Shown here: positions 1 to 55,994 of the stretch, piece after piece
Position numbering within the stretch: position 1 is the stretch's first letter
Layout of the letters: each line of letters opens with the position of its first letter
Source: a virus
IMG/VR virus record: IMGVR_UViG_3300033155_001375
Span: 1 to 55,994 of that record
Length of the DNA: 55,994 bases
Reading direction: 5' to 3' (one strand)
Program-made: the position numbers and the translations under genes
The notes under the pieces: generated by a model
Database searches by the model: none
What the model was told of the DNA's origin: nothing
Seen by the model: only the letters and a program-made list of their open reading frames with translations

Positions 1-1458
1 GCGGGCTCGACATCCAGTGCTGCCATCGGGACAAATGTGTTCAGTGGTTTCCTGGATGAGATGGCGTTTATGGGTGGTAGTCGCCAGATGGACAGGACCG
101 GGCGTTTGGTGGAGGTCGACAGGTCGGAGGTGCTAACCAAAGCCATCGTCCGACGGATGAAGTCACGCTTCATGCGCGCAGGGAAGCTCCCAGGGCTAAT
201 GTTCCTCGTCAGCTCGAAGGAGAAGCCAGTTGCTTTCATCGAGCAGAAGATCGAAGACGCTAGAGCTGGACAGGCACCAGATGTATTTATGCGAGATTAT
301 TCAACTTGGGACGTGAAACCAAGGGATAATTTCAGCGGCACGACCTTTCAGATTGCTGTTGGTAGCGAGACGGTGCGCTCGAAGATTGATCCGACCAAAG
401 ATGACATCGCTTGGTACGGTGATTCTCAGCTTCGCATTATCGATGTCCCAGAGGAATATAGAGTTGACTTTGAGTCCGACCTAGAAGGTGCGCTCAGGGA
501 CATTGCTGGCATTGCGACCGAAAGCGTCAGTCTTTTTATTCATCGCAGAGAGAAGATTGTCGAGGCCATTGATGAGAATTTGGCCAGCCCCCTCGATGTC
601 GAGGAATGGATGAGCGGAGACCCACTGGAGTTCTGGTGGGAGAGGGTGGCCATTCCATATGAGCGCACCATTCCGGGTGGCTTTAGAGAGAAGGCATGGA
701 GGCCCATCAGGCATCCAGGGGCGGCAAGATACGTCCACATTGACCTCTCGTTGGTTGGTGACTGTGCCGGGATCTGCATCGCCCACACGGCTGGTTTCAC
801 TGAGGTCGTGCGCAGGGACGCTGGCGGCGAGAGCTTCACTGAGGTAGCTCCGGTCATTGAGACGGATCTGATGCTCAGAATCATTCCACCACCTGGAGAT
901 GAGATCTTCCTTGGGGATATTCGGGGAATCGTCTATGAATTTCAGTCTCATGGATTCATCATTGCCTACGCCACGATGGACAGTTACCAGTCAGCAGACA
1001 CTAGGCAGCAATTCAAGCATCGTGGCATTGAGTCTGATGTGCTGTCTTGCGATAAGACCACCTTGCCATACGAGTCCATGAAGGCTGCTCTATACGAGGG
1101 GAGACTGCGCCTTCAGGACAATGTGATAATCCAGAAAGAGCTTCGGGGACTTCAGCGAGTTCAAAAGACCAAGGGCGTCATTCCGAAGTTCATGATCGAC
1201 CATCCGGCCAAAGGCTCGAAGGATGTCGCTGATGGTTTGGCAGGCGTGACACATTCCCTGGTGACTAGGCAGCCTGGAATGCCAATCGCTCCGATGGTTT
1301 CAGAGAGAGATTCGATGGGCGGGGCTCAAGATGACTCCTGGGTGACGGGTGGGAAGGTGATGGTACCACCTTCGGCTGGTCATAAGGGCACCCAACAGGG
1401 TATGGTGGGGCAGAAGGTTTCGGCTAAAAATATGCCGATGCCTTTCACAAGGGGATAA
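1..1458 (+). CDS. Terminase large subunit, 3' part (ATPase end and nuclease domain)
   Basis: This is the DNA-packaging motor protein that hydrolyses ATP and cuts concatemeric phage DNA at the portal. The frame is open from base 1, so the N-terminal ATPase (Walker A) lies outside the window; the GTG at 37 is internal. Near the left end a hydrophobic run followed by DEMAF resembles Walker B, then LMFLVSSKE fits the coupling motif. Counting from the GTG, the RNase H-like nuclease domain shows HIDLSLVGD (D236, D242), an acidic stretch near D315, and a C-terminal DHPAKGSKDVADG (about 388-399), the usual metal ligands of T4 gp17-type nucleases. Followed at once by the portal gene, the usual order. 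Confidence 0.93.
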   Translation, partial: AGSTSSAAIGTNVFSGFLDEMAFMGGSRQMDRTGRLVEVDRSEVLTKAIVRRMKSRFMRAGKLPGLMFLVSSKEKPVAFIEQKIEDARAGQAPDVFMRDYSTWDVKPRDNFSGTTFQIAVGSETVRSKIDPTKDDIAWYGDSQLRIIDVPEEYRVDFESDLEGALRDIAGIATESVSLFIHRREKIVEAIDENLASPLDVEEWMSGDPLEFWWERVAIPYERTIPGGFREKAWRPIRHPGAARYVHIDLSLVGDCAGICIAHTAGFTEVVRRDAGGESFTEVAPVIETDLMLRIIPPPGDEIFLGDIRGIVYEFQSHGFIIAYATMDSYQSADTRQQFKHRGIESDVLSCDKTTLPYESMKAALYEGRLRLQDNVIIQKELRGLQRVQKTKGVIPKFMIDHPAKGSKDVADGLAGVTHSLVTRQPGMPIAPMVSERDSMGGAQDDSWVTGGKVMVPPSAGHKGTQQGMVGQKVSAKNMPMPFTRG

Positions 1459-3255
1459 ATGATAGCACCTATGCAACCCAGTGGTCTCTGGGAAGGTTTT
1501 ACGACTAACGTGGGAAATGCCCTGCGGTCGTTCTTCGCTCGTACCCCTCAGCGCCAGGCCGCTGAGCTTCAGCGAGGTGGAACGCCGGCGGTTTCAATGG
1601 CCGGGCTCCCATACAACCTCGTCACGCAGTTCGGTTACGACGCCCTGGCTAACTACCTCCGCATCGATCAAGACCTTCAGCAACGCTTTACCGACTACGA
1701 GGAGATGGATGAGTACCCAGAGATTTCTGTGGCGCTCGACATCTACGCAGACGATTCAACCAGTCCAGATTTGGAACGTGAGCAGGCCATTTGGGCAACG
1801 AGTGAGGACCAAAAGATCGCAGACGAGCTGAACCACATGCTCCACAAGCAACTTCTCGTCGAGGAGGACATCTGGGGCGTGGACAGGACCCTATGCAAGT
1901 ACGGCAACGTCTACGGCGAGGCCCTGGTAACCGAAGATGGCCTGGTGGGGATCAACTATCTGCCTCCTCCGACCGTCAGGCGTGTTGAAGGTCCCCGTGG
2001 ACAGCTCATTGGCTTCATCCAGGACATCCGGGGAGAGTTCAATATTTCCCTGGAGGACTTCTACACCCTGGCATCTCAGCAGCAAGCATTCCGCGAGGGC
2101 AAGGCTGGCGGTAATACCCCAGCAGCCATGGGTCGTAAGCCTGGTGAGCTAACGGTCTTTGAGGACTGGGAGATGATTCACTGGAGGCTTCGTGGCAAGC
2201 ATCTGCGCTCTGTCTACGGGCATTCTGTGGTCGATCCTGCAAGGTGGATTTGGAAGCGCTTGTCTCTTCTGGAAGATGCTCTGCTCATTTACAAGCTGGA
2301 GAGGGCACCGGCTCGCTACGCTTTCTATATCGATGTGGGTGAGCTGGATGCCGAGCGCGGCTTGGCGTTCGTCAATAAGGTAAAAAATAGCTTCACCAGA
2401 CAGAAATTCGTCAATCCAAGCACCGGCAAGCTGGACATGAGATTCAATCCTTTAGCAATGGATGAGGATTTTTTCGTGCCTGTGCGTGCTGGCAAGCGGA
2501 CCACAGAGATCGACGTCATTACCGGCCCGGATTACTCCGAGACAGAGACGCTGGAGTATCACAGGGACAAGCTCGTTTCATCCATCAAAATCCCAAAGGT
2601 ATACATGGGATACGGCGGAGAGAGCACTCGTAATGCCCTGTCGAGCGAGGACATCCGGTTTGCCAGGACTGTGATGAGAATCCAGCGGGTCACGCGCAGC
2701 GGATATCGACAGGCATCACGCATCCATCTCATCGCGAAGGGGATAAACACCAAGGCTGACTACGACATCAGAATGAATGTCCCCAGCCAGATTCTCGAGC
2801 TGGCCAGGGTAGAGGTCATGAGCGCCACTGCCGATCTCGCCGCTCGCATGAAGGAGGACGTCGGGACGAAATGGGTCCTGACGCATCTTTACAAATTTTC
2901 TGAGGATGAGGCTGCCTCTGTCATGAAGGAGAAGAGCCAGGAAGACCTGGATAGGGGTGCTCGTGACGCCCAGATTGAAAAAATGAGAATGGAGGGGATG
3001 AGCCCAGAAGATCAGCGTGATGCCATTCTCAAGGGAGACCTGGATGTGCGTCTTTCTCGGCTCATGACGGCTGTCCCTAAGCGTGACTGGCGGAGAGACT
3101 TCGAGCGCCCGCGTGCGGTTGAAAAGAGGGCAGATACTCAGATTGCAAAGGTGCTCAAAGAGAACCGAGATACCAGCCGCCGACTGAAGGAGCTTGGGGG
3201 TCTCATGATGGAGATTCGTGGTGCAATCAGGGCTTCCGCTGCTCCTCCTATGTGA
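1459..3255 (+). CDS. Portal protein (T4 gp20-like)
   Basis: Dodecameric portal at the DNA-entry vertex, the docking site for terminase and later the neck. 598 aa, close to T4 gp20 size. It shows the family pattern: an N-terminal DYEEMDEYPEISVALDIYADD block, a stem/wing region with WRLRGKHLRSVYGHSVVDPARW, then EYHRDKLVSSIKIPKVYMG and the SSEDIRFARTVMRIQR helix. The ATG follows the terminase stop directly with AAGGGG as ribosome site, so the two are probably translationally coupled. The C-terminal ~100 residues are charged and likely helical. Confidence 0.92.
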   Translation: MIAPMQPSGLWEGFTTNVGNALRSFFARTPQRQAAELQRGGTPAVSMAGLPYNLVTQFGYDALANYLRIDQDLQQRFTDYEEMDEYPEISVALDIYADDSTSPDLEREQAIWATSEDQKIADELNHMLHKQLLVEEDIWGVDRTLCKYGNVYGEALVTEDGLVGINYLPPPTVRRVEGPRGQLIGFIQDIRGEFNISLEDFYTLASQQQAFREGKAGGNTPAAMGRKPGELTVFEDWEMIHWRLRGKHLRSVYGHSVVDPARWIWKRLSLLEDALLIYKLERAPARYAFYIDVGELDAERGLAFVNKVKNSFTRQKFVNPSTGKLDMRFNPLAMDEDFFVPVRAGKRTTEIDVITGPDYSETETLEYHRDKLVSSIKIPKVYMGYGGESTRNALSSEDIRFARTVMRIQRVTRSGYRQASRIHLIAKGINTKADYDIRMNVPSQILELARVEVMSATADLAARMKEDVGTKWVLTHLYKFSEDEAASVMKEKSQEDLDRGARDAQIEKMRMEGMSPEDQRDAILKGDLDVRLSRLMTAVPKRDWRRDFERPRAVEKRADTQIAKVLKENRDTSRRLKELGGLMMEIRGAIRASAAPPM

Positions 3256-3285
3256 TAGGATGCCATTGGTGATGGGAACAGGAGC

Positions 3286-3315
3286 TTGACATCGGTCCAA
3301 TCATGGCCGTAGGTT
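3286..3315 (+). promoter_or_regulatory. Candidate promoter, copy C of a three-copy motif
   Basis: TTGACA at 3286-3291, AATCATG at 3299-3305 and TAGGTT at 3310-3315 (18-base spacer), in the 93-base gap after the portal gene. The same elements in the same order occur at 31126 and 31572. It would drive the gene at 3349 and the head genes after it. Not tested; the leader GGACGGAGGACACC found with the other two copies is absent here. Confidence 0.5.
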
Positions 3316-3348
3316 AGCACCTTAGAACAACCCACACCCACGGGCGAC

Positions 3349-4281
3349 ATGACACGGAAACTTGTTGACGGCGAATTCCTCTCAAAGCTCATCGAAGCCT
3401 CCCATGAAGAGGCCATCAGACGGGCAGATGAGATGGTAGAGCGCAATTCCGAGCTATTTGGAGGCGGTGAAGGGGTTCAGCTCCAGTCATGGACATTCCC
3501 CAGTCACGTCATCGTCGCCAATTCGGAAGGCGAATTTTTCCGCGCTTCCATGGGAGTCTCAGAGGACACCGGGGAGCCCCAATTCGAGCAGGTGGAGACA
3601 ATTGACGTCCCAGTTCGAGAAGCCCGGACCATGGCTCGGGAAGCTCGTGAGACAGCGAACAACGCGGTCACGGCTATCCTGGCAGGTGAGCGAGACAAGG
3701 CCATTGGCGCCGTGTCGGAGCTTCACAATCTGGTCCAGGGAGGAGTTCGGCTCACAGCAGAGTCCGTCGAGAACGACCTTGCGGTGACCGAGATGGCCGA
3801 TCAGGATTGGTTCAAATCAGTCATCACCAATGAGAAGCCAATGCGGACTTTCGTTGGGGCTGAATCCAACAAGCCAACTCAACAGCCTCGATTTGAGAAC
3901 ATCCAAGACCCCACGCCGGACAATGAGTCTCGTTTGCGCAAAATAGTTGCCAGCTCATTGGTGTCTTTGAAAGAGGACTTGGCCGGCATATGCAACAGCC
4001 TGGCTCTCGCTAAGGAGATTACCGAAGCTCATATCCTTCGTGCGGCAGTTGGTGATCCCGCTCTGTCGGCAGTGGATTACGTGGAGTTCGTGGAGGCATT
4101 CGACACCGATCTTTGTCGGGTCAAGGGAGTCGTGGAAGATGCCATGATGGTGTCTGAGGATGGCAACCTCCATAGTCTGGCCCGCATTCATGATGGTGTG
4201 GCGTCCAAGATGTACGAGATGACACTGGCGGCGGCGTTTTGCGAAAAGCTGGCCCGTCGATTCGACGCCCCAGCGGCGTAG
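3349..4281 (+). CDS. Head-region protein of unknown function
   Basis: 310 aa, no recognised family. The protein is acidic and mostly helical in character, with an Ala/Glu/Arg-rich helix around residues 85-130. The N-terminus contains KLIEAS (L14-I-E16-A17), an L-x-E site of the type cut by T4-like prohead proteases. It lies between portal and scaffold/protease genes, so a head-internal or portal-associated role is likely but inferred. The ribosome site before ATG 3349 is poor. A candidate promoter lies about 35 bases upstream. The next start is 10 bases after its stop, with TAGGAGG overlapping the stop. Confidence 0.7.
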   Translation: MTRKLVDGEFLSKLIEASHEEAIRRADEMVERNSELFGGGEGVQLQSWTFPSHVIVANSEGEFFRASMGVSEDTGEPQFEQVETIDVPVREARTMAREARETANNAVTAILAGERDKAIGAVSELHNLVQGGVRLTAESVENDLAVTEMADQDWFKSVITNEKPMRTFVGAESNKPTQQPRFENIQDPTPDNESRLRKIVASSLVSLKEDLAGICNSLALAKEITEAHILRAAVGDPALSAVDYVEFVEAFDTDLCRVKGVVEDAMMVSEDGNLHSLARIHDGVASKMYEMTLAAAFCEKLARRFDAPAA

Positions 4282-4290
4282 GAGGTCAGT

Positions 4291-6015
4291 ATGAGCGCCT
4301 TCAGGCATCCACATAACCACACCGTTCGCCCGCTCGAAGAGGAGCTGGCGGAATTGGGGCTCAATCCTGAAAAGGTTCTGAGCGAGATCGAACGCAACAC
4401 GGCGATGCTCGAAGGTGGACCGTCGCCTCTCGACCTTGGTGGGCTCAAAGAGGGTGATGAGACCATTCGCTCCCTGGTTGAGTACGGCGATTCCTTGAAG
4501 GCCGAGGGTCGCAAGAAAGAGAAGAAAGCCAAGACCAAGAAAGACGACGACGCTGACACGGAGGTCGATGGCGGCTCCGACGGCGACGATGGCTATGAGG
4601 GCATGGGGGAATCCACCCTTATCGAAAAAGAGTGGATCAAAGACGCAATCAAGAACCCAGGTCGAGTCCGTGAGTTCTTGGGCGTCAAGGATGGGGAGAA
4701 GATCCCCATGGCCAAGCTCGACAATGCCATCGATAAGCTGAAGGGCGAGGCCAAGACCGACGACCAGAAGAGCTTGCTCTCGGCCTTGGTGTTGGCGAAG
4801 CGCCTGAAGCAGGGCGTCGGCGAAGACCTGGGTGAAGAGACCAGCGACGACATCATCGACGAAGAGGACATTGCGGATCTCCTCTACCTCATCGACGAGG
4901 GATGGGAGCTTCAAGAGGTGTTCGGCGTTATGAAGAAGGCTCGTGGTGCTGAAGCTCGTATTGCCAAGCGAGTTCGTCACCGAGGCTATCTCAAGACCCG
5001 TGGCGCGAAGAAACTGGCTGCGAAGATTTACCGTAAGAAGTTCAAGCGGAAAATCAAGCGAAGCATGGGCAAGAAGTTGCGTCGGTTTGGGCGCAAGGGT
5101 CTCGAAAAGCTCCATAAGATGGGCAAGAGGGTTGTCCAGAAATCCTGGGCCGACCAACTCGCCAACATCCAGGAGGAGCTGGACGCCGATGCCGCAATCG
5201 ATGATATCGACATCATCGAGGAAGAGGTCATCGAGTACGCCCCTGTCGTAGAGGCCATGTACAATGCGGCAGAGACCGCCATGTACCTCGGCGAGATCTT
5301 CGATGCCATGGATGATGAGGCCGGTCAGGTGCTTCTTACCCTTTCGGATAAGGCTGTGGACCTCGGAGAAGAGATCGAGGCCAGTGAGGACGATCTGACC
5401 GAGGAACAGGAAGCCAAGGCCGAGACCGTCCTGAATGCTGTGATCAAAGCTCTCGCAGAGCACGAAGATCGTGGCTCTCCTTCGCTGAGCGAGGCTATCG
5501 GCATCACTATGGTTGCTGAGGGGCTGGGCTCTTGGGATGAGCTGGTCGAGTACATGCCCCCTACTCCGGGTGAGTTGGCCACGAAGGTCAAGACCGGAAG
5601 AGCTTCTCACAAGGGCTATGGTCAGAATATTCCGGCTGGCAAGACTGCCTCGGCAGATCCGTCGGTCTCTGGAAAATATCTCAAGGCTCTGAACATGGCC
5701 ATGCAGAAGCATGATCCTGAGAAGGCCATGAAGGTCGCCATGGCCGTCGTGAAAAAGCACAAGGTCATGGATGCGAAGGGTCTGCCGGTTACGAGCGTGA
5801 GCACCATGACCGATGTCATGCGGGTCATGTTCTATCTCTCGCAGATTACTGGGCTGAAGGCTCCGTCCTGGATGTACACAGGAAAGTCGAAGCCTTGGTT
5901 CGTGACCCCGAAGAGCAAGGAAGATGACGCGCCGAAGGCAGATAAGGGTATGGCAACGGCTCTGAAGGCACTCGGAGCACCTTCTGGCCTACTGAAGGCC
6001 CTGGCGGCTGCGTGA
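4291..6015 (+). CDS. Large charge-segregated head protein, unknown function
   Basis: 574 aa. In order: an acidic N-terminus (about 1-75, PLEEELAELG), a Lys/Asp-rich linker (75-105), a WIKDAIKNPGRVREFLGV / GEKIP segment (about 110-140) of a type I recall in many phage proteins without known function, a very basic stretch (about 212-285, rich in KK, RR and KRK), a strongly acidic stretch (about 290-400), and an Ala/Met/Lys-rich C-terminus. Basic and acidic blocks side by side suggest a DNA- or scaffold-binding internal head protein, which is inference. Ribosome site TAGGAGG. Its stop overlaps the next start. Confidence 0.75.
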   Translation: MSAFRHPHNHTVRPLEEELAELGLNPEKVLSEIERNTAMLEGGPSPLDLGGLKEGDETIRSLVEYGDSLKAEGRKKEKKAKTKKDDDADTEVDGGSDGDDGYEGMGESTLIEKEWIKDAIKNPGRVREFLGVKDGEKIPMAKLDNAIDKLKGEAKTDDQKSLLSALVLAKRLKQGVGEDLGEETSDDIIDEEDIADLLYLIDEGWELQEVFGVMKKARGAEARIAKRVRHRGYLKTRGAKKLAAKIYRKKFKRKIKRSMGKKLRRFGRKGLEKLHKMGKRVVQKSWADQLANIQEELDADAAIDDIDIIEEEVIEYAPVVEAMYNAAETAMYLGEIFDAMDDEAGQVLLTLSDKAVDLGEEIEASEDDLTEEQEAKAETVLNAVIKALAEHEDRGSPSLSEAIGITMVAEGLGSWDELVEYMPPTPGELATKVKTGRASHKGYGQNIPAGKTASADPSVSGKYLKALNMAMQKHDPEKAMKVAMAVVKKHKVMDAKGLPVTSVSTMTDVMRVMFYLSQITGLKAPSWMYTGKSKPWFVTPKSKEDDAPKADKGMATALKALGAPSGLLKALAAA

Positions 6016-6242
6016 GATGGGTGCCCCTCGAATGGCTGTTCGAGGCCCCGCGAAAACGGAGAACAGCCTATCGAAGTGGGCGTAGAGAGCTTCTTGGAGT
6101 GGAGACACGACGAAATATCATTGGATTCGAGAAGCCAGGTGAGCGTAAGATAGCTCCCAAGAGGAAGCGGCCCGAAAAGTTTCAGTCTGTTTTGAACAGA
6201 ACGGCACTGAGGGCCAAGACGACGAAATCGAGGGTTTGGTAA
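6012..6242 (+). CDS. Small basic protein with W-V-P-L-E-W-L-F-E N-terminus
   Basis: 76 aa, very rich in Arg/Lys, GTG start inside the end of the previous gene (4-base overlap). The N-terminus RWVPLEWLFEAP nearly matches the start of the 12448 protein (AWIPLDSLFERS). Both end in L-F-E, the P3-P1 pattern of T4-like prohead protease sites. It sits directly before the protease-scaffold gene, whose ATG overlaps its stop (TAATG). A packaged basic internal head protein is the simplest guess; no family recognised. Confidence 0.65.
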   Translation: MRWVPLEWLFEAPRKRRTAYRSGRRELLGVETRRNIIGFEKPGERKIAPKRKRPEKFQSVLNRTALRAKTTKSRVW

Positions 6243-7900
6243 TGGCCGCAGGAATTCTCATTGACTCGATGCCACTGGAATTCACCCTGGAAGAGTCCAA
6301 GGACAAGCCAGGGAAGTATGTGGCTCGTGGCAGGTACGCTTGCAGCGACAAGCCAACCGAGAATAAGAGGCTCTACGGCCCACATCTTTGGGAGCGAGAG
6401 ATTGGTCGCCTGGCCGAATCGATGAAGGGCCGCATGGTCTTCGGAGAGTTGGACCACCCTGCGGACGGTCGGACGAAGCTCCAGAGGGTTAGCCATATCC
6501 TCACTGGCCTGAAGGCTGAGGGTTCTGAGATTGTCGGTGAGTCCGAGATCCTGGACACCCCTAATGGACGTATTCTGAAGGCCATCCTGGACGCCGGTGG
6601 CAAGGTTGGCGTGTCCAGCCGTGGCTTCGGAACCACAAAGGTCATCGCCAACGGTGTCCACGAGGTGCAGGAGGACTTCAAACTCCACACTTTCGATTTC
6701 GTGGCGGACCCAGCAATGAAGACTGCGTATCCCGACGTGTTTCACGAGGAGACGCAAAAAATACCGGAGGACGGCATGGAATTGACCCTGGAAGACCTCA
6801 AGAGGGACTACCCAGGGCTCGTAGAGGCCCTGTCCGGGGAGGTCAAGCAGGCCGCTCTGACGGAGATCAACGACGCCCATGGTAACTCTCTCACTGAGGC
6901 GGTGAGTGAGGCAGAGGGGCGCACCGAGACGCGGCTGCGAGAGCAGTTCTCCGGTGAGCTTCGACGGGTGGTTGAGACGGTTGAAGAATCGGCTCGTGAA
7001 AAAGCCACATCTGAAGCCCTGTCAGACCCCGAGGTCGCGCAGGCCAAGGTGACCCTGGAGCAGATTGCTCGGATCATCGCTCCCTTCGGTATCCCGATGG
7101 ACACGCAAGTGGTCATGGATGCCAAGGAGGAGGAGATCACGAAGCTCAAGGGAGAGCTGGCCGAGCGCGAGCTTGAGGTCCAGGCAGCTCGCAAGGAGGC
7201 CACCGAGATGAAGGCCGTTGCCACCGAGGCAGCGTACCAGCTTCACCTCGAGCGCCTTGTGGCTGAGGACGATGCACGCGAAACCATCATCACCCTGGTC
7301 GGGGACATCGCGCAGTATGGGTCCACCGACGAGATTGAGGCCAAGGTCGGAGCTGTCAAGGAAGAGCTGACCAAGGCCAAGGTGCAGGAGCAGGAGAAGG
7401 CGGAGGAGAGAGACGCCGAGACCAAGGCCAAGCTCGATGAGCAAGAGGCCCTACTCAAGGCGGCTGAGGAGAAGGCTGAAGAGGCCGAGACCGAGAAGGA
7501 GAAGGCGAACGACCGCACCCGCAAAGCTCTGAAGGTGGCAGAGGAAATGCAGCTTGCTCTTCATGTTGAGCAACGCATCACTGGTCATGACGGGGCTGAC
7601 GATCTGCGCGGGCTCTGCGAGGAAGCCAAGTCCATCGAGGACGTGGACAATATCATCGCAGGGTACGACAAGCGCCACCCCGAGCCCCCTCGTATTGATG
7701 AGGATCAGGCAGCACGGATCAGGAGCCGTGTCAGCTTGGGCAAAGAGCGGGATATGTACGAAGATACCCACGGAAGACCTGAAGATGGTGACGGGAAGGG
7801 AAATGGTATCGATGAGAACGCCAATGACCCGCTCGTAGCGCTTGGGTTGACTGAGGAGCAGTTTGACGAGTTCGCCGGGACGAAGGGTCTCGACAGTTAG
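6242..7900 (+). CDS. Prohead protease (gp21-like) fused to coiled-coil scaffold
   Basis: 552 aa. Residues 1-170 match the T4 gp21/herpes assemblin-type prohead protease: GELDHP with H72, KVGVSSRGFG with the nucleophile Ser at 125 or 126, and TFDFVADP at about 150-157. From about 175 the protein becomes a long, highly charged Glu/Lys/Ala coiled coil (to about 450), as in T4 gp22 core scaffold, and ends with an acidic tail containing LVALGLTEEQFDEFAG. In T4 these are separate genes; here protease and scaffold form one polypeptide, presumably self-releasing by cleavage. ATG 6242 is preferred over TTG 6236 because it overlaps the preceding stop as TAATG. Confidence 0.9.
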   Translation: MAAGILIDSMPLEFTLEESKDKPGKYVARGRYACSDKPTENKRLYGPHLWEREIGRLAESMKGRMVFGELDHPADGRTKLQRVSHILTGLKAEGSEIVGESEILDTPNGRILKAILDAGGKVGVSSRGFGTTKVIANGVHEVQEDFKLHTFDFVADPAMKTAYPDVFHEETQKIPEDGMELTLEDLKRDYPGLVEALSGEVKQAALTEINDAHGNSLTEAVSEAEGRTETRLREQFSGELRRVVETVEESAREKATSEALSDPEVAQAKVTLEQIARIIAPFGIPMDTQVVMDAKEEEITKLKGELAERELEVQAARKEATEMKAVATEAAYQLHLERLVAEDDARETIITLVGDIAQYGSTDEIEAKVGAVKEELTKAKVQEQEKAEERDAETKAKLDEQEALLKAAEEKAEEAETEKEKANDRTRKALKVAEEMQLALHVEQRITGHDGADDLRGLCEEAKSIEDVDNIIAGYDKRHPEPPRIDEDQAARIRSRVSLGKERDMYEDTHGRPEDGDGKGNGIDENANDPLVALGLTEEQFDEFAGTKGLDS

Positions 7901-7930
7901 GGCCTCCTGGGGCCGAATGAGGAGGGAGTA

Positions 7931-9424
7931 ATGGAAGCGCGTAACCAGCTCACCGAGGCCGGTGCCAGGAGCATCAGGGATGAGTCCTACACCGAGCAGC
8001 TCACGTCCAAATGGGGGAAGTACCTCAAGGGCGTGTCAGAGGATCACACGAAGAAGTGCATGGCGATGCTCTTCGAGAACCAGTTCGGCGATATGCGCCG
8101 GCAGCTCTCGGAGGACACGCTCGCGGTCAATGCCGGGGAGTACACCAAGTACATCTTCCCCGTGCTCAGGCGGGTTTTCCCCAACCTGATCGCGAACGAG
8201 ATCGTCTCGATCCAGCCCATGACCGCACCCGTCGGAGCCGTCTTCTACTTCGAGTACAAGCATGGCAAGTCCAAGGGTTCGACGGCGGCTGGCACCAATC
8301 TGCTCCAAAACTTCGATGAGAACTACTCGTCGGAGACGGTGCAGTGGGAGCAATTCGCTGCTGTCGTAGCTGGTGGCGAGTGGTCCGGTGGAACCCCGGG
8401 TTCCGTCATCGCGGCCTACAGCCCGATCCGGCCTCTCGACACTGCCCTCGGCATCCGGTGTGTCGTGCAGGAGTACAATCCCACGACCGACGCCGTTGTC
8501 CAGGAGAAGATCGATGACGGTGCTGGCGCCTTCACGGGTGGTGGTGCTGGCGTCATCAACTACGCGAATGGACAGCTCTCGTCCTTCACGTTCCCCGTGG
8601 CCACCACGGCGGGTAACGTCATTCGGTGTTCGTACCAGTACGACTCCGAAGCGAACCGCCTGGTCCCCGATGTCTTCATCGACATCGAGCTGCAAGAGAT
8701 TCGGGCCACCACCCGGAAGCTCAAGGCTCGTTGGTCGAGCGAGGCCGCCGACGACCTTCGCGCCTTCCATGGCGTGGACGCCGAGACCGAGCTGGTTTCG
8801 GGCATCTCTCAGGAGATCAGCCTGGAGCTGGACCGAGGCATCCTGGAGCAATTGTTCCAGGCGTCGGCTGGCATCACCAGGTCCTTCGACTTCACCGTTC
8901 CGGCGGGGCTGTCGGAGATCGACCACATCCGGTCGGTCATGACTCAGATGTCCAACGTGAGCTTCCAGATCCACAAGGAATCGCGGCGAGCGCCGGCCAA
9001 CTGGGCTGTCACGTCTCCCGAGGTCTCCTCGAAGATCATCCAGCTCCAAACCCACATGGACTACCGGGCGCCCTTCGTGACCGACCCGGCGTCCCCGAGT
9101 GGCCCCTACGACGGCACTGTGGTTCCTCCGAGCTACGGTCCCATCACGAGCCACTTCGGCATCCTCCGCCTCGGCCCCCTGTCGAACAAGTGGATGATGT
9201 ATCAAGATCCCTTCTTCAGGACGAACTACATCCTGATGGGGCTCCGTGGGCAGAGCTACCTGGATGCGGGCTTCGTGTTCGCACCCTACGTCCCGCTCCA
9301 GCTCACCCCGACCTTCCTGGACCCCGAGGACCAGACCTATCGAAAGGGTCTGAGGACTCGGTACGCGACCAAGCTGCTCCGAGATGAGTGGTACGGACGT
9401 GTTCAGATAACAGGTGGACTCTAG
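7931..9424 (+). CDS. Major capsid protein (T4 gp23-like, HK97 fold)
   Basis: 497 aa. The N-terminal third carries the conserved gp23-type pattern MAMLFENQ, a FPVLRRVFPNLIANEIVSIQPM block and a FYFEYKHGKSKG loop; the C-terminal part has TRYATKLLRDEWYGRVQI. It follows the scaffold/protease, as expected. N-terminal QLTEAG (L7-T-E9) could be the protease cut, though T4 gp23 loses a longer propeptide. Codons are strikingly C-ending (GTC, ATC, TTC, CTC) compared with neighbours, fitting very high expression. Strong ribosome site GAGGAGGGAGTA before ATG 7931. Confidence 0.93.
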   Translation: MEARNQLTEAGARSIRDESYTEQLTSKWGKYLKGVSEDHTKKCMAMLFENQFGDMRRQLSEDTLAVNAGEYTKYIFPVLRRVFPNLIANEIVSIQPMTAPVGAVFYFEYKHGKSKGSTAAGTNLLQNFDENYSSETVQWEQFAAVVAGGEWSGGTPGSVIAAYSPIRPLDTALGIRCVVQEYNPTTDAVVQEKIDDGAGAFTGGGAGVINYANGQLSSFTFPVATTAGNVIRCSYQYDSEANRLVPDVFIDIELQEIRATTRKLKARWSSEAADDLRAFHGVDAETELVSGISQEISLELDRGILEQLFQASAGITRSFDFTVPAGLSEIDHIRSVMTQMSNVSFQIHKESRRAPANWAVTSPEVSSKIIQLQTHMDYRAPFVTDPASPSGPYDGTVVPPSYGPITSHFGILRLGPLSNKWMMYQDPFFRTNYILMGLRGQSYLDAGFVFAPYVPLQLTPTFLDPEDQTYRKGLRTRYATKLLRDEWYGRVQITGGL

Positions 9425-9490
9425 GTCGTTTTTTCAGATTAGCCTTCCTATTACAGCCGTCTTGATTCATACTTATCTCTAACAGGAAAA

Positions 9491-9519
9491 GACCCAGCGG
9501 CACTGACATGCCCTGGGTC
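9491..9519 (+). other. Strong hairpin between capsid gene and HNH gene
   Basis: GACCCAG (9491-9497) pairs with CTGGGTC (9513-9519); inside, GGCA (9499-9502) pairs with TGCC (9509-9512) around a 6-base loop, leaving one bulged C. No T-run follows, so it is not a typical terminator. It could attenuate transcription, stabilise capsid mRNA, or be part of the HNH element. Confidence 0.6.
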
Positions 9520-9545
9520 ATGACTCAACCTGTTTGGAGGTGAGT

Positions 9546-10019
9546 ATGAACAGTGAAGCATTCGCCAGGTTCAGACACAAGTACAGGATTTCAACGAAGC
9601 CTCATCAGCGCCTTGGTACGCCGTGTTGGATATGGACGGCAATGAAGGACAAGGATGGTTATGGTGGGTTTTATGTGCGCCGTGAATCTGATGGCGTATT
9701 CAGACTCAAGCGTGCTCATAAGGTAATGTACGAGCATGTCAATGGCCAGGTGCCAAAGGGGCTAGAGCTTGACCATCTTTGCTGTGTGAGGCATTGCGTC
9801 AACCCAGATCATCTTGAGGCTGTGACACACACAGAGAACGTGCGGCGGGGTGAAGCTGGGCTCCACAATCCAGTCAAGACGCACTGTCCACAGGGGCACG
9901 CCTACACACCAGAGAATACGCTCATCATTAATGATCCACGTGGAGCCCATCGGAGGTGTAAGAGGTGCCACGCCGAATATGAGCGGAAGCGTAGGCGCAG
10001 GCTGAAGAGTCTGGACTGA
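9546..10019 (+). CDS. HNH homing endonuclease, free-standing
   Basis: 157 aa. Core HNH: LELDHLCCVRHCVNPDHLEAV (D76-H77, C84, N86, H89), preceded by the AHKVMYEHVNG strand-helix typical of phage HNH enzymes. The C-terminal zinc-binding tail (HCPQGHAYTPENT, then RCKRCHAEYERKRRRR) is seen in many phage homing endonucleases. ATG 9546 is chosen over TTG 9534 because GGAGG lies at 9536-9540. Codon use is less C-ending than the capsid gene. Likely a selfish insertion between capsid and neck genes; no intron splice structure was recognised. Confidence 0.9.
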   Translation: MNSEAFARFRHKYRISTKPHQRLGTPCWIWTAMKDKDGYGGFYVRRESDGVFRLKRAHKVMYEHVNGQVPKGLELDHLCCVRHCVNPDHLEAVTHTENVRRGEAGLHNPVKTHCPQGHAYTPENTLIINDPRGAHRRCKRCHAEYERKRRRRLKSLD

Positions 10020-10053
10020 TTGTGGTAGGATGCCCGTGAGGAGGAAGGGCAAT

Positions 10054-10437
10054 ATGTCGCATCGCTATGTAAAGCACCCGATGTATGTCGGGAAGAGTCT
10101 CACCATCCATCGTGGTCGACGGGACAAGCTCGTCGGAGACCTCGAAGTCCTGGAAGGGCGTGAGTGGGAGAAGTTTGTGGCCTTGGGCCTTTTGGTCCCG
10201 GACCCCAATGACAAGCCAGAGGAGCCCAAGGCAGCTCCCAGGAAGCCAGTTCCCGAGCCCAAGGCTCCGGAGCCGGTGAAAGACCTTGAGCCTATAAAGG
10301 AGCCTGAGAGGGCGCCTGAGCCGCCTCCAGAGCCATCCCCCGAGCCCGCGAAGGATGAGGTCTCTGTGTCGAGGTCGCCGGCCAACAAGGTCAGCTTCCC
10401 AGGCGCGAAAAAGAAGGGCAAAAAAGGGAAGAAATAG
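10054..10437 (+). CDS. Small protein with Pro/Glu-rich linker and Lys tail
   Basis: 127 aa. A short N-terminal domain (about 1-52, with YVGKSLTIHRG and LLVPDP) is followed by a long P-E-P-K repeat (about 55-105) and ends KKKGKKGKK. The build parallels the 16323 protein, which also has a ~45-residue head, a Pro-rich linker and a basic end. ATG 10054 is preferred over ATG 10030 because GAGGAGG lies upstream. Possible head decoration or neck accessory protein; no family identified. Confidence 0.65.
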   Translation: MSHRYVKHPMYVGKSLTIHRGRRDKLVGDLEVLEGREWEKFVALGLLVPDPNDKPEEPKAAPRKPVPEPKAPEPVKDLEPIKEPERAPEPPPEPSPEPAKDEVSVSRSPANKVSFPGAKKKGKKGKK

Positions 10438-10483
10438 GACGGTTATGTCCCTTCCTGTAGACTAGGGAAAGAGGGAGGGGTCG

Positions 10484-11245
10484 ATGGCTCGACCTTGTAC
10501 GAAAGAAACTTCCATTGCATGGCTTCGGAGGAAGCTTGGCTGTGGTGTCGTCGCTGTTGAATTGAGCGAGGCTCAGGCCGAAGATTCTTTCGACGACGCT
10601 ATACGCTGGTGGGTCGGTAGGAAGGGCATCAAAAAGCACGCTGCCCAAAATCTTACACCTGGTGTGCAGGAGTACGTCATGACTGACGACTGCGACATGG
10701 TGTTGGAGGTGTTCTTTCCTGGTGTTCAGCTTGACATCATTGCAGCGGTCAATCCTTATGCTTTCATCGACGTGGACCAGCTTCCGGTTGCTTACTCTTC
10801 CATCACAGGAGTGCCAGGCGGGAGCTTCTACGGAACCTTTTTTCAGATTCTTCAACATGCAGAGACAGCCAGGCGCGTCGTCAGCAGTGAGCCCACTTGG
10901 GAGTATCGCAAGGACGAGAACAAGCTGTGGATTTTCCCACGGAGTCAGCGCAACGGCTCGGCCATTGCCAGATATGTCTCGAATGATCTCACCAGCGAGA
11001 CCGAGGATGACGAGTTCTGTAAGAAGATTCTGGTGCGCGACCGTGACATCATCCTGAGATGGGCATTGGCGGACGTAAAGGAAACCCTGGGGCGCATCAG
11101 AGGGAAGTACCAGGATTGGCCAACGGCTGGTGGAACGAGGGCTCTGGACGGTGACACGCTCAGAACAGAGGGCCTTGCTGAGAAAGAAAAACTAGATGAT
11201 GAGATTCTGGGCTTGAGTGACCCGGTCCCATTCATAACGGGGTGA
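10484..11245 (+). CDS. Putative neck/head-tail connector protein
   Basis: 253 aa. The N-terminal helical pattern (SIAWLRRKLGCGVVAVELSE, then DAIRWWVGRKG) resembles head-completion/connector proteins encoded just after the capsid gene in many myoviruses. The C-terminal part LVRDRDIILRWALADVKETLGRIRGKYQDWP is also seen in such proteins. It may fill the role of T4 gp13/gp14, but the assignment rests on pattern and position. Ribosome site GAGGGAGGGG. The next gene begins 5 bases after its stop. Confidence 0.6.
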   Translation: MARPCTKETSIAWLRRKLGCGVVAVELSEAQAEDSFDDAIRWWVGRKGIKKHAAQNLTPGVQEYVMTDDCDMVLEVFFPGVQLDIIAAVNPYAFIDVDQLPVAYSSITGVPGGSFYGTFFQILQHAETARRVVSSEPTWEYRKDENKLWIFPRSQRNGSAIARYVSNDLTSETEDDEFCKKILVRDRDIILRWALADVKETLGRIRGKYQDWPTAGGTRALDGDTLRTEGLAEKEKLDDEILGLSDPVPFITG

Positions 11246-11249
11246 CAAA

Positions 11250-11915
11250 ATGTATAACGACAAAAAGCTGATGGAGGGCATCGATGATGCGTTGGAACGA
11301 CAGGGTCTTATGGCAGAAGAGACACTTCCGCCACGGCTTTCAAAGGCATACGTCGACCAGGTGTCCAAGGATGTTGCTGACTATGCCGTGCGGGTCATTT
11401 CAAAGACGCTGAAGGGTGCGAAGGGGAAGCCTAAGCCTAAGCGGCTTGATGTGAAGCAGCTTGCTGCTCTGCGCAGTGGGCTCCCTGGTGTTGTGGCTGT
11501 TTTTCTTCGGAAGCAGCGAATCTTCGTGGATGCTACTCCTGGAATCACGGATACAGATATTGCCGACTTTAGGCGCGTCATGGGTCGTGATCCGCGACCA
11601 GATGAGATGGACGAGGCCAAGGTGTCCGAGCATGGTTTGCTTAGTGAGAAGGCGAACGTCGGGCTTTGGGCGGCATTTCGTAACGCCGTAAAGGCGGACT
11701 CCAGTCTCCAAAAAAGGCTGTCTGATGCTGCCCTGGATGCCATGGCTCGGACCCTCAAAGCCGAGGGGATGAGGTACAAGGGTCACCTGGGTGGCTGGCG
11801 TGAAGAGATCCGCCTGGGTCTGACGAACAAGGCTAACTTGGAAATGTTCCGCTCGCAGGCGAGAGGTCTCATCGAGAAGTCCACACTCGATCTGATCAAA
11901 AAGCTTGTCCTGTGA
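11250..11915 (+). CDS. Unknown head-region protein with LMEG N-terminal peptide
   Basis: 221 aa, basic and mainly helical. The first ~19 residues (MYNDKKLMEGIDDALERQG) closely match the start of the next protein (MDNDKNLMEGIDAKLEEHG), while the rest does not. L7-M-E9-G10 fits an L-x-E prohead-protease site, so the shared peptide may be a removable targeting or propeptide. No family recognised for the body. Confidence 0.7.
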   Translation: MYNDKKLMEGIDDALERQGLMAEETLPPRLSKAYVDQVSKDVADYAVRVISKTLKGAKGKPKPKRLDVKQLAALRSGLPGVVAVFLRKQRIFVDATPGITDTDIADFRRVMGRDPRPDEMDEAKVSEHGLLSEKANVGLWAAFRNAVKADSSLQKRLSDAALDAMARTLKAEGMRYKGHLGGWREEIRLGLTNKANLEMFRSQARGLIEKSTLDLIKKLVL

Positions 11916-11940
11916 TGTGTTGTGGAGTGATGGAGTAAAT

Positions 11941-12444
11941 ATGGACAACGACAAAAATCTGATGGAAGGCATCGACGCCAAACTCGAAGAGCATGGCTTC
12001 GGTAGTGAGGGCTTGGAAGAGGGCATGTCCATTGTCGGGCACACGATGGATGACAAGTCGATCATGCAGGCAGCCAGGGTCGCCATGACGGCTGCAAGTC
12101 GGTCGATGAAGCTTCCAGTCGCCGATAAGCACGTCATTCGTGATGCTTTTTACAAGGCGCTGAGGGGCATTTATCAAGAGGACGTCGAGGTCGATAGTGA
12201 GCCTTTTGAGGAGGGTGTTTTTTCATTCACTCCGAGCCGACAACAACAGGTGCAGGCAGCGAGGGATGGGACCAATGGGGCTGCTGGCAAGGTCTCACAA
12301 GCTCTCTTCGTCGGAGTGGAGGATGAGTACGTCCCGCTGTCCACGAAGATGTACGGCATCGTGAAAAGGCACATGGAGAATGCTGTCCAGGAAGGCGTCA
12401 AGATGATGAAGGGTCACAAGAAGTCTTCAAGGGCTAGGCGGTGA
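11941..12444 (+). CDS. Unknown head-region protein sharing the LMEG N-terminal peptide
   Basis: 167 aa. It starts with the same LMEGID peptide as the preceding protein, then diverges into an Ala/Lys-rich helical body (AARVAMTAASRSMKLP, GIVKRHMENAVQEGVKMM) ending SSRARR. ATG 11941 is chosen because GATGGAG lies upstream and the conserved peptide begins there; upstream in-frame codons overlap the previous gene. Either an internal head protein or a duplicated leader on unrelated proteins. Confidence 0.7.
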   Translation: MDNDKNLMEGIDAKLEEHGFGSEGLEEGMSIVGHTMDDKSIMQAARVAMTAASRSMKLPVADKHVIRDAFYKALRGIYQEDVEVDSEPFEEGVFSFTPSRQQQVQAARDGTNGAAGKVSQALFVGVEDEYVPLSTKMYGIVKRHMENAVQEGVKMMKGHKKSSRARR

Positions 12445-12447
12445 CGA

Positions 12448-12795
12448 GTGGCTTGGATTCCCCTCGATAGCCTCTTCGAGAGGTCACCATCCTCCAAGGC
12501 GCGGGGGAAGGGAAAGACGAAGGCCCAGATGGTGCCTGCCACGGTGTCTCACTGTGTCCTGGCTGTGAAGAAGAAGGGCAAGGGGACTGGTGAGGCTTGG
12601 AATATTTGTCGGGCTCAGCTCACCAAACAGGGCTATCTGAAGGGTCCGTACAAGACCAATGCGAAGCTCCCAGATGACGTCCGCCCTACGTCCAAGGGTG
12701 TTCGTCGAGGCATGAAGCACGCCATGGAGAAGGACGCCCCGGAGAAGTTCAACAAGTTCAAGGATGCTCTGCGGGGCATCGAGACGAGGTTGTGA
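12448..12795 (+). CDS. Small basic protein with W-I-P-L-D-S-L-F-E N-terminus
   Basis: 115 aa, Lys-rich, GTG start 3 bases after the previous stop. N-terminus AWIPLDSLFERS is the near twin of the 6012 protein's RWVPLEWLFEAP. The middle has SHCVLAVKKKGKG and EAWNICRAQLTKQGYLK, a Cys-containing segment I recall from other phage structural clusters without function. An L-x-E cut after E11 would release the basic body. Stop overlaps the next ATG (TGATG). Confidence 0.65.
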   Translation: MAWIPLDSLFERSPSSKARGKGKTKAQMVPATVSHCVLAVKKKGKGTGEAWNICRAQLTKQGYLKGPYKTNAKLPDDVRPTSKGVRRGMKHAMEKDAPEKFNKFKDALRGIETRL

Positions 12796-13049
12796 TGGCA
12801 CGCAAGAGTTACCATGCGAAAAATGGCAGGTTCACGTCGTTCAATCGAGCCAATGTGGTTAATCAGGATGGTGAGCGGTTCAAGATGGTTCGTACTCTGG
12901 AGCCCCTGGATGCTCCGGAGAAGGATGATAAAGCTTCTCAGCCTGACGCATCTACGGCAGAGAATGTGGCTCAGGCGAAGCAGAAGGTCTCGGATCTCGC
13001 AGGTCGCATAGCTCCACAGTGGATTTCGCTCGATGAGGTGGTGAGGTAG
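12795..13049 (+). CDS. Small protein of unknown function
   Basis: 84 aa, polar, with a basic N-terminus and an acidic/helical second half ending PQWISLDEVVR. That end echoes the WIPLDSLF-type peptide found at the start of the preceding gene product. ATG 12795 overlaps the upstream stop; a GTG three bases earlier is possible. Closely packed in the operon, so probably expressed; function unknown. Confidence 0.55.
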   Translation: MARKSYHAKNGRFTSFNRANVVNQDGERFKMVRTLEPLDAPEKDDKASQPDASTAENVAQAKQKVSDLAGRIAPQWISLDEVVR

Positions 13050-13613
13050 GTGGCGAAGTTTTGCCCCACGGATTGTGTAGCTGGGCGCAACCTTTTCCCA
13101 GGCGACAACTGTGAGGGCTGTGGTGACGAGCGCTTGATTCATGACACCATCGCAGCAGAGCCAGCCATCCTATCTGGAGTTCGATTGCGGCTCTACAGCT
13201 TGCGCCGGGCCAAGAATCGTCACCCGCTTTATAAGGAGCCCAGCTACGAAGGAAAAGAGTGGGTGTTTCAAGGTCCATTTGAGATGTATGGAGAGCTGGA
13301 CTTTCCCCAGGCAGCGAACACTCAGTCAGAAGTCACAGAGGTCGGCCAGAGGAGATCGTCCGAGGCGATCATGAAGATCCCGCGCTCCGAGGTCGAGCGG
13401 GCAGAAGCTCCATACCCAAAGAAGGGTGACGTCCTTGAGTTTTGGTGGGAGGGACCATTCGCTGATAAGGATGGCTACTCTCAGTGGGATGTGACCGGCG
13501 CGGATCGTGATGGGAATGTGATGTCGACGCCGCAGTTCGTTGGTTTCGAGGTCGAGATCAAGCGGCGTGGGAAATTCCTAGCATTCCGCAAGACGGAGCA
13601 TACGCAGATATGA
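13050..13613 (+). CDS. Protein with N-terminal Cys cluster, unknown function
   Basis: 187 aa, GTG start directly after the preceding stop, with GGTGAGG as ribosome site. N-terminal CPTDC (C5, C9) and CEGCG (C20, C23) form a plausible single zinc site. The rest is beta-rich with Trp/Phe/Tyr clusters (VLEFWWEGPFADKDGYSQWDV). Neck or tail completion is possible by location only. It overlaps the next gene by 4 bases (ATGA). Confidence 0.6.
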   Translation: MAKFCPTDCVAGRNLFPGDNCEGCGDERLIHDTIAAEPAILSGVRLRLYSLRRAKNRHPLYKEPSYEGKEWVFQGPFEMYGELDFPQAANTQSEVTEVGQRRSSEAIMKIPRSEVERAEAPYPKKGDVLEFWWEGPFADKDGYSQWDVTGADRDGNVMSTPQFVGFEVEIKRRGKFLAFRKTEHTQI

Positions 13614-13930
13614 AATCGTATTCGGAACAGCTCAGGGAGGCCAAGGACGCCAAGGTTGCGCTCCATCCTGGGCTCGTGGTGAAGGTGAAGACGAAGGCGG
13701 GCAAGTTGGTAACCCAGGGTCGCATCACGAACGTCGATCCTGATATAGGATTCGTGAGCGTAGCTAATGAAGATGCAGGGGCAGATCTCCGCGTGGATGT
13801 CGACCCCAAGCATTACGTCATTTGGGTGCTTCCGCCAACGAATTATGTGCCCAGGCTCCCAGACCAGACCACCCTCTACATAAGGACGTCCAGGCCGGGG
13901 CCACACGCCTTCTCCAACGTGAAGATGTAG
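13610..13930 (+). CDS. Small beta-rich protein of unknown function
   Basis: 106 aa. ATGA overlap with the preceding gene. Central LHPGLVVKVKTKAGKLVTQGRITNV looks like a small SH3/KOW-type beta barrel, but this is only a pattern impression. Its TAG stop forms part of the ribosome site (TAGGAG) of the next gene. Confidence 0.55.
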   Translation: MKSYSEQLREAKDAKVALHPGLVVKVKTKAGKLVTQGRITNVDPDIGFVSVANEDAGADLRVDVDPKHYVIWVLPPTNYVPRLPDQTTLYIRTSRPGPHAFSNVKM

Positions 13931-13940
13931 GAGAAGATGG

Positions 13941-14267
13941 ATGCTCGAACCAAAGTGGCTGATGAGCTTGGGATATGCTTTCCCGTGCTCGTTCTGTATG
14001 GAAATGTCGCTTCCCAGAGGAAAACAAGCGCCAAGGTGTAAGATGGAGACTTGTGGTGGACCATTTGTTGGCAGGTCATTTCCGAATTATTCAGGCCCGC
14101 TGACGAAGACCACGATAGCTACTCATTGTTTCCGCTGTGGAGATCCGGCCCAGGAAGCCATTGTGACCAAGGATGGTGGCTACGTCGGAGTTTGTAAAAA
14201 GCATCTCAATTCGACCATCATAACATCTTCCGACACGTTGATTCCGTCGGCTGAGGTGAAGCTCTAA
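13941..14267 (+). CDS. Small double zinc-ribbon protein
   Basis: 108 aa. Two Cys/His clusters: CSFC ... CKMETC (about residues 16-38) and HCFRCGDPA ... VCKKHL (about 62-88). The second resembles the ribbon in the N-terminus of the nucleotidyltransferase at 32178 (KCKYCGSPA ... VCDGH). A competing ATG at 13937 opens a different 34-codon frame (to 14041); 13941 is preferred because it keeps all zinc ligands in one frame. Stop overlaps the next ATG (TAATG). Confidence 0.6.
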   Translation: MLEPKWLMSLGYAFPCSFCMEMSLPRGKQAPRCKMETCGGPFVGRSFPNYSGPLTKTTIATHCFRCGDPAQEAIVTKDGGYVGVCKKHLNSTIITSSDTLIPSAEVKL

Positions 14268-15073
14268 TGTTGGAGTTCTACTTGAAAGAGGAGCCAAAAA
14301 ATAAAGAGGCGAAGAAGCTGGTTGAGACGTGGCAAGAGCGTCTTGATGCCTTCATTCTCGCGCTGCCACAGGAGATTGCCAAGGACGCACATCTTGACGT
14401 CGTGAAATTGGCGCCGACAGATATGCCGAAATATCCAGACATGTTGAAAGTGGTTCAGTTTCCCAAACAAGGTGACTGGCAGATCATAGGCATCATCCCA
14501 CCTGGGTGGAACTATTCTCAGCGACTTAGGACGTCTGACATTCAGCGCACACTGATTGATATTTTCCCAAAGATGCGAGGAGGGGAAGCAGTCTCTCAGG
14601 GGGTTGTAGTTTTGGCCAGAAGCAATCCCTGGACGATGGGCACGCTGCCCTATGAACCGAGCAAACAAGAGGCCAGTGTTCGATCAAGGAGGGTAGACGA
14701 GAAGGATGTTCAGGCTGTAGAGAAGAAGAGAGAGGCTGATAAAGACGCCATCATTCAGGAGCTTCGTTCGCTGGGGGTTCCCATCAGGGCCACTGGCAAG
14801 GTACTCTTGGAGCGACGAGTCAGTAGGGACATTGCCTTTGAAGTGCTTCGGCGCGAGAAGGGAATAGGGATGCCCGGCAAGGCTCATTGGAGACCGGCTG
14901 TGCGAGCGATTTATACCCAACACTTCAAAAGAGCGATGGAGGAGTTTGGGTTATGGATGGCCGATCCTGATAATGAGGAATGGCAGAAAAATCGGAATCT
15001 GCCTATCGAGGCCGAATCCGTGATAGAACAGGTACAGGAATTTCAGGACAGAATCGTTCCTGGCGGGGCGTAA
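14267..15073 (+). CDS. Unknown protein, 268 aa
   Basis: No recognised family. Charged, mixed helical protein with an aromatic central part (GDWQIIGIIPPGWNYSQRLR) and a long Lys/Glu helix near residues 140-180. ATG overlaps the preceding stop. Lies in the neck/tail-completion interval between capsid and sheath genes. Confidence 0.65.
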   Translation: MLEFYLKEEPKNKEAKKLVETWQERLDAFILALPQEIAKDAHLDVVKLAPTDMPKYPDMLKVVQFPKQGDWQIIGIIPPGWNYSQRLRTSDIQRTLIDIFPKMRGGEAVSQGVVVLARSNPWTMGTLPYEPSKQEASVRSRRVDEKDVQAVEKKREADKDAIIQELRSLGVPIRATGKVLLERRVSRDIAFEVLRREKGIGMPGKAHWRPAVRAIYTQHFKRAMEEFGLWMADPDNEEWQKNRNLPIEAESVIEQVQEFQDRIVPGGA

Positions 15074-15087
15074 GCCTGGAGGAGAAA

Positions 15088-15615
15088 ATGGACTACGATC
15101 AGGTCAACGATGTGCTCAGTCGAGCGAATCAGGAGTTCGAGCGGCGTGAGCTGGAAGACCTTCGGGCCTACGAGATCGAGGGCGAGCTGGTGACAGGGAA
15201 TAAGCCCACCTCTGAGGATCTGGACAAGATCGAAGAGCAGTATGTGGGCACAGGGGGCACCGATGCTCCTGATTTCTCGCCTGATGGCGATCCCATTATT
15301 GGGAGTGACCAGGGCGTGGACAACCTCGCAACGGACGCAGAGTCGTATATGAGCTATGTGGCAGGAACCTCCGCCGACATCGCAGCTCAATGCAGTGTTT
15401 CCGACGACGAGGCCCTGTCTTCCTTTGAGGATGTCGCGAAGCAGATGGCAGAGGCTGGTTCATTGCCACCTATGCCTGATGTCGAGTCAGCGTCCTCAGA
15501 TGAGATCTTGCTGTGGACCGGCGCAGCCAAGACGAGCGATCTCGTGGCGCGAGTCATCGAGTTTGTCAGGGCTGGCCAGGGCCAAGGACCGCTCCACACC
15601 GTCGTAGGGCGGTAG
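15088..15615 (+). CDS. Acidic protein of unknown function
   Basis: 175 aa, strongly acidic. ATG 15088 is chosen because GGAGGAG lies just upstream (15078-15084); the frame is open further upstream but that part overlaps the preceding gene. A helical start (ANQEFERRELEDLRAYEIEGE) is followed by a Gly/Asp-rich linker and an Ala-rich C-terminal half. Possible tail-completion or chaperone role by position only. Confidence 0.6.
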   Translation: MDYDQVNDVLSRANQEFERRELEDLRAYEIEGELVTGNKPTSEDLDKIEEQYVGTGGTDAPDFSPDGDPIIGSDQGVDNLATDAESYMSYVAGTSADIAAQCSVSDDEALSSFEDVAKQMAEAGSLPPMPDVESASSDEILLWTGAAKTSDLVARVIEFVRAGQGQGPLHTVVGR

Positions 15616-16320
15616 GTGGCTGACGGCAGGATAGGAACAGTCTTCATTGAGGATTTCGACATTGGTTTGGTGACCACGTTCGGATCTGTGTTGAAGACCA
15701 TTGTCCTTGATGACGAGGAAGTGCAAGACTACGCCGTTCAGATTCCGGGAGTACATGGTCCTGATGAATATGATGGGCTCATTCCGGTTATTTTTCAGGA
15801 GCCAGAAGACGTCTACCAAACAGGGTTTATCCCACATGTGGCGATCTCCCGTAGCGCCATTACGCCGGCCATGCAGCGCTGGCATCCAGTCGGTAAGGCG
15901 TACCAGGTGGCGGCGAAGGTCGCTCAGCAGGTCACAGCACAAAATGGCGAGGTCGGCCCGAGCTTGAATGAGCTGAAGGGATATGCTCTCCCATTCGATA
16001 TCACCTATGATATGCACCTACGAGCTAGACTCAGACAGCAAGCGAATTTGATGCTAAAGTACATGGGTCGTTTCATTTGGGCTTATGGAAATATTTATTT
16101 TACAGATAATGAGGGCAATGAGCGGGGCTACACTGCCTACATGGAATCCATTGACAATTTGGATGAATTAGTGGAATTTTCAGACAGGACGCTTGGCTTC
16201 ACTATGAGTGTTCGGATCGAGGGGGAGCTTGACTTCTCAGATCCATTTGTGGTGCCGTCCATGCGTGCAGCAGGAATCAGTGTGAATCGTTTGGTTCCGC
16301 CTGATACCTTGGGAGGCTGA
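15616..16320 (+). CDS. Putative tail-completion protein upstream of sheath
   Basis: 234 aa, GTG start right after the previous stop. Contains VIFQEPEDVYQTGFIPHVAISR, a LPFDITYDMHLRARLRQQANLML segment and FTMSVRIEGELDFSDPF. This pattern, in the slot just before the tail sheath, recalls tail terminator/sheath-stabiliser proteins (T4 gp3/gp15 position), but I could not verify family membership. The TGA stop is followed two bases later by the next ATG. Confidence 0.55.
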   Translation: MADGRIGTVFIEDFDIGLVTTFGSVLKTIVLDDEEVQDYAVQIPGVHGPDEYDGLIPVIFQEPEDVYQTGFIPHVAISRSAITPAMQRWHPVGKAYQVAAKVAQQVTAQNGEVGPSLNELKGYALPFDITYDMHLRARLRQQANLMLKYMGRFIWAYGNIYFTDNEGNERGYTAYMESIDNLDELVEFSDRTLGFTMSVRIEGELDFSDPFVVPSMRAAGISVNRLVPPDTLGG

Positions 16321-16322
16321 CG

Positions 16323-16742
16323 ATGCAATGGTGGTATTATCGGGGGCAAGTAACAACTCCTGTCGATATCCCTGGAAAGGGGCCAACTGTCCTCCGACCA
16401 AGGGAGAAATTTCAGGCTCCTCTTGCGGCTGTGGCGCATCTCAAGCGCCTGGGTCGCGTGGTGGCTTGTAAGCCTCCGCCCGAGGCCAAAGTGGCGACTC
16501 AGGAGCCAAAGGTTGCGGTCCCCGAGCCCAAAAGTAAACCCGCGCCACCCAAGAAGCTCGAAGAGCGTGCGGTTACACCTCCGACTGTGGTAGCATCCGA
16601 AACTGAACCCAAGGCGGAGATAGTAGAAGAGGAGAAGGTTGAGGCCACTGTGACCGAGGTCGCAGACAAGAACCCGAAGGCGAAGGAGGAACAGGCGAAA
16701 GAGGCCCCGAAGGAGAAGGACAAGAGGCGCAGGCGTGGGTAA
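16323..16742 (+). CDS. Small protein with Pro-rich, charged tail
   Basis: 139 aa. The N-terminal ~45 residues (MQWWYYRGQVTTPVDIPG, LRPREKFQ, HLKRLGRVV) look like a small beta domain. It continues as a Pro/Lys/Glu/Val linker with PEPK-type repeats and ends KEKDKRRRRG. The same plan as the 10054 protein, with no clear sequence identity in the head domain. GGGAGG ribosome site. Probably a virion surface or neck accessory. Confidence 0.65.
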   Translation: MQWWYYRGQVTTPVDIPGKGPTVLRPREKFQAPLAAVAHLKRLGRVVACKPPPEAKVATQEPKVAVPEPKSKPAPPKKLEERAVTPPTVVASETEPKAEIVEEEKVEATVTEVADKNPKAKEEQAKEAPKEKDKRRRRG

Positions 16743-16785
16743 GAGCTGACCTTCACGGCCCCCCAGGGGGTAGGGAGATTTGAAA

Positions 16786-19527
16786 ATGGCAGAACGCTTG
16801 CACCCTGACGTGTATGTGGAGGAGAAGCGCAGCGGCCTCGCTCCAATTCAGGGCGTATCTACGAGTAATATGGGCATCGTTGGTTTCTCCGAGAGGGGAC
16901 CATCTGACGAAGCAACACTGGTCACGAGCTATCCAAGCTTCGAGCGTACCTTCGGAACTTTCATCTCGTCCAGCCAAGTACCGACCCATATTTTCGCTTT
17001 CTTCTCCAATGGGGGACGGCGAGCTTATATGGTTCGTGTCACCGGGGCTGGATCGTCGAAAGCCGAAGGGAACATCACGAGCGATTGGTCCGAAGAGACC
17101 ATCGCAACTGGTGATGGCTCCACGGTCGCCATGAGTTCGGCAATTCCGACCATCGGCGAGGTGGCGATCACTCATGATCCTATCGTCATGTCGTCCATCA
17201 CCGTAGGATTCCACCAGACGCCTTCTGGGGTATCTGTGGTGGGTGATATCATCGGTGGAGTGGCTCCGACCATGACGCTTCTCGTCATCACCGGAACACC
17301 ATTCGATTCGAGCATGGTGGGCCAGAGTGTCACGCTTGCGGGTTGTACGACCCCAGCCAATGACGGCACATACCCAATCACGGCTGTGAGTGTGGATGGC
17401 AAGACCATTACCTACACGAATGCGGCTGGCGTGGCAGAAGCCTTTGCTGTTGCGGCGACGTGGGTTGTTGGCGTGGTGGCGGAAGCGTCAGATCTTAACC
17501 CGATCCCAACGGGTGCGATCACGGAGTTCGCAGGCAAGCTCGGGCTGACAGCGGCTTCGGTGCCTGTCGTCCCGGGGACGATCACAATCACTGGCATCGC
17601 TGCTGGTGAGACCTACCTGGACACCGGAAAGAATGGCATCCTTTATGAGGCTGCTGCTCCTGCGGTCCCGGCTGGCTATGTGGACTATGAGACTGGTCTG
17701 TTTTCCATTACCTTTGCTGTTGCTCCGCTCACACCGGCAGATGTCACTTATGACTACACGCCCCAGGGGCCTGTAACGACGGTGACGGATGATGGAGCTG
17801 GTGGGTGGAACGCCCCGGCAACTGCTGGTGCTGTGGATTACATCACTGGCATCTGGTCCATGACGGTGCCCTATGCGCCGGCAGACAGCCTTCCAGTTGA
17901 GGTTGCCTATGTGCAGCAGGTGTGGGGATTCCAGCCCATCAGCGAAGGCACATGGGGCAACTACACCAGGGTGGATGTTCGTGGTGACGCGGATTACTAC
18001 GACAGAACCATGGCTGTCTTCACTCGCTACGATGTCTTGGTGTATCTCTCTGACGATGCTGGGGTGAGCTACGATCAGGTTGAGGTTTTCGATGATTTGT
18101 CTCTGACAGATCCGACGGACATTCGATACATCGCTGACATCATAAACAATGAGGGCGTCGGAAGCGATCTCATTGATTTGATCGAGCCGTCCAATGAAGA
18201 TGTTGGGCCACGTAGCTTGAGCGGATTTCAGCGGACCAGGGCTGTGGGCGCCGGAAACGGTATCCAAGCTCAGTTCGGGAGCTTGGGAGCAACCCCGGTT
18301 ATCCCGGCTCCGTTCGTGTGTGCCCCCCTGGAGACCCCGATACAGCCTGGTTCCGTCAACATTGTCTATACAGACCTGAATGGTGTGTCTCGGACGATCA
18401 CTGACGATGGCAATGGCTCCCTCATTGGTGACGTGTTCGCTGGTGCGGCTGCTGGATTCAACGAGATTGATTATCTCACTGGTGAGTTCGCCTTCGAGGC
18501 GTCTGCTGATGATGGTGCGACCTCGGGTGCGGTCGGAGATTTCACTCAGGCGGCGAACGCCTCTGTGCCGATGGTTTCGTATTACAAGATCCCGGCAGAC
18601 CTGACGACAGCAGATCAGCCCATAGGCGGGACAGATGGCGCAGCCCTCACTCGCAACGAGCTGACTGATCCGGCGCTCTCGACAAATCGAGAGGGCATGT
18701 ATGCTCTGCTCACGACCAATGAGCTGATCAACATGACCATTCCGGATGCTGCTGGTGACGTCACGATGAGCGTTGACCAGGTGACTGAGGCTGAGCGCAA
18801 CGAGCACTGGTTCATCATCCTGGCGACTCCTCCTGGCTACACGCCGGCTCAGGCGCGGGACTGGAGGATCAACACTCTGGGGATCACATCCAGCTACTCA
18901 GCGCTGTACTATCCCTACATCCAGATTGCAGATCCGGTCACGGACCTTCCGGCCAATATTCCTCCCGGTGGTCATATCGCTGGTGTCTATGCTCGAACCG
19001 ATGCTTCAAAATCGGTCGGCAAAGCCCCGGCGGGCACTGTGGATGGCAAGTTGCTCTTTGCTACTGGCGTCGAGCGAAAGTTGGAATTTGCCGAGATCGA
19101 CATACTCCACCCCAATCAAGTCAACGCCATCATCAACACCCCGCAGACGGGCTTGGTGGTGTGGGGCGCGAGGACCCTGGAGCGACCGCCGAGTGACTTC
19201 CGTTACGTGCATGTGCGGAGGCTCTTCAACTTCCTCAAGGCGTCCATTTTCAACAGCACACATGGATTCGTCTTCGAGAACGTAGGACCGCCTCTGTGGT
19301 CCAAGATTCGGCTTTCCGTCGAGAGCTTCTTGCTGACTCAATTCCAGCAGGGGCTTTTCAAGGGTGGCACGCCTGCCGAGGCATATGCGGTCATCTGTGA
19401 CGAGACCAACAATCCCAAGAATGTGCAGGATGCAGGATACGTATATTGCGACATTTACGTCGCGCCGAACACGCCTGGCGAGTTCATTGTTTTCCGTATT
19501 CAGCAGAAGGTGGCCCAGGCGGCGTAG
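16786..19527 (+). CDS. Tail sheath protein, unusually large
   Basis: 913 aa against 659 in T4 gp18. The N-terminal sheath domain is clear (LHPDVYVEEKRSGLAPIQGV, NMGIVGFSERGP, FFSNGGRRAYMVRVTG). The conserved C-terminal domain is also clear (HIAGVYARTDASKSVGKAPAG, then RYVHVRRLFNFLKASIF and QQGLFKGGTPAEAYAV). Between them, roughly 100-680, lies a long beta-rich, Gly/Thr/Ala-rich stretch, probably several surface domains. It includes a ~75-residue module (about 151-226) repeated in three other tail proteins of this phage. ATG 16786 is preferred over TTG 16780; ribosome site GGGAG. Confidence 0.9.
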   Translation: MAERLHPDVYVEEKRSGLAPIQGVSTSNMGIVGFSERGPSDEATLVTSYPSFERTFGTFISSSQVPTHIFAFFSNGGRRAYMVRVTGAGSSKAEGNITSDWSEETIATGDGSTVAMSSAIPTIGEVAITHDPIVMSSITVGFHQTPSGVSVVGDIIGGVAPTMTLLVITGTPFDSSMVGQSVTLAGCTTPANDGTYPITAVSVDGKTITYTNAAGVAEAFAVAATWVVGVVAEASDLNPIPTGAITEFAGKLGLTAASVPVVPGTITITGIAAGETYLDTGKNGILYEAAAPAVPAGYVDYETGLFSITFAVAPLTPADVTYDYTPQGPVTTVTDDGAGGWNAPATAGAVDYITGIWSMTVPYAPADSLPVEVAYVQQVWGFQPISEGTWGNYTRVDVRGDADYYDRTMAVFTRYDVLVYLSDDAGVSYDQVEVFDDLSLTDPTDIRYIADIINNEGVGSDLIDLIEPSNEDVGPRSLSGFQRTRAVGAGNGIQAQFGSLGATPVIPAPFVCAPLETPIQPGSVNIVYTDLNGVSRTITDDGNGSLIGDVFAGAAAGFNEIDYLTGEFAFEASADDGATSGAVGDFTQAANASVPMVSYYKIPADLTTADQPIGGTDGAALTRNELTDPALSTNREGMYALLTTNELINMTIPDAAGDVTMSVDQVTEAERNEHWFIILATPPGYTPAQARDWRINTLGITSSYSALYYPYIQIADPVTDLPANIPPGGHIAGVYARTDASKSVGKAPAGTVDGKLLFATGVERKLEFAEIDILHPNQVNAIINTPQTGLVVWGARTLERPPSDFRYVHVRRLFNFLKASIFNSTHGFVFENVGPPLWSKIRLSVESFLLTQFQQGLFKGGTPAEAYAVICDETNNPKNVQDAGYVYCDIYVAPNTPGEFIVFRIQQKVAQAA
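17242..17463 (+). repeat. Shared beta module, copy 1 (in tail sheath)
   Basis: Encodes the pattern GD-I-IGG-APTMTL, V-GQSVTLAG, TTPANDGTYPI, TYTNAAGVAEAF. Copies 2-4 lie in the genes at 23126, 52524 and 53932. Boundaries are approximate. Confidence 0.75.
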
Positions 19528-19542
19528 GTCAGCACTGGCCTT

Positions 19543-19565
19543 AGAGCGAAAGTCAATTTCGCTTC
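19543..19565 (+). repeat. 23-base near-palindrome, copy 1
   Basis: Arm AGAGCGAAA, loop GTCAA, arm TTTCGCT then TC. It lies 16 bases after the sheath stop and just before the ribosome site of the next gene. Copy 2 is at 32628-32650 and copy 3, inverted, at 42269-42291. As RNA it would form a 7-8 bp stem-loop. Confidence 0.7.
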
Positions 19566-19580
19566 AGAGGAGAGGATAGA

Positions 19581-20003
19581 ATGGACGCAACAATTACCAA
19601 TTTGAGCACCGAGAGGGTCTTCATTCCGGGTCCGCAGCTCGATATGGCCCCGACGGGAGATCCAGCAGGCGGAGACGTCAAGTTGTGGTCTGAGATCACA
19701 GTGACGGACATCGACAGCAATACTCGGATAAAGGAGCTTGTCGTCGCTGGCACCATCTCTGTCCAGATGGACGCAGATAGCTATGACGCGGCTCTGGCCA
19801 CCCAGGGCTCGCTCAACTTCGCCGCGTTGCCCATGTATTTGTTCGCAGACCTCCCGACTGGGTACAACGGTCGGATGGCCTTCGTGTCGAATGGCAGGAA
19901 GGGTGCTGAGGGGGCTGGGGTTGGTACGGGCTTGCCGTGCTATTACGATGCAACAGCAGCGGGCTGGTTCACCTTCTCTGGCGACATCGCTGTCACCGTC
20001 TAG
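19581..20003 (+). CDS. Small tail/virion protein with surface-protein C-terminus
   Basis: 140 aa. The second half (LPTGYNGRMAFVSNGRKGAE, GTGLPCYYDATAAGWF) follows a pattern common in phage decoration and fibre proteins, an aromatic/Gly strand pattern ending in a Trp strand. N-terminal half beta-rich and acidic. Ribosome site AGAGGAGAGGATAG. Between sheath and tube genes; likely a virion component, role unknown. Confidence 0.65.
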   Translation: MDATITNLSTERVFIPGPQLDMAPTGDPAGGDVKLWSEITVTDIDSNTRIKELVVAGTISVQMDADSYDAALATQGSLNFAALPMYLFADLPTGYNGRMAFVSNGRKGAEGAGVGTGLPCYYDATAAGWFTFSGDIAVTV

Positions 20004-20027
20004 GTGGCTGGCGGTTAGGAGAAGTTC

Positions 20028-20444
20028 GTGGCACAGACTCCGGTGGTCATAGAGCAGCGTATCCTTGCTGGGAGCCAGTTTACTGAGCAGACTCCAACAA
20101 CGGTGTCTGTGGACAGCAAGGCGGTCAGGGTGTTCCCTCCGGACATCCAGGGTGGCGAGTTCATTTTTGACTTCCAAGGTCTCGATGCGTCGTTCGTGAC
20201 CTATGTGATCGAGCAGATCTTCGTGGACTTCGGGGATGCAGCATTCGCTGAGGTGGCGATCAAAGACAGCGTGGGAAATCGGGCTGTCATTGCAACGCCC
20301 GGAGCTGGTGTTTTCATTCGTGTGGAACCTCTCAAGCTCGCATGGGACCAAAGGCTCACACTGAAGACAGGCGCACCTGGACCGGCGACGGTGGCTTTGT
20401 TTGCGAGGGTCCATGCAGCTCCAGAGCGGATCAAACAGGAGTAG
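20028..20444 (+). CDS. Small beta-rich virion protein, unknown
   Basis: 138 aa, GTG start with TTAGGAGAAG upstream. Beta-strand character throughout (FPPDIQGGEFIFDFQGLD, GVFIRVEPLKLAWDQRLTLK). Together with the 19581 product it separates sheath and tube genes; may be a tail accessory. No family recognised. Confidence 0.6.
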   Translation: MAQTPVVIEQRILAGSQFTEQTPTTVSVDSKAVRVFPPDIQGGEFIFDFQGLDASFVTYVIEQIFVDFGDAAFAEVAIKDSVGNRAVIATPGAGVFIRVEPLKLAWDQRLTLKTGAPGPATVALFARVHAAPERIKQE

Positions 20445-20447
20445 GTG

Positions 20448-21008
20448 ATGAATAGGCCCCTCTCAGAACAGCTTGCCGATGCCGTGAATAGCGAAGTCCT
20501 AAGCAGTAGCGGGTTTCGTTGCAAGCTTCTGCGGCTCACCCACGAGAATTACCCCGGCAAGGCGGTTCACGGCGTCCTCCCGCTCGTTGTCATCGGTCAT
20601 GAGGCCCTGACAGACGTCGAGTGGGGAGGGTGGCTCAGAGAGAATGCTACGGCTGCCTACGGGACAGCCTATGCCCAAAAGCTCGTAGAGACCGGCGTGG
20701 ACCTCAAGGCCATGCTGCCAACGGCTCCCATTGGGCGACTGCTCCGCATCTCGAAGGAGGCGAAGTGGATCTCTCTGGCTAATCGGTATCAGTATGTGAA
20801 TGAGGCTGGAGCTATTCTCACCTTGGTTGAGAAGTGGCCTTCGTTGTACAATTTGATGGCAGAGGAAATGGCCGAAGAGGAAATGACCCTGGAGACTTTC
20901 GTTGAACGGGTCAAGAACATGCCAACACCGTGGGAAATAGGCCAAGGTCGAGACCTCACGTTGGGTGACCTCATCGGTCGGGGTGTCGTGTTGACTCCCA
21001 ACTGGTAG
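20448..21008 (+). CDS. Unknown protein before the tail tube gene
   Basis: 186 aa from ATG 20448 (GTG at 20445 also possible); GTAGGTG upstream. Helical C-terminal half with an acidic EEMAEEEMTLETFVERVKNM helix. Position before the tube gene suggests tail assembly, without sequence support. Its TAG stop begins the next ribosome site (TAGGAGAAGGAG). Confidence 0.6.
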   Translation: MNRPLSEQLADAVNSEVLSSSGFRCKLLRLTHENYPGKAVHGVLPLVVIGHEALTDVEWGGWLRENATAAYGTAYAQKLVETGVDLKAMLPTAPIGRLLRISKEAKWISLANRYQYVNEAGAILTLVEKWPSLYNLMAEEMAEEEMTLETFVERVKNMPTPWEIGQGRDLTLGDLIGRGVVLTPNW

Positions 21009-21023
21009 GAGAAGGAGAAAACC

Positions 21024-21635
21024 ATGTCTGGACGAGCAGCAGCAACCGATCCGCTTCATGCCTTCAGATTTCATGCGAAGATGATCGCTGGCGAGCCCGT
21101 GAATGGAATTCCTGGCGCGAATCCCAATGATGTGCTTCAGCCATCGTCGGCTGGAGAGGGGTTTATCGCTGGTCAGGGGGCCGAGGCTGGCTTTCAGTCC
21201 ATCACGAGTCCTGAGCTGACCCAGGAGCCTGCGGAGTATCGTGAAGGCATCAGGACCTATACTCAGAAGTTCCCTGGTGTTCCGTCGGTTAATGACATCA
21301 CTATGATCCGTGGGTGTGCGAGATTTGACACGAGCTTCATTTCTTGGATTCTTGCTGCCGCAGAGGGGGATGAGTATCGGGGCGATCTCACCATCTATCA
21401 TATTCAGAGGCCGAAGAGGGAATTGGCTATTGGCAACCAAGGTGCCAATATGGCGGCGACTGAGATCGAGGTGACGGATAAAGACACCAAGAGGTACATC
21501 TTGCGGGATGCCTTCCCGACGCGGGTGAAGATCGCAGGTGACCTCGATTCTTCAACGTCCGATGTTTCGCTATCTGAGATTGACGTTGCTTATGAGCGGT
21601 TCGATATCGAGCTGCCTAAAACAGCAGCCGCGTAG
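21024..21635 (+). CDS. Tail tube protein (T4 gp19-like)
   Basis: 203 aa. Shows the tube-protein pattern DPLHAFRFHAKM at the N-terminus, FQSITSPELTQEPAEYREG, a YTQKFPGVPSVNDITMIRG strand pair, then FISWILAAAEG and LRDAFPTRVKIAGDLDSSTSDVSLSEID at the C-terminus. Forms the inner tube inside the sheath. A paralogue follows at 21709. Confidence 0.87.
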   Translation: MSGRAAATDPLHAFRFHAKMIAGEPVNGIPGANPNDVLQPSSAGEGFIAGQGAEAGFQSITSPELTQEPAEYREGIRTYTQKFPGVPSVNDITMIRGCARFDTSFISWILAAAEGDEYRGDLTIYHIQRPKRELAIGNQGANMAATEIEVTDKDTKRYILRDAFPTRVKIAGDLDSSTSDVSLSEIDVAYERFDIELPKTAAA

Positions 21636-21694
21636 ACCAGAAAGTCCCATGGTCAACTAGGCTGGTCTTCGGGTCTGCCGTAAGGCATCATGGG
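21634..21694 (+). other. Structured RNA-like intergenic element between tube genes
   Basis: AGACCAG (21634-21640) pairs with CTGGTCT (21662-21668). TGCC-GTAA-GGCA (21676-21687) forms a GNRA-type tetraloop hairpin. CCCATG (21646-21651), in the loop of the first stem, can pair with CATGGG (21689-21694), giving a pseudoknot-like arrangement. It begins at the stop codon of the tube gene and ends 15 bases before the next start, so it could tune expression of the second tube protein. Confidence 0.5.
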
Positions 21695-21708
21695 CCAAAG
21701 GGGTCCTG

Positions 21709-22377
21709 ATGTCTCAGCGGCGTTTTCTTGACATGATGCAGCAGTATCCGTTCTGGGTAATGGACGCATCTGGCTTCGTCGGAAATCCTCTTTTTAGTGT
21801 ATTTGACCCTGTGTTGGGCTTCTCCTCATGCACCACACCAGAGATCTCAGTCGAGACCAAAGAGATTTCTCGGGGGAATTGGGAATTCAAGACCAGGGTC
21901 GTAAAGTCTGCGGACGTCAGTGCTATCACACTCGCCCGTGGTGCTCGATTCTACGACTCCGATTTCTACAACTGGATCACTGGAGCTATTCGTGGTGTGC
22001 AGCCAATAAGGCGCAATTTGGTGGTCATTCACTTTCTCGGGTTCAGACTTCAGCGACATATTGCTGGTCGTGCAGGGCTCATCAATCCTGGGCAATCCGG
22101 AGTCCAGGCAGAGGTTGTGTTGAACACTGCTGGGCAGGCAGGTGCCCCTCTGGACCGTATTCCTGGGCGGGCCTGGTTTTGTGGTGGATGTTTGCCTGTA
22201 AGGTACAAGCCAGGTGGAGATTTTGACGCAAAAGCTAGTGACGTTTCCATCATGGAGTTGGACGTGCAACCTGAGTATGTCCATGAATTGACAACATCGA
22301 CCATCAGTCCCATCGCAGGCCGGATCGCATCATTCACGTTTGCGAGCTTGGAGGCGACAGAGGTTGGTGGTTTCTAA
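21709..22377 (+). CDS. Second tail-tube-fold protein
   Basis: 222 aa. Same plan as the tube protein: an N-terminal FSVFDPVLGFSSCTTPEISVETKEI region, FKTRVVKSADVSAITLARGARF, FYNWITGAI, and a C-terminal PVRYKPGGDFDAKASDVSIMELD motif that parallels the tube protein's end. It may be a tube-initiator or minor tube ring at the baseplate end. Ribosome site AAGGGG; preceded by a structured intergenic element. Confidence 0.75.
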   Translation: MSQRRFLDMMQQYPFWVMDASGFVGNPLFSVFDPVLGFSSCTTPEISVETKEISRGNWEFKTRVVKSADVSAITLARGARFYDSDFYNWITGAIRGVQPIRRNLVVIHFLGFRLQRHIAGRAGLINPGQSGVQAEVVLNTAGQAGAPLDRIPGRAWFCGGCLPVRYKPGGDFDAKASDVSIMELDVQPEYVHELTTSTISPIAGRIASFTFASLEATEVGGF

Positions 22378-22392
22378 GGGAGGAATGACGCG

Positions 22393-23082
22393 GTGGTCAC
22401 AAAGGTCAACGCCGCATCTGTCCCACGAAGCGAGCGCATCCTGGGTCGGGCAGACTGCCTTGTCACTGACGTCGTCGGTGATGTTGTCCGTATCAGGGCC
22501 GCGAAGGTTAGTAATCGCTTTCAAGTCGAGAAGGTTGACATTTCGACCCCGGGGAGCCCTCCTGCCGTCGCTGTCATCAGGAAGAAATACACGGCCACTG
22601 ACTGCATCATTCACTTCCATGGGCCGCTCAGAAACACCTACACAGGGCTAACACCAGGGAGGATCTATCTTGTCGGCACCGATGGAAGGCCGGCTAAGGC
22701 AGGTGACGCGAATTATCCTGTAAGCGGATCTGATTATTTCCAGCAGATTGGTGTCGCCACAAGTGATGATGAATTACTGGTGATTTTCTTGAGCGCATCG
22801 TTTGGTGGTGCGCCTGTTGCTGCGGCTCGCTTCTTTAGGCAATTGCTGATTCCTACGGCAAACCCGCTAATTTTCAATACAGCCTTGCCATTCAATCATG
22901 GGGGGATTGACACCGAGGTTGTTCATGTAAATGGTCATGCTCAAGTGGATGGCGCTTTCGGGATTGGGGATTATTTGGCGTCGGAATCGGGCGGTCCTGG
23001 GGCTGGATACGATACGATTACATTTCACTACACGCAAAAGGCGTATTTTGTTCGAAGGATCGACTACACGCCTGACATCTGA
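22393..23082 (+). CDS. Tail-associated protein, unknown
   Basis: 229 aa, GTG start with GGGAGG upstream. Middle segment GLTPGRIYLVGTDGRPAKAG, then DYFQQIGVATSDDELLVIF, is a pattern common in phage tail/fibre proteins (a small beta domain). The C-terminal ~80 residues are beta-rich with HYTQKAYFVRRIDYTPD. First of the accessory tail genes after the tube. Confidence 0.6.
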   Translation: MVTKVNAASVPRSERILGRADCLVTDVVGDVVRIRAAKVSNRFQVEKVDISTPGSPPAVAVIRKKYTATDCIIHFHGPLRNTYTGLTPGRIYLVGTDGRPAKAGDANYPVSGSDYFQQIGVATSDDELLVIFLSASFGGAPVAAARFFRQLLIPTANPLIFNTALPFNHGGIDTEVVHVNGHAQVDGAFGIGDYLASESGGPGAGYDTITFHYTQKAYFVRRIDYTPDI

Positions 23083-23125
23083 TGGTGGTATGCTCACGAA
23101 GTACGGGGGATAGGAGGAATTTCAA

Positions 23126-24949
23126 ATGGCAGGTAGTGTGTCGCGGTCTGATCAAGAAACTCAGCTATGGTTTTCGGACACTTACAATGATGGTTTGGCG
23201 GCTGGGCAGCCCACCCTGGAGACGGCTTCTACCGACGGCCAGTACGACTTCAATGCGTTACGTTCGCAGGTCAGTCGTATCTGGGATGCGACGATGGGGT
23301 CGAGCTGGTTTGATGATGCCCCTACGGTGAATTCAAAGAAGAGAGCTATTCTTCAGCTCAACACCAATCTGGATACTGTGGAGATCAAGCCTTTTTTGTT
23401 TCCTGACATCATTCTCCCGGACATCACGGTTCCTGCTGCTGTTGATGGCACTGGGGATAGCATTGGTGGTGTGGCGCCGACGATGACGCTCACTGACGCA
23501 GCAGCGCTGTTCACGGTCGATATGATTGGGCGCACAGTGACAATTGCTGGAGCGACGACCCCGGCGAACAATGGAACGTTCCCAATCGTTGGGTACACTG
23601 GCCCGACCATCATCTCGTACACGAATGCTGCTGGTGTTGTTGAGGCGTTCGCAGGTACTTGGGATGTTTCTGACGGTGATTTCGTCGTGCTGTCAGTTGC
23701 AGGTAGCGAAGCTCCGACCCAGACGGCTGCCGTAGGCGCGGTCACCACTGAGGGTGCTGTCGTTGCCTTCGAGGTTGGATTCCCGATTGGATCGATAACA
23801 GAGGTCGCAGGGCCGAATGCTTTGTCACCGCTCAACTTGTGCCTCATCAGGAAAGCATCGACAGGAGAGCCCATCATCAGCGCTGCTGGCAAGGAGATCT
23901 ACGGGCTCCTCCAGTGTGAAGATGCTGTGGACGGGCATACCTTCGATGACGTGAACAAGCGAGTGCAGATTTCCTTCGTCGAAGAGAATGCGGCAGGGGA
24001 TAATCTCATCCTCGTTCCCCCGGAGGATATTGGCGGTGAGGTCATCAATTACCAGTACGTTCGACGGCTGGAATATCTGAACCTGCCAGAGTGGGCCTTC
24101 TTGTTCCGCGTATTCGAGGATCAGGTCGGCGGCACAGACGTCACCAGGCAACGGGCATACACGAATCAGGCTGCTGCCCCTGTGAATTCCGTGACCAACT
24201 CTACACTCGACCTCGAAGGCCCTGGGCTCTACTGGGAGCTTCGGGATGACTTGGAGGCCAGACTCTTCGGCATTATCGAGGGATCGGCTGGCGGCACCAG
24301 CGAGGTGCAGATCGCGACCGATGTGGACACGTTCAACGTGGATGCTCAGGTCAATGACTTTGCCAAGGGTGTCACCATCGACTCCACTGGTAATGACATC
24401 GCTGTTGGTGTCACTGCTGGGCATGTCGAAACGACTGGCGCGGCGGTTGACCTTCATCTTCAAGGTGGTCGAGAGATCTTCCTCGATGACACCAATCAAA
24501 CTGGTTCTGGTTGGGTACAGACGGATGGTATCAAACTTTCTGAAACCCAACAGGAGTGGATCGACTTCAAGACGGCATTCGGCGAGGTCAGTTTGCTCAA
24601 TGCAATCGAGCAGGCAAAGTCGGCGACGTCCAGGTGTAAGACCTACGCGGCTGTCTTGGCGGCGGATATTGTTGCTGGCACGCTCATCGAGGGTCCTGGC
24701 GGTCCAGGTGCAGCGAACACCACCGCAGACCTCTGTGACTATCGGACGTCTTCCTGGGTCACACAGGTGGACATGTACGTCAATGGAAAATGGCAGTGGA
24801 ATGGTGTCAATCTGGCGGCGGCGAAGGATAATTACCCGAGTGCTGTCGCGGTTGAAATGCAATTCGGCTGCTATTACCAGACTTTCCCGCTGAAATGGCG
24901 CGGAGGTGGTGGGAACGAAGACGTCATATCCATGGTCGCTTGGGGCTAA
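23126..24949 (+). CDS. Large tail/fibre-type structural protein
   Basis: 607 aa, strong ribosome site AGGAGG. The N-terminal ~85 residues (ETQLWFSDTYNDGLAAGQP) look helical. Residues about 108-182 hold the beta module also found in the sheath. The middle is beta-rich with a DLHLQGGREIFLDDTNQTGS segment and the C-terminus is aromatic (YYQTFPLKWRGGGGNED). A large virion protein, possibly a collar, whisker or side-fibre component. Confidence 0.65.
   Translation: MAGSVSRSDQETQLWFSDTYNDGLAAGQPTLETASTDGQYDFNALRSQVSRIWDATMGSSWFDDAPTVNSKKRAILQLNTNLDTVEIKPFLFPDIILPDITVPAAVDGTGDSIGGVAPTMTLTDAAALFTVDMIGRTVTIAGATTPANNGTFPIVGYTGPTIISYTNAAGVVEAFAGTWDVSDGDFVVLSVAGSEAPTQTAAVGAVTTEGAVVAFEVGFPIGSITEVAGPNALSPLNLCLIRKASTGEPIISAAGKEIYGLLQCEDAVDGHTFDDVNKRVQISFVEENAAGDNLILVPPEDIGGEVINYQYVRRLEYLNLPEWAFLFRVFEDQVGGTDVTRQRAYTNQAAAPVNSVTNSTLDLEGPGLYWELRDDLEARLFGIIEGSAGGTSEVQIATDVDTFNVDAQVNDFAKGVTIDSTGNDIAVGVTAGHVETTGAAVDLHLQGGREIFLDDTNQTGSGWVQTDGIKLSETQQEWIDFKTAFGEVSLLNAIEQAKSATSRCKTYAAVLAADIVAGTLIEGPGGPGAANTTADLCDYRTSSWVTQVDMYVNGKWQWNGVNLAAAKDNYPSAVAVEMQFGCYYQTFPLKWRGGGGNEDVISMVAWG
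23449..23670 (+). repeat. Shared beta module, copy 2
   Basis: Encodes D-SIGGVAPTMTL, MIGRTVTIAGATTPANNGTF, SYTNAAGVVEAFAGTW. Closely parallels copy 1 in the sheath gene. Boundaries approximate. Confidence 0.75.
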
Positions 24950-24993
24950 TAGCCCATACCAACCATTAGGAGAAGGAGAAGGAGAAGACGAAG

Positions 24994-25668
24994 ATGAGTA
25001 TGAATCAACATACGGCTGAGGTGCGGAAGCTCACGGCGGCGGAGTTTGGCAAAAGCTTCTCTGACAAGCAAAAAGAAGCTGAAGATAGCCAAACCCGCCA
25101 GACCGGGGCAAAAGAAGCTATGACGGTTGCCTCCGAGAATCTGGTCGAAATGCTCGGTCAGATTCGGGAGAAATGGAAGACCGACGGTATCGTTGAAGGC
25201 TTCTCGAAAGAGGAGCTTGAGAAGATGACTGCCGAGGTCAAGAAGTCCATCATTCAGGGGCAGATCATCTGGGTACAGCGGTGCGTCGGGTCGCTCGATG
25301 CTCTTGTCATTCAATGTGATCAGGCTATCATTCTGGCCGGCGCCAAGATCAAGGCATTCAAGGAGGCCGAGGATCAGGCCAAGGCCATGTTCGAGTTTGA
25401 GTCTGCAAAGATGGACGCATTTCAGAAGTCCATCAAAGACGGTACCGTTGTCAAAAATGATGACGGGGAATACGTACTTGCTCCTGGTAATGACAAGGAG
25501 ACCAACTCCGTCGTCGGCGTTCACCCTGGCCTGACCGAAAAGCAGAAGCGACTAGCGGAAGAGAAGGCCGAGAAGGACAAGGCCGAGGCCAAACCACCAG
25601 AGGAGAAGAAACGGTTGCGACCGAAGAGGTCATCGAAGAAAGCAGCGGCGAAGCGAAAGAAGAAGTAG
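24994..25668 (+). CDS. Lys-rich helical protein, unknown
   Basis: 224 aa, mostly helical and highly charged. It starts with an Ala/Glu/Lys helix region, has a hydrophobic middle (GQIIWVQRCVGSLDALVIQ) and ends in a very basic stretch (about 190-224). The ribosome site lies in an AGGAGA tandem repeat (24969-24986). May be a tail assembly or internal protein; no family recognised. Confidence 0.6.
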   Translation: MSMNQHTAEVRKLTAAEFGKSFSDKQKEAEDSQTRQTGAKEAMTVASENLVEMLGQIREKWKTDGIVEGFSKEELEKMTAEVKKSIIQGQIIWVQRCVGSLDALVIQCDQAIILAGAKIKAFKEAEDQAKAMFEFESAKMDAFQKSIKDGTVVKNDDGEYVLAPGNDKETNSVVGVHPGLTEKQKRLAEEKAEKDKAEAKPPEEKKRLRPKRSSKKAAAKRKKK

Positions 25669-26583
25669 ATGGCCAAAACCCCAGATGCCGCAGACGGCCC
25701 ATCTCTGGAAGAAGCTGTAATCTGGGATGAGTGGGCTTCTGACCCGGAGAAAGAACGTCGTACTCAGCATGTCCAGGGCAAGGGCCTCGTCATTATGGAA
25801 GACGGGGTTGTTCGAGGCATTGGAGAGTCCCGCGTAAATATCCATCAGTACCCTGTCGACGATCAAGACGTGAACATTCCCCCTGGCACTCCAACAACTG
25901 GTTACCGCGTAATAGTTGGAAGCTCTCCAGAGGGTGTTTTTGTCGGTCATTCCGGCGAAATTGCACAATACAATGGGGCGTCCTGGGTGTTTTCTACGCC
26001 GAAGAAAGGCACCAGGCTTTTCGTCAAAGATGAGAGTCTGCCGTATGTGCAGGAAGCGTCCAGCTCTCCATGGTCGTGGATTCTGAACAAGGCCAATGCT
26101 GTGCAGATTCAGGGGCGATCTGTACACGCTTCGGTTCCGGACGACTGGAACATTCTGAAGTGGAACAATTCGGAATCTAGGTGGGAGTCGGGTGCTGGCC
26201 CGCAGAATGGATTTGGATCGTGGTACAAAGACGAGCAGGAGCCAGGGGAGATCGGGACAACGAGTGAGTCTTGGCAGGACGCGCTAATCCTGACATTTCC
26301 TATTGGCCTCGTGGAGGGAGACTATTTGATTCAGTGCTGCATGATCGCACGGGGGTCTTCTAGCAGTACAAGAGTAGGGGTAAGGCAGCTTTTTGATACG
26401 ACGGAATTGTGTTCTATTGTAATTCAGGCGACTGGGACCGCGACTCAGGTTCCGATGAGCAATTTTCATGTACAGAGGTCCATTTCTGGCTCTCATACAT
26501 TTGCACTTCAGTATCGCAAAGATGGTGGGGCTGGAACTGCCTATGTGAAGCAACGAGTGGCTATGGGCTTGAGGGTTGACTGA
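25669..26583 (+). CDS. Fibre-type protein with DUF2793-like segment
   Basis: 304 aa, ATG immediately after the previous stop. Residues about 70-125 (IPPGTPTTGYRVIVGSSPEG, IAQYNGASWVFSTPKKGTRLF) follow the pattern of the DUF2793-like domain found in phage tail proteins. The C-terminal ~130 residues are a beta-sandwich-like region. Its TGA overlaps the next ATG. Confidence 0.65.
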   Translation: MAKTPDAADGPSLEEAVIWDEWASDPEKERRTQHVQGKGLVIMEDGVVRGIGESRVNIHQYPVDDQDVNIPPGTPTTGYRVIVGSSPEGVFVGHSGEIAQYNGASWVFSTPKKGTRLFVKDESLPYVQEASSSPWSWILNKANAVQIQGRSVHASVPDDWNILKWNNSESRWESGAGPQNGFGSWYKDEQEPGEIGTTSESWQDALILTFPIGLVEGDYLIQCCMIARGSSSSTRVGVRQLFDTTELCSIVIQATGTATQVPMSNFHVQRSISGSHTFALQYRKDGGAGTAYVKQRVAMGLRVD

Positions 26584-27839
26584 TGGCGAACTATCCCAAG
26601 ACATATCCGTTGACGGCATTTACTACGTCTGGTGGCGTCGTGTCGAACGACAAGCTCGCGGACCAGATACATGCCGATCCAAATATTCTTGTTGATCTAG
26701 GAACCGACGGCATCGCGACTGATGCGACGAATTGCTACATCAATTTCAAAGACCCCCTTCCGGCTGGGCAGAAGACCCCGTACTTGGATGACATAGTTGC
26801 TGCTCATGATGGCATACCTCCAGATGACCCGGGCCTTCCGGTTGCGATGTCGGGAGAGAGCAGGTCTTCGGATGGCACGCTTCTCGTCGGAGACCAAAGC
26901 CTGGTCCTTGGGCAGACATCGTTTTTACGCTCCGATATCGGCACTGAAGTCATGAATATTGATGGCCAAGCATCCGGCGCTACGGTCAACATCTGGGATG
27001 GGGATTCAGTGGATGACTGGACGCCGAGTGGAGAGGGCTCGGCCACGACCGGCTCGGCGCATAGTGGCACCTATGGTTGGGATACAGGCGTCACTGCCAA
27101 GGACAGCACAACGCTTCTCACGCACACGTCGGACATAGATGTCAGCGGGTACTCGCAACTTTCATTTTGGTTACAGCCGAAGGCATTCCCTGGCGGGTCA
27201 CGGCTTGATATCCGTTGGCAGACAATGGGAGGCTCGGATCGAGGGTCGCAGCTCGATTTGGCTGCCTACGTCACTAACTACGATCTCGATGTCTGGCAGA
27301 AGGTTACCATCCCGATGGCGGATTTCTCATTGGGTTCAGACATTGTGGGGCGATTGAGATTGACTTACGCCAAGGAATCCGATCAGCAGTTCTGGTTTGA
27401 TGAGTTCGAGTTTTCGGCGTCAGGCGGGGATGGACCATTCACGTTCCGAGTGGAAGCTCCTGATGCCACTGAGCGATATCATGTTTCGATGATCGTTATG
27501 CTCCTTGCAGGTGCTAGCTCTGGGTGGGATCATAACACCTTCGCTAACATTTCAGTGCTGACCAACGGACTCCTCTTGCGTCATCGTCGGATCTCTGATG
27601 GTGAGGTTCTTTGGTCGTTCAACTCCAAGGACAACGTCGACCTGTTTGGGAGGTACCACCCGCAGGACGATGTGGAGTTCGCTGACGGCACATTGCTGGT
27701 TGGATTCATGGTGAAGCCAGGCGGGGCCAGTGTGGTTGTGACAGATGATGAGGTGCTTGAATTTGTCGTGCGGGACGATTTGAGCGCATTGGATAGTGCT
27801 AGGGCATTCGTCCACTATGGGGTGGAGGTGGTGTCATGA
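26583..27839 (+). CDS. Tail protein with carbohydrate-binding-like jelly roll
   Basis: 418 aa. Residues about 135-285 look like a CBM-type beta sandwich: NIWDGDSVDDWTPSGEG, HSGTYGWDTG, DIDVSGYSQLSFWLQPK, WQKVTIPMADFSLG, WFDEFEFSA. Such domains often bind surface sugars. The N-terminal third has a PLPAGQKTPYLDDI segment; the C-terminal ~110 residues are another beta domain. Likely a host-surface-binding part of the virion. Overlaps the next gene by 4 bases. Confidence 0.65.
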   Translation: MANYPKTYPLTAFTTSGGVVSNDKLADQIHADPNILVDLGTDGIATDATNCYINFKDPLPAGQKTPYLDDIVAAHDGIPPDDPGLPVAMSGESRSSDGTLLVGDQSLVLGQTSFLRSDIGTEVMNIDGQASGATVNIWDGDSVDDWTPSGEGSATTGSAHSGTYGWDTGVTAKDSTTLLTHTSDIDVSGYSQLSFWLQPKAFPGGSRLDIRWQTMGGSDRGSQLDLAAYVTNYDLDVWQKVTIPMADFSLGSDIVGRLRLTYAKESDQQFWFDEFEFSASGGDGPFTFRVEAPDATERYHVSMIVMLLAGASSGWDHNTFANISVLTNGLLLRHRRISDGEVLWSFNSKDNVDLFGRYHPQDDVEFADGTLLVGFMVKPGGASVVVTDDEVLEFVVRDDLSALDSARAFVHYGVEVVS

Positions 27840-28309
27840 ATCTAAACAAGAATCCACGGACCGCTGATGGAATGCCGATCAGTGCTCCAACCTTTGAGGA
27901 CACTGCTGGATTAGCTCCGCAGTGGGAGGGTCATAAGTACACTGCTATTGCAGGTGCCATCAATATTTTTGACGAGCTGGTAACCACTGAAAAAAAGCTT
28001 CGTGGAGGGTCATACGAGACTTTTGGTGTCGATGCTGTTGTCGGGGATATTGTGGAGTTCGCTGTTGTGGACAAGGATGACGTGTTGGGGCTGTTTGGGA
28101 TGCTTGGTTTGACAGTCGGCATAGATGTCCTTGAGCTTCGGAAGTATGTCCGAAAAGAATATGTGAATCCCAGTGCTTTTGGTCGTCGCCAGGTATTTGA
28201 GGGCAATTCGGCGTTTGCTGTGATAGCTGGGCTTTATCTTCGATCAGTTTACGAGTCGAATGGGTCTGTCGATGTGGTGTTCAAGGTGAATATGCTGGCC
28301 TACGAGTAG
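27836..28309 (+). CDS. Small virion-type protein, unknown
   Basis: 157 aa; ATGA overlap with the preceding gene. Beta-rich with a hydrophobic acidic middle (AVVGDIVEFAVVDKDDVLGLF) and a VRKEYVNPSAFGRRQVFEG segment. Context suggests a tail accessory; no family recognised. Its TAG stop forms TAGGAGGG for the next small gene. Confidence 0.6.
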   Translation: MNLNKNPRTADGMPISAPTFEDTAGLAPQWEGHKYTAIAGAINIFDELVTTEKKLRGGSYETFGVDAVVGDIVEFAVVDKDDVLGLFGMLGLTVGIDVLELRKYVRKEYVNPSAFGRRQVFEGNSAFAVIAGLYLRSVYESNGSVDVVFKVNMLAYE

Positions 28310-28318
28310 GAGGGTGCC

Positions 28319-28492
28319 GTGGCTAATCAAGACGTGTATGTGAACGGGACGAAAGAGAAGCCATTGAAAAAGACGAGATGCCCTCTTCCGACTGAGCCGC
28401 CTCACTACATAGACTGGCAGGGGGCATTGCTGAAAAAGCAAAAGATGGAGGCCGAGAAGGCGAAGAAGGCCAGGGAGAAAAGGGAAAAATAG
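28319..28492 (+). CDS. 57-aa Lys-rich small protein
   Basis: A GTG start preceded by TAGGAGGG opens a 57-codon frame. It has a polar N-terminus (NQDVYVNGTKEKPLKK), a PLPTEPPHYIDWQGALL segment and a Lys/Glu/Ala helix at the end (KKQKMEAEKAKKAREKREK). Compact packing and the good ribosome site support it; function unknown. Confidence 0.5.
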   Translation: MANQDVYVNGTKEKPLKKTRCPLPTEPPHYIDWQGALLKKQKMEAEKAKKAREKREK

Positions 28493-28535
28493 ATACGCCA
28501 GTGATTGTTGTTCGGGGGCAGGGAGTTTTGTCGAA

Positions 28536-29090
28536 ATGTCGTGCATCATTGGATTCGGAACCAATAGCCACTGGACAAGCTGGCTCATTAGAAAAATTAT
28601 CAGAGGAGAATATTCGCATTCGTGGATAGAGCTAGACTGTGATGGACTTGGGCGCATGGCGCTTCACGCCTCTTCGATACGGGTAGGGATGAGGACTGTT
28701 CATGGGGTGGCTGTAGTTCCAGATTTTGTGGTCCATAAGAATTACCCAGTCAAAAAACGCTATTCCATTGATCATGATTTGTCTTCAGGTCTCATATGGG
28801 CAAGATCGATGGTTGGGGCTGGGTACGACTTTGGGGTGATCTGGAATGGGCTTTTATTGCTCCTGTTGCGTTTGACTGGATGGAAGTGGCTGGAGCGATA
28901 TGTTGTCAGAAACGCATCGATTGTCTCTTGCTCGGAGCTGATTTCATCTATTGTAAGGAAGTCTCGCGTTAGAGGATCTGATATTATTGACCCAGAGCTG
29001 ACTACGAGCAGTGGTAGCAATTTGGTGACCATTTCATTGGAAACGTGGTGTGCTAAGTCTGGGCTGTGTAAGGAGCTGGAAGATGTGTGA
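28536..29090 (+). CDS. Permuted papain-like (YiiX/NlpC-type) enzyme
   Basis: 184 aa. A His in EYSHSWIEL (H28) near the N-terminus and a Cys in IVSCSEL (C132) toward the C-terminus match the circularly permuted NlpC/P60-like fold of YiiX/YebB-type proteins, which cleave peptides or acyl bonds. AGYDFG between them also fits. A hydrophobic run (LLLLLLRLTGW, about 106-116) may contact membrane. It could be a tail-borne cell-wall or lipid hydrolase, which is inference. Ribosome site weak (GGGAG, long spacing). Confidence 0.65.
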   Translation: MSCIIGFGTNSHWTSWLIRKIIRGEYSHSWIELDCDGLGRMALHASSIRVGMRTVHGVAVVPDFVVHKNYPVKKRYSIDHDLSSGLIWARSMVGAGYDFGVIWNGLLLLLLRLTGWKWLERYVVRNASIVSCSELISSIVRKSRVRGSDIIDPELTTSSGSNLVTISLETWCAKSGLCKELEDV

Positions 29091-29424
29091 GGGTGAGGGC
29101 GAGGGGAAAGACCGACAGACGGACCCCGATGTATTTTCATCGGCGATACTCGATGGGTTTCGAGACATCAAAGAGAACCTTGATGACATCAAAGAGCGAC
29201 TGGAGAGGCTAGAAAATCGACAGGAGAAAGTGGAGGGCAAGCTGGCTCGCGTGGTGATAGACCTTGGGACCTTGAACAAGTTCCAAAAGGGCTTTGTTGG
29301 AAGACTGGTGACTGTGGAGGACCATGTGATGGATGAGCCTCTTTATTCTGAGGAGGTAAATTCTTCGCCTTCATCTCCGCCGACACCGATAGCTGTAGCT
29401 GCTTCATTCAAGAAAAAATTGTGA
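29083..29424 (+). CDS. Small coiled-coil protein
   Basis: 113 aa from ATG 29083, overlapping the end of the preceding gene; AGGAGC upstream. A classic heptad-type coiled coil runs about residues 20-75 (DGFRDIKENLDDIKERLERL, then ENRQEKVEGKLARVV), with a Pro/Ser-rich C-terminus. No transmembrane segment, so not an obvious holin or spanin. Probably an oligomerisation adaptor for the preceding enzyme or a tail accessory. Confidence 0.6.
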   Translation: MCEGEGEGKDRQTDPDVFSSAILDGFRDIKENLDDIKERLERLENRQEKVEGKLARVVIDLGTLNKFQKGFVGRLVTVEDHVMDEPLYSEEVNSSPSSPPTPIAVAASFKKKL

Positions 29425-30242
29425 CACTCAATGCTTCAGTCGGTGAGCTGGTCCAAGTCCAGTTTCCTTGTTTCGATATTGACGGGGTTACCCCCTTGTC
29501 AGGTCTTATTGACGTAGATTTTGGAAAGCTCCTCCTGCTGAATAATACGGTCAGCGCTGTCGTTATGACCGTATCTGAAGTGGGGGCTACAGGTCGTTAC
29601 GTGATGCAATTCACGCCCAATGCTGATGGTCTCTGGTACGCCGAAGTGACAACCGAGGTGGATGACATTTTCGCGGACCAGGTTGAGGTTGGTCCTCCGC
29701 CTGATGATTGGCTCACTGCAATCGCCACCGAGGTCTGGAGCACTATTTTGCCAGGGGCCTTCCCTGCGAGCAGTGCTGGATACAGGCTGGCGACCGTGGA
29801 TGCCAATGTGGCCGACATTCATGACGCACTCATAATGGCTGTGCTCACGGCGACAGGTGGTGGTGTGGACGGCGTGGAGACCAATGCTGCCCAGGTGGAT
29901 GGCTTCTACGATAACCTCACCCTGGTGGTGCGCAATGCGGCTGGGAATGTGTCACGGCGCATTGACTCCTATGAGCAGTTGGGTGGCACATTTCTTTTCG
30001 CCGACGATTTGCCATTTATCCCGGCGCCTGGTGACGAGGTGATCGTCCTGGGGATACTGGGCAAGGTGCTCTGTGAGAATAGCGACTCCTTGTTGGCCAA
30101 GCTCGTAGAAATTTGGCAACGGCTTGGACTCGACCCGGAGAACCCGCTCTGTATCTCGAAGACGGAGCAGACGGCGGACGGCTGGAAGATCATTAGCACC
30201 GTGGTAGGCAACAGGCTGATCAATACGAGGGAGGACACCTAG
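29421..30242 (+). CDS. Tail/fibre-type protein, unknown
   Basis: 273 aa, GTG start overlapping the previous stop. The N-terminal ~90 residues form a beta domain like receptor/fibre adaptor N-termini (VQVQFPCFDIDGVTPL, RYVMQFTPNADGLWYAEVTT). A WSTILPGAFPASSAGYRLA linker follows, then a second beta domain (VVRNAAGNVSRRIDSYEQLG). Likely a virion accessory; no named family. Confidence 0.6.
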   Translation: MTLNASVGELVQVQFPCFDIDGVTPLSGLIDVDFGKLLLLNNTVSAVVMTVSEVGATGRYVMQFTPNADGLWYAEVTTEVDDIFADQVEVGPPPDDWLTAIATEVWSTILPGAFPASSAGYRLATVDANVADIHDALIMAVLTATGGGVDGVETNAAQVDGFYDNLTLVVRNAAGNVSRRIDSYEQLGGTFLFADDLPFIPAPGDEVIVLGILGKVLCENSDSLLAKLVEIWQRLGLDPENPLCISKTEQTADGWKIISTVVGNRLINTREDT

Positions 30243-30243
30243 T

Positions 30244-30720
30244 GTGGATATCCTTCTCCCGCCAGACCCGTTTCACCTCTCGACGTTAGGTCTTTTCGAC
30301 AGCGAGATTGGCAAGTCGACTCTTGGTTACATTGTGGGGCCACCAATCGTTCCACGTTTTCCTGCTGAGGGCATTGTCCAGGAGATGGCGTGGTTGGCTC
30401 GTGTCGAGCCCCAGGGAGACTGGTGGGCGAAAGCCCAGGGGCAGAGCTGGCGCGGGGTGTTGGATACCACGGTGTTCGACCTCGAAGGGCTCTTCGGGTC
30501 TACGACACATCGAGCTGTTGTGGAGGCTCGTGAGGAGTTCCTGGCTATCATTCAGCAGGCTGATGATCTCTTGGGCGCTGTGGAGTCCATCGAAGAGTCG
30601 GCATCTGTGCAGCCAGATGGTAGTGTAGGGGCTGTAGAGGATGGCGCTGATAGTGCAACCGTCCAAGAGGCTGTCCCTGTTGGCACTGTGAAGGACAAGC
30701 CTGGAGAGGGGTGCTGTTGA
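30244..30720 (+). CDS. Small acidic protein with short C-terminal repeat
   Basis: 158 aa, GTG start one base after the preceding stop. N-terminal region rich in Pro and Trp (LLPPDPFHLSTLGLF, WWAKAQGQSWRGVL). The acidic end has two ~16-residue related units (SASVQPDGSVGAVED and SATVQEAVPVGTVKD) and finishes in CC. No family recognised. Confidence 0.55.
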   Translation: MDILLPPDPFHLSTLGLFDSEIGKSTLGYIVGPPIVPRFPAEGIVQEMAWLARVEPQGDWWAKAQGQSWRGVLDTTVFDLEGLFGSTTHRAVVEAREEFLAIIQQADDLLGAVESIEESASVQPDGSVGAVEDGADSATVQEAVPVGTVKDKPGEGCC

Positions 30721-30746
30721 TATGCCAAGACCAAGGGAGGTAGACT

Positions 30747-31121
30747 ATGCCCCAACCTGCGAATCTATTGAACAAGATCTACGTTGTTCAGCAACAGACG
30801 AAGACGCTACTTGTGACCGTGAAGACCTCAGAGGGGGCTGCGGCGAACCTGAACGGGGCCAATCTTTATATGACTGTGCGCGACAAGATCGGCGGCACTG
30901 TCGTCATAATGAAGACATCCGGCGATGGTATTTCCATCACTTGTGCCGATGACGGTCAGGCCACCATCACGCTTTCAACCATTGACACAGATATCCCAAA
31001 GGGTTGTTATTATTACGATATCTGGACAGAACATCCACAGACATCTCCTCCGATTCGCCATCCAGTGGTCAAGCACGCTGAGATGATTGTCGAGCCTGCC
31101 ATTACTGATTTCACTCCCTGA
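30747..31121 (+). CDS. BppU-N-like small tail protein
   Basis: 124 aa, ribosome site GGGAGG. A single beta domain with the pattern KTLLVTVKTSEGAAANLNGA, YMTVRDKIGGTVVI, ITLSTIDTDIPKGCYYYDIW, as in the N-terminal domain of phage baseplate upper proteins (BppU type) that anchor fibres. Likely an adaptor for fibres. It is the last gene before the accessory cassette. Confidence 0.65.
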   Translation: MPQPANLLNKIYVVQQQTKTLLVTVKTSEGAAANLNGANLYMTVRDKIGGTVVIMKTSGDGISITCADDGQATITLSTIDTDIPKGCYYYDIWTEHPQTSPPIRHPVVKHAEMIVEPAITDFTP

Positions 31122-31125
31122 CCTG

Positions 31126-31153
31126 TTGACAATCCCAAATCATGTGCTAGATT
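31126..31153 (+). promoter_or_regulatory. Candidate promoter, copy A
   Basis: TTGACA (31126-31131), AATCATG (31138-31144) and TAGATT (31148-31153), 16-base spacer. It is followed by leader GGACGGAGGACACC and ATG 31178. The promoter and leader are nearly the same as copy B at 31572. Confidence 0.65.
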
Positions 31154-31177
31154 GGTGTTAGAGGGACGGAGGACACC

Positions 31178-31426
31178 ATGGCACAAATCATCGTATGTCA
31201 CATTTGTGGTTCTAGGGATGCAGACATCATCTGCACGGCTTGTGGCCGACCAGTCTGCAAGGAGCACACGGGCCAGGATGATGTGTGTGAGATGTGTTGG
31301 GCTGACTATGATGGGTACATCGATGCTCACGCTGAAGATATGGACGGTGACTTCGATTCCGGCATGGCGAGCGCTGGGCTAGGCGTAGACGAAGATTACG
31401 GCTGCTTTGGTGGAGACGAGTGGTAG
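31178..31426 (+). CDS. Small zinc-finger protein
   Basis: 82 aa. CHIC, CTACGRPVCKEH and CEMC give seven Cys and one His arranged like a B-box or treble-clef zinc domain (about residues 7-45). The C-terminal half is very acidic and Gly-rich. It has its own promoter and a strong GGAGG site, unlike most genes here, suggesting separate, probably earlier, expression. May bind host protein or nucleic acid; target unknown. Confidence 0.7.
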   Translation: MAQIIVCHICGSRDADIICTACGRPVCKEHTGQDDVCEMCWADYDGYIDAHAEDMDGDFDSGMASAGLGVDEDYGCFGGDEW

Positions 31427-31435
31427 GAGGGCATC

Positions 31436-31585
31436 ATGAATCACATGAGACCAAGAGGAACCAAGTCGTTCTGGGACATTCAGCAGCTCTCTCGTAGTTG
31501 TCAGAAGGCCGATGCTCGCGCAGCTCGCAAGAGGGCTCGTCAGAATGATAAAAGAATCTGCAAGGAGGCTGTTGACAATTGCTAA
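31436..31585 (+). CDS. 49-aa basic small protein
   Basis: ATG 31436 with TAGGAGGG upstream; 49 codons, Arg/Lys/Ala-rich with a helical body (WDIQQLSRSCQKADARAA). Its last codons contain the -35 of the next promoter. Supported by the ribosome site and tight spacing only. Confidence 0.45.
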   Translation: MNHMRPRGTKSFWDIQQLSRSCQKADARAARKRARQNDKRICKEAVDNC

Positions 31586-31599
31586 TCATGGGTTAGCTT
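31572..31599 (+). promoter_or_regulatory. Candidate promoter, copy B
   Basis: TTGACA (31572-31577), AATCATG (31584-31590), TAGCTT (31594-31599), 16-base spacer. The same GGACGGAGGACACC leader as copy A precedes ATG 31623. The -35 element overlaps the end of the 31436 reading frame. Confidence 0.65.
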
Positions 31600-31622
31600 T
31601 ATAGGGAAGGACGGAGGACACC

Positions 31623-31859
31623 ATGACCAATAAGACAAAGGCAGATGAGGCAGTTTCAATGCTCGAAGGCGAGCCAATGGTCGAGCGTGCTGATGCGGCG
31701 ATGACGCTCATTGATCATGTTGGTATCTCGGGAGAGGATTATGACCAGATTGCAGTCATCTTGGCTGATGGCTTATTGGAAAACGGGCACATCGATGATG
31801 ACGATGATGGTGTCAGTTATGAGAAGGTGCTTGCTTGTTTGAAAGGCGAAGAGGTCTAA
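31623..31859 (+). CDS. Small acidic protein, unknown
   Basis: 78 aa, strongly acidic with a run of five Asp (HIDDDDDG). Helical pattern EAVSMLEGEPMVERADAAMT. Has its own promoter and leader (copy B). Its size, acidity and separate promoter fit a small host-takeover or anti-defence protein, but nothing in the sequence shows this directly. Confidence 0.6.
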   Translation: MTNKTKADEAVSMLEGEPMVERADAAMTLIDHVGISGEDYDQIAVILADGLLENGHIDDDDDGVSYEKVLACLKGEEV

Positions 31860-31860
31860 C

Positions 31861-32163
31861 ATGGCGAAGGCGAAAGAGTTTAGCAAGGCAGAGCTGTTCG
31901 ACATCTTCGTGGGAAACATAGCTGGCCATTGTGCTGAGCTGCGCGTAGCGACGGGCCGGTTCAGGGCGACGGCAGTCGAAGGGATGTCCATGGTCGAGCT
32001 GCGAATCGTTCCCAAGACCGAGGGCGAGATCGACGTATGGGACATGTGCTACCACGTCCAGGCCGACAAGGAAGAGTGTCTGGGCAATCGTTGTGCAGCG
32101 GTGAGCCGGTACTCCTCCATCGCGGCAGAAGCACTCAGGACTTTCATGGAGTCGCCTGAGTGA
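31861..32163 (+). CDS. Small protein of unknown function
   Basis: 100 aa; ATG one base after the previous stop, so co-expressed with the acidic protein from promoter B. Mixed alpha/beta, with four Cys (H-C near 23, then C, C, C in the second half). No family recognised. Confidence 0.55.
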   Translation: MAKAKEFSKAELFDIFVGNIAGHCAELRVATGRFRATAVEGMSMVELRIVPKTEGEIDVWDMCYHVQADKEECLGNRCAAVSRYSSIAAEALRTFMESPE

Positions 32164-32177
32164 TGTAGAGTGTGGCC

Positions 32178-34019
32178 ATGTCCTATGGTCATTCCACCAG
32201 AGCAGTTTCATCACCAATCGCATCAGGTCAACGGGGCCGGATGTCTGTTCCAAAGCGATTTCTCCCTCTCTCCCAGTTCTTCCTTCAGCAAGACAAACCC
32301 ATCGATGGCCAGAAGGTCATGTATGGGCGTCAGGAGCCCGCCAAGAAGAAGGCGTCCAAGGATACGAAAAAACAGCCAGCGTCCACTGACGACCCCAGGG
32401 GGCCTCGGGAGGAGCATATTCTGTGGATGATTGAAGGTGGACCCAAGAGCGGACCCTGGGATAAGCCTCATAAATGTAAGTATTGTGGATCACCTGCGAC
32501 ACGCGACCTCATCTGGGCTGAGGGGAGGGCCTATATCCCTGTCTGTGATGGTCATCGTAAGCGCGGAGAGCATCGCATCCTTGTCAAAAACAGGGACAGC
32601 ATTGCTGCCGCCAAGCCTGTGGTGCAGGAAGCGAAGGTCAATTTCGCTCTGGATGAGTCGGCGGCTCACGCCAAGTCCATCGCTCTGATGCGGTGGCTCT
32701 CGAAGGTGGCCAAGGAGCTTCGGGTGGAGCGGGATGTCTATGTCGTCGGTGGGGCAGTTCGTAACTTCGTCATCGACCAGCCGATCAAGGATGTGGATGT
32801 CGTGTTCGATGCCGTGGCTGTGGGGCGTGGGCGCAATTCAGAATGGTTCGCGAAGCAGCTCCGGAAGAAGATGCCAGCCAAGTCGAGCCTGGCCACCAAT
32901 CAGTATGGAGTGGCCATCATCACCGTGAAGGGGGACTGGGACATCGAGGGGAGCAACCTCAAGGGTGAGGTCATCGAGATTGCCAATGCTCGCTCCGAGA
33001 GCTATGGGGGCGGAGAGGGCAAGGGATACAAGCCATCGGAGATAAAGCCGGCTTCTATCGAGAAGGACATCAAGAGGCGTGAGTTCACATTCAACACGCT
33101 GATGTGGCGTCTGGCTGACTTGGCGAGCGGTCCAGACAAGGCTGAGATCGTTGATCTGACTGGATGTGGGCTTGCGGACCTCAAGGCCGGAACCATGCGA
33201 TGCCCAGCGAGTCCGGACAAGACCTTCTCCGACGATCCCACGAGGATGTTGCGGGCCATCAAATTCACAATCAAGTACGGTTTCAAGATCAGCAAGGACA
33301 CTGAGGCGTCCATCCGGCGTAATGCTGACAAGATTCGCAACGCCCCATCGTCTGCCATCGCGAAGCTCCTCATCGACCCCATTTTGAAAGAGCCGAGGAC
33401 GGCGCCAAAGGCCCTGCGGGAGATGAAGCGTCTGGGGCTCCTCGATGTCGTGGCGAAGATGGTCCGCACAGACAGGCAGTTCGCATCGACGCTGACCAAT
33501 TGGGCCAATGATCAGCGAGTGGGGCTTCTCTTCGACCTGATGGACCTGGGGCTTCCACTGAAGACGAAGCTGGGAGCTTTCACTTCTGACCAGCAGAAGC
33601 GCATCCGGGAGGTGACGGCGACGATGCCCGACACCAAGGCCAGAGACTTTCTTGCAGCTCTAAAGCAGCCAGGAAGGGCGTGGAAGGACAAGCTCTTTTT
33701 CGTGATGCTGTCGACAGAGATGGACGCCGAGAAGGGTCGGGCTATGGGGGATTTGGCGCGGCGCGTCAATAGGGTTGCCCAGGACGTCATGCTCGCCAAT
33801 CCGGAGCTGGCCGATGATCCCCAGAAGCTCAAGGTCGCCATTCGACAGGGGCTCTCAGCTCAAGAGGGCACCACAACGACGGCGAACGTGCCCACCGTAG
33901 CGGTCCCAATCGGTGCCGGTGACGGACGAAAGTTTCTTGATAGACCTGGCAAGAAAAAGAAAAAAGACAAGAAAGACCTATCGACCAGGATGGGGCTTCT
34001 TCTTAGACAACTTTTTTAG
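32178..34019 (+). CDS. tRNA nucleotidyltransferase / poly(A) polymerase-like enzyme with N-terminal zinc ribbon
   Basis: 613 aa. Residues about 98-127 form a zinc ribbon (KCKYCGSPA, VCDGH: C100, C103, C123, H126). From about 175 the protein matches class II CCA-adding enzymes/poly(A) polymerases: YVVGGAVRN, metal-binding DVDVVFD (D205, D207), KRREFTFNTL, DLTGCGLADLKAGTMRCP, and DDPTRMLRAIKF with the T-x-x-S-I-R-R helix after it. All key residues of the head and neck domains appear intact. Such enzymes add nucleotides to RNA 3' ends (tRNA CCA repair or poly(A) tailing). The C-terminus is Lys-rich. Start uncertain: GTG 32172, ATG 32178 and ATG 32241 are possible; the last would begin MSVPKRFLPLSQFF. 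Confidence 0.85.
   Translation: MSYGHSTRAVSSPIASGQRGRMSVPKRFLPLSQFFLQQDKPIDGQKVMYGRQEPAKKKASKDTKKQPASTDDPRGPREEHILWMIEGGPKSGPWDKPHKCKYCGSPATRDLIWAEGRAYIPVCDGHRKRGEHRILVKNRDSIAAAKPVVQEAKVNFALDESAAHAKSIALMRWLSKVAKELRVERDVYVVGGAVRNFVIDQPIKDVDVVFDAVAVGRGRNSEWFAKQLRKKMPAKSSLATNQYGVAIITVKGDWDIEGSNLKGEVIEIANARSESYGGGEGKGYKPSEIKPASIEKDIKRREFTFNTLMWRLADLASGPDKAEIVDLTGCGLADLKAGTMRCPASPDKTFSDDPTRMLRAIKFTIKYGFKISKDTEASIRRNADKIRNAPSSAIAKLLIDPILKEPRTAPKALREMKRLGLLDVVAKMVRTDRQFASTLTNWANDQRVGLLFDLMDLGLPLKTKLGAFTSDQQKRIREVTATMPDTKARDFLAALKQPGRAWKDKLFFVMLSTEMDAEKGRAMGDLARRVNRVAQDVMLANPELADDPQKLKVAIRQGLSAQEGTTTTANVPTVAVPIGAGDGRKFLDRPGKKKKKDKKDLSTRMGLLLRQLF
32628..32650 (+). repeat. 23-base near-palindrome, copy 2 (inside the nucleotidyltransferase gene)
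   Basis: GAAGCGAAG, then GTCAA, then TTTCGCTCT; three differences from the consensus, in the left arm. It lies at the junction between the zinc-ribbon part and the catalytic domain, where it encodes AKVNFAL. Confidence 0.6.
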
Positions 34020-34090
34020 TGGTAGGATAACGAAGAACCGAAGGTGAGGGCACCCTAAACCGGGGCGTCCCGAGGAGTAGGAGCAGGAGA

Positions 34091-35227
34091 ATGGCAGACG
34101 TAAGCAAGGGCGATACAAAGCCCACAATTCAAAAAGGAACCGCAAAAGATTTGGCCGAGCTGGTGAATTTGAGCGGTAACGATCCACAGGTTGATCCAAG
34201 GCCACCAACATCAGAGGAAGTCAGCAAGGCCATCGGAGCTGGTGGTGGCCCAGAGACAGGTACGCCGTCGCCTCAGTTGGAGCGGCTTCGAGCTGCGGCT
34301 GAGAAGGGGAAGACTGAGGGTGGTGGCATCATCCAGGTGAACGAAGCACCTGAGTATGAAACCCTGACCGATGCCCAGCCAGAATCCGGTGTTTTCAGCT
34401 TGGTCGGCGGGTATCTCGACAGGGACGGGGTTCTTCACAAAGAGGTTGAGATTGAGGCCATGGGTGGTCACGAAGAAGACCTCATGGGCAACCGGAAGAT
34501 TCCTATTGTCCTGCGGCTCAACTCTATTCTCTCCAGGGTGGTCAAGCGAATTGGTGGTATCACGGACAGGGGAGACATCGCCAGGGCCGTCTCAGAGATG
34601 CCGTTGGGAACCAGGCAGCACCTTCTCATCGCTATGCGGGTGACCTCGCACTGGCTCACTGAGAAGGATCTGTATAAATTCAATGCTCGATGCCCGAGAT
34701 GCAAGCGTGAGAGCCCTTTCACGTCAAACCTGATGTCTCTGGATCTCTACGAGCCGGATGACCCGTCGAAGCAGCTTCACGAGGTTGAGCTTCCTTACTC
34801 GAAGTCGAAGGCTCAGTGGCGTATTCTCCCGGGCGAGTGGGATCATGCCCTTGATGTGCTGGCGCGAAACAAGGAGATGGCGTCGGACTTTTTGACCCAT
34901 GCCATCATCGCACGCATCGTGTCGATCAATGGCGAGGCCATCGACTTGTCAGTTACAGACGTGCTGACACCGGATAAGCGCAAGGCTAAGCTCTCGAAAA
35001 GGGCGCAGCAGGTTATCAAATGGGCAAAGGCAGCCAAGTCTGTGGACCGAGAGACGCTTCGAGCGGCTTTCCTGGAGCATGAGCCTGGAGTGGATACCGA
35101 CATCGAGTGCGAGTGTAAGAACGAGCGATGCGGTGCTGAGTGGACTGTTACGCTGGACTTGGGGCAAGAGGGTTTTTTCTTCCCGCAGACCACCTCGATG
35201 CGCTCGAAGACGAGATCTTCTACCTGA
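34091..35227 (+). CDS. Tail assembly chaperone, short (unshifted) form
   Basis: 378 aa. Disordered N-terminus (about 1-95), then a core containing HKEVEIEAMGGHEEDLM, of the kind seen in phage tail chaperone and T4 baseplate-hub assembly proteins. It contains a split zinc site: CPRC (C201, C204) and CEC/C (C340, C342, C347). It lies directly before the tape measure gene and has an overlapping -1 frame, the hallmark of lambda G/GT-type chaperones. The unshifted end after the slip site is short (about 15 residues). Preceded by a 71-base gap with GTAGGAGCAGGAG. Confidence 0.75.
   Translation: MADVSKGDTKPTIQKGTAKDLAELVNLSGNDPQVDPRPPTSEEVSKAIGAGGGPETGTPSPQLERLRAAAEKGKTEGGGIIQVNEAPEYETLTDAQPESGVFSLVGGYLDRDGVLHKEVEIEAMGGHEEDLMGNRKIPIVLRLNSILSRVVKRIGGITDRGDIARAVSEMPLGTRQHLLIAMRVTSHWLTEKDLYKFNARCPRCKRESPFTSNLMSLDLYEPDDPSKQLHEVELPYSKSKAQWRILPGEWDHALDVLARNKEMASDFLTHAIIARIVSINGEAIDLSVTDVLTPDKRKAKLSKRAQQVIKWAKAAKSVDRETLRAAFLEHEPGVDTDIECECKNERCGAEWTVTLDLGQEGFFFPQTTSMRSKTRSST
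35170..35179 (+). promoter_or_regulatory. -1 ribosomal frameshift site
   Basis: In the zero frame the codons read GAG GGT TTT TTC. Two overlapping slippery heptamers are present: G-GGT-TTT (35170-35176) and T-TTT-TTC (35173-35179). Both allow re-pairing in the -1 frame, which then runs open to 35379. Confidence 0.8.
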
Positions 35228-35379
35228 TGGAATTCATGCGGCAGGGCTATAATGACATTATGTCAATGCCAATTGGTCGCCGCAAGAGGCTCTGTCAGGA
35301 GAAGGACTATTTCGAGGAGGTCAAGGCCGCACGAAGACGGTCAGCCGAGGCGGCGGCGGGAAGGAGAGGGCGAAGGTAA
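35179..35379 (+). CDS. -1 frame extension of tail assembly chaperone
   Basis: After slippage at 35173-35179 the -1 frame adds about 66 residues, giving a ~429-aa fusion. The added part (ADHLDALEDEIFYLMEFM, then YNDIMSMPIGRRKRL) has the helical, Met/Arg pattern typical of the T domain of tail chaperones and ends very basic (RRRSAEAAAGRRGRR). It abuts the tape measure ATG. No start codon with a ribosome site serves this frame alone, which supports the frameshift. Confidence 0.78.
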   Translation, partial: LPADHLDALEDEIFYLMEFMRQGYNDIMSMPIGRRKRLCQEKDYFEEVKAARRRSAEAAAGRRGRR

Positions 35380-38300
35380 ATGGCTGGTGGCAGTCAAGGG
35401 CGACTGGTTGGCGTCGGGTTCCTGGTAGGAGCTAAGGACGATGGAGCCTCCGAGACCTTTGATAACGTAGCTGAGAGCGCAGATCGTACAGCCGATGCGG
35501 CAGAGGATGCCGGGGAACGTGGTGGTCGCGGAGTAGGAATGCTCAAGCGAGCCCTCGAAGGCATCGCCTCGGTCAACCTCGCCAATATCTCATCCACCTT
35601 AGACAGCATTGCTGATAGGGCTGGCACTGGCGTCGGGGCACAAGCCACTTCGCTCGAGCAGCACTCGGCACAATTCAATCAGACAGCTAGGCTGGCGGAA
35701 GCTCGTCTTGGCTCCATGGGTGGTGCTCTTCGAGCCCATCGTGGGGAGGTGTCGTCACTTGCCTATGCCTATGGGGTGAGCGGAGACGAGTTGTTCAACT
35801 TCATGGCTCCTTTGTCTCGAGTTGGTATCGACATCGAAGACCTTGGGGTGAGCACCCGGGGTCTCGCTGGGCACATTCAGGCTGGGACTATCAATGCTGA
35901 GTCCATGGGTGCTGCCATGGCCGAATTAGCGACGACCTATGAGCTTGGAGCTGAAGGGGCTGGGTCTATTCTCAATCAGGTTATGGCTCTTGGTGACGAG
36001 TTCGGCACAACTGCTGCGTCTGCCCAGGCGTTCCCTGGCATTATGGACACTATCAGGGCTGCGGCTGCGAGATTCCCGGTGATAGCAGAGGATGTCGAAG
36101 GGGTGTCGATGTCTATCGTTGGACTTGGTAACGCCATGTCCAATTTGGGCATGGACCCATCCAGGGCCTTTACTGCGGCGCAGGCGACCTTCAGTGCCCT
36201 TGCGGAGTCTCGTGGGGCATTGACGGACCTGATCACGGGTGTTGGCTCGGCGCTGCCGGATATGGCGACTCAGCTTGGAATTGCGACTAGCGACATCGGC
36301 GGTTCCATCGAGAGCATCTTAGAAGACCCGCTCACGTTCGCGGCGAACATGGGCATTGCAATGAGAGAGGTTGGTGAGTCGACTGTTATGGGTCAGCGGC
36401 TTGTAAGAACCTTGGGTGAGATCAGCCCGGAGCTTCTACAGGTAGCGCGTGATGCTTCTCAGGGTGGTGATGCTATTGCTCGTGTGCAAGAGCCACTGGA
36501 GAACGTGGAGGGGGCATTTGATCGAGCTGGTCGGGCGGCTCTGACAAGCACTCTGACATTCTCCGATCAGCTTGAACGGATGAGAGACTCCTATACGACG
36601 CGGCTCAATTCCATTGGCCGAGCCACTGACACTGGTTTTGTGCAGAGACAGGCTGATGCGTATAAGCGCGTAGGTGATCGCATCGAGGACTTTGCCGGAA
36701 GGTCCGGGCCTCTGGGTGCTCTCACAAGGGGCTTCCTGCGCGTGCGAACCTTTGGCCTTGTCCAGGGCCTTATTCCTGGCCTTGGTGCTCTTGGCGAGGG
36801 GCTGGGTGACACGGCTGAGGCCGCTGGTCCGGTGATGCGAGTCATGGGGGACACGGGGCTCACCAAGAGCTTCTCTGGCCTATTCCAGGCTGGCGGAAGA
36901 CTTGCTGGTGTTACACGTATTCTAGGCACGACTTTCCTTGGTGTTCTTGGCCCGATTGCTCTGGTGGCTGGAGCTGGCTATTTGCTCTATCGCAACTGGG
37001 ACAAACTGGGGGAGATGTGGAGGGGCCTGGGGGACTCTATTGATGATCTGTCAGTCAAATTCCAGAACTGGGTCGATAGAATTGACTGGCAGGACATGGG
37101 AGATAGGGTGGTGAGTGGGGTCATCGCTTTCTTCGATAGGATCGGAAGCGCGTCGGAAGAAGAAGCTCCCAACACAGCCGGTAAGATTGCAGACGCTTTT
37201 AAAAGTATGTTCGAGTCGGCTGCTTATATGGTTGGTGGGCTTGCTGTCGGGATGTGGGATCGGATCATCGAGTGGATCACTAACCCGCCCAATATCGCTG
37301 CCCAGGTAACGAGGGGTGCTCAGGCATTGGGGGCCATGGTTGGTAGTGTCCTCGGCATCGGGATGCTTACTCCTCTTCGGAAAAACATCGTTTCAGCTTT
37401 TGGCAGGCTCTTTGGTGGCTTCGGCGACATCATGACTGGTGGCCGTGGAATCATGGGTGGCGCAGGCACCGCTTTGCGTCGAATCCCTTATGTCGGGGCT
37501 ATTATTGGCGTATTGATGGACCTCCCGCAGATTATCCAGGGTTTCCAGACGGGTGGCATCATCACGGGGCTCAGGGAGCTTTTCGAGAGCGTGGTGGATG
37601 GTCTGCTCATGGGCATTCCGAGTCTCGTCGGGCGTCTCACCGGGACTGAGAACATCGTCGAGAGCATCTTTGACTTCCTCTTCGAGGGATTGAACATCGC
37701 CAACATCCAGGAGGCCATCGACGGAGGTGAGATCGGTCGAGCTATCCTGGAGTCGCTGATGGCTATAAGCGGAGGCGGTTTCGGACGGATGGCCTGGAAT
37801 ACCATCTTTGGTGAGGGCGCCGGGGACGCCATCATGACCGGCATGGGCGGCGTCATGGAGGCCATTGGTAGCATCTTCACCGAGGTTGCCTCAGCTTATA
37901 CAACGGTGGTGGGTCCAGTCTGGGATGCCTTGCAAGAGGCTGGCGGAGAGATCATGGCCATCTTTGGCCAGCTTTGGTCGGACACGCTTCAGCCTCTCTT
38001 TAATGACATCTGGGGCGCAGTCTCTCCGGTGACCGAGGTCTTCGATGACATGGGCAACAAGGTCGATGATATTGCTGGGGCCTTCGACAATGCTGAGGGT
38101 GGCGTCCGTGGCTTCGCTGAGATGGCTGGGGACTTCATCAGGAACAACGTAGCTCCAGCCATCATTTGGCTGGCCGAGAACGCAATTCCGTTGGTTGTTT
38201 CTGCTGTCGAGATATGGGCTGACCGTCTTCGTGGATTAGTGGATTTCTGGCGTTCGGCGTGGCCGACAATCGAGACGGTTTTTGGTCACATCCAAGAAGG

Positions 38301-39666
38301 CTTCTCCGTCATCGGGGACGCCATAACATTCTGGTGGGAGAATGTGGCGAGTCCCATTATTGATATGTGGGTGAGTGTGTGGGACGGCGCTGTCGAGCAT
38401 GTCTTCCCATTGGTCGAGGAGGGCTTCAAAATCATCGGTGATGCTGTGACGTGGTGGTGGGACAGCGTCACGATGCCGGTGCTTAGGGAGCTGCGGGGCT
38501 TCTTCACCTTTGTGATGGATATTATAGAGGCTGCTGGCAGGTGGGTTTTCAATGCTCTTGGAGAGCATGTGACCTGGTGGTGGGAGAATGTTACTCGTCC
38601 TGTTTTCAACACGCTGAGAGTATTTTTCTCGGCGGTTGTTACCGACATTATGGACGCTGGTCGCTTTGCATTCGATTTCCTGGCTACGCATATCACAAGC
38701 AAGATCGAGCAGGCTGCGGTTTCCTTTGAAATTCTGCGGACTAGCTGGGATTTGGTGAAGAATGTTTTATCCACTGGATTCCAGGAGATTGGGGCCAAGA
38801 TCCAGCGATTCTTGACCATCCCATTCATTAGGCTTACTGGGACAATCGTAGGCATGGTGGATATGATTCGCTTGGCTTTTATCGGAGTAAAAGAAGAGAT
38901 TTTGGGGATGTTCCTGACGATTATGCAAGGGTTTCGCAGTCTCGTTGCTGATTCCGGAATCCCATTTGCTGGAACTATCGCCAGTGCGCTTGATGATCCA
39001 ATTGCTGCCATTGAGGGGCGGATCTCAGGAATCACAAACCAAGAAACTGGCGAACGTGCTGTGCTTCAGCGTCAGATCAACGCAGAGAATGCGAGGCGTC
39101 AGGGAGAAATAGATACCAGGAATGCGGAAGTAGACGCATTAGAGGAAAGAAGATTGGCTGCCCAGGCTGCACTAAATGATGCTGGCGCAAACATACAAAC
39201 TCAGCGACGACAGGAGTCGGAACAGAGGGCTGCGATTGTTGCGGCTGCTGCGATTGCTGATGAGCGTGCCGCCGAACAAAGGACTCGTGAGGCGCAGCAA
39301 GAGCGTGAGGACGCAGATGCACGAAGGCAGCAAGCCAGGGCTGGGCGCATAACTGACCGGGAGATAGCGGCGGCTGCTACTGAGGAGGAGCGTGTGGCTC
39401 TTACTGCTGCCAGGGCGGAGACAGACGAGAGGAGAGCTACTGAAGCTGCGGCTGCTGCGAGGCGTGGTGGTGGTGCGAGGCGTGCAGCTCAAAGATCAGG
39501 GCCATCAGCGGCGGATATCGCGAGTGGGCTGGCTGAAGCCATGGCTAGTGGTCCTGGGTCTAGTAGCAACAACCCCAACCATGTCGTCGTGGATGGTGTT
39601 TCGCCGAATGCTCAGACGACTCAACCCAGAACGATTCCGCATCAGTTGCCGGACCTCGAGGGGTAG
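35380..39666 (+). CDS. Tape measure protein
   Basis: 1428 aa, the longest protein in the window. Ala/Gly-rich helical N-terminus (about 1-110), long helical body, hydrophobic stretches at about 510-535 (LGTTFLGVLGPIALVAGAGY) and 690-740, a tandem 41-residue WW(E/D)-x-V repeat at about 970-1090, and an Arg/Ala/Glu coiled coil (1220-1370) before a disordered end. Length is consistent with a tail of roughly 200 nm if about 1.5 angstrom per residue, the usual rule. The ATG follows the chaperone stop directly. Confidence 0.92.
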   Translation: MAGGSQGRLVGVGFLVGAKDDGASETFDNVAESADRTADAAEDAGERGGRGVGMLKRALEGIASVNLANISSTLDSIADRAGTGVGAQATSLEQHSAQFNQTARLAEARLGSMGGALRAHRGEVSSLAYAYGVSGDELFNFMAPLSRVGIDIEDLGVSTRGLAGHIQAGTINAESMGAAMAELATTYELGAEGAGSILNQVMALGDEFGTTAASAQAFPGIMDTIRAAAARFPVIAEDVEGVSMSIVGLGNAMSNLGMDPSRAFTAAQATFSALAESRGALTDLITGVGSALPDMATQLGIATSDIGGSIESILEDPLTFAANMGIAMREVGESTVMGQRLVRTLGEISPELLQVARDASQGGDAIARVQEPLENVEGAFDRAGRAALTSTLTFSDQLERMRDSYTTRLNSIGRATDTGFVQRQADAYKRVGDRIEDFAGRSGPLGALTRGFLRVRTFGLVQGLIPGLGALGEGLGDTAEAAGPVMRVMGDTGLTKSFSGLFQAGGRLAGVTRILGTTFLGVLGPIALVAGAGYLLYRNWDKLGEMWRGLGDSIDDLSVKFQNWVDRIDWQDMGDRVVSGVIAFFDRIGSASEEEAPNTAGKIADAFKSMFESAAYMVGGLAVGMWDRIIEWITNPPNIAAQVTRGAQALGAMVGSVLGIGMLTPLRKNIVSAFGRLFGGFGDIMTGGRGIMGGAGTALRRIPYVGAIIGVLMDLPQIIQGFQTGGIITGLRELFESVVDGLLMGIPSLVGRLTGTENIVESIFDFLFEGLNIANIQEAIDGGEIGRAILESLMAISGGGFGRMAWNTIFGEGAGDAIMTGMGGVMEAIGSIFTEVASAYTTVVGPVWDALQEAGGEIMAIFGQLWSDTLQPLFNDIWGAVSPVTEVFDDMGNKVDDIAGAFDNAEGGVRGFAEMAGDFIRNNVAPAIIWLAENAIPLVVSAVEIWADRLRGLVDFWRSAWPTIETVFGHIQEGFSVIGDAITFWWENVASPIIDMWVSVWDGAVEHVFPLVEEGFKIIGDAVTWWWDSVTMPVLRELRGFFTFVMDIIEAAGRWVFNALGEHVTWWWENVTRPVFNTLRVFFSAVVTDIMDAGRFAFDFLATHITSKIEQAAVSFEILRTSWDLVKNVLSTGFQEIGAKIQRFLTIPFIRLTGTIVGMVDMIRLAFIGVKEEILGMFLTIMQGFRSLVADSGIPFAGTIASALDDPIAAIEGRISGITNQETGERAVLQRQINAENARRQGEIDTRNAEVDALEERRLAAQAALNDAGANIQTQRRQESEQRAAIVAAAAIADERAAEQRTREAQQEREDADARRQQARAGRITDREIAAAATEEERVALTAARAETDERRATEAAAAARRGGGARRAAQRSGPSAADIASGLAEAMASGPGSSSNNPNHVVVDGVSPNAQTTQPRTIPHQLPDLEG
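38287..38655 (+). repeat. 123-base tandem repeat in tape measure gene
   Basis: Three units with exact 123-base (41-codon) spacing. The Trp-Trp pairs start at 38332, 38455 and 38578, in ITFWWENV, VTWWWDSV and VTWWWENV, each followed by (T/A)-x-P-(V/I). Weaker flanking units may extend it on both sides. Confidence 0.7.
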
Positions 39667-39669
39667 GCC

Positions 39670-39999
39670 ATGGCTGTTAGAATTAGAGGGACATCACGGC
39701 AAAAATTTTCCAGGTTACTGGTTATTGACGATGTGGAACATTGGGAGATGCCCGAAAACCCAATCATCGAGGAAGCTCGTGATGACACAATTTACCAAGT
39801 GCAGCAGGAGGATCGTATCGACCTGCTTGCCGATATGTTTTACGGTAACGCGGAGCTGTGGTGGGTCATCGCAATTCTCAATAATCTGAATCTACTTCCG
39901 AACGATCTCAAGCCATTTTCGACCATTCGCATCCCATCGAATAATCGGGTATTCGGTAGCATCTTGAAGCAGGCGGCGAAGAGGAAGGAAGGGAGGTAG
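39670..39999 (+). CDS. LysM-like baseplate protein (gp53/gpX-like)
   Basis: 109 aa. The pattern DTIYQVQQEDRIDLLADMFYGNAELWW, then IAILNNLNLLPNDLKPFSTIRIPS, is the LysM-type fold used by P2 gpX and T4 gp53-type baseplate proteins to bind tail hub or peptidoglycan. Placed between tape measure and hub genes, as usual for P2/Mu-like tails. Confidence 0.75.
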   Translation: MAVRIRGTSRQKFSRLLVIDDVEHWEMPENPIIEEARDDTIYQVQQEDRIDLLADMFYGNAELWWVIAILNNLNLLPNDLKPFSTIRIPSNNRVFGSILKQAAKRKEGR

Positions 40000-41481
40000 G
40001 TGCCTGTAATTGACCCATCTGGCTTTATGATTTCGGTGAAGCTCGTGACGGCGCGTGGGGCAGAATTCCCACTTTGGATGGATGGGGCTCGCGCATCGGA
40101 CAGGCCTGGTGCGGAGTCTATTTTTCTCGATTCTGCATTGGTACTTCAAGACTTGCCAATCGTGACGGCTGTGAATATCGAGATGCAGAGAAGTTACGTC
40201 TGCACATGTACCGTGGAAATATCTGCTACTTATGAGCTTGGATTGGCGCTTCTTGAGAGCGATTTATTCATCATTGGGAATGTGCTCGAAGTCAAGGTTG
40301 GATATCCACGTATTGGACTTTTTCTTCCGGTAATTTCGACAATGGCTGTCAAGCCATCTGTCGCCATCAATCCAGATGACGGGCTTACGGCGACGATCAA
40401 TGGTCAGGGTGGCACCTTTGCCGGGATGAGGGGTCAGACGAATCGTCAGTGGCAGAATAAGAGCGTTGCAGATGTGTTGCAGGAGCTTGCGAATTTGAAG
40501 CAGAATCTATGGACCATCGACCTGCCAGAGAGGAGAATCCCAGCAGTAGCGGTAAGAATAGCTACCATTGCGGAAGCTGGTGGGCCTGTTGTGATTGCGC
40601 CTGTCGATCCATTGTATAGCGAGCGAGGAAACATCAGCCAGACGAACAAGACGGACTGGCGAGAATTTACATCTCTTTGTCGTCAGGTTGGATGCTTCGC
40701 TGTTGTCAGGCCGGTGAATGACGAAGAAGGCCCTCTGCATGTTGTCGTCAGGCGTGATTCTGAGGCTTCATCGGAGGACCCGGTGTATACCGTCGTGGCC
40801 AGGGGGCAGATCGATTTTATGTCTCCCAATGGGCGATTTCCGCTTTTGAGTTTCGAGACAGAGGCTGAGGGGATGTGGTTGGGTGCTGGGACCAACCGAG
40901 TTACATCCAATGATTTGAGCCCTCTGACTGGAGAACAAGATCCTGTTGATGCCACCATAGAACAGACTTCGGAGGAGATTACTCCTGGGACCACAGGGAC
41001 ACCAGGTCCCGGAGCTGGAATGGTTGGGGACGTAAATGTGTCTGTCGCTGCGGAGCCAGAGGATGGGGGTGACAGAATGATCCCTGCATCGGCGGCGTCC
41101 ATTGAGCGGTCACCAGAAGAAGTTGTTCAGCAGGGAAATAGGGAGGAGTCTGCACGGGGCGGAGGAATGAGTGCGACTGTCTCGATTATTGGAAATCCAT
41201 TGGCATTTCCTGGCGAACGTATCCGGCTGGAGAATCTTGGGGTTTTTAGTGGTAATTACGAGATCAACAGTATGAGCCATGCCGTTGCAGATGGCGGCTG
41301 GACGACGACTATGACTCTTTTGCGTCGGGGCTCTGTGGATACTGACCACATTTCTGAATTACTGCGGAGGGCTATAGTTCCGGATGTGAGCGACCAGCCT
41401 CCCCCTGATCAGTCTGGCATTGAGGAGGATGCTCAAGGTGGTGGTGATATGGTTGTGGAGCCTGTGGAGGGTGATGTTTGA
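40000..41481 (+). CDS. Baseplate hub protein (gpD/gp27-like)
   Basis: 493 aa, GTG start right after the preceding stop, with GGGAGG upstream. Central NGQGGTFAGMRGQTNRQWQ, KSVADVLQELANL, NKTDWREFTSLCRQVGC and FMSPNGRFPLLSFETEAEG follow the phage late-control D/hub fold. A Pro/Gly/Glu-rich linker (about 305-380) is followed by a C-terminal barrel (GERIRLENLGVFSGNYEINS) and an acidic tail. Forms the trimeric hub above the spike. Confidence 0.8.
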   Translation: MPVIDPSGFMISVKLVTARGAEFPLWMDGARASDRPGAESIFLDSALVLQDLPIVTAVNIEMQRSYVCTCTVEISATYELGLALLESDLFIIGNVLEVKVGYPRIGLFLPVISTMAVKPSVAINPDDGLTATINGQGGTFAGMRGQTNRQWQNKSVADVLQELANLKQNLWTIDLPERRIPAVAVRIATIAEAGGPVVIAPVDPLYSERGNISQTNKTDWREFTSLCRQVGCFAVVRPVNDEEGPLHVVVRRDSEASSEDPVYTVVARGQIDFMSPNGRFPLLSFETEAEGMWLGAGTNRVTSNDLSPLTGEQDPVDATIEQTSEEITPGTTGTPGPGAGMVGDVNVSVAAEPEDGGDRMIPASAASIERSPEEVVQQGNREESARGGGMSATVSIIGNPLAFPGERIRLENLGVFSGNYEINSMSHAVADGGWTTTMTLLRRGSVDTDHISELLRRAIVPDVSDQPPPDQSGIEEDAQGGGDMVVEPVEGDV

Positions 41482-42269
41482 TGTTTTCGAGGCCAGCAGC
41501 GCCGCGTAGAACGGCACCACGGTCGGTCGACCTGATGGGGACTGGGTTTCGATATTTTTTTGACCGTATTCTTCTTTATGGGCTTGAGTATTTTCATTTG
41601 TATTATGGCATTTATAGAGCCAGGGTTGTGAGTAACGAGGACCCGAATACAGACGGAATGCCTGATCCCTTTGGGCGTCTGACAGTTTACGTCCCGGCCA
41701 TTGGTGATGCTGAGACTGTGAAAAGGGTGGCTTGGCCTGTTTCTTCGGCTGCTGGAAATGGTTTTGGTTTCAAGAATATCCCGCCAAACGGGAGCAATGT
41801 GTATGTTGCCTTCGAGATGGGCAGGGCTGATGCTGTGCTTTGGCTTGGAGGGTGGTGGCCAGATGGTGCTATTCCGGCAGAGCTAAACAAGACGGAGACC
41901 CATTGGTGGATCACTCCTGGCGGACACCAGATTATTCTTGATGAGCAAGAGGGTGGTCAGGTCATCAAGATTCAACACATGGATGGCTCGACTCGCTTGG
42001 AGATGGACAACGATGGTAATGTCTTCATCGTCAATAAGTCGGGCTCGAAGATTCATGTTGGAGATGGGGCTGAGAACCAGCAACCTCTTCAGCCAGGGGT
42101 ACTTGGCGAGAAGCTGAAGGGGCTGATGGAGGATCTCATTGATGCGATCAAGGCGATGACAGTTCCGACGCCCGTTGGGCCATCGGAGACCGCTATCAAT
42201 TTTGCGCAGTTCGATGTGGTGAAGGGGAAGCTTCAGACTATGCTGTCCGATACGGTGGATCTGAGGTGA
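41481..42269 (+). CDS. Baseplate central spike (gpV/gp5-like OB fold)
   Basis: 262 aa; ATG overlaps the hub stop (TGATG). OB-fold features: YRARVVSNEDPNTDGMPDPF, GRLTVYVPAIGDAETVKRVAWP, PPNGSNVYVAFEMGRADAVLWLGGWW. Then a short beta-helix-type spike (GGHQIILDEQEGGQVIKIQ, TRLEMDNDGNVFI) and a helical C-terminus. No lysozyme domain, unlike T4 gp5. Punctures the outer surface. Confidence 0.82.
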   Translation: MFSRPAAPRRTAPRSVDLMGTGFRYFFDRILLYGLEYFHLYYGIYRARVVSNEDPNTDGMPDPFGRLTVYVPAIGDAETVKRVAWPVSSAAGNGFGFKNIPPNGSNVYVAFEMGRADAVLWLGGWWPDGAIPAELNKTETHWWITPGGHQIILDEQEGGQVIKIQHMDGSTRLEMDNDGNVFIVNKSGSKIHVGDGAENQQPLQPGVLGEKLKGLMEDLIDAIKAMTVPTPVGPSETAINFAQFDVVKGKLQTMLSDTVDLR

Positions 42270-42291
42270 GAGCGAAATTGACTTTCGCTCT
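42269..42291 (+). repeat. 23-base near-palindrome, copy 3 (inverted)
   Basis: AGAGCGAAA, loop TTGAC, TTTCGCTCT: a perfect 9-bp stem. It is the reverse complement of copy 1 except for copy 1's last two bases. It begins on the last base of the spike stop codon, just before an AAGGAG ribosome site. Confidence 0.75.
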
Positions 42292-42308
42292 GGCGAAGGA
42301 GAAGGTGC

Positions 42309-42794
42309 TTGGCGCTTCTGCAACCAATCCTGGCTGGGAGGCTGATTTCGATATTCAGCCAACCGGGTGACAATGCGGCGGTGAAGGCCACTGAGTTCGC
42401 CTCTGCCTATCAGACCTATGCCCTTACGGCGATGGCTGGAGTGCTCCTGCCCGTATTCACCGGGACAGAGATGACCATGTTTCTGTCCAAGATTCTCCCG
42501 GTTTTCAACAATCCGAACAGTACGAGTGTCCAGTTTGCCAATGCTCTGGCAAGTGCTGTGGAAACATTCTGGTTTTTGCCACCTGTCCCATTTACTCTTT
42601 TACCTGCCACTGGTGCGGTGTCTGGGTTTCCGGGGAAGCTAATTCTGGTGTCGCAACTCATTGGAATTTTGAGCAATCAGTATAATAATGCAGTGCAACC
42701 GGCGCAAGACATTGCGACTGCGCTCGATACGGCAACGAGAACGGTCATTGTGGCATTCGCACCACCACCGCTCTCCACAGCAACGCTGGTGTGA
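42309..42794 (+). CDS. Small baseplate-region protein
   Basis: 161 aa, TTG start with AAGGAG at about 42296. It has an Ala-rich helical region (AAVKATEFASAYQTYALTAM) like small proteins next to gp25 in other myoviruses, then hydrophobic segments. No better in-frame start exists nearby. A GTG at 42266 opens a competing 34-codon frame (ending 42369) through the palindrome. Function unknown. Confidence 0.55.
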   Translation: MALLQPILAGRLISIFSQPGDNAAVKATEFASAYQTYALTAMAGVLLPVFTGTEMTMFLSKILPVFNNPNSTSVQFANALASAVETFWFLPPVPFTLLPATGAVSGFPGKLILVSQLIGILSNQYNNAVQPAQDIATALDTATRTVIVAFAPPPLSTATLV

Positions 42795-42808
42795 TGTAGG
42801 ATGAAGTC

Positions 42809-43195
42809 GTGGCTATAGTTGGTATCGCATTTCCGTTTCAAAAAGGAACGACATCGTTCCCAATGCAGAGGACTGATGCGGACGTCGTGGAGGACAATAT
42901 CATCCGAATCCTCCAGACGCGCAGGGGTGAGCGACCGATGCGGCCAGGAACAGGAGCTGCTATTTGGGATTTCATCTTTGAGAACACTGGAGCTTTGCTC
43001 AATGCGAGGGTGGACCACGAGGTCAGGTCAGCATTGGCTGCTGGAGAACCGAGAGCTACGGTGCTATCGGTTGGGGTGCATGAGCAGCTTCGAATTGATG
43101 GGGCGAAGAACATGGTTGTGACTCTTGTTTGGTCGTTCAACCGAGAGGTGCGCCAGACGGCTGTGACGTATGCGGCGCCAGGGAATAATGGATAA
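42809..43195 (+). CDS. Baseplate wedge protein gp25-like (GPW/gp25 family)
   Basis: 128 aa, GTG start with GTAGGATG upstream. Contains the family core DADVVEDNIIRILQTRRGER, then PMRPGTGAAIWDFIFEN, including the conserved EPR-like RPGxG turn. Forms the sheath-baseplate link. Followed directly by the wedge gp6/J homologue, the usual order. Confidence 0.9.
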   Translation: MAIVGIAFPFQKGTTSFPMQRTDADVVEDNIIRILQTRRGERPMRPGTGAAIWDFIFENTGALLNARVDHEVRSALAAGEPRATVLSVGVHEQLRIDGAKNMVVTLVWSFNREVRQTAVTYAAPGNNG

Positions 43196-45324
43196 TGGTT
43201 GAGCCAATACAGATTGAGAGTCCTCAAGCGCAGATCAATAGAGTCCGGTTTGCTGGTAAGGACTTTTTTACCTTCGTCGATGACCTCATTGCACGCATCC
43301 AGCTCCTCTTCGTCACAGAGTTCAATGATTTCGTGGCCAGTGGCACTGGGGTCATGCTCATCGATATGGTGGGTTGGGCCTGTGAGACCCTGAGCTTCTA
43401 CTTAGATCGACAGGCCACAGAGAGCTACATCGAGACAGCCAGGACCCGTAGAGCCATCAATCGCCTGGCTAAGCAGGTCGGCTATAAGATGCGGGCTGCG
43501 GTCAGTGCATCGGTCGACCTGGAAATCAATCTCACTCAAGTTTATGGTTTTGATGTACCAATTCCTATTGGCTTCAAATTCAAGGGGCCAAACAACACGA
43601 CGTTTGAGGCTGTCGAGACCATCACTTTCCCGGCGGGAGAGGGGCCGTTGTCGCCATCGAGAACCTTGGCCTGCACTGAGGGGTTCACCCGTGAGGAAGT
43701 TTTTGCCTCAGATGGCACCAAGAACCAGGCGTTCAGGCTCAGCCCAGGGGCCGATAGGTATGTAGCTGATGATTCGATATCTGCGCTGGTGGACAGTGCG
43801 CCGTGGGCCGAGAGCCCCTTCATCAGTTTCGATGCTACCAACCAGTATGAGGTGGACTACAACACTGAACCGCCACTTCTCCAATTTGGAGACACCGTGG
43901 CTGGGAACATTCCTCCGACCGGGGCAGAGATCAGGTGCAGCTACATCTCAACATCTGGTCGTGGGGGGCTCGTACTTAGGGATACCATTACAGAGGTGAA
44001 TTCTCCACTTGTGGTGGCCTTCCAGGCTATCCTGCTGACCATTACGAATCCATTGCCTTCGTCGGGTGGCGAGTACCGAGAAAGCATCGAGGAAGCTCGA
44101 CGCAATGCTCCGCTCTACTTCTACGCTCGCAATGCAGCGGTCACCCGAGACGACTATATCGGACTCTCGCAGCAATTCTCTGACCCGACGGCTGGAGCTG
44201 TGGCGGTGGCACAAGCATTCGTGGCTCTTGGTGCTGGTGACGATTTGGCGCTTCAGGACTTCCTGAACGACATCAGGATCATTACGAATGCTTTGGCGAC
44301 CACGGTTACGGGCTATACGGCGACGGCGCAGGCGGCGGTGAACGCCCTGCAATCTGCCCAGGTGAGTGCGGTATCAGAGTCGGGTGACATTTCGACAGCG
44401 CTGGCCAACATTGACACGGCTGCCATTGCTGGTCGGGCGAGTGCCAATGCTGGACATGCTGATGTCATTCAGGCTGAATCGAACGTGGCTGCGGCTCGGG
44501 CTAAGGTCACTGTTATTGGGAATACTGGGGCTGTGGACGATCTTACCCCTGCTTCTTATTCAGAATTGATGGGCTATTTCACATCGGCTGATTCAGAAAC
44601 AGGGCAAGCCAAGAGTGCCATCAACAGTACCATCGGGGATCTCGACACCATTGATTCTGAGGTGGATGACGGACAGGTTGCTCAGGTGCAGCTTTTGACA
44701 GACTTGACGACCATCGGGAACAACGCCGTCATCATTGAGACCGAGATAGCGAACATCGATGATGCTGTATTGATTGGGTTCGAGGATGCCATCGAAGACA
44801 TTCTCATTCTCATTTATGATCACGTAGACTCTTTCTTGGCGAGTGACTGTAAGTCCAACCTCATCCAGGTACCAATCCTGACAAGGGATGTGGATGGCTT
44901 CTATGTGGCTCCGAGCGCTGCTCTCATCAATGCCCTCCAGGTCTATCTTGATGGGAAGAAAGAAGTGACTCAGGTGCCAGAGGTTGTCTCTGGTGCTCCA
45001 TGGCTTGTCGGAGCAACCATCGCCGGGGCCATTGGAGTGAAGAGTGGCTACGTGAAGGCCACGGTGCTCTCGAATGTGCTGAAGGCCTTGGATGACATTC
45101 TGAGAGAGCGTCCCTTTGGACTGAACCTCTATCTGAATGAGGTCATGTCGGTGGCGCCAGATCCGTTGACTGGGTTAGGCGGCATTGAGGGGGTTTCATA
45201 TGCGAAGCTCCAGATCACCGGGCCGATAGCTTATTTGGATGCGACTGGTAATCTCATCATCACCCAGAACCTCATCATTACGAAGGGGTTGGTGACGATA
45301 GTTGCGGAGACAGCAAACCAATGA
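43195..45324 (+). CDS. Baseplate wedge protein (gpJ/gp6-like) with helical insertion
   Basis: 709 aa; ATG overlaps the gp25 stop. N-terminal FVDDLIARIQLLFVTEFNDF, VGWACETLSFYLDRQA, RAINRLAKQVGYKM and RESIEEARRNAPLYFYARNA are typical of the baseplate J family, as is the C-terminal VLKALDDILRERPFGLNLYL, LNEVMSVAPD. Between about 345 and 545 lies a long Ala/Asp/Ile-rich helical, coiled-coil-like insertion (VNALQSAQVSAVSESGDIST, NIDTAAIAGRASANAGHADV) not usual for the family. Confidence 0.85.
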   Translation: MVEPIQIESPQAQINRVRFAGKDFFTFVDDLIARIQLLFVTEFNDFVASGTGVMLIDMVGWACETLSFYLDRQATESYIETARTRRAINRLAKQVGYKMRAAVSASVDLEINLTQVYGFDVPIPIGFKFKGPNNTTFEAVETITFPAGEGPLSPSRTLACTEGFTREEVFASDGTKNQAFRLSPGADRYVADDSISALVDSAPWAESPFISFDATNQYEVDYNTEPPLLQFGDTVAGNIPPTGAEIRCSYISTSGRGGLVLRDTITEVNSPLVVAFQAILLTITNPLPSSGGEYRESIEEARRNAPLYFYARNAAVTRDDYIGLSQQFSDPTAGAVAVAQAFVALGAGDDLALQDFLNDIRIITNALATTVTGYTATAQAAVNALQSAQVSAVSESGDISTALANIDTAAIAGRASANAGHADVIQAESNVAAARAKVTVIGNTGAVDDLTPASYSELMGYFTSADSETGQAKSAINSTIGDLDTIDSEVDDGQVAQVQLLTDLTTIGNNAVIIETEIANIDDAVLIGFEDAIEDILILIYDHVDSFLASDCKSNLIQVPILTRDVDGFYVAPSAALINALQVYLDGKKEVTQVPEVVSGAPWLVGATIAGAIGVKSGYVKATVLSNVLKALDDILRERPFGLNLYLNEVMSVAPDPLTGLGGIEGVSYAKLQITGPIAYLDATGNLIITQNLIITKGLVTIVAETANQ

Positions 45325-45929
45325 AGGTAAAACGACACATCATACTCTACGGAATTTGTCTTCCATGGGACTTGCTGGCCTACCTTGCCGTGTTGCTCAT
45401 CCGGCTCTTCTGGGGCAAGGGATTGAGATGGGAGACACCTCCTTATGCGAAGGATGAGGGTGGCGGACCATGTCTGACATGCCAAATAAAGGAAGGCTCA
45501 CTTCCGGTCAGGAAGGGGAAATTCCCGGTTGGCTGGTATTTACATGATCGTGATACCAACCCGCCAAGAGCTTGGGGGGGGACCACTTTAGGTCATGGTA
45601 TCTTCTACGGGCCAAGAGGACGATTTGATGACGATCCGGCCAATCCATGGACTGGCACCCAGGAGCATGAGCACTATCACGTCGAACAACATGAGGCGGC
45701 GATGGTAGCGAGTTTTATCAGCGGCCTGGTGGCGTTCATCGTTTTGCTGGCCCTGGGACACCCCATGGCGGCTGTTGCGCTGGGGGTAGGTCTCTGGGCC
45801 TTCGGCTACCAGCTCATGGCCACAGGCGGCTGGCTGGCGGCTCTGTTGCGCGGAGAGAGTGCGTACCGAGGGAGTCAGCATGAGGAGAGTGCGAGGGCTC
45901 AGACGTATCTCCGAAGGAGCGAGAAATGA
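45321..45929 (+). CDS. Membrane-associated HExxH zincin-like protein
   Basis: 202 aa, ATGA overlap with the wedge gene. Predicted membrane helices at about 7-31, 130-146 and 148-168. A zinc-metalloprotease signature HEHYH (116-120) is followed by VEQHE, preceded by TLGHGIF, and there is AYRGSQHEESARAQ near the C-terminus; this order resembles a family of membrane HE-x-x-H ... Q-x-E proteins I recall in bacteria. Unusual in a baseplate operon; could act in entry or envelope modification. Substrate unknown. Confidence 0.65.
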   Translation: MKVKRHIILYGICLPWDLLAYLAVLLIRLFWGKGLRWETPPYAKDEGGGPCLTCQIKEGSLPVRKGKFPVGWYLHDRDTNPPRAWGGTTLGHGIFYGPRGRFDDDPANPWTGTQEHEHYHVEQHEAAMVASFISGLVAFIVLLALGHPMAAVALGVGLWAFGYQLMATGGWLAALLRGESAYRGSQHEESARAQTYLRRSEK

Positions 45930-48037
45930 GTCTAAACTCCCCCAGGATGCGCTGGCCCTACCCGACGAGGGAGGACGACCCCTGGTTTGATAAGTTCGAG
46001 GACTTTATCAGGGCGAATGATGCTTCGGGCTTCGCAATGCGCGAGGACAGGAGCATCATCTGGACTGGTGGTGGGACACTGACGTGGACGCTTGGTACGT
46101 CGACCCTGGATTGGACTGGCACCATCAATGTTTATTCGCCTATTGGAGCGCACCTGCTTCAGGTTGAGGCCAGTTCCATTGCTGGCTGGGCCGATGGCGA
46201 GATGGTCTACGTTGTCCTGACCAGGCAACCACTGGAGAACATCACTGCATCTCTGGTGAAAGCGAGCCAGCTCCCATCAACTGACAATGCGATGGCTTTG
46301 GCTGTTCGTATTGGTAGCGTCATCTATTTTCGCACCGGCATCAGTTTAGGTGACGGAGACAGCTCGGCTGGATTGGCTCCTGTGCCGGGTGGTGGCGGAG
46401 CTGATCCGAATGCCATTCATGACAATGTTCCCGCTGAGATTGCTGGGATAGCCCCGAAGGTGGCTCCGACCACGTCTGATCTTTTAGTGATCGAAGATGC
46501 TGCCGATGCCAACAATAAAAAGCGGATTACAGTTGGGACTCTTCCGACGGGTGTTGATCCTGCTGCCATTCATGACAACGTTGCGGCTGAGATTGCTGGG
46601 ATTGCTCCGAAGGCGGCTCCTATTGCTGCTGACTTGATCGTCATTGAAGACAGTGCAGTAGGGAATATCAAGAAGTCGGTGCAGGTCGGGAACCTCCCAG
46701 TTCCGACACATTCCGCGTCTCATCAGGATGGTGGAACAGACGAGATTTCAGTGACGGATTTGTCAGGACTTCTTGCTGATCCACAGACACCTCTCGGGCA
46801 CCATCTAACGCATGAAAGTGGTGGCGGTGACGCCGTCAAGCTCGATGATCTCGCAACACCGGATGACAACACAGACCTTGATTCCACGATTTTGCGTCAT
46901 GGTCTTCTCCCGAAATTAGGTGGAGGAGCAGTCAATTACCTTCGAGCTGATGGAACATGGGCGTTGCCTCCTGGTGGTGGTGCTTCTGTTAGGGCAGCTC
47001 CGAGAATTCTTGTTGGCAATGGCCCCAATGGCGACACTGGAGCTGATTGCGACTTTCTTGACATTGGTGATTGTGCAGGGCTCGCGGCGGCAATCTTGGC
47101 GTCAGGGCCTGGCAATGACGTGTACATCAAGCCCGGAACTTATGACTTTGGCCAGGTTGGTTCGCCAGTGGCGAGGATAATCATTCCTGCTGGCGTGCGC
47201 GTGCGTGGGGCTGGGAGAAAGCATGTCACCATCCAGACAAGAACGGCTGCTGGTGATGGGCGAGCGCTGTTGCTTGGGGGTGATGGGGCGGCACTTGAAG
47301 ATCTGCGGGTGTTGTCTCCAGAGCCGGTAGGGCTCCAGACTGCTGGGTATGGTCTGGTCGAGGTTGACTCTACAGACTGCGAGTTGCGGCGAGTAGATGT
47401 AGAGTTCGATTGGACTGTTACGGCTGCATCTTTCAACAAGGTGGAGATGGGGCTTTACGTCGATGGTCCTTTTGCCGATTTCCGAATGGTCGATTGCAAG
47501 TTCCTAGACGTGCCAAAATTCTACCAAGAGATACCTTCGTCGATCATGTATGGATTCTTTATCAGTGGTGTGGGATGGGCCGACCTCAGAGGAATCCATG
47601 TGTTTGGTGGGGATACTGGTGGAGCGATCAGTGATTCTCCGTGCGAGTTCCACGATATGCTCTTTGATGGTTTCAAGCACGAGGGTTTGATCATCGAGGC
47701 TTCGGCGTGGAGCAACATCATAGGTGGTCGGTTTATTCAGGACGGCACATGGCCAACTGCTCGTGGGCTCCAAGCAGGGGCAAATTCTCATTATATTTCA
47801 TTCACTGATCTAAGCTTCCAGGTCACTGGTGCTGCTGTTTGTCAGGCTGCGATATACACGTTCTTCTCCGACCGTAGTGTCATCAAGGGATGCAGAGGCG
47901 ATGGAAAATGGACAGGCAATGGCTTCATTCGCTTCGATTCGTCCAGTGACTACAATCTGGCGATAGCCAATCAGTTCAACGGAAATGCTCCGTCGGACAT
48001 TGGCTCTAACAACGAATTCCAGCACAACATTCCGTAG
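45926..48037 (+). CDS. Tail spike/fibre with beta-helix and IEDS repeats
   Basis: 703 aa; ATG overlaps the previous stop. The N-terminal ~155 residues are an adaptor-like beta domain. About 160-260 holds two ~50-residue units (DPNAIHDNV, EIAGIAPK, LLVIEDAADANNKK, IGTLP type) shared with the 50440 protein. From about 365 the protein is a right-handed beta-helix of the pectin-lyase type (VYIKPGTYDFGQ, IIIPAGVRVRGAGRKHVTIQ, ALEDLRVLS, FRMVDCKFLD). Likely a receptor-binding spike or depolymerase. Confidence 0.75.
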   Translation: MSLNSPRMRWPYPTREDDPWFDKFEDFIRANDASGFAMREDRSIIWTGGGTLTWTLGTSTLDWTGTINVYSPIGAHLLQVEASSIAGWADGEMVYVVLTRQPLENITASLVKASQLPSTDNAMALAVRIGSVIYFRTGISLGDGDSSAGLAPVPGGGGADPNAIHDNVPAEIAGIAPKVAPTTSDLLVIEDAADANNKKRITVGTLPTGVDPAAIHDNVAAEIAGIAPKAAPIAADLIVIEDSAVGNIKKSVQVGNLPVPTHSASHQDGGTDEISVTDLSGLLADPQTPLGHHLTHESGGGDAVKLDDLATPDDNTDLDSTILRHGLLPKLGGGAVNYLRADGTWALPPGGGASVRAAPRILVGNGPNGDTGADCDFLDIGDCAGLAAAILASGPGNDVYIKPGTYDFGQVGSPVARIIIPAGVRVRGAGRKHVTIQTRTAAGDGRALLLGGDGAALEDLRVLSPEPVGLQTAGYGLVEVDSTDCELRRVDVEFDWTVTAASFNKVEMGLYVDGPFADFRMVDCKFLDVPKFYQEIPSSIMYGFFISGVGWADLRGIHVFGGDTGGAISDSPCEFHDMLFDGFKHEGLIIEASAWSNIIGGRFIQDGTWPTARGLQAGANSHYISFTDLSFQVTGAAVCQAAIYTFFSDRSVIKGCRGDGKWTGNGFIRFDSSSDYNLAIANQFNGNAPSDIGSNNEFQHNIP
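46403..46702 (+). repeat. IEDS-type module, two tandem copies
   Basis: Two ~49-codon units (46403-46550 and 46556-46702) encoding DP-AIHDNV-AEIAGIAPK followed by IED-A----KK--VG-LP. Three more copies lie in the 50440 gene. Confidence 0.8.
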
Positions 48038-48045
48038 GAGAAGAG

Positions 48046-48336
48046 ATGCCTGGGCATGGGTTGCGAGAATATAAACTCTATCGAGAATGCACCATCGAGC
48101 GTGATGGAGAACAATCTCGTACGGTTTGGGTGTCCGATATGTTTGCTAGGGTCGGCAAGAGAATTTGGGCACCTAAGAATGGGGCTGGAAATCCATCTGA
48201 TGACCCAGTTGATCCGGATGAGTGGGAGCGATGGACGGTAAGCTCGGTCAGCGAGACCACGTCTCAAGGCAATGGGCTGTCTCAGGGAAAGAAGAGACAG
48301 ACCCTAGTGCAATGGACCTGTAGGTCAGAGGAGTAG
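48046..48336 (+). CDS. Small protein between fibre genes
   Basis: 96 aa, ribosome site TAGGAGAAG. Basic and beta-rich with EYKLYRECTIERDG and RTVWVSDMFARVG. Size and place (between two spike genes) suggest a fibre chaperone or adaptor, but there is no family match. Confidence 0.6.
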   Translation: MPGHGLREYKLYRECTIERDGEQSRTVWVSDMFARVGKRIWAPKNGAGNPSDDPVDPDEWERWTVSSVSETTSQGNGLSQGKKRQTLVQWTCRSEE

Positions 48337-48339
48337 CGC

Positions 48340-50178
48340 ATGTGGCCCACAACCAGTCAACATCATAGCCGATGGGATGATGCGGCGACTCCTGCTGCAC
48401 TCCCAAACGTAGGGGGGTCGCCGACACAGAGCACTGATCTGAGAGTCGGCCATGTCTGTTTCTCATTGTCTGATTCGACTCTCTATGTGTGTACTAATGC
48501 GGCGTTTGGCGGGGCTGTTTGGGCTTCGACTGGCGGCGGTGGCGGGGCTCCGTCTTTTCCAAGTATCCAGCAGACCTTGTTTGTTGACAAAACTGGCGGC
48601 GCATATGTGGCTGATGGGACCATACAGTACCCGTACAACAGCATAAATGCTGCATTGACAGCGGCGTTGGCATTGGTTCCTACACCGACAAATCGTATCG
48701 GCATAAAAGTAATGCCTGGGATCTATGCCGAGAGTTTCCGACTGCGGGACTACTGCTACGTCATCGGGGAAAATAAAGAGGCGTGCATCGCGGAATATGG
48801 CAGCGGTAGCGTTGTGCTCGCCACGGATGTCACGTCTGGCATCTGGAATATGACCATGCACCAGACCAGCACTTTCTACCTAACGTGGTGTGCTGGATCG
48901 AATTTGGAATACCATAACTGTCACCTCTATGGCGAAGGCAACAGCGGCAACGTAGCGCGTATCGAAAAGTCTGCGGCTCTCAATGAGTCGGTGTTCCGGG
49001 CATATGAATGTGAGATTCTGAATCCTGATCCCGACCAGGGTTCTATCAATATGTACGATGACTCCATTGTGGAGTTGTATGACAGCAAGCTTGGCGGGTA
49101 CCCGTACATCGAAGGCGCAACGTCAGCGGCACGCTTCAAGCTCAAGGATTGCCTGGTTGTGGGCAATATATCGAGCTGGGGATATCATCACTTTGAAGCC
49201 TACGACACCGAGGTTGATTGCTCGACAGCTAGTGTCTATGACTGGCCCTTCAATTTCAGAGCGGTTGAAGCGTCTGCTGTAATTCAGAATTGCACCACCA
49301 AGACCAACGGACTTTCCTCCATCCGAGACCTCTGGGCCAATGCCCCAATGGATGTGAAGTGTATCAATTGTAATCTTGAGATGGGGTCCGACGGTTCCGT
49401 TTGGATCGGGAGTCCACAGGGCGAGGTCCATGTTGGTGGGGGCGTCGACCAGTACACCCTCTTCGACGAGATGCTTCTTGCCAACTGGGCAGGTCGTGGA
49501 GTGATCACGGCTCACCTACACCAAGATGATGTCACCACAGGGATTGATGTTGGAGGAGCCCATGACAAAATCATCGTTGATGGTCATGGCCACACTCTGA
49601 CTCACGCCGTTCCAACAACAACGATACAAATCAGCACTGGTCGTGGTACCGGCGAGCTGTGGGAGTTTTTGAAGCTGACCCTTGGAGAATCGATTTCGGC
49701 TGCGGTGCCTGGGACTGGCATCAGCACTGAGATCCTGTTGCGACAGCTCATACTAGATGGTGCCCTCAAGCTCGCGGTTGGGACTGAAACCGGAGCCCTC
49801 GTAGTCGAGACTGATCATGTCAAGGCGCGTGGTAACACCACTGACCTGAATGCGGTGCAGTTCTCATGCAATCCTGTAGGGACGCAGCCGAAGCTTCTGA
49901 TAACTGGAGATAGCTACTTCCAGGGACAATCTGGAAACCCGGCGATTTATTGGCACACATTGGCTGGATTCGGTGATCTTCGGATGGCGTTCTCCACAAT
50001 CCTGCACGGGAGCTTGGCGGGCAACAATCCGATGGGTGATGACGGTTCGCCGCTGCCGCCGATTCTTTACCGAGCTACGCACTGTCGGTTCAACAGCGAC
50101 CCGGATGTTGGGAATTTCTTGGACAGCGTAGCACCTGGTCAGCGATTCAATTCGTTCGATCCGCTGGTGGCGTTCTAG
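48340..50178 (+). CDS. Tail spike/fibre with beta-helix
   Basis: 612 aa. N-terminus has QHHSRWDDAATPAALPNVGG and a VGHVCFSLSDSTLYVCTNAA strand pair typical of fibre shafts. About 80-330 reads as a parallel beta-helix (TIQYPYNSINAALTAALALV, GIKVMPGIYAESFRL, then short polar strands with N/D turns). The C-terminal part is a second beta domain. Probable receptor-binding spike; catalytic residues not identified. Confidence 0.7.
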   Translation: MWPTTSQHHSRWDDAATPAALPNVGGSPTQSTDLRVGHVCFSLSDSTLYVCTNAAFGGAVWASTGGGGGAPSFPSIQQTLFVDKTGGAYVADGTIQYPYNSINAALTAALALVPTPTNRIGIKVMPGIYAESFRLRDYCYVIGENKEACIAEYGSGSVVLATDVTSGIWNMTMHQTSTFYLTWCAGSNLEYHNCHLYGEGNSGNVARIEKSAALNESVFRAYECEILNPDPDQGSINMYDDSIVELYDSKLGGYPYIEGATSAARFKLKDCLVVGNISSWGYHHFEAYDTEVDCSTASVYDWPFNFRAVEASAVIQNCTTKTNGLSSIRDLWANAPMDVKCINCNLEMGSDGSVWIGSPQGEVHVGGGVDQYTLFDEMLLANWAGRGVITAHLHQDDVTTGIDVGGAHDKIIVDGHGHTLTHAVPTTTIQISTGRGTGELWEFLKLTLGESISAAVPGTGISTEILLRQLILDGALKLAVGTETGALVVETDHVKARGNTTDLNAVQFSCNPVGTQPKLLITGDSYFQGQSGNPAIYWHTLAGFGDLRMAFSTILHGSLAGNNPMGDDGSPLPPILYRATHCRFNSDPDVGNFLDSVAPGQRFNSFDPLVAF

Positions 50179-50187
50179 GAGTAGATG

Positions 50188-50436
50188 ATGGCGAAGAGAA
50201 CAGACCAAGAGCTTGACGATCACATCATGGAGTTGTTCGGGTTTCGGCAATGGTCGCCACAGTTTGCCAAACGAATTCTCTCAAAGAACGACTCATATGA
50301 TCCTTCAGATGATGCTGACGTGCTAGGGGCTGTGAGTCGACTGCTGACTGCAACAGATATTGAGCTGGTCGACGCCGGTGACACGGACGTGCAGTCTGTC
50401 TACGTGACTACCGAAGCTCGTCCGGTGATGGAGTAG
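50188..50436 (+). CDS. Small acidic protein between fibre genes
   Basis: 82 aa; ATG 50188 preferred for spacing from TAGGAG, though ATG 50185 is possible. Helical acidic N-terminal part (DQELDDHIMELFGFRQWSPQ) and ILSKNDSYDPSDDADVLG. May be a fibre assembly chaperone by context. No family recognised. Confidence 0.6.
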   Translation: MAKRTDQELDDHIMELFGFRQWSPQFAKRILSKNDSYDPSDDADVLGAVSRLLTATDIELVDAGDTDVQSVYVTTEARPVME

Positions 50437-50439
50437 CAA

Positions 50440-52194
50440 ATGGCTGCAAAACTGAACCACTTTTTGGGGGATCACGTCGATGATGCGGCGGTGAACGCCT
50501 ATCTCGCGGCCAACAGTTGGATCGCTGAAGAAGGTTGGGTTTATCGCAACTCAACTGCCACGGAGCTTCGGTGGTGGGACGGATCGGCTTGGGTTGGTCC
50601 TGGAGGGGCGGCGACAGATCCGAATGCTGTTCATGTCAATGCGTCGGCAGAGATTTCTGCGATAGCGCCAAAAGCCGCTCCCATTGCAGCGGACCTTCTG
50701 ATTATCGAAGACAGTGCTGTCGGGAATGTTAAGAAATCGGTTCAGGTAGGCAATCTTCCGAGTGGTGCACCTCTCGCCGCTATCCCTCCAGTGAACGTCA
50801 CGAAGGCTGCTGCTGTTGTCGGGGTTGGGACTACTGCCGCCAGGGATGATCACAAGCACGACGCGACCACGGCTACAGCAGGTGCAGTGGCCATTGGTGA
50901 CGCAGCGGCTGAGGGATCGGCGACTTCACTAGCTCGATCCGATCATGCTCACTCCCTTGCGGCTCCAGCGGCTCCAGCAGACGTGACTAAGGCGGCGGCG
51001 GTGGCTGGTGCGAGTGCTGACCCAGCACGGGCGGACCATAAGCATGATGTGACGACCGCTACAGCGGGAGCGGTGGCCATTGGAGACGTAGCAGCGGAAG
51101 GTTCTGCAACATCGCTGGCACGTTCTGACCACGCTCACTCGTTGGCTGCTCCTGCTGCCCCCGCTGACGTCACAAAAGCTGCTGCGGCTGCGGGGGCTAG
51201 TGCAGACACGGCTCGGGCAGATCATAAACACGACGTGACTACGGCTATCGCTGGGGCAGTTACGCCCGGAGATGCTGCTGCTGAAGGATCGTACTCCACC
51301 CTGTCTCGATCTGATCATCAGCACTCAATAGCCGATTTTGGTGCTGCCGTTAGTACATTTTGTGAGGGAAACGACTCTAGGCTGTCTGACTCGAGGGCAC
51401 CTACTGGAGCGGCGACTGGCGATCTCGGAGGGAACTATCCTAACCCGACTGTGGGTGATGGTGCTGACTCTACTGCCATCCATGACGATACAGCGGGGGA
51501 GATTCTGGCAATTGCCCTGAAGGGGGCTCCGACAACCTCTGACCTTTTGGTGATCGAGGATGTAGCGGCGGCGAATGCCAAGAAACGAATTACCATCGGA
51601 ACATTGCCGACTGGTCTCGACCCCAATGCCATTCACGACAACGTCGGTGGTGAGATTGCGCTGATTGCTCCGAAGGCCGCTCCCATTGCAGCGGATCTGA
51701 TCATCATCGAGGACAGTGTTGCTGGAAACGCGAAGAAATCGGTTCAGATCGGAAACCTCCCAGGTGGCGGGGGAGGGGCAAGCGCTGGTTCGTATGTCGA
51801 CATCGGGGGACCGTATCAATACACCCAGCCTGCTGTTCCCGTCGAGGAGACCATGGGTAACGGGACGCTAGACGGTTCTCTGGTCTCAACCCTCACGGCT
51901 TACTTCCGGGCCTCTGTGACCAACGTGTGGACAACGACGGGCACAACCCGCGTGAGGCTCTACGATATGGGGCCGGCGGCGGGGCCTCCAGGCGTCCAAA
52001 GGCTCGTGACGGAGCTTACTGCCACAGCTCAGGGTGGCCCTCGAGAGGTCAATCAAGCGCTCTCCGTGGTGGCGGCTGCACCGGGGACCGATGACATCCT
52101 GAATACGGCTCGAATGTATGAGGTTGTGGTGATTCAGGACTCATCGACAGTGGGAGACTCGGCCTACCTTAGTGGTGGGCTCGACGTGAGGTAA
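50440..52194 (+). CDS. Tail fibre with IEDS modules and DHxHD/S repeats
   Basis: 584 aa. Short adaptor-like N-terminus (AANSWIAEEGWVYRNST, WWDGSAW), one IEDS unit (about 60-107), then three 62-residue repeats built on T-K-A-A-A-V-G-A-S, ARADHKHD, and LARSDHAHS (about 119-295), two more IEDS units (about 342-442), and a beta-rich head domain to the end. H-x-H pairs in trimeric fibres commonly bind metal along the axis (T4 gp12 and others). Ala/His-rich composition strongly suggests a trimeric shaft. Confidence 0.78.
   Translation: MAAKLNHFLGDHVDDAAVNAYLAANSWIAEEGWVYRNSTATELRWWDGSAWVGPGGAATDPNAVHVNASAEISAIAPKAAPIAADLLIIEDSAVGNVKKSVQVGNLPSGAPLAAIPPVNVTKAAAVVGVGTTAARDDHKHDATTATAGAVAIGDAAAEGSATSLARSDHAHSLAAPAAPADVTKAAAVAGASADPARADHKHDVTTATAGAVAIGDVAAEGSATSLARSDHAHSLAAPAAPADVTKAAAAAGASADTARADHKHDVTTAIAGAVTPGDAAAEGSYSTLSRSDHQHSIADFGAAVSTFCEGNDSRLSDSRAPTGAATGDLGGNYPNPTVGDGADSTAIHDDTAGEILAIALKGAPTTSDLLVIEDVAAANAKKRITIGTLPTGLDPNAIHDNVGGEIALIAPKAAPIAADLIIIEDSVAGNAKKSVQIGNLPGGGGGASAGSYVDIGGPYQYTQPAVPVEETMGNGTLDGSLVSTLTAYFRASVTNVWTTTGTTRVRLYDMGPAAGPPGVQRLVTELTATAQGGPREVNQALSVVAAAPGTDDILNTARMYEVVVIQDSSTVGDSAYLSGGLDVR
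50617..50760 (+). repeat. IEDS-type module, copy 3
   Basis: Encodes DPNAVHVNASAEISAIAPK and IEDSAVGNVKKSVQVGNLP, very close to the second copy in the 45926 gene at both protein and DNA level. Confidence 0.8.
50794..51330 (+). repeat. 186-base tandem repeat with H-x-H motifs
   Basis: Units begin near 50794, 50980 and 51166, exact 186-base spacing (62 codons). Each carries two H-x-H motifs: DHKHD and DHAHS (DHQHS in the last, more diverged unit). Confidence 0.85.
51463..51763 (+). repeat. IEDS-type module, copies 4 and 5
   Basis: Two adjacent units: about 51463-51610 (AIHDDTAGEILAIALKGAP, KKRITIGTLP) and 51619-51763 (DPNAIHDNVGGEIALIAPK, KKSVQIGNLP). Confidence 0.8.
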
Positions 52195-52196
52195 TC

Positions 52197-52520
52197 ATGA
52201 CTGTAACCAGTAATGTCAGTGCAGCGATTGTCGATCTCAAAGCTGAGTTTGACACAATGGGGTTTCTCAATCAGGGGGCCAAGACGGTCGTTGACCAAGA
52301 CCTCATCGATGAAATCCAGGCAGACATGGACACTTTGAGGACCAACTATTCTGCCGATTTCGAGACGGCTTGGGATGGTGATATTCACGAGCCGACTGCC
52401 ACTGAGATTGCTTACTGGATTTTCGATGAGTTCGATCATGATGACTTTACGATCACGCTTTATCCTGACAGCGGTGAAGCGTTGGTATTTATCACAGACG
52501 TGCCATTTCCTTGGAGGTAA
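52197..52520 (+). CDS. Small acidic protein between fibre genes
   Basis: 107 aa, ATG two bases after the previous stop. Helical acidic N-terminal half (AAIVDLKAEFDTMGFLNQGA, DLIDEIQADMDTL) and an aromatic acidic middle (IAYWIFDEFDHDDFTITLYP). Third small protein in the fibre region; chaperone or adaptor role is only a guess. Confidence 0.6.
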   Translation: MTVTSNVSAAIVDLKAEFDTMGFLNQGAKTVVDQDLIDEIQADMDTLRTNYSADFETAWDGDIHEPTATEIAYWIFDEFDHDDFTITLYPDSGEALVFITDVPFPWR

Positions 52521-52523
52521 CAG

Positions 52524-53921
52524 ATGGCTAAGTGGATACGAAACTGGCACACACCGTATGTGATTGACAGTCGTGGTGGTCACTATGTGGCGATGGTAAT
52601 GAAGGAAATATTTCTCGTTGCTGGATACACTGTGAATTCCGACGACGGAGACGCCGCCTGGACCAATGTTCTGAACATCCTCGTCAATGAACTGGGTGGA
52701 GCCAATGGCTTTCAAGTCGATTCCACAAAGCCGCGAGAGATTTACGATCCGTTGGGCCGGTTCACTCAGGCCATGGTGGATGATGAATGCGGCATCGGCC
52801 TGAGAGGCGGGGTGCTCGATGACGACCAGAATCACAGCCTGTGGCGCATCACAGAGTACATCGATGCCAACCATGTCAAGGTTGACGTCGATGGATGGAA
52901 TCCGCATGGCTGGGTAACAGATAACCAGCTCGCTGGGCGTATTGTGAAGTTCGATGGAGACTATCTGCCGAGCGCGGCGTGGGTGCTACTCGATGGTCCA
53001 CCCGGTTCAGTTGCTCAAGTCAAACTTGATGTTGTGAACTACACGAACAGTTGCATGATTCGGCTCGCTCCGATGGGGAAACCATACGCCGGCTCTGGTG
53101 TTGGTGGGGATACGATTGGTGGAGCTGCGCCGACGATGACATTGAACATCGCGGCTGGCGAATTCAACAAGCACATGGCGGCGGCGACCGTGACAATTGC
53201 TGGGTCGACGACGCCGGCAAATGACGGTGCGTTCCCAGTCTCGGCAGTGTCCCCGGCTGGTCAAATAACATACACAAATGCGGCTGGAGTTGCTGAAGCT
53301 TTCACAGGTACTTTCTCGGTGTCTGGCATTTCGACGCTGGTTCCTGCTGCTGGGAAGCAACTTGCAGAGACCTATATCAATCGCTTTCGGCTCAATGCTT
53401 ATATTGATGGCGGCGATGTTTTGGTTTATGGCCAGAATCAGGATAAAGACTATATGCACATCGATGTTTGCAAGCTGGTCGGTGCTGATGCTGAGGATAC
53501 TGCTCCGTATGTAATTTCAGCAATTTATAGTGTTTCTTGGCTTATTTATTCGTACACAACCGCATATTATTTTGTTGGATTGGATGCTGCTATCGCTCCA
53601 GCAGAGATCATCCATTATATGACTTTCCATGGACGGTACGATGGGCTCGCCGAGTCTACTTGTTATCACAATCGTTTCGGACGTCGTGTTGACGAGGATG
53701 TTGATGCGCAGATGATCGAGGGATATTTGTGCATGGCCAACACAGCTACGGTCGGTGCTGTTGTTCGTGGTCGTGTGCCTCACATACGCTTGACTTGGAC
53801 TGGGTTTGAGTTGAAGCGCATATTCGATTCGGCAGGAGATTGGATACATTACGCCAACGGGTTGTTGGTTCCGAGGAATGGCCCTGACGATCCGCTACCA
53901 CTAGAACCGACAGTCTCGTAG
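52524..53921 (+). CDS. Tail fibre-type protein with shared beta module
   Basis: 465 aa, GGAGG ribosome site. N-terminal ~190 residues mixed alpha/beta with many Asp/Asn/Trp (RNWHTPYVIDSRGGHYVAMV, DAAWTNVLNILVNELGG). The shared beta module lies at about 193-268, then a beta-rich aromatic C-terminal domain. Its N-terminus parallels that of the next protein in plan (both begin near K-x-W and contain V-A-G-F/Y-T), suggesting paralogous fibre subunits. Confidence 0.65.
   Translation: MAKWIRNWHTPYVIDSRGGHYVAMVMKEIFLVAGYTVNSDDGDAAWTNVLNILVNELGGANGFQVDSTKPREIYDPLGRFTQAMVDDECGIGLRGGVLDDDQNHSLWRITEYIDANHVKVDVDGWNPHGWVTDNQLAGRIVKFDGDYLPSAAWVLLDGPPGSVAQVKLDVVNYTNSCMIRLAPMGKPYAGSGVGGDTIGGAAPTMTLNIAAGEFNKHMAAATVTIAGSTTPANDGAFPVSAVSPAGQITYTNAAGVAEAFTGTFSVSGISTLVPAAGKQLAETYINRFRLNAYIDGGDVLVYGQNQDKDYMHIDVCKLVGADAEDTAPYVISAIYSVSWLIYSYTTAYYFVGLDAAIAPAEIIHYMTFHGRYDGLAESTCYHNRFGRRVDEDVDAQMIEGYLCMANTATVGAVVRGRVPHIRLTWTGFELKRIFDSAGDWIHYANGLLVPRNGPDDPLPLEPTVS
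53100..53326 (+). repeat. Shared beta module, copy 3
   Basis: Encodes GDTIGGAAPTMTLNIAAGEF, VTIAGSTTPANDGAFPVSAV, TYTNAAGVAEAFTGTF. Boundaries approximate. Confidence 0.75.
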
Positions 53922-53931
53922 GAGAAGAAAC

Positions 53932-55887
53932 ATGGCTACAAAACACTGGGGACGTGACGCTCTGATAAACAACCTAGAGGCTAGTTGTTACACTGGGAAT
54001 CAACGTAGCGCCAATGTGCTCATGTACCATTTTCTTCGCGTGGCCGGCTTTTCCCGGATCTGGGAATGCGATGGCGAGGTTGGTGACGGTTCCTACGACC
54101 GAGATTGCAATCATGTGCCTGACGGAGCAATGGAGGCTTCTGGTATCTCTGATTGGACGGCAGTTACGAGTGGTGGGCCTGGGCCGACGATCACAAAAGA
54201 CACGACGACTGTGAAGAGTGGCGTTCAATCGCTCAAGGTTGTCTCCAATAATGCCGCTGACGGTGTGAGGTCGGCGATTCTCAGGGATATGCGTCGAGCC
54301 AGTGCGGGCGCAATTGCTGGAGCCGCTCCCAATATGCAGCTCAATGCCACCGGCAACTATTGGTTCAGTCCAGGCGTCGGTGATGGTAATTTCAACGTCA
54401 CGATTGCTAATGCAACTGGCGGCAACAACGGCACGTTCCCGATAACCGGGTACGTTGATCATAATTCAATCCAGTTCACCAATGCGGCTGGGGCTGTTGA
54501 GGCGGGAGTTGATTGGACGACAGATGAGCCTTATGAGGTAATTTTCTGGGCACACAATAATGGCACTCAGGCGTGGGATGTTGAAGTGGATCGCGGTGAC
54601 GGATCGTGGACCAATGTTGGAACCATCCCGACGAACGGCGGGGTTTGGACCCAACATCATTTCTCGTTCACGCTATATCCAGGAGACGATTCGACCAACC
54701 CCCGGTATATTCGTTTTGTTGACCCGGCCACAGGGGCCGCTGAGACCATCTACATCGACGGATTGCACATCTACAGGTCGTTCTTCGAGGATCGTATTGG
54801 GAATGTCTACGGAACAGATGGCCAATTGGTCAATCCAGATCGTTTTCAGACGGCTGGAAGCTACACTCCAGGCGCTTCAGATATCGGCAAGTGGTTATTC
54901 GTCTGGGATGCAACGAACAACAAAAACTCAGGATACTACAAGATCATCGCTGACATTGGCGGGGGTGTTGTTCAGGTAGATATGCGTTCGGCAAGCGCTA
55001 CCTTTACGGCGAACACCGGGTTGACATTCAGAATCGTTGACGTTGAGGGTCAGAACTCGAACCTTGATTATGACTACGGCTCTGTAGCAAGAGGCTGGGG
55101 ATTGGAGAGTCATCATTCTTCGTCGTGGCGCATGTTCTCCCGTGACTGGCAGATAGCCGGAACCGGGACCAACAAGAATACGCAGATATGGGGTGCTCCA
55201 GAAGACACTGATTTCAATGTCGATACCGGATCGTTTTTCATGACCGGACCATCGACTCAGCGATCTAGGCAGGGAGAGTACACAGGAGCAGCAACGTCGC
55301 CCAACATGCACAAGTGGAAGGGCGCGTACACTACGTCATCGCCAGACTCGAGAACGTGGATGATGACCGACGCAGATGGAAGTTTTTTTAGTTTCTGTAA
55401 CTATTCCACTGACATAGTGAACCACGCCTATATCCAGGTAGGCTACACAGGCACAGATGCCAAGCGGCCCGGCGTGATGGAGTGGCTGATGTCAGCAGCT
55501 TTTGTCAACGTGCCAACAGCAATTAATGAGATATTGTGGCTAAGCGCTAGTAATTATGCGTTTCTAAGCAATACTGGTTTCGCTAAAAACGGAAAAGCCG
55601 TTGAATGTACGTTTGGTAGTTCGCTGAACAACAACAACAACCAAACAGTTCACGCTCTGACGAACGCTCAGGCGAATCCATGGTCTGGGAAAGAATGGCT
55701 TGAAAAACCACACATAGCCAATGATCCAACTGGTGTTGTAGGACGGTGCATGAATGGCGAGGCTGACATGGGGGTGTACAGGGCTCGCGAGAATATGACT
55801 CCGCTCACAACCTTTGATTCTGACGGCTATCTGCACATTATAAAGGGTCTAGTGTGGGAGTGGTCTGGAGAGCAACTGGCTCCATGA
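53932..55887 (+). CDS. Tail fibre-type protein with shared beta module
   Basis: 651 aa, ribosome site TAGGAGAAG. N-terminal domain (about 1-60), a jelly-roll-like segment (GISDWTAVTSGGPGPTITKD, SGVQSLKVVSNNA; about 65-115), the most diverged copy of the shared module (about 124-200), a second jelly-roll-like segment (VEVDRGDGSWTNVG, FTLYPGDDSTNPRYIRFVDP), then beta-rich domains to the C-terminus with AYTTSSPDSRTWMMTDADGS. Likely a receptor-binding or decorating tail protein. Confidence 0.65.
   Translation: MATKHWGRDALINNLEASCYTGNQRSANVLMYHFLRVAGFSRIWECDGEVGDGSYDRDCNHVPDGAMEASGISDWTAVTSGGPGPTITKDTTTVKSGVQSLKVVSNNAADGVRSAILRDMRRASAGAIAGAAPNMQLNATGNYWFSPGVGDGNFNVTIANATGGNNGTFPITGYVDHNSIQFTNAAGAVEAGVDWTTDEPYEVIFWAHNNGTQAWDVEVDRGDGSWTNVGTIPTNGGVWTQHHFSFTLYPGDDSTNPRYIRFVDPATGAAETIYIDGLHIYRSFFEDRIGNVYGTDGQLVNPDRFQTAGSYTPGASDIGKWLFVWDATNNKNSGYYKIIADIGGGVVQVDMRSASATFTANTGLTFRIVDVEGQNSNLDYDYGSVARGWGLESHHSSSWRMFSRDWQIAGTGTNKNTQIWGAPEDTDFNVDTGSFFMTGPSTQRSRQGEYTGAATSPNMHKWKGAYTTSSPDSRTWMMTDADGSFFSFCNYSTDIVNHAYIQVGYTGTDAKRPGVMEWLMSAAFVNVPTAINEILWLSASNYAFLSNTGFAKNGKAVECTFGSSLNNNNNQTVHALTNAQANPWSGKEWLEKPHIANDPTGVVGRCMNGEADMGVYRARENMTPLTTFDSDGYLHIIKGLVWEWSGEQLAP
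54301..54528 (+). repeat. Shared beta module, copy 4 (diverged)
   Basis: Encodes GAIAGAAPNMQLNATGNYWF, VTIANATGGNNGTFPITGY, FTNAAGAVEAGVDW. Same order of motifs as copies 1-3 with a few substitutions. Confidence 0.65.
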
Positions 55888-55902
55888 TGTTGAGGTGCCG
55901 CT

Positions 55903-55994
55903 GTGGCTACGATTTTTGGTAGAGACGTTTTGTACGAGGAGCTTTTTCAGTTCGGATCGTCTGTGCAAACAGCAGACAAGCTGTTCAAGACTCC
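55903..55994 (+). CDS. Partial gene at the right end, probable tail/fibre protein
   Basis: A GTG start 15 bases after the preceding stop opens a frame that runs off the window after 30 codons (begins MATIFGRDVLYEELFQFG). Too short to assign; position suggests another member of the fibre set. Confidence 0.45.
   Translation, partial: MATIFGRDVLYEELFQFGSSVQTADKLFKT

Follow-up and report, generated by a model that had tools for sequence, protein, structure and literature searches.

Short N-terminal peptides on unrelated proteins of an uncultured T4-like virus as candidate capsid-targeting sequences

Head-region genes and their N-terminal peptides

The stretch of viral DNA analyzed here (the window, 55,994 nucleotides) encodes homologs of the phage T4 proteins gp20, gp21, and gp23, together with smaller proteins whose N-terminal peptides end in (L/I)-x-E. 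The genes considered are listed below; the hyphen after a numbered Glu marks the position of the possible cut, and the letters A to D denote the peptide dialects described later.

1459..3255, + strand: portal protein, gp20-like (Pfam Portal_T4, 1e-60); N-terminal L10-W-E12-G-F
3349..4281, + strand: head-region protein with KLIE16-A; rejected as a cleavage tag
6012..6242, + strand: small basic protein, 76 aa, pI 11.8; putative tag W-V-P-L-E-W-L-F-E11-A, dialect A, peptide 6012-6044
6242..7900, + strand: S77 prohead protease, gp21-like, with a long acidic coiled-coil-like C-terminal part (Peptidase_S77, 2e-15)
7931..9424, + strand: major capsid protein, gp23-like (Gp23, 2.6e-60); L-T-E9-A (codon 7955-7957) and L-S-E61-D (codon 8111-8113)
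11250..11915, + strand: variable-slot protein, 221 aa, pI 9.7; putative tag MYNDKKLME9-G, dialect B, peptide 11250-11276
11941..12444, + strand: variable-slot protein, 167 aa; putative tag MDNDKNLME9-G, dialect B, peptide 11941-11967
12448..12795, + strand: small basic protein, 115 aa, pI 10.3; putative tag W-I-P-L-D-S-L-F-E11-R, dialect A, peptide 12448-12480
13610..13930, + strand: 106-aa protein; putative tag MKSYSEQLRE10-A, dialect D
15088..15615, + strand: protein of 175 aa whose N-terminus, MDYDQVNDVLSRANQEFERRELEDLRAYEIEG, resembles dialect C; the aligned position shows no clear cleavage site
20448..21008, + strand: protein of 186 aa beginning MNRPLSEQLAD11-A; shaped like dialect D, P1 being Asp

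A sequence-only reading of this DNA had placed a gp21-class protease at 6242, and the Peptidase_S77 match bears this out; the same protein matched the PHROG head maturation protease over residues 15–426 (3.5e-45). Pfam and PHROG searches with the window carrier proteins yielded no matches. The six N-termini that the reading had singled out were all present: KLIE16-A at 3349, WLFE11-A at 6012, QLTE9-A at 7931, KLME9-G at 11250, NLME9-G at 11941, and SLFE11-R at 12448. These N-termini depend on gene starts that are the output of a simple caller; both 6012 and 12448 begin with GTG codons, and the start of 11941 is an internal ATG within a longer TTG open reading frame.

An L/I-x-E motif was found at residues 5–20 in 8/10 genes from 3349 to 12448, compared with 9/50 other genes (Fisher p = 3e-4). 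Given that ~20% of the proteins of related contigs also contain such a motif in this interval, one instance alone is no proof. This background would be expected if L-x-E were simply frequent near the N-termini of phage proteins that are helical and acidic, with the six sites being a selection effect, an explanation against which the enrichment in the head region argues. Shuffling upheld the proposal that two pairs of proteins have a common N-terminus on unrelated bodies: the pair 11250/11941 scored 62, whereas shuffled sequences reached 42 at most, and the pair 6012/12448 scored 39 across nine residues, where the 99.9% null level of ~33 was taken from the shuffling comparison run for 11250/11941.

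Conservation of the individual sites

For 6012, [LIFVM]-x-E was present at residue 10–12 in all clade-1 N-termini found, including a one-residue-shifted LLLGE-G. The L-x-E of 12448 was retained in most relatives and lost in two, which read VID (L018) and VIG (L023). The AlphaFold model of 12448 was poor as a whole (pLDDT 48), with residues 1–27 below 50; that of the capsid protein was also poor (pLDDT 46), so that the position of the peptides relative to folded domains could not be read from either model.

The genes 11250 and 11941 occupy a variable slot 3' of a gp13-like gene. The same slot in relatives contains other bodies with the N-termini MEDEQALHEG, MHDENKLLEG, and MEEQQKLMEA, and the L-x-E site was present in every member of this peptide class; 11941 itself had no ortholog among the first 27 relatives. 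The leader DNA of 11250 and 11941 is nearly identical, and the copy is therefore recent. Such a pair could have arisen by recent recombinational copying of a gene start onto its neighbor, with the leader having no function, but the persistence of the slot peptide over different bodies in relatives speaks against this account.

Relatives of the portal protein have a prefix of variable length followed by [LI]-x-E-G-F; across the 13 relatives that have the motif, E, G, and F were constant and P2 varied. This motif was missing in the more distant clade 2. Orthologs of 13610 had Glu at the site in ~14/20 N-termini and D, R, G, or K in the rest. The 13610 peptide, MKSYSEQLREA, is collinear with the T4 internal-protein tag MKTYQEFIAE10-A (Y4, L/I8, E10, A11).

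The capsid protein has two candidate sites. Its E9-type site was retained in most distinct N-termini and lost in a few. In the alignment, QLSE61 lies opposite FLTE65 of T4 gp23, and among 12 sequences E61 was invariant and L59 nearly so. We therefore did not adopt E9 as the main maturation site, with E61 being the better fit to T4 even though E9 is mostly kept. The protein at 3349 was rejected as bearing a cleavage tag: its orthologs read LIEG, LIAG, LLGG, LVDG, LLAG, and LTEG, many of them having Gly, Ala, or Asp in place of Glu, and the site lies inside a longer conserved N-terminal stretch. Chance is the right account for 3349, and probably also for 39748 (MPENPIIEEA), whose motif was missing in relatives. 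The N-terminus of the protease itself was likewise set aside, given that E and D alternate (ILID in the window, LLIE in others, LLIE9 in T4 gp21) and that the stretch may belong to the fold.

Judged from these alignments, 6012, 12448, 11250, and 11941 are well-supported candidate carriers in the window, and 13610 and the portal protein are likely ones; of the two capsid-protein sites, E61 is the one equivalent to that of T4, and 3349 is not a carrier. The earlier proposal that six head-region proteins carry cleavable tags is thus supported for those four, for which the peptide is common to unrelated bodies, an S77 protease gene adjoins, P1 Glu is kept while P2 varies, and the same design recurs genome-wide in relatives and not in random viral proteins. 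It is not supported for 3349 and was half right for the capsid protein, and it had left out the portal protein (E12), 13610 (E10), and the genome-wide extent of the peptides.

Peptide dialects across relatives

The proposed search of relatives for N-terminal peptides on otherwise unrelated proteins revealed that most lineages have their own peptide dialect, with examples including W-x-P-L-x-x-L-F-E, NDKxLMEG, MDIExVN...xEA, MxLSxQLxEA, and MDLQEYLAES. Dialect D (MxLSxQL type), which was defined by inspection before counting, comprised 78 N-termini on 46 unrelated body clusters and matched 1/909 random viral proteins; some relatives have it on 10–18 unrelated bodies per genome. Dialect C was found on 16 body clusters. 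The N-terminus of 15088 occurs in single copy and is related to the peptide found at the start of tandem, different-bodied genes in L013/L020 and G016.

The motif [LI]-x-E-[AGS], pooled over the window and relatives, peaked at residues 9 (43 matches) and 10 (16 matches), compared with ~5 per position elsewhere, and the peak recurred at independent loci. The Asp version of the motif showed no positional peak in the same pool, and the residue 9–10 peak was not found in the negative control of 909 proteins from random viral contigs. With T4 as a positive control, the matches at residues 9–10 were IPII, IPIII, gp21, gp22, gp24, and gp2, all of which are head proteins. This position-specific peak and the conservation of Glu in orthologs, together with the enrichment in the head region, strongly disfavor chance for the whole set, and we assign that explanation only a small probability. 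G015, G017, and G018 had no such peak, and that of G016 did not reach significance, which rules out a universal peak in gp21-bearing phages; the dialect-D signature is therefore lineage-specific. A blind N-terminal comparison recovered IPII/IPIII of T4 and separate dialects in G015 and G016, and no leader common to unrelated bodies was found in the clade-2 genomes G017 and G018.

Glu occupied P1 in 51% (40/78) of dialect-D peptides, compared with 8% of interior matches, and the Ala after this position was retained in 64/78. Given that half of the peptides lack Glu and yet keep Ala, the motif is not just a cleavage site. A pattern in which shape and Ala are better kept than Glu would also be expected if the shared N-termini were recognition helices that dock onto another phage machine (the tail, or a transcription or replication complex), with L-x-E being incidental, and in G006, G007, and G010 several dialect-D genes are indeed remote from the head operon. 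We nevertheless regard docking of this kind as unlikely, given the approximately sixfold enrichment of P1 Glu without an Asp peak, the near-invariance of P1 Glu with a free P2 in dialects A and C and in the portal protein, and the tandem arrays inside the head operon of G004, L191, and L013/L020.

Codon sharing among dialect-D peptides was no higher than that expected from random synonymous choice (0.39 vs. 0.42 in G007, 0.44 vs. 0.50 in G006). Selection therefore acts on the peptide, and the peptides are old and maintained at the amino acid level. Dialect-C arrays in G008 showed slightly more codon sharing than expected (0.52 vs. 0.42), as copying of gene starts would predict; that explanation is nonetheless highly improbable for the peptides in general, given the dialect-D values and the different bodies in the variable slot.

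Probable capsid targeting and related systems

We consider it probable, at roughly 0.7, that these peptides are T4-type capsid-targeting sequences which have diversified and acquired far more cargo. A carrier would be made with an N-terminal peptide of ~9–12 residues (~28 in dialect C). This peptide would bind the core or scaffold of the growing prohead, so that its protein becomes enclosed, and the S77 protease from 6242 would then cut after (L/I)-x-E and free the mature protein, which would stay beside the DNA inside the head and probably be injected. We infer these steps of core binding, cleavage, packaging, and injection for the carriers; the protease at 6242 is the presumed cutter of the tags, and its acidic C-terminal part is presumed to be the core or scaffold.

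The T4 internal proteins IPI, IPII, IPIII, and Alt, which are cut by gp21, likewise have a short N-terminal peptide ending in (I/L)-x-E on unrelated proteins, according to the capsid-targeting rules described for T4 (PMC9026906), and the S77 protease is encoded together with gp20 and gp23 homologs in the window too. In contrast to T4, with its handful of known substrates, the peptides here vary in sequence by lineage, one dialect is ~28 residues long, dialect D occurs on many more bodies in some relatives, and many of its members lack Glu; the carrier bodies also have no homology to T4 internal proteins. Asp at P1 in T4 allows targeting and blocks processing (PMC9026906), and Asp is the residue present in 20448.

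The N-terminal 30 residues of phage P1 DarB suffice to carry a reporter into the capsid, with no N-terminal consensus having been reported for the Dar proteins (PMC9024508), whereas the peptides here recur on different proteins of one genome and terminate in a site of the protease type. Giant phages of the SPN3US/phiKZ type package many proteins that are processed by a gp245-type S77-related prohead protease with the cleavage motif A-x-E (PMC7411985), in contrast to the (L/I)-x-E found here and in T4. The far-T4 literature (PMC4360716) makes no mention of such peptides.

It is an evenly balanced question whether, in many lineages of uncultured far-T4 myoviruses, the lineage's own address peptide serves as a general virion-cargo code that brings up to ~18 unrelated proteins per genome into the head, including candidate anti-defense or host-takeover enzymes. 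Targeting and cleavage would be separable in such a code, because half of the dialect-D peptides hold the targeting shape without Glu.

Phage proteins that are borne in the head and enter the cell first are usually identified only through proteomics of cultured phages. If the tags are real, the head cargo of uncultured T4-like phages could be listed from sequence, which would provide a short list of candidate first-strike anti-defense proteins without known homologs. The tags would also offer new, interchangeable means to load proteins into phage heads, as well as a natural test of how targeting separates from cleavage.

Some carriers in relatives contain RelA/SpoT, SprT-like, or GNAT domains or a borderline SAM lyase domain, for the last of which a PDB search gave nothing useful. 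The domains of these four carriers are compatible with a role as injected effectors. RelA/SpoT domains also occur among the phage polyvalent proteins, which are thought to be packaged and injected (PMC5512222); those proteins are long and multidomain, whereas the carriers described here are mostly small single proteins linked by the leader alone.

N-terminal peptides of the head-region proteins

The window derives from a T4-like myovirus, of which it is a fragment, and carries a portal, an S77 protease, gp23 homologs and a gp13-like neck protein. Relatives of its capsid protein (gene start 7931) were found in 27 viral contigs with 42–100% identity, and, given that no isolate with a capsid protein >35% identical was found, the group is uncultured. 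Beyond its protease part, the product of gene 6242 has a long acidic extension, possibly the core or scaffold.

The N-terminal L-x-E peptides for which a capsid-targeting code had been proposed are present as described in all six proteins (gene starts 3349, 6012, 7931, 11250, 11941 and 12448). L/I-x-E at residues 5–20 was observed in 8 of the 10 genes from 3349 to 12448, compared with 9 of the window's 50 other genes (p = 3e-4). Given that about one fifth of proteins in related contigs also match, each case needs its own support. Both proposed pairs were recovered: 11250/11941, whose bodies are unrelated, manifested the sole strongly significant common N-terminus among called window genes (score 62 versus a shuffled maximum of 42), and 6012, absent from those gene calls, matched 12448 with a separately computed score of 39.

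In the relatives of 6012, hydrophobic-x-Glu was present at residues 10–12 in every N-terminus found in clade 1, the group nearer to the window, including a shifted LLLGE|G form; entropy of the Glu was zero and the preceding residue variable. The site of 12448 is retained in most relatives and lost in two (VID in L018, VIG in L023). True orthologs of 11250 and 11941 were not found, and a search of relatives revealed similar leaders over different bodies in the slot after the gp13-like gene (MEDEQALHEG, MHDENKLLEG, MEEQQKLMEA), with MFENHRQLIEA and MFKDHNELIEA nearby. In the clade-1 portal, a variable prefix precedes [LI]-x-E-G-F, which is absent from the more distant clade 2. For the capsid protein, E9 is retained, at variable spacing, in most distinct N-termini of two clades but not in a few, such as those of L019 and L200; the claim made for this protein was nevertheless incomplete, given that FLTE65 of T4 gp23 aligns with QLSE61, the E61 of which is invariant. 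We rejected 3349 as a cleavage tag, since many relatives have Gly, Ala or Asp in place of its Glu.

Genome-wide distribution and peptide dialects

When the window was pooled with seven related contigs, which are non-independent samples, counts of [LI]-x-E-[AGS] peaked sharply at residue 9 (43) and residue 10 (16); the Asp form gave no peak. No peak was apparent in 909 proteins of random viral contigs (4 and 1 at these residues; background, 2 per position). T4, the positive control, yielded six matches at residues 9–10, all head proteins and five of them known gp21 substrates. The peak recurred in additional clade-1 loci (14 and 9 versus 1.2); among four further genomes, G015, G017 and G018 lacked it, and in G016 it did not reach significance.

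The largest peptide class was M-x-[LI]-[SA]-x-Q-L-x-E-A, the targeting part of which alone finds 78 peptides on 46 unrelated bodies (10 in G006, 18 in G007), compared with 1 of 909 control proteins; this class was noticed before it was counted, with the null set, extra loci and four further genomes as guards. Sharing of synonymous codons did not exceed chance, so conservation of the peptide is at the protein level. Ala after the site (64 of 78) is kept more often than Glu (40 of 78); we take some members to be targeted but not cleaved, though the difference could instead point to a docking role.

Blind N-terminus comparison, which recovered IPII/IPIII in T4, revealed other peptides on unrelated bodies in G015 (MDLQEYLAES, MDLREYLAES, MDLQHFLAEQ, MDIRSFLSES) and G016 (MDIxxVN...EA), and only homologous families in the clade-2 genomes G017 and G018. 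Such a dialect is therefore a property of the lineage, and not every gp21-bearing phage shows one.

Relation to T4 capsid targeting

In the T4 IPIII peptide, residues 4 and 7 govern targeting and residues 8 and 10 processing, Asp at position 10 blocks processing but not targeting, and gp21 cleaves after L/I-x-E (PMC9026906). The window peptides fit this scheme: MKSYSEQLREA of 13610 is collinear with T4 MKTYQEFIAEA, and the peptide of 20448 shares this shape, with Asp at the site. The window peptides are probably a version of the T4 capsid-targeting system, through which carriers would bind the core, be cleaved, be packaged and be injected. The sequence-only reading named the right kind of system but failed for 3349, covered the capsid protein incompletely and drew the extent too narrowly. 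T4 gp61.1 (NC_000866 18966-19130) begins MKTFKEFIKED, which resembles the IPI/IPIII tag, and is on this sequence a candidate undescribed internal protein.

Most carriers contain no known domain; those in other genomes include RelA/SpoT (1.8e-9), SprT-like (4e-8) and GNAT proteins. One carrier beginning MELSKDLSEA (G010 14599-15255, locus L067) matched SAM-lyase at 28.2 bits (cut-off, 28), with no support in a PDB search; judged from sequence, it is possibly an injected anti-restriction enzyme.

Other features of the window and its relatives

The head-region protein at 4291-6015 contains a stretch matching the Fusellovirus VP2 capsid/DNA-binding family (PF25632, 1.8e-7, above cut-off), and its homologs vary greatly in length (about 280–850 aa). 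An HNH-endonuclease-like ORF with a TTG start (9534-10019) lies directly downstream of the capsid gene, with a similar gene in an equivalent place in G001 (53894). Inteins may interrupt the portal genes of several relatives, whose portal and terminase genes (for example, G008 31611, L016 524 and G010 141603) include portal ORFs of unusual length and Hint-like N-terminal fragments. L274 (JAJDDX010000500.1), a contig of 183 kb assigned to a Phycisphaerae MAG, has a capsid gene with 67% identity to that of the window; it is probably a phage contig binned together with bacterial DNA, and any host suggested by it is tentative.
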